Assembly (NCBI GenBank): GCA_001929475.1
Contig: LXFE01003465.1
Span: 1 to 21,139 of the forward strand
Source of the DNA: Neolecta irregularis DAH-3
Lineage: Eukaryota > Ascomycota > Neolectomycetes > Neolectales > Neolectaceae
DNA: 21,139 nt
Reading direction: 5' to 3'
Part shown: positions 1 through 21,139 of the stretch, piece after piece
Position numbering within the stretch: the first letter of the stretch is position 1
Layout of the letters: the number at the start of each line of letters is the position of its first letter
The notes under the pieces: generated by a model
Told to the model about the DNA's origin: nothing
Seen by the model: the letters and a program-made list of their open reading frames with translations, nothing else
Database searches by the model: none
Position numbers and translations under genes: made by a program

Positions 1-46
1 AATGAAGCAGATAATGAAGCAGATAATGAAGCAGATAATGAAGCAG
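1..46 (+). repeat. 12-bp tandem repeat encoding NEAD
   Basis: The unit AATGAAGCAGAT occurs three times without change, followed by a fourth copy cut after ten bases. It lies in frame in the TilS-like gene and encodes Asn-Glu-Ala-Asp repeats. The window edge cuts the array, so the true copy number is unknown. Confidence 0.95.
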
Positions 47-486
47 CAAGCCACTGGAAAATTGAACGACAACCATTTGACGACAGAGGCACAGACTCTC
101 CCACTTTAGAAATCACGAGAGATGGAAAGATCCGACAGCACAATATCCCGTATTCCCTCTTGGACAAGAAGAAAGGGTGGTACCTGTGGGATAATCGATG
201 GTGGATCCGGATTGTTTATTCAGATAGACCATCAGATGTGTATACTGTACGAGCCTGGCAACCTCAAGATTCACGGGTAATATTAAACTTGATTGAAAGT
301 AGTCCAATGGCCAAAGATCCTCGATTAAAATTATTCTACGAAAACGCTAAAGGAAAATCCAGATTTACATTGCCGGTCATCGAACTTCGAGGAAAACTTG
401 TCGCGCTCCCATCATTCGGGTTGTCCTTTGAATTCGGATTGTCTTTTCGATGCCTATTCAAAGGCGGGCCAGTAGAACCCAATTGA
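1..486 (+). CDS. 3' end of a probable mitochondrial tRNA(Ile)-lysidine synthetase (TilS-like), 5' partial
   Basis: Frame 1 is open from base 1 to a TGA at 484-486, giving 161 codons, so the gene starts outside the window. It opens with an acidic NEAD tetrapeptide repeat, then a compact domain with WYLWDNRWWIRI (about residues 57-68 of the visible part) and, near the end, SRFTLPVIELRGKLVALPSFG-type sequence. These two blocks resemble the C-terminal domain of fungal TilS-like PP-loop proteins, which would make lysidine at the wobble base of mitochondrial tRNA(Ile). The catalytic N-terminal half is not in view, so the assignment is from memory of the family only. The stop lies 13 nt from the stop of the convergent WDR48 gene. 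A possible 34-nt terminal intron (472-505) would replace the last residues and end at 509-511. That the stretch is coding is fairly safe; the function is uncertain. Confidence 0.6.
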   Translation, partial: NEADNEADNEADNEAASHWKIERQPFDDRGTDSPTLEITRDGKIRQHNIPYSLLDKKKGWYLWDNRWWIRIVYSDRPSDVYTVRAWQPQDSRVILNLIESSPMAKDPRLKLFYENAKGKSRFTLPVIELRGKLVALPSFGLSFEFGLSFRCLFKGGPVEPN

Positions 487-499
487 TTTACATTATCCT

Positions 500-3400
500 C
501 TACAGCGTTGAATCTGGTACAGGGACTGCTTCCTGCCGGAGCCGGTACGTCAGGAGAAGATCACTACTATCTTTCCAGTGAAATTGTCGAAGTGTTCCTA
601 GAGTTATTGTAGGAGTAACAACCTATAAGATCAAAAAAAATACGATATAGTAGTCAAAAAAGAAACCTTGTCCTTGCAAAGAATCTCTAAATCCTCAAGT
701 CTATTTTCTTGTGGTTTTCCACCTCCGGTTTCTAAAGATTCACTTTCCGGAAGTCGTTCGTAAATAAACAAAATAATCTTTCTTACTCGAAGCATTCGAT
801 TCGCATTCAACCGCGAATTCCTTCTCTTGTTAGCTCTATATGAAAAATAAACTAAAGTGAAACAGACCCTATAGGCAGACATTTCAATACACTGCCTGGG
901 TAAGGTTTGAGATTGAAGCTCACTTTCTTTATATCTTGATTCGAAACTTTTCCCTCGAGATGAGAACATACTCCCGAACCATGTTCATACCAAAAAAAGC
1001 ATTTCCCCCAGCCAAACAGGGGCTACATATTCAAGAGTTTCGATGTCCTGTATTACAGTACCCACTGTTCCCCGGTATACATCTAAAAGTCCTACCGAGT
1101 CTGCCGGAGCTTGAGATAGGATAATAGTAGTCTCAGGTGGCATTCTACAAGTAGGTGGATCCAAATGTGTAGCTGTCGATAGTGGTTGACCTTGCCGAAT
1201 TGATTCAAATTTGAGTTGAGTCTGTCTCCTCAAGACTTCGCCAAATGTAGCAGGTGCAGGTGTCGTGGATACATCCGGACTATCAGGCGCGCGAGAGCCC
1301 GCATCCACTGATTTCCTTCCACTTTCAGACGATGGTGATTCGCGCATATTTCCAGCTGATACTGTTCGCGATAATTTTCTACTCCCAAAGAGCCTGAATT
1401 TCTGCATGAAAGAATTGGAATACGGACTTGCTGGACGTGCCGATGTTGTCGTGGGCAGAGATCCTCTTCTATCGATCATAGACGGACGTTCATAAGGGGA
1501 ATGATGGGAACCAGGGAAATATTCCCACTGGTTAGTTGACCTTCGGTAAGACTCTTGTGAGACTCGGGCAGTAGGCGGGGCAGAAGGTGATGTAAAAGAT
1601 GGAGGAAGAGTAGAAACCATCGTACTTCTTGGACTACGTGGCGAGTCAGATTCTTCGCTTTCTTCTTTCATGGAATGTAGGTTTCGGGGCATATTGAAAC
1701 TAATGGGATCGTATGCAGGAGCAGGCGTTGCTAGCCCAATGTTCAACCCCAGATTCAATTGGCCGAATGGTGGAATACGGAATGAATGCATGTCTGGAGA
1801 AAAAATAGTCCTCGATGGTTGTAAAGATTGTAAATACCCAAGTTGAGGGACGGATCCTGAACGAAACGCCCTGCGAATATCGGTATGTAGTGCAAGTCCT
1901 GCTGCGACATTTTCTGGGGACATCTCTGCAAGGTCTTCGAGACTTCCGAACATGTTCTTCAAAGTCCAGCGAGCAAGATGTACTATCACTAAGACTCGTT
2001 TCTATGACAATCATACCGCGCTGATCATCCTTTACTTGTACATCAAGATCGAGCTCGTCCGCGTAAGCCTCACCTGTGAAACATGTATTTTCTGATAACT
2101 CGATCATTAAAATTCCTAGCCGGATGTCTGCACGGAACCATTTTTCTCGAAAGATATCTGTTTCCAACTTTTTCGCAACATATTCAAGAGAGGAATCTGT
2201 GAATATTTGCGTCGAGATACCCTATCATGTTAGTTTATAAAAAGTCTAAATCTTTAAAAGACTTTGACAACATCCCACACTACAACACTTCCATCTGTGT
2301 CAGAAGTCAAAACATGCTGCCTATCGTTCAACTCAAGAGTACTAGTAACTTTGGCCGATCCTTCGAGCACCTCGAAGATGTAGGAGTCCAAAGGCTGATC
2401 TGACGAGGGTGTAAGTGTATCTTTGATCTCAACCGGTGGGTTGCTTTCTGCAACATTGTTCAAGGGTTTACGAGAAGACTAGCAAGTCAGAAGCGATAAT
2501 GAGGAAGAGAAACACACCCGCTTTGTTATTGCAGAGGACTTTGTTGCGACCCAAAGGTCTCCATCCCATTCTGTCATTTTGAGAATACCAGATTGTTCTT
2601 GTGACAAGTAATTTAAACTACATGATTCGCCTCCCATATCGAGAGCAGTACGAAATATACAACCATTTCGATCGGCTGACCAAAACAATTGTAGAAAAGG
2701 ATCACGGGAATGTAATGACCAAATGCTCGCTGCATGCATCTCCAGAGAGGTGACACATCGGCGTTCAGGAATTGACCAAACTTTAACAGTTTTATCGGTA
2801 CTTCCAGATATCAGCTAAAGTGTCAGAGATATTTTCATTCAAAGACTCGTGCTCTACGGCCGTCTTCACTGATTAAAAGGGATCGAACGTTGTCTTGATG
2901 TCCTGATAATGTTGCAATACTTTGACCAGTATTCGAATCCCATAATCGTATTAAATTTTCAGGGCTCCCGCTGGCTATGATATCTGTCGAAGCTGCAAGT
3001 GCATGTACACTTCCCTTTTGGCCAGGTCCGGTACTACCCACATCGATAGTAAGCCTGCTTCCTGACCCATTCAAGTCCCATAAATAGATACGCTGGTCGA
3101 GACCTCCAGATGCTATCCAATCGGCATTTGCAGATGGAGACGCAAGACATTTGACAAAATCATTGTGGTGCCCGAGCGTGTGGGGTAACGATCTCATCTC
3201 TCGTGGTCGCCACAATTTGACAGTTTGATCCGAGGAACATGAAATGACTACGGATATCAGGTCAGTAGAGCAGGCTTGTCACCATTTTGTCCATGATGGG
3301 TTAATGCTATATCATTTATCCAGTGAGTATGTGCCTGGAACTGATGTTTGAAAGATGTAGACGGCGAACTGGGTTTCTACAATTAGCAATAGCATACAAA

Positions 3401-3640
3401 AGACCCAACCTCTTCATTTACAAATGAAATTTTCGTATCTGACCGTGACTGTGCTTTATGGTTGAGATTCCAGCAGCAAAGGAGGCCATCCCGACCGCCG
3501 CTATATAAAACACCCGAGCAGGTATCGTCAGAATCTGTAATGTAATTCGCCTTTGTATCTATTTCCAAAGCATTAACGCCCAATCTGTGTCCTGGATTTG
3601 GATTCGGAGTGTTGAGAACATAAGATATTTTTGATGGCAT
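500..3640 (-). CDS. WDR48: WDR48/UAF1-like WD40 protein (deubiquitinase activator)
   Basis: Ten exons: 3640-3422, 3376-3283, 3247-2847, 2814-2518, 2478-2263, 2221-2017, 1982-991, 953-868, 820-667, 622-500; 928 residues. All phases agree. Residues 1 to about 409 form the WD40 propeller, starting KISYVL...HRLGVNAL and LYSGGRDG, with HTHWIND, SGGLDQRIYLWDL and SGSTDKTVKVW blades. A Ser/Pro-rich linker of roughly 300 residues follows. The C-terminal DUF3337-type domain has YRGTV, SRLNANRMLRVRKI and TPTITLGTLRQFHW. In animals UAF1 binds and activates USP1, USP12 and USP46; the fission yeast counterpart is Bun107. The start is the ATG nearest the conserved block; in-frame ATGs at 3664 and 3685 are alternatives. 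Intron 1 could be 3409-3377 (33 nt) rather than 3421-3377 (45 nt). Introns are 32-47 nt. The gene diverges from the acetyltransferase and converges on the TilS-like gene. Confidence 0.93.
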
Positions 3641-3732
3641 CGGTTTCTCCTTCTCGACCCTCATCGACTCGTTCGGCACTGTCATCTCAAGTTCGTCTGT
3701 AGTAAATATCGCCAAACACCTGAACAATTCTG
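3641..3732. promoter_or_regulatory. Short divergent promoter region, WDR48 / acetyltransferase
   Basis: Only about 92 nt separate the proposed WDR48 start (3640, -) from the acetyltransferase start (3733, +). With the upstream WDR48 ATGs the gap falls to about 68 or 47 nt. The two genes must share regulatory DNA or have promoters inside each other's first exons. I see no clear TATA box. Confidence 0.5.
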
Positions 3733-4456
3733 ATGGCCGGAACTCATGCAGCTGCTCCGATCCGTGTCGAGAAAGCAACAGACGAAGAGGTAGTAATCGT
3801 ACGAAAGTTGGTGGTTGATGGTGAGTGATAATACACGGTACAAATAACTGCTAAGTCAAATAGAGATTCTTGGACAAGCCAGTGCTGCGAATAATCGAGT
3901 GTATTTAAAACTGAGTCCGTTCCTCGGTGCATCAACATTTGCACTGCTGTTTTTGCTGAGAGCGGATCTGGGACAGGCGATTATTGTTGTTGCAGGAGTA
4001 CTGGCCATCACTTTTATTACTATCGCGTGGTGGACTTCGACTATCTATGAGGCAGATGCACTGGCTATTCTGCAGAAAGACGCAGGTCTGGAATGCCTAG
4101 AGAAACATTATGGCAGTGGCAGTGCAATAGCACGTCTCGATGATCAATTTATCGGGTTCGTTGCCGTCGAAACTTCACTCGACAAAATTGCAAATATCAA
4201 GCATTTGGCCGTGAAACACTACGCAAGACGCAATGAAACAATATGCCATCTACTGCAACGCGCCATTGACTACGCCATGGACCGCAAAGTAACAATATTA
4301 CGAATTTCCGTTCTCAACACCATGGATAGAACTGAACACCTTCTCCAGCAGTACAAATTTCGAAAAACAGGACGTTCAACCACAAAAGAAAGGGATTTCC
4401 TCTTGAGATGGGCCGGAATACGGACGATTGAATGGGTGTATGAGCCAGAATCATGA
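3733..4456 (+). CDS. NAT8-like membrane-anchored GNAT acetyltransferase
   Basis: Two exons, 3733-3820 and 3864-4456, joined across a 43-nt intron with a GTGAGT donor; 226 residues. The second exon alone has no usable ATG; splicing supplies MAGTHAAAPIRVEKATDEE, a typical GNAT first strand and helix. Two hydrophobic segments follow (about 48-62 and 68-86, separated by RADLGQ), so the protein is likely a membrane hairpin with the catalytic domain cytosolic. That arrangement is known from animal NAT8-type N-acetyltransferases. The GNAT fold continues with IGFVAVE, KHLAVKHYARR and a C-terminal LLQQYKFRKTGR block. The acetyl-CoA loop normally reads Q/R-x-x-G-x-G/A; here it is RRNETI (151-156), with both small residues replaced, so activity is open. 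The substrate cannot be told. The stop is 68 nt from the convergent dynein stop. Confidence 0.8.
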
Positions 4457-4524
4457 TAACATGTACTGTATTTATGATAAAGATTCTACGACATAACAAC
4501 TCCTGCCCGCCCTTTTCTACGCCG
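4457..4524. other. Intergenic gap between convergent stops
   Basis: These 68 nt hold the 3' ends of the acetyltransferase (+) and of dynein (-). The sequence is AT-rich at 4457-4500. I see no defined terminator; the two 3' untranslated regions almost certainly overlap. Confidence 0.5.
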
Positions 4525-7500
4525 CTATGAATCACCCGCATAATCATCCAGTAAATTCTCTAGGATTCTGTTGACTTTAGAAAGCATTGCTTTACCTGAA
4601 AGTTAGAAGTTTGCTGAGCATTGAAACTTACCTTGGTTTGTCAAAAGAAGTCTCTCCGCGTTCTCGGGAAGCCCCAGCCACGTTGGTGGTTGTCGTTCTG
4701 GTAATTCGCGTACCCACTGCATGAATTGTTCCATTCTGCTACCCTCGGGTGCTTTCACTGAGTCGGGTGAAGCTACAAGTTCAAAGCCGAGATCAAATGC
4801 CTTGGATGACAACGTGTAGTTAACTATTTTGTCGAGGGCAAGCTGATCAGATTCCTCGTCAATTCTTCCTCCATAGATGGATTGAGACAGTAAAGTGCAG
4901 ATTGCAGACCACGGAATTTTATCAGGTGAGAGGTTGGATCTTCCAGCGCTAGTATCATCAACCCATGTATCAATAACAAATGCTGCGCATTCGAAATCGG
5001 AATCGTTAAATTCATAGCCTTTAGACCATCCTAATGGAACGTATCGTAAGCGTTCAAGAATAACGGCATGAATCCAGGATAATAAAAAATATAACCGTCC
5101 ACGTTCAACAGGTTGTTTGGAGCATCGTTCCATAGAGAGACTGCGAAGAGATTCGGTCATATTGGCCTTGATACCAGGAGGCGGTTCGAACATAAGGATT
5201 CGAGATATTCGTAATAGACTTACGGGAACTTTAGTGCTAATTTCCATCGTCATAAACAACCGAAAATTAGGGTGAGATTTCAGTCCATGAAGTCGCTTCT
5301 CGAGGTTACCCAGCCATTGTGTTGAATGTGAAGCAAGGTGGATATTTTTAAGGAATACCCAGGACCCGGCCTGTGCAGCTGAGGTTATCGCACGTTCTGC
5401 TTGACTAAATCCTTCCTCAGAACCCATTGCAACAGAAGTACATTTCATTTGAAGCTTGCTGATGAGGTTGTCTACCTTGAAGCTAGCATCGTACCCTGGA
5501 ACAGAGCATAGAGCTAGAGGAATATTAGAATGGACTTCTTTCATAACGAGTTGCTCAAAGTCGTATTCGTTGTCTGTGAGTGTATTTTTTCCTAGGACTG
5601 TTGCAACGTATTTTTCTGCCGATGGGATAAGCCGATCATTGCGAAAGATTTTAACATAGAGTAATGAATGAAGGGCATGATCAACATCTATCTTTTCAAT
5701 ACAGGCAAAATAGACGGCCATACCAGTAGCGTCTCGTTCTAAGAGATTCGAAACGTGTTTCTCGGCAAATTCATCATTTAGAAACTTTTGCCATTCTTCA
5801 GAGTTTTGTCCTGCTAGAGAAGTGATTCTTTCGGTTCCAGGAATTCGAGATAAGACTTGTAGTTTCCCATGCAGTAGAGAAATCCTTTCAGAATCGGTGG
5901 ATAAATCGCAACCTGAGATTGATTCATCCATTATGCTATCCAGTATAGTAGAGTTCATCTCCACAGGCGCAGCTTGAGCTAGCAACAGTGCTAGAACGAG
6001 GTGATCTTCGTGAAGAAGAGCTTGCGAGGTCTTCGCAAAGGTTGATGTAAAAATTGCCCTAGTAAGTAGATCGACTCGCTTACCATAATCCGATATGTCA
6101 TCTAGTTTCTTCGTGTCCTTGAGAACAGACTGAAAAATGCCCTGGAAATAATCCAATGAAAACTGATAAAAGTGATTCAGCTGTTGCAGTTGCTCCAATG
6201 TAACAAAGATAGTACTGCACGCTACTGCGATAGGTTTATATCGAGCCGTTATTTCTTCAACTTCCAACATGACTCCTTCGGTTTCTGAGACTTTTCTTGT
6301 GATTTCAGCAGCTTCCAGCTTAAGGGTCTCAAGTGTAGCAATAACAAGATCATCATCAAGAATGTTGCCTTGCGATTCATTCAGTGCCTGTAGCAGGCGT
6401 TTTTCGAGTCTTCGAAGGTGCAATTTGAACTCCCCTTGGCTCTTGATTAAATTGTTCCGTCGTTGATCAACATCAGGCCTCTCTGTTTTCAGGACTTCGT
6501 TGAGACATTGCGCTTGTAGACTACTGCGGGTTGTGGTAAAATTGACGAATGTTACCCGACCACAGATATCAGGCGAGAATGTTGCAGAAGGATCTCGGGT
6601 ACAGAGATATAGACGGAAGGCTGGCGAGAAATCAATTTCTTGTTTTCCAAGTTGTATCAATACACGACCACCAGTTTTCTGATACTCTTTGTTAAGGACA
6701 TGATTGAGGATTGGATCCAAATATTCGGCGTCATGGATGAGAATCGGATTACCAAAACGTAACGCACTTTCAAGATGTTTAACGAAGGCATCATCTAGGA
6801 AACTTGTAATGGTCAATTTACGTTGATCGCTTTGACTGAGCAGAAATTGGACTGCTTGGCCAGAAGGATCGATGATTAAAGGATATCTATTATGCCTCTT
6901 GAGCATAATCGCATTTTCTGTGCAAAGATCATCCGCTGGTAAAGACTGTTCTTGCCATTGGAGTTTGTCGTCTGCAGTACAGAGATACTCAGAGATACGG
7001 TTTTGCTCCTCAAATTTTATGCCAGATGCCTGAAGGAATGCAGTCCACATATCGCGCATCACAGTCCGATAATGTTGGTCGTATAATCCAGCATATGCCA
7101 GGAATGCAGCAGAAATCAGAGAATCACCAGCAATGGTGCTGATTTGCTGATCGAACGACCTGCTTCCTGATTCCCACCGCTCACGTTCAGATGAAAGACT
7201 GTCAAGAAGCTTCAGACTTCGATCTACTTTTGATTGAACTCGATTCATCTCGCTTTTGAGCATTTGAGTCTCGCTGATCAAGACTGCATATTCGTCTTTG
7301 TAACGTGCAATACTTGTTTCCAACTCATTAATCATCTCGATAATAGTCTGGGCTTGTGCCTTTGTTTCGTTGGTTTTCTCTTCAAGTAATCTGACTTCAT
7401 CTCGGAGGGGACCAACTCGATCGAGAATTTCCGAGTAGTTGACCTGAGCAACTGCCCATTGGACCAAAGGGCCGCAAGCTTTACTCGCTCTGTTGACCGT

Positions 7501-10500
7501 TTCGAAATTGTAGTTCGGTTTTGATAAATACTCCGATTGCATTTTCAGACGAAGACTTTTTGTCATTTGCTTCTCATTGTCGTAATTGACGATACTGGTA
7601 ATGAAATCGTCACGACGTATAATTCCTTGAACAGTTTTCCAACTGTCGACCCTGTTACCAAGCAATGTACATACAGATTCCATAGCCATTTTTACAGCCT
7701 CAGGAGGATTTGCCATCGAACGGACTTCCGTGAGATGTTGTTTCTTGATACTGCTGACACTTCGTTGCGCTTCCACTACAGCAGGCTCGGCCCGAGCAAG
7801 ATCATCGAGAACCACTTTCTTTCGTTCTGCAATTTCCTCATCCTGAACGGCAAGGTCTTCTTGAATCTTCAGCGAAGCAGAGCGTTTTTGTTCTGCATCT
7901 CGCTGATCAGCCACCATGCGTTGCAATTTTTCGTTTGCTTCAGCGCTCTTCTTCTCTAGCTCACGTTGCTTTTGAGCAAGGTCTTTCCGGAGATCGTTGA
8001 CTTTGAGAACAGTATCTTGCAATTTTTCAAGACCGACATTGAGATGGCGTTGCTGCTCTTCGAGATCTTCTCGCTTTTCGTTGTACAGTTTCACATAATG
8101 ATCGACGAAATCGAGATAGTGTCGAGGGGTCAAAAAGGTTACAACGTTATGAGACTTTCTGAGTTTCACATTGATCTCATGCATAGAAGAATGTATATAG
8201 ATCATTGCGTTAACGACAGCTTGGCGATGTGTTGGCGGGTTAGGAAGCTCAGAATAGCAGCTCTGAAAGTGGGAAGGCGGTTGATAACTAGCTACATCGA
8301 GGTCAAGTGTTTGAGTAAATTCCGAACCGACTTGAAAGAATGCTTGTTCGGACCAATCTCCAAACCAATTCAAAACGCAACGATTGAATAATGCTGGGGA
8401 GGTAGCCGCTTTTGAGGAAAGACCGCCTTCTGGAGGGTTCATCGTAAAGACAACATGAAGATTCTTGACAATCTGTTGTGTGAACCATCGATAAAGTTCC
8501 TCCGGAGAATCGAGCAAAAGGCCGGCACGTTGGGCGTTCTCTTTACAACTGCTCATCAAGGTCGTTAATTCATCGCCTTCAAAAAGTCCGGGAACTTCGG
8601 CGTTTGCCAGCAAAGTGTTCATTCTTTCCAAGAAGCCTGTGTCAAGGACGTTTGATTCGTCCATTATGAAGCAGATTTTTTCCCCTTTACAACCGGCACG
8701 ACGAAGGACATCTCGCAAATCCTCATCGAAATCCAAAGCACTATATTTGTTGTGTACTTTGATCTGAAAGGTCTTCAGGCCATTCATCCAGGCAACAAAC
8801 CGAGAAAGTGTAGTCTAAATGTTAATACTTCCAAAAATCCTTTATATTACCTTTCCACTCCCACTAACTCCTATTAGAATGAGATGTCCTTGGGGCTGCC
8901 TGAAGACACGATCAATCCGTAGTACGTGATCGAGGACATCATTAAAGAGCACCAATGGGACATCGAGTTCCTCTTCGCAAAATGTTTTAAGCCTCGCTTT
9001 GGTGTAATCTCGAAGCTGCTCGCGGTCAACTGGGACATAATCCTTCGATAGCCAGTTAGAATAAAGGATTGGCTGTCGGAGGGCTTCCTCGAGATTGATG
9101 CCGGGGAAATGCTGATCAGCTATCTCAAATACAGCCCTTTCAGTCCATTGCCTCTCATCCTCATTTACGAGACGATCTTGGAATAATCGTAAAGCTTCAT
9201 GCGCCCATAATCGAACTAGACCTTCGATAGTCAATGTCTCAAGTGGTTTGATAACCTCATAAATCCCACGAATCCAGCGACTCAACTCACGAGGGCTGTA
9301 GACATAATGCGCCTGAACTGTCGCATTGAATTTCGCCTGGGATTTTAAATAAAAATCCACCATAGCTCCGGTAAGAGGCTCAGAATATCCCCGTAAATTA
9401 GGGACGCATTTAAGGATGGCTTTGATGAATGCTCCATAAATTTGCATCAATGACTCTTTGCCTGGATAATCGACCATGACGAGCGGTGAATGTCGAAGAA
9501 ACCGATGGGCCAGTGGTGTTCTACCGGCATCGGTGGGAGGGTTACAAGCGCCAACGAATTGAATGCGTTCGAGAGATACCCACGCCTTGTCTGAGGTTCG
9601 CCAAAATCCATTATGCTCCACCAGTTGTCGGAGAAATGAGATGACCCGTTGAGTGCCATATTTGTCGGGAGCAGGTAAATTGATTTCATCACAGAAGATG
9701 ACTAGCCAGCGTCCAACTTGAGTCGGGGCGAGCATAATTCCATTAAGAGTCTTTCGATATTCACAATATTGTTCAAAGACTTTAATCACAAGTTCTGGTG
9801 TAGTCGCATTGGAGAAATTTAGACCAGCAACTTCCATGTCTGGTAGCTTGCGAAGAGCACTGAATAATGTCATCGTCTTGCCAGATCCTGGAGGGCCGCA
9901 GAGAAGGACGGGACGATGGTCAGCTAGCCAGGAATACAGGACCTCTTCATGCCTGATTGTATCAACAGTTGGGATGACAACATCTGTTTGCGTGACTGAA
10001 TGAGTGTCAACCTCGGTGGTGGGGACTTTTGTGATCCAGGGAAGCCAATCCCCAGATGGTAAACTTACATCATAATCGATCGCGGATGCTGAAGGAACTG
10101 GCAGTTCGATAGAGGTAATCGAACAAACATACTTGCTTAACAAGTGGCGGTCTTCGAGAGGGCAGTCTCCAGAAAAACTCCATACTATGTCTAAAAGGAG
10201 TTTGCGAGTAACGTATTTCTCAATCTGAGCATCATCTAGTGGAAAGTCCTGATGCATGGCGTTATATTCAAGAATGTTGCGGCATGTGCGAGTAAGGAGT
10301 GAGAATATACTGGTTAGAGCACGGCCTTCAGTGAAGTCCATGATATGATCAAGTGATTTCGCTTTTCTTAGCGACTTGATGATAGCCCCATTGCCATCGA
10401 GAAATGGTTGTATGATATCAGCAAATTGTTCTTGGCACGCTAGGTTGCTCGCAACAGTTGTACCAATGGGCCTTTCGTCATCAATGTCGTCGAAGGATCT

Positions 10501-13500
10501 ATTTCGAATTGTATTGAGAAACTGAGGGAGGACCATCTCACATGTGGTCGTGTCCTCGCTGAACCAGACCATTCCACAACGACTGACAGTTGCCGGAGTA
10601 GCATAGCGAAGAGATTCAACCTCGAACATGATTCTGACAGACGGGGGCAGTCCAAGACGTTCTCCGTTGGGCAGCGTAAGAAGTTTGTTATCATCAAGTA
10701 CACTAGAATATATCAACGTGGCTTATTCCAGAAGATACCTATTCAAATTTTCGACCCATTCGGGATCAACATCACCGTCGAAAATGATCCAATGTCTCTT
10801 TGTGTCTTCGCCACGAACATTATCGATGATCTTCCTAAGAATAGAAGTGAAAAGACCATCTGTCCATTCTCGGGTCGTCGTATCAAGATTTCCGTAAAGT
10901 ATTTCTTTTGAGATAACTTTAGGGTCAATAATGTAATGGATCCCTTCAGTTCCTTCGACTTGCTGTAAAGCTTCCAGTAATACTCTCCACGCGCGCGATT
11001 TACCAGTACCTGAAGAACCAACCATCATAACTCCATGATGAATAGTCTGAATTTGATACAACTGCAACAGCTTGGTTACCCAGGAATCGTCAGCTTTGAG
11101 ACCCAGTCTGTCTGCTACTTTTCGAATGGCATCAGTTAGCTTGGTCAAATTTGCTGGAATATAAACCGCATCTGGAAAGGCAGTTTTTTCAATTCTACAT
11201 CATTAGTGATATAATTGAAGGCGGCGTACTTTTCCATCAGCTCGACATCATTTCCCACGAGTTTAGGTGCAATAGTCTCTCGAAGGCTTTGTAAAATAAG
11301 CACCTCTTCTGAAGACTCTTCCAAATCTTTCGAACCTTGTAGCAATCGAGCCCGTTTAATATTTCCCGAAGTCGTTAAAACGCTTTTAAGAGCCCGAAGA
11401 CCGAAATCGTAATGTGATTGAGAAGATAATTGTTTCGAACAAGCTTCAAAGAAAGGTACCACCCGGATGGCAAGATCTTTTGCGTTGTGAAATCCTTGCG
11501 AATATAACATTACTTGAGCGATAAGTTCTTTGTCTGGCTTAGTCATCGCAATGCTTCTGAACAACTTTTTCAAGTTGTCTGGCAAATTGGATCGGCCGGC
11601 ATAACCGGGATTCATTGTAATAAAAATTCCTTTTGTTGAGTAATGATAAAACAAAACTAAGTACCTGTGTCGGCATGAATTTTGAATGATTTTCCAATCA
11701 ATTCAACTTGAGCCTGTGAGTCATGTTGTAAAGCTTTCAGCCCGAGCTGAATGCTCTGGATTTGTTGCGAAACAGCACTCAGTATTCGCTCTTCCAGTCG
11801 ATTGAATTCATCAAAGCAACCCCATGCACCAACTTGACAAATTCCAAGGAAAATTCTGCCCATAGCTTGAAAATCAAAGGTATCATCACAACAAAAAACG
11901 AGAACAAACTTTCCAAGCTGAACACCCAAAGCCTTGACGGATTCAGTTTTACCTGTTTATTTAGTCAAAAGATTATTTGATTCTGATTTACCTGTCCCAG
12001 CAGGTCCATGCGGCGATCCACCTAATCCTCGGCGTAGGGCTTGAGTCAATGTCAAGAAACAACGGTCTGTTAATGGTGTTTGAACAAGTCGATCGGCGAC
12101 ACCGAGGTATTCATATCCATAATCGAATACAGCGCTAGCCATGCTAACTTTTAAACGATCAATTGGTTCGCCCTCTGGATTGTAGCAGAATCGCATATGA
12201 GATAGCCATCTAAAATCATGTGGATTGACAACGTTTCCTGCCTTCAAAGAGTCAATAACGTCGCGTTGGTGAACCATTTCTGTTATCAGATGTTCACACT
12301 TCTTTCGTTTGATGCCATCAATATCCTCAAGGACGAAGCTAGCAAGTCTCTTGAGGACTTCATCTACCCGTTTACCTGGAGAGTTGAGAGCTTCAAGATC
12401 TCCTTTATTGCAAGCCAGAAGAGCGTCATCAACTGAAGTAGTCCACATTGTTTGCATCGCAAGAACGACAATCTGAGCGGGATATCGGTAAATCCATCCA
12501 TCTAAATCGTCAGGATTGACTTCTTCATGCGTGTAGAGTTCCTGAAGGTCAGAGTAAGCTGAGGACAGAAGTAGAGCGAGGGTAGTCTTCATCCCATGTT
12601 CAAGTGCACCCAACCAATCGTTAATCTTTGGGATTTTTATGAGCGATATCTCACGTCGAAGAGTCACGGTCTCGCCTTCCCGAGAGGTGAAACCGAGGAT
12701 AACCGTGGAATCTTCACTGAGCTGTAATCCAGAGAGACCGGCAAACATTTTCTTCAAATGCTTTTGTACACGGATAGTATCTTTGCTGTTCCCGATGAGT
12801 TCCAATAAATCTTCGTCTCCAACAAAGTAAAAGCGCGGGAACGAGCTTCTTTCCCGTTCGAGATATTCCCCAAGAGCTTTTTGGATTTTTCCAAGTAGCT
12901 CAGCAAGGCGATCAAGTGATTTCTGCAAATTCGAGATGTTGAGGATATCAAGAACGAATGGCGATTTTGAAACTTTTTTCATGACAGCTAAAAATTCGGT
13001 ATTGATGTTTTGAAAGCGAGATGATTCCACAGGAAGTAACTGTTTTATATCTGCATTACCAGTGAAGATGCCTTCGAGATAAACCCACTGTCGCTGAACA
13101 TCGATCCATTTATCAAAAATATTGTAGGTTCGATTTAGTTTATCATCCCATGACGAGGCCTCCTCCTCAAATATTTTGTAATATGGCGAGTTCTTCATCG
13201 CACTGATTGAACTGATATGTTCTCCACATTTTGCAAAGAGGTCATCCCATCCTTTGATAAGCCGGGTTTTATTCTGGTAATTGACGAGGTCAACCACGTA
13301 ACCAGTCCATGTTTCTCGAACTTGCTTCAGATATTCTTCGAGAGCCATTTCACCTTGAGCTTGCCCGATAATATCGCGGATGATGGTTTCATTGCGCGTA
13401 ACGTCGAGATCCCAAACATCTCCAAGAGTCAGTGCCGAAAGAGAAATTCGTTCTCTTGGTCGTAGCGCTTTATGAATGTTGATCCAGTGTCGTTCTCTCA

Positions 13501-16500
13501 TGGCATCCGACTTCATATCTATCAGCAAAGTGTTAACCTTGACAAGCTGTTTCAGTTTGTTCTCGATGAACTCGAAGGCGGCATATTGCCTCATCCGACT
13601 GGGCATTTCTTTTACCATGGTCAGTTGACTGTCAAGAGCTGCTCGGACTTTTCGGGGAACAACAGAGGCCCACGGAGTATCTCGCAGATCACTGAGCGAC
13701 TTCCATATCGTTGATAAGGCAGACCAGACGGACTTGAAATCTCGTACTTCTTCAAGAACGATATCGAGAACATTATCACGGTGAACTTCAAGATCCAATG
13801 ACTCTTTGGCTTTATTGACGAGTTCGCTGTCATGACTGAATTTCGTCATTTTTTCTTCAAACTGATTGAGCATCTCAGTTGCCTCAGAAGGATCAAGATT
13901 TCCAGCGATGGGTTTGTTTTCGTTCCATTCAACAACGATACTTTGTATTCTTTCGTTGACAACCTTATGTTCGGCGTTAATCTTGGCTTCGAGAGCATCT
14001 GCAAAGTCAGAAACAACATCCAGAGACAATTTACCTAATTGTTCCTGGACAAGTCTATTCTTTCGTCCAAGAATCTCTTTCAACGCCGCCCAGTCACCTT
14101 CAACTTGTTCTACAAACAGCCAGTCTTTTGGAAACTGGTATCGTTGACGAGACAAAGCAGTCTGACCTTTTTGGAAGATTTCGATTTCAGGTGCCCAAGT
14201 CGTCGTCTTACGTTTACAGTTTTGGACGGTAGTAATGAATGAAACAGCACTAGCAGTCGATGATGTTTCGAGAGATTGTTGCTCTAAATCATTTCGAGCT
14301 TTTAGTACTTCCACGAGAAATTCACGCATTCGATTCCCAAGTTTGTTCGCAAATTGTAAGAGAATATCACGCTGCCACGAATCATATTTCGCATTAACTC
14401 GACCTTGGACCTGTTCAAAATCCACTACAAGGAACCCGAATGTCTTTGACACATCTGAAGTGTCAAATGTCGATCGAGATTTTCGAATTTCAAGCAAAAT
14501 TTGTAACCACCTTGACAGATTCTCATCGAGAACATTATACACTTGCTCAGCTTGAAGATCCCACAATGATTGGAACTGGAGCCACTTGTCTATGTATAAA
14601 GAAGCTTCTCGTAAACGATTCTCAATAGCAGTGTATGAACGGAACAAATGACTTTGAGTAACATCGGGTATCTAAATATTAGCCACTTTTGGCAAGATGA
14701 AGCCAACTAAAGTATCAAATTTTTGGGGACCCTGTTGGACAGAGGTGTTGAGATTGACGCTGATTTCGTAACGGGACGCCTGCAATTTTTGTAAATTACA
14801 AATGACGGCTATTGATTAGGCACAGAACCGAAAAGTGGCACACAGATCCACCGCTGAAGCTGTACGAGCCATCTCTCTCGAGCGTATTCTAGGGGAGGAT
14901 CAACATAGATTAGTTGATTTCGTATGCAAATCTCATGGTGTAACGGCGAGAATTTTGGTTCAATGCCAACTTCTTCGGTGATAATAGCCTCTTCTTTGCG
15001 ATGGTTGCGATTACTTCGAGAGATATCTCCATTCACATCGCGAGAAAACACCTCAACCCAGGCGTCTATAGCAGATTTGAGACGATCGAGAAGAATGGTT
15101 CCGATATTCTCATTGAGGCGTTGTACCCATTGATAGAGATTACTAAAATTTTCAAGATTAAGCTGGTCAACGCAACTTTGCACGACAGAAATCCACTTCT
15201 CGAAATCATCTACTGCGTATGCACAAGTACGAAGCTCTGCGATAGCACTCTGTACTTTCTCGTAGACTGCAATTAATAAATCAGTCTTTGATTTAAGGTC
15301 GGAAACGGTAGCAGCGAAATCTCGAACAAATTGAACATGGCGAGATTCTCGATATCCAGCTCCAGCTGCATCAAAAGATCCATTTGGTAAATAGTTTAAA
15401 GGACGAAGATGAGCATCAAACGAATGGACGAACGAATCCCACTTGAGGTTGATACCTAAAAATAAATACAATTTCAATTAACTCGATAAACCCTTTGCAA
15501 TTTGCCCCTGAATTTCCGTCTGACGCTCGGCAAGGAGCATTGAGATATCAGATGTACTTTGAATTTGTTCGACTGTTTGAGCGTATGTTCGTACGGTTTC
15601 CATCAGAGTAACAGCATATGGATAAACACGTTTGGCTTCCTTGGAAACGTTTGTGATTGCATGAGGGACTTGAAAGTTGAGCCAAAGAAGATTCCGGACT
15701 TCTTTAAATAGCGCAATGACCTGTGGTTCGAAATTGACTACGAGTTCAAGGGTATTTCCAGCGCTTCGATTGCGAATGATGTTGAATATTCGTCCGTTGA
15801 CTGCAAGATTACGCCGCGAAACTTCGTGTAGCCAACTCTCGTAGATCTACCGGTCAGGGTCAATTAGTGGTGGATGTACCGGTCTTGTTTCGAGTTTCTT
15901 TCTGAAAATGCTACTCTCATTCTGCAGTTTTTGACCTTCGGCGTACAAAGCCCATCCTTTACCCAGTACATCTTCAACACGCTTCATATACGTATTAAGT
16001 TGACGTTCGATTTGTCGAGCCCAGATTATAGCGCCCGATACCGGAGGAATATCGTGCAATTGGGCCATAGCATGGGCTTCCGAGTTCCCATATTGCTGTT
16101 TGAACCGATCATGAAGAGAAGCAATATCAGCCTTGACGTTCTCAATCAGTTGAGTTTGGTATTCTTGGATAGCCCCTCGAATTTTGGGACGAACAAAGAG
16201 GGCATTGAATTTAGAAAACACTCGAAACATTTCATTAGCGGTTCGAGATTTTCCAAGTCGATCACGTAAACGAGCAATAATAGTATTCTCGACACGAGAA
16301 ATGCGCTCGTTGTATGTGTTCTCAGCAGCAACCCAGGCTTCAGTACCCTCTTTTCAAGTCAGCATGAGATCTGCAAAAAGTTTACCTGCAGAGACATCTA
16401 GAACATTGGCATCTTTCAGAGCAGCAAAGGCTTGGGTGACTTCCTCAATAGCGTCGATATCACTGATTCCGTCCAAGGCGCCTTCAAAATCACCAGGCGA

Positions 16501-18132
16501 CGTAGAGGTGAGGACATTCTTTATTGTCTGCTGAAGCTGTTCGTGACCTCGTCGAAAGGCTTTAACATAGGCAAGACGTTCTTGTGATTTTGTATGCTTG
16601 GCGTTAATCTTGATAGGTATGAATTTTTCGGCTCGTTTGCGAGTAACTTCTCTTGCAACGTTTGTAAACTCTTTAATCTGATCGTCCCAAGTACGAAACA
16701 CATCTTCAGCGGAATCCATGAGTGTATTAAAGTCGTTGAATTCGAGGTGCATAATACGACGGCCACTGAGAAGGGTGTGTAATTGAGAATCGAGGTCGGC
16801 CGATATAGCTTCGACCAAGGGAAGAGCTCGACGAATTGGATATGGACAAATTCGGAGTTTCTTATTGAGATGACTGAAAATTTGGAGGATAGCCTCCTGG
16901 ATTCGTTCGAGGCTGGTTGCGGAAAGTAGTTCGTTTAATGGAAACTCCCGCATCAACTGGTTGTACTTGTGAACTTGATTGGTGAGGAAACATTACAGCT
17001 GTAGTCATACCCTTGTCAATAGCTTCTTTAAGACCGGTATCAGCGATGAACCCGACTGTTGCATGAAATCGTTTTGCTTGGCGTAGAATTTCAATGGTCA
17101 AGATAACACCGTCACTACGAAGTTGTCGATCTATTCCTTCTAGTGCGGTTTCCATTGAAAGCCAAAAATTTATTTCCTGAGAAGCGGTTCCACTAGAAGG
17201 ATCTCTAGACATTTTTGTGATTGTTTGGATAGACTTTATCCATGAATTGACTGACGATTGAAGATGATTTAAAAAGATACTGTCCATGAGTAGATTCTGG
17301 GGCACAAGGCTTAAACTAGGTTTTCGATTGCTGGAAAGAGCCTAGAGTGAATATTTCCACTAATATCTAGTATACCTCTTCAATCGCCGCTTGAAGAATA
17401 GGATGAAAATTGAGAGAGATTTCAGGGATTTCAACATTCTGTTGAAGATGAAGTAGCGAAAGTTCCAGTTCTGCAATCTTTTTCTTTGTCACGGGTATAC
17501 CTAATGGATCAGCCGATACTTGAGTCGGTATACCGGTTTTTGATTCAACATCAGTGACTTTAGCCACGGAGCCCGGTTTCTCCTTTTCTTTGGTGTATGT
17601 ATCAAAGTAGGGAGCAACAGCATGATGAATTAGAGAGTAGAGTATTTCGTAAGGCGATGTTGATCCAGAAGCATTCCCAAGAGCCAGAGTCCCTGGCAAA
17701 TTGACAATCTGCAACTGGATTGCAATGGGTATTGTGGAATCGAGAACAATTGATCTTTTTATGAGCGCAAGAGATGCTGCTGTGGTTGGTGAGGATGACA
17801 GTTCATGTCCGAGAGAGTAGATGTATGATGGCGAAAGCGTATCTAGCAATAAATGACAATGCCGGTAGCAGTATACCGGTATCATCCTGCTGTATGGTTT
17901 CTGTAGCTTCCTTCTTTACATACAAGGCCATGCAACTCGGTTCTGTAGCGAATTTCGCGCATCGCTGCAGGGTTTCTGGGTATGAGAAAAGACTTGAATC
18001 CAGGTCGTTGGGTGTAGCCCCTAATGCAACCGGCACAAGAGCCGCCAAGAATTTCGTCAATAGTGCTGGATTGAAAGGTGTGATGAGAGACGGAGAAGCA
18101 TTTGCAGCAGGACCATCTCCCTCGTCTTCCAT
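4525..18132 (-). CDS. DYN1: Cytoplasmic dynein heavy chain
   Basis: Fifteen exons: 18132-17877, 17842-17376, 17341-17011, 16973-16386, 16349-15880, 15846-15492, 15455-14824, 14779-14708, 14671-11992, 11952-11665, 11629-11230, 11194-10739, 10702-8851, 8814-4632, 4595-4525; 4366 residues. All phases agree and introns are 33-44 nt. It is the motor that carries cargo and nuclei to microtubule minus ends. The tail shows GRIFNI, LELVVNF and [19 protein letters not shown]. The linker includes [13 protein letters not shown]. Walker A motifs: AAA1 GPAGTGKT (about 1946-1953), AAA2 GSSGTGKS (about 2239), AAA3 GPPGSGKT (about 2601), AAA4 GVSGSGKT (about 2943). Walker B examples are GCFDEFNRL and CDEINLP. 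The coiled-coil stalk and microtubule-binding domain (NPPEAVK, about 3315-3440) follow, then AAA5-6. It ends soon after WLGLPENAE, so it lacks the C-terminal cap of animal dyneins, as fungal dyneins do. No inactivating change was seen. Confidence 0.98.
8815..8850 (-). other. Dynein intron at the AAA4 Walker A motif
   Basis: A 36-nt intron falls directly after the Walker A lysine of AAA4 (GVSGSGK, then TTLSRFVAW in the next exon). It begins GTAATA, contains ATTAAC before the TTTAG acceptor, and brings an in-frame stop at its third codon. Confidence 0.9.
11953..11991 (-). other. Dynein intron inside the AAA1 Walker A motif
   Basis: A 39-nt intron splits the last glycine of GPAGTG from KTES. 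Its first bases (GTAAATCAGAATC) closely copy the first bases of the next exon (GTAAAACTGAATC), and both are preceded by ACAG. Retention keeps a lysine after GPAGTG but soon meets an in-frame TAA. Confidence 0.9.
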
Positions 18133-18294
18133 ATCGTAAGAGGGACAGATAGGGGACGGATAATTGATGAAATGGCTGATTTACGTGGAGTTTTCTTGTT
18201 GAGGTACACGAGAAAACGTGACTTCTTTCTATTAAAAACTTTTATCAAGGTACTCGAAATATTCCCAGATGCCTCTCACCACCCTCTTTTCCTA
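18133..18294 (-). promoter_or_regulatory. Upstream region of the dynein gene and 3' region of SEC14
   Basis: These 162 nt lie between the SEC14 stop and the dynein start, both on the minus strand. They must hold the SEC14 3' end and the dynein promoter. I see no convincing TATA box; on the minus strand a TTGATAAAAG stretch (near 18240-18250) could serve either purpose. Confidence 0.4.
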
Positions 18295-19380
18295 TCAAAC
18301 TGCATGTCCCGGCACGGGTGCTGGAGCAGAAGCCGTAACCGTCGCAACAGTCGTTTCTCCGCTGTATTCGGCGAGTTTCCAAGGGCCTTGGTCAGACAAT
18401 TCGCATCCGCCGGGACATTCACAGGTACCGCCAAACTGTGTGGGCAGATTCTCAGCCGGGATAAGCTCAAGAAGGACTTTTTGATAGTCGGATCCCAGGA
18501 TGTTGATTTTTTTGACGGTGACTTCGTCCAGGAGCGGTTTGACTAGTTTGAAAGCAGAAGCAAAACCCCAGGGCGCATTGATCATGACGAGGGTGCCCAT
18601 TCGTTCCGGGTAGTAGTCTTGGCCGATTGTGGACGCCTGTTTGAGATATCCGTAGACTGAACTGATGCTTGAGATACCGATGCCCTTCAAGTCCAGAATG
18701 GTGCAGGAAGTTTCAATTAGCTTTCCCTCTTTTCGCGAACAGGCAGGCTAGTAAATTAGTCGCTGATGTATGCAAATAGAACCAAACGGGGGCTGACGAA
18801 TCGTTCGTACTCGTAGACCAGATTCTGGGTCATTCTTTCTGCCGTGGTGATCTTGTGCATCTCGGTAAGATTAATCTTTCCCAGCTGCTCGATATACACG
18901 GGTCGACCAGCCTAACGTCAGCTCTGAAAAGCCAAGACCAAACAATGTCAATCTTGTGGTAGTACTGTGGATAAAACTTTGTAATCTATAAATCAGGAAC
19001 GGGACAGAATATGAAAAAACCTCTGGTTTCTCAGAGTAAACAAAAGTCATGGAGATCTCGTCGACTCCGAAATCCGTTCTCCATTTCTCGCAGTTTATAA
19101 ACATCTCTTTAGCCTTGACAACATCGAATTTCCGAGCCCGGAGAAACCGAAGCTGCAGACGTCAGTAGAATTGGCGGCACAAATACCAGGCAAGCGTGGT
19201 CCAGACGTTCTGTATAACCAGCTTCAATAAGCTCTGAACGGAGTTGTTCAACTTTGTCTTCTTGCTCAGGGGTAGTATTTCCAGGATGACCTGGAGCAGC
19301 TTCTGGATTTGTTTGAGGGTAAGTGGATATATCGTACTGTCTGTATTACAACTGTGCAAGTACGGATTACGTACAGACAT
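18295..19380 (-). CDS. SEC14: SEC14-type phosphatidylinositol/phosphatidylcholine transfer protein
   Basis: Six exons: 19380-19375, 19336-19187, 19152-19021, 18985-18944, 18911-18783, 18747-18295; 303 residues, matching yeast Sec14p (304). Introns are 38, 34, 35, 32 and 35 nt. The protein moves phosphatidylinositol and phosphatidylcholine between membranes and supports Golgi secretion. The CRAL-TRIO N domain has [19 protein letters not shown] (from residue 52). The lipid-binding domain has [56 protein letters not shown] and the hallmark [18 protein letters not shown] near the end. The first exon codes only Met-Ser before a GTACGT donor, giving [18 protein letters not shown], a good N-terminus for the family. 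A longer overlapping frame starting near 19446 is out of phase with the protein. The usual acidic residue before GRPVY is alanine here. Confidence 0.94.
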
Positions 19381-19516
19381 ACTGGAGAGGTCTAATTGAG
19401 GTGGAGTGTAGATAGTCAAAATTTCCGGTATAGCAAGTCCAAACACCCTAAATACAAAAGCATGGTTTGAAAAAAGCGTGATATAAACTATTATTTATAC
19501 ATAAAACCAATGTCCT
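19381..19516 (-). promoter_or_regulatory. SEC14 upstream region with a TATA-like element
   Basis: This 136-nt gap lies between the stop of the SpoU methyltransferase gene and the SEC14 start, both on the minus strand. On that strand TATAAATA sits at 19499-19492, about 112 nt before the SEC14 ATG. It could be a TATA box for SEC14 or part of the AT-rich 3' end of the methyltransferase transcript; the sequence does not decide. Confidence 0.35.
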
Positions 19517-20547
19517 CTAAAAAGGTTTGAATCCAACATCTTCGTCTTCTTCTTCAAGCTCAACAGCTTCCTTTTGAGTGGTGGTATTCCATCCAGTGAG
19601 TCTATTCAACTCGAACAGGCCAATGGAAGCAAGCGATCCGACGTTTACTGAATTCACTTGTGGACCAGGCATGGGCAGCGCCATATAAATTGCATTTTTG
19701 GATATAAAAGGGTCATAGTCTCTGAAACTTTTTGTACCCACGACGAAGGCTATTGATTTTGGTAGTGTTTGTGGATCGACGACCGAGTCATCAGGTCTCC
19801 AGAAATGCAATTGATTTGGTTGAGCATTGGCGAGTTGAGATCGCGGGAGAGGAGTAGTGATTATTGGCGTGAGCTCCATTTCAGCGCAATGGGTAAAGAG
19901 TCCGCTTATTGTGCCCATGATGTGAGGAAATCGAAGGGTGTGAGCGCGGGACATGCATATTGCTTGTGGATCGTAGAAATCGATGGATCCTCTCATTGTA
20001 TAGGCTGCCTGCCAGCCCAGTGCTCGAGCAGTGCGAATGAGCAGACCCATAACCTGGCCCGAGTTGACATGGTTTAAACAGATCAAGCGTTTTAATTCAC
20101 CTTTGGCGGGATATGGGATATCTGGAAAGGGGACTTCTGCCCATAAATCGTGTTTTGCGGGTCGTGCCTGGGAGCCTAAAATTTTTCTTGTCATGTCTAT
20201 GGAAACGAGGTATTGACGGGTGGCGGGCCATTTTTCCGGGTTGCGGATGACATCTATAGCGGGCGTAAGAACCTCGTTTGGTTTCCACCATTCTTCTGGA
20301 GCACTAATGCCGAGACCACTGATTGGGACATTATCACGAATGAGGGCTCTGATGTCATTTTTACCCTGGACGATACAATGACGGCGCTCGAGACGGTATG
20401 ATTTATTTTTTTGCAGCCGTTCCATGTGTTCTATAATGGGATTGTGACTTCCCTAAAGATGAGGGAGGATTAATGGACTAGTACCTTTAGCCGAAACATG
20501 TGTTCGGGGAAGGGAATCTGCTTTGGTTTTGCTCCGATGATAGGCAT
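19517..20547 (-). CDS. SpoU/TrmH-family RNA 2'-O-ribose methyltransferase (probably mitochondrial rRNA)
   Basis: Two exons, 20547-20485 and 20452-19517, joined across a 32-nt intron; 332 residues. The N-terminal part (SHNPIIEHMERLQ, then RRHCIVQGKNDIRALI) is the substrate-binding domain found before SpoU domains. The SPOUT knot follows: LICLNH...GLLIRTARALGW (catalytic-type Arg161), GSIDFYDPQA, VVGTKSF and ALPMPGP followed by SVNVGSLASIGLFEL. The family transfers methyl from S-adenosylmethionine to ribose 2'-OH; yeast Mrm1 acts on mitochondrial large-subunit rRNA. Two normally constant spots differ: the DPGN-type stretch reads SGQV (152-155) and the Glu after the second glycine motif is Lys262. 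The third motif is intact. The start is the only nearby ATG not overlapping RAD18; it gives no obvious targeting peptide, so a start further upstream is possible. The tail is acidic (ELEEEDED). Confidence 0.85.
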
Positions 20548-20615
20548 GGTGAGGAAACTTTTTCGAATGGAAGAGACTAAGCCGGAATCTTCCGACCCCA
20601 AGATTCCGACTGCCG
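20548..20615. promoter_or_regulatory. Short divergent promoter region, methyltransferase / RAD18
   Basis: Only 68 nt separate the methyltransferase ATG (20547, -) from the RAD18 ATG (20616, +). The stretch is open in the methyltransferase frame, so a longer N-terminus could read through it. No TATA box was recognised. Confidence 0.45.
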
Positions 20616-21139
20616 ATGGACGTTTCCATTGATGATCCGCATGATTGGGCGGAATCGAGTGTTCCTCGACTGGGATCACTTGATTCTTATTTGCGGTGTC
20701 AAATATGCAAAGAGTGGCTGAATGCACCGATGATGACAGGATGTGGTCATACGTTTTGTTCGTCGTGTATCCGACGAGCACTATCGAAAGAGCAGGTGTG
20801 TCCGGTATGCAGGGCCAAAGATACCAGCGAGATGCAGCTGCGCAAGAATCAGCTTGTTGACGATATTGTAGAGAGTTTCAGGAAGTGTCGGTGAAACGAG
20901 TCTTTTTGCTGTAATTTATGCTAGACCTGATCTCCTTTGTCGACTTGGGGGATGCAGTCCATCAACGACAACAACGCAAGAATGTCCAATTTGTTTAAAC
21001 GACTATGGTCTGAACGAAATCCAAGGCCATGTAGAAGAATGTCTGAAGCCAATGAGGTATGAATATTCAAGTGCGATATTTCTAACGGGCAGGAGGTTTA
21101 GTCGAATAATTGTGCCGATCTAACGAGCAGGACAAAGCG
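20616..21139 (+). CDS. RAD18: RAD18 E3 ubiquitin ligase, N-terminal part (3' partial)
   Basis: Exon 1 is 20616-20890, exon 2 is 20925-21056; coding resumes at 21131 in the preferred model, and the gene runs out of the window. RAD18 with RAD6 attaches ubiquitin to PCNA at stalled replication forks and so starts translesion synthesis. A C3HC4 RING finger fills residues 28-65 (CQIC, CGHTFCSSC, CPVC), preceded by DPHDW and LGSLDSYLR as is usual for RAD18. After the first intron (34 nt) comes a UBZ4-type zinc finger with C112, C115, H127 and C131 (ECPICLNDYG, HVEECLK), which binds ubiquitin. The SAP and RAD6-binding parts lie beyond the window. The 34-nt first intron is preferred over a 67-nt alternative because it matches all other introns here and keeps frame. 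Beyond 21056 the splicing is ambiguous. Confidence 0.92.
21057..21130 (+). other. Tandem, mutually similar introns in RAD18 around a 3-nt exon
   Basis: Intron A is 21057-21092 (36 nt) and intron B 21096-21130 (35 nt), with GAG between them. Both have GT...CTAACG(G/A)GCAG and end in nearly the same 14 bases (CTAACGGGCAGGAG at 21082-21095, CTAACGAGCAGGAC at 21120-21133). One 74-nt intron is the alternative. Removing only intron B also leaves an open frame, because intron A is a multiple of three and has no in-frame stop. Confidence 0.6.

Follow-up and report, generated by a model that had tools for sequence, protein, structure and literature searches.

Genes of Neolecta irregularis DAH-3 look to be cut by unusually uniform introns of about 32–47 nt

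The genes of Neolecta irregularis DAH-3 (Taphrinomycotina) are, judging from their sequences, cut by unusually uniform introns of about 32–47 nt, which look real. In the window (the whole 21,139-nt stretch of contig LXFE01003465.1 analysed here), homology or identity with NCBI protein models supports 31 introns, 17 of them in dynein, 9 in WDR48, 4 in SEC14 and 1 in the MRM1-like methyltransferase gene (Table 1). The core claim of the initial annotation, that this DNA carries very short and real introns, was thus borne out; among the supported introns, lengths do run from 32 to 47 nt and 36 nt is the commonest. Besides these, three introns (acetyltransferase, SEC14 N-terminal and RAD18) are predicted only, and a candidate pair lies at the contig end. 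We consider it probable that they are ordinary U2-type introns, reduced in length to a narrow range close to the lower size limit, with two near-fixed parts and with recognition through intron definition by a conventional spliceosome.

Introns of the window

Three N. irregularis DAH-3 proteins were matched at 100% identity, which fixes the species. The spliced WDR48 model, with 9 introns of 32–47 nt, was identical to NCBI P0126 at every residue. After splicing, its DUF3337 domain was matched over its whole length (1–171 of 171; 145.8 bits), whereas the exon left unspliced scored 34.3 bits. An earlier gene-model run had put the 821..867 intron at 836–867. Four WDR48 calls (1048–1080, 1316–1362, 1469–1511 and 1926–1983) were discarded as not in P0126.

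Junctions in dynein were compared with NCBI P0006 and 12 relatives, giving 17 introns of 33–39 nt rather than the 14 counted initially. Calls at 8871–8909, 17205–17234 and 14672–14865 were discarded as not in P0006. The counts of 9 for WDR48 and 1 for the methyltransferase were confirmed. For SEC14, four introns of 32–35 nt of the five claimed lie within the Sec14 alignment, the remaining N-terminal one being a prediction; a call at 18387–18428 was discarded because the alignment retains this segment. The acetyltransferase intron and one of three RAD18 introns are likewise predictions. The RAD18 prediction links the RING exon in frame with an exon bearing a finger-type C-x2-C..H-x3-C pattern. 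The other two RAD18 segments form a candidate 36+3+35-nt arrangement, separated by GAG alone (21093–21095) close to the contig end at 21139. Calls at 4438–4482 (acetyltransferase end) and plus-strand models at 1–1846 and 18269–19039 were discarded, as they overlap WDR48 or SEC14 or pass a plausible stop.

Table 1. Supported, predicted and candidate introns of the window (P-numbers, NCBI models; slash, restored junction)
Gene	Position	Strand	Length (nt)	Evidence and remarks
WDR48	623..666	-	44	model = P0126; within DUF3337 match
WDR48	821..867	-	47	model = P0126; DUF3337 match
WDR48	954..990	-	37	model = P0126; domain match
WDR48	1983..2016	-	34	model = P0126; no clear branch site
WDR48	2222..2262	-	41	model = P0126
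WDR48	2479..2517	-	39	model = P0126
WDR48	2815..2846	-	32	model = P0126
WDR48	3248..3282	-	35	model = P0126
WDR48	3377..3409	-	33	model = P0126
Acetyltransferase	3821..3863	+	43	predicted only; gene model
Dynein	4596..4631	-	36	P0006 and 12 relatives
Dynein	5688..5723	-	36	stop-less 3n; coding in P0006; 12 aa absent in 12/12 relatives
Dynein	8815..8850	-	36	removal restores GVSGSGK/TTL; junction vs P0006/relatives
Dynein	10703..10738	-	36	junction vs P0006/relatives
Dynein	11195..11229	-	35	junction vs P0006/relatives
Dynein	11630..11664	-	35	junction vs P0006/relatives
Dynein	11953..11991	-	39	removal restores GPAGTG/KTES; junction vs P0006/relatives
Dynein	13999..14034	-	36	stop-less 3n; coding in P0006; 12-residue gap in 12/12 relatives
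Dynein	14672..14707	-	36	identical in P0006; flanks little conserved among relatives
Dynein	14809..14843	-	35	junction vs P0006/relatives
Dynein	15456..15491	-	36	junction vs P0006/relatives
Dynein	15847..15879	-	33	junction vs P0006/relatives
Dynein	16350..16385	-	36	junction vs P0006/relatives
Dynein	16974..17010	-	37	junction vs P0006/relatives
Dynein	17342..17375	-	34	junction vs P0006/relatives
Dynein	17501..17533	-	33	stop-less 3n; removed in P0006; 11 aa absent from P0006
Dynein	17843..17876	-	34	identical in P0006; flanks little conserved among relatives
SEC14	18748..18782	-	35	spliced protein aligns without break to Sec14 (PDB 9efp_A)
SEC14	18912..18943	-	32	Sec14 alignment
SEC14	18986..19020	-	35	Sec14 alignment
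SEC14	19153..19186	-	34	Sec14 alignment
SEC14	19337..19374	-	38	first intron, predicted only; gene model; 19341–19382 in other run
MRM1-like methyltransferase	20453..20484	-	32	model = P0001; 83% relative P0002 collinear across
RAD18	20891..20924	+	34	predicted only; in-frame join
RAD18	21057..21092	+	36	candidate, intron-like; stop-less 3n; branch-like TTCTAAC
RAD18	21096..21130	+	35	candidate, intron-like; branch-like ATCTAAC

Length class and splice signals in a wider sample

We extended the length histogram to a sample of 269 kb, about 3% of the assembly sequence searched, using a gene model with a flat length prior of 18–200 nt. The 32–47 nt class took 248 of 522 called introns, as compared with 14 of 163 on reversed sequence; with the branch term removed, the figures were 210 of 520 and 24 of 244. 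Calls per nucleotide of length numbered 15.5 at 32–47 nt, 2.1 at 18–31, 2.0 at 48–63 and 1.6 at 64–200, so that only this class stands out. Its median is 37 nt, and the commonest lengths are 38, 37 and 36 nt (34, 32 and 31 of 248). The peak derives from a self-trained gene model whose signals were trained on the same sequences, and this run took its parameters from one with a prior favouring 25–69 nt; a strictly flat starting run (18–150 nt) also shows it. An initial flat version that lacked signals yielded poor models and was rejected. Six overlapping duplicate loci (L008, L012, L014–L017) were excluded from the runs, and genes with a CDS below 450 nt (600 in one run) or a low score were removed before introns were counted.

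Longer introns do occur, as a minority. Homology backs an 86-nt intron of Rab GDI (L041, 2435–2520), and domain-complete models at other loci have calls of 69 nt (L009) and 63 nt (L018). Uniformity as first described therefore holds as a narrow class, not strictly. Spliced proteins from five other loci each match a domain in one stretch. A Ras-like model at L013 lacks the NKxD motif expected in such proteins, and that part is probably wrong.

The GT..AG ends themselves are imposed by the gene model. The best single predictor was the branch motif nRCTRAY, which was also recovered from introns called without the branch term; second was the donor, for which GTATNT is preferred (+3 A 0.74, +4 T 0.59, +5 G 0.38; n = 248), with +5 degenerate. 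The initial annotation had placed a branch-like site about 5–10 nt from the acceptor; the site is there, with its A mostly 6–11 nt before the intron end. It lay 6–10 nt from the end in 33 of 39 short supported introns, with no positional prior, and the computed donor-to-branch distance is about 24–33 nt. T makes up 0.37 of positions from branch to 3′ end and 0.36 upstream (n = 248), leaving no clear pyrimidine tract. As expected of U2-type (major) spliceosomal introns, the donor should be able to pair with U1/U6 and the branch motif is complementary to U2. In a search for sequence common among introns, as in introners, 12-mers did not exceed shuffles (3 observed vs 4.3); 9- to 11-mers did (323/241, 92/65 and 25/19), an excess that common branch and splice motifs could explain.

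Short-span recognition and the spliceosome

Within a 32–47 nt span, a combined donor, branch and acceptor score told the 17 introns of dynein apart from 560 further GT..AG pairs with an AUC of 0.997, and a median of 0 decoys outscored a true intron. Over 20–200 nt the AUC was 0.994 and the median rose to 8; the short span reduces competing decoys about tenfold. The donor score alone gave an AUC of 0.922 (true vs decoy), so the earlier description of donors as weak is only partly right for a species with its own preference. Because dynein exons reach about 3.1 kb (5724–8814, from coordinates), exon definition is unlikely. This, together with the separation from decoys, makes intron definition over a short span by a conventional spliceosome likely. 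Neolecta introns would have contracted to a narrow length band close to the spliceosome's size floor, and each would be built from a near-fixed donor-to-branch-A part and a near-fixed part between branch A and the 3′ end. Intron definition would then act over a span that leaves few decoys.

The initial annotation had proposed an adapted spliceosome. Of that reading, intron definition over a short span stands by inference, and adaptation is not supported: the U1 5′ end is canonical (ACUUACCUG; candidate of 43.7 bits, under the Rfam cut-off of 69.5), as is the U2 branch-recognition sequence (GUAGUA), and these sequences give no sign of remodelling. It is accordingly unlikely that very short introns are accommodated by a spliceosome that was itself remodelled, with changes in U2AF, SF1 or the factors for branching. 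The inconspicuous polypyrimidine tract and degenerate +5 would fit such a change, as would exon-wise searches of 8.96 Mb of the 14.5 Mb published genome, with no match to SF1-HH and none of 17 U2AF_lg matches above cut-off. Such absences are uninformative, since the 8.96 Mb are incomplete, split genes are missed and Prp8 domain IV likewise gave no match. The U6 Rfam family also had no match in the 8.96 Mb, and for U6, SF1-HH and Prp8 domain IV alike the positive control was without a match. Two sequence patterns for U6 gave 0 and 1 matches there, the single one not being U6 by Rfam. A KH exon of KHDC4/BBP type (58.8 bits) and a METTL16-family gene, both present, speak against remodelling. CCCH fingers gave 10 matches, all unassigned. 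Loss of METTL16 is a possible reason for U at +4; it was ruled out by this gene, whose two matched parts lie 34 nt apart.

Stop-less introns, protein models and other systems

Introns of length 3n without a stop can be read as coding, as supported in six cases (dynein 3, Rab GDI 2, IleRS 1), and at least one public model, P0006, does so. The three in dynein (3 of 17), in frame and 33 or 36 nt long, are those first overlooked; two remain in P0006 as 12-aa inserts absent from 12/12 relatives. At the third, 17501..17533, all 11 aa are missing in 11 of 12 other relatives, P0103 having 5 different residues there. In the 269-kb sample, where stop-less 3n introns are prone to be overlooked by the caller, 10 of 66 3n introns were stop-less, vs 72 of 182 others. 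NCBI models may carry biases common to any gene finder.

These segments might instead be optional introns (exitrons), the insert-bearing NCBI protein being one real isoform. Being in frame and stop-less, they would let translation tolerate retention. We regard this as improbable: an insert would break up the HIGH motif of IleRS, inside which its intron sits, and no dynein relative carries either insert retained in P0006, although partial retention is compatible with both observations. An origin of the segments in faulty assembly, or in GT..AG pairs that happen to lie between frameshifted reading frames, is hardly credible, given the conserved protein sequence restored in dynein, SEC14, Rab GDI and IleRS, the reversed-sequence control and the branch motif.

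Constitutive short introns being preferred, we suggest tentatively, and with somewhat less than even confidence, that they embody a molecular ruler of two parts, working at the smallest size practicable for a conventional ascomycete spliceosome, that about 1/8 are stop-less and in frame, and that phantom inserts of 11–13 residues stand in many public Neolecta protein models, including comparative multicellularity data. Neolecta was sequenced for the origin of complex multicellularity in Ascomycota (PMC5309816), and an intron-gain analysis counted 4202 introns (PMC7940399). If many stop-less introns persist in protein models, this and innovation analyses would be partly artefact-based. A fruiting-body RNA-seq dataset for Neolecta, GSE300630, is given in PMC13263728. 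The intron geometry would offer a natural series for the smallest span a conventional spliceosome tolerates.

Short spliceosomal introns in a compact genome are shared with Taphrina and Pneumocystis jirovecii. PMC4007546 gives mean introns of 48–51 nt for Taphrina, 61 for P. jirovecii and 81 for S. pombe, so the fungal yardstick of 50–80 nt used at first is too broad for Taphrinomycotina. Neolecta is shorter still, its median of 37 nt covering the 32–47 nt class only and these means all introns, which is not like for like. Not all Taphrinomycotina have short introns: Novakomyces olei has a median of 261 bp (PMC7912804). Neolecta resembles the ultrashort-intron genomes of Paramecium and Stentor, in which nearly all introns form one narrow short class: in the 269-kb sample only 32–47 nt stands out, with a minority longer. 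According to PMC9505925 and PMC5014332, introns are about 25 bp in Paramecium and 15–16 nt in Stentor, shorter than in Neolecta, and Stentor shares the near-fixed branch position. In Paramecium, strong pressure acts on 3n introns, which carry many in-frame stops (PMC5014332, PMC2911113), unlike the stop-less ones of Neolecta dynein. Annotated ultra-short 3n introns of Tetrahymena are also in frame, stop-less and of doubtful status; from orthologue alignments, PMC5014332 judges them probable artefacts. Neolecta is the opposite case, where relatives without the segments indicate introns wrongly kept as coding. Among ascomycetes, Yarrowia lipolytica shares a short branch-to-acceptor distance; its motifs lie about 1 nt apart with donor GTGAGT (PMC2911113), as compared with 6–11 nt and GTATNT in Neolecta.

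Introns in the genes of the window

The initial annotation described uniformly ultrashort introns of 32–47 nt in six neighbouring genes; this was right and slightly understated, with 31 window introns backed by homology or annotation. We compared the dynein junctions with the NCBI protein model P0006 and 12 fungal relatives. The 14 dynein introns of a first model are all spliced in P0006 as well, and the count rises to 17 (33–39 nt) with three others, proposed by the gene model, that have a length multiple of three and no in-frame stop (stop-less 3n introns). Well conserved sequence flanks 12 of the first 14 junctions, including those in the P-loops GPAGTG/KTES and GVSGSGK/TTL; introns 17843–17876 and 14672–14707 lie in poorly conserved surroundings and are supported mainly by P0006. 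The spliced WDR48 protein (nine introns) is exactly model P0126, and that of the MRM1-like methyltransferase (a single 32-nt intron) equals P0001. The dynein and WDR48 models match proteins of Neolecta irregularis DAH-3, as does the methyltransferase exon (100% identity to NEOLI_002515). Four SEC14 introns fall within a through-alignment to Sec14 (PDB 9efp_A), and the first, N-terminal SEC14 intron and those of the acetyltransferase and RAD18 are predicted only.

At 21057–21130, only GAG separates two segments that resemble introns (36 and 35 nt), both of which have CTAAC a short distance upstream of a terminal CAG. They could flank a 3-nt exon, form a single 74-nt intron or be of another kind; the end of the contig follows after 9 nt. 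The divergent start codons of WDR48 and the acetyltransferase are only ~47 nt apart (window 3685–3733), indicating a very compact genome. At the contig start (window 1–46), 12-bp repeats recognized by eye encode Asn-Glu-Ala-Asp.

Stop-less introns readable as coding sequence

Stop-less 3n introns proposed by the gene model, and comparison of each segment with protein sequences
Gene	Locus	Position	Comparison
Dynein	window	13999–14034	coding in P0006 as a 12-residue insert; missing from 12/12 relatives
Dynein	window	5688–5723	coding in P0006 as a 12-residue insert; missing from 12/12 relatives
Dynein	window	17501–17533	removed in P0006 too; 5 different residues in one relative (P0103)
Rab GDI	L041	1733–1765	if retained, 11-residue gap vs PDB 3cph_G
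Rab GDI	L041	1428–1460	if retained, 11-residue gap vs PDB 3cph_G
IleRS	L024	7415–7450	if retained, 12-residue gap at the HIGH motif in the best alignment

All six cases agree, the P0103 exception aside. Rab GDI and IleRS were chosen because the model predicted such introns in them and are not a random sample; in a second IleRS alignment, the HIGH-motif gap is divided 5+7. Because 72 of 182 introns of non-3n length are stop-less, the stop-less 3n class is estimated at ~13% of all introns, on the assumption that 3n introns resemble the others. The more useful outcome is an intron class concealed within a public protein model, that of dynein.

Intron lengths and signals in the genome sample

The gene model was trained on 36 sequences (the window, 20 regions of 10 kb and 15 other loci), amounting to about 269 kb or 3% of the Neolecta contigs searched. 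A strictly flat 18–150 nt length prior, with no branch term, gave rise to a peak at 32–44 nt (152 of 415 introns, summed from the table). With a flat 18–200 nt prior and signal parameters trained in a run whose prior favoured 25–69 nt, 522 introns were called in 68 genes: 29 of 18–31 nt, 248 of 32–47 nt, 32 of 48–63 nt and 213 of 64–200 nt, or 2.1, 15.5, 2.0 and 1.6 calls per nt of length, respectively. The reversed sequences yielded 163 introns in 19 genes, with 14 at 32–47 nt; when the branch term was omitted, the corresponding fractions were 210/520 and 24/244. Only the 32–47 nt class stands out in this histogram, in line with the initial annotation. The flat spread outside it resembles spurious calls and may include a minority of real longer introns. 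An 86-nt Rab GDI intron (L041 2435–2520; donor GTAAGT, branch CTAAC) is a real exception; longer introns thus exist, possibly with stronger donors.

For five spliced proteins encoded outside the window, a Pfam domain match runs through in a single piece. Not all of these models are sound: L009 and L018 include introns called at 69 and 63 nt, and the L013 protein is without an NKxD motif and probably wrong in that part.

No Neolecta intron lengths were found in the literature searched, supplements and most subscription papers being outside its reach. Published work counts 4202 Neolecta introns, about 26% of them acquired independently (PMC7940399), includes the genome among those analyzed (PMC8476143), and reports Wallemia introns with a mean of 55–61 nt (PMC3849046). 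The word 'intron' is missing from the main text of the genome paper (PMC5309816) and from a 2026 Neolecta RNA-seq paper; according to the latter, there had been no earlier RNA extraction from this species, yet the genome paper describes RNA from fruiting bodies.

For dynein, specificity was assessed with signal models whose training set (224 introns) excluded the window. Among 577 GT..AG pairs of 32–47 nt, 17 of them true, the AUC was 0.997 (branch 0.959, donor 0.922 and acceptor 0.844 singly), and a median of 0 decoys (worst, 20) outscored a true intron; among 6623 pairs of 20–200 nt, these values were 0.994, 8 and 295. The true pair ranked first among pairs sharing its donor or acceptor in 16/17 and 12/17 cases, respectively. 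This better separation at 32–47 nt suggests that the short span carries real information, which fits intron definition; dynein exons of up to about 3.1 kb make exon definition unlikely.

Branch site and splicing machinery

We searched for a branch motif by EM from seven seeds in 275 introns, taken from calls that used no branch term; the acceptor model behind these calls spanned −8 to −3, and the region was not wholly hidden from it. Four branch-like seeds reached CTRAY (log-likelihood 99.6–99.8), a pyrimidine seed a shifted CTGATnT (94.9), and blank and poly-T seeds a weaker, likewise shifted TGATnTn (63.6 and 63.9). In the 248 short introns, the branch A lies mostly 6–11 nt from the intron end and 24–33 nt from the donor, and intron length correlates more strongly with the donor–branch part (r 0.87) than with the branch–acceptor part (r 0.39). 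Of 40 supported introns scored with no positional prior, 39 are short; in 33 of these the top-scoring branch A sits 6–10 nt from the end, and in the other six its position varies and may be wrong. Donor frequencies in the 248 are A 0.74 at +3, T 0.59 at +4, G 0.38 at +5 and T 0.47 at +6, and the 39 short supported introns have +4 T in 21 and +5 G in 20. AG exclusion between branch and acceptor was not seen (40/248 introns vs 39/248 in a control window).

The contigs contain a U2 snRNA (132.8 bits) carrying GUAGUA and a U1 snRNA with ACUUACCUG (43.7 bits, under the Rfam cut-off). U6, sought by Rfam and two patterns, SF1-HH and Prp8 domain IV were not found in these 8,961,725 bases (363 contigs); the genome size given in the accessible part of the genome paper is 14.5 Mb (PMC5309816), so absence from the contigs means little. 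U6 could lie outside them or be split by an intron. The initial interpretation, a spliceosome adapted to short-span intron definition, was half right: the dynein decoys favour intron definition, and the canonical U1 and U2 recognition sequences lend the adaptation no support. We consider it quite likely that these are ordinary U2-type introns near the size floor, probably recognized through intron definition by a conventional spliceosome, our confidence being slightly tempered by a motif search that was not fully unprompted and by some unsound outside models. A METTL16-family gene is present at G000:C351:12003–12963, its two matched parts 34 nt apart, as is a KH exon of the KHDC4/BBP type.
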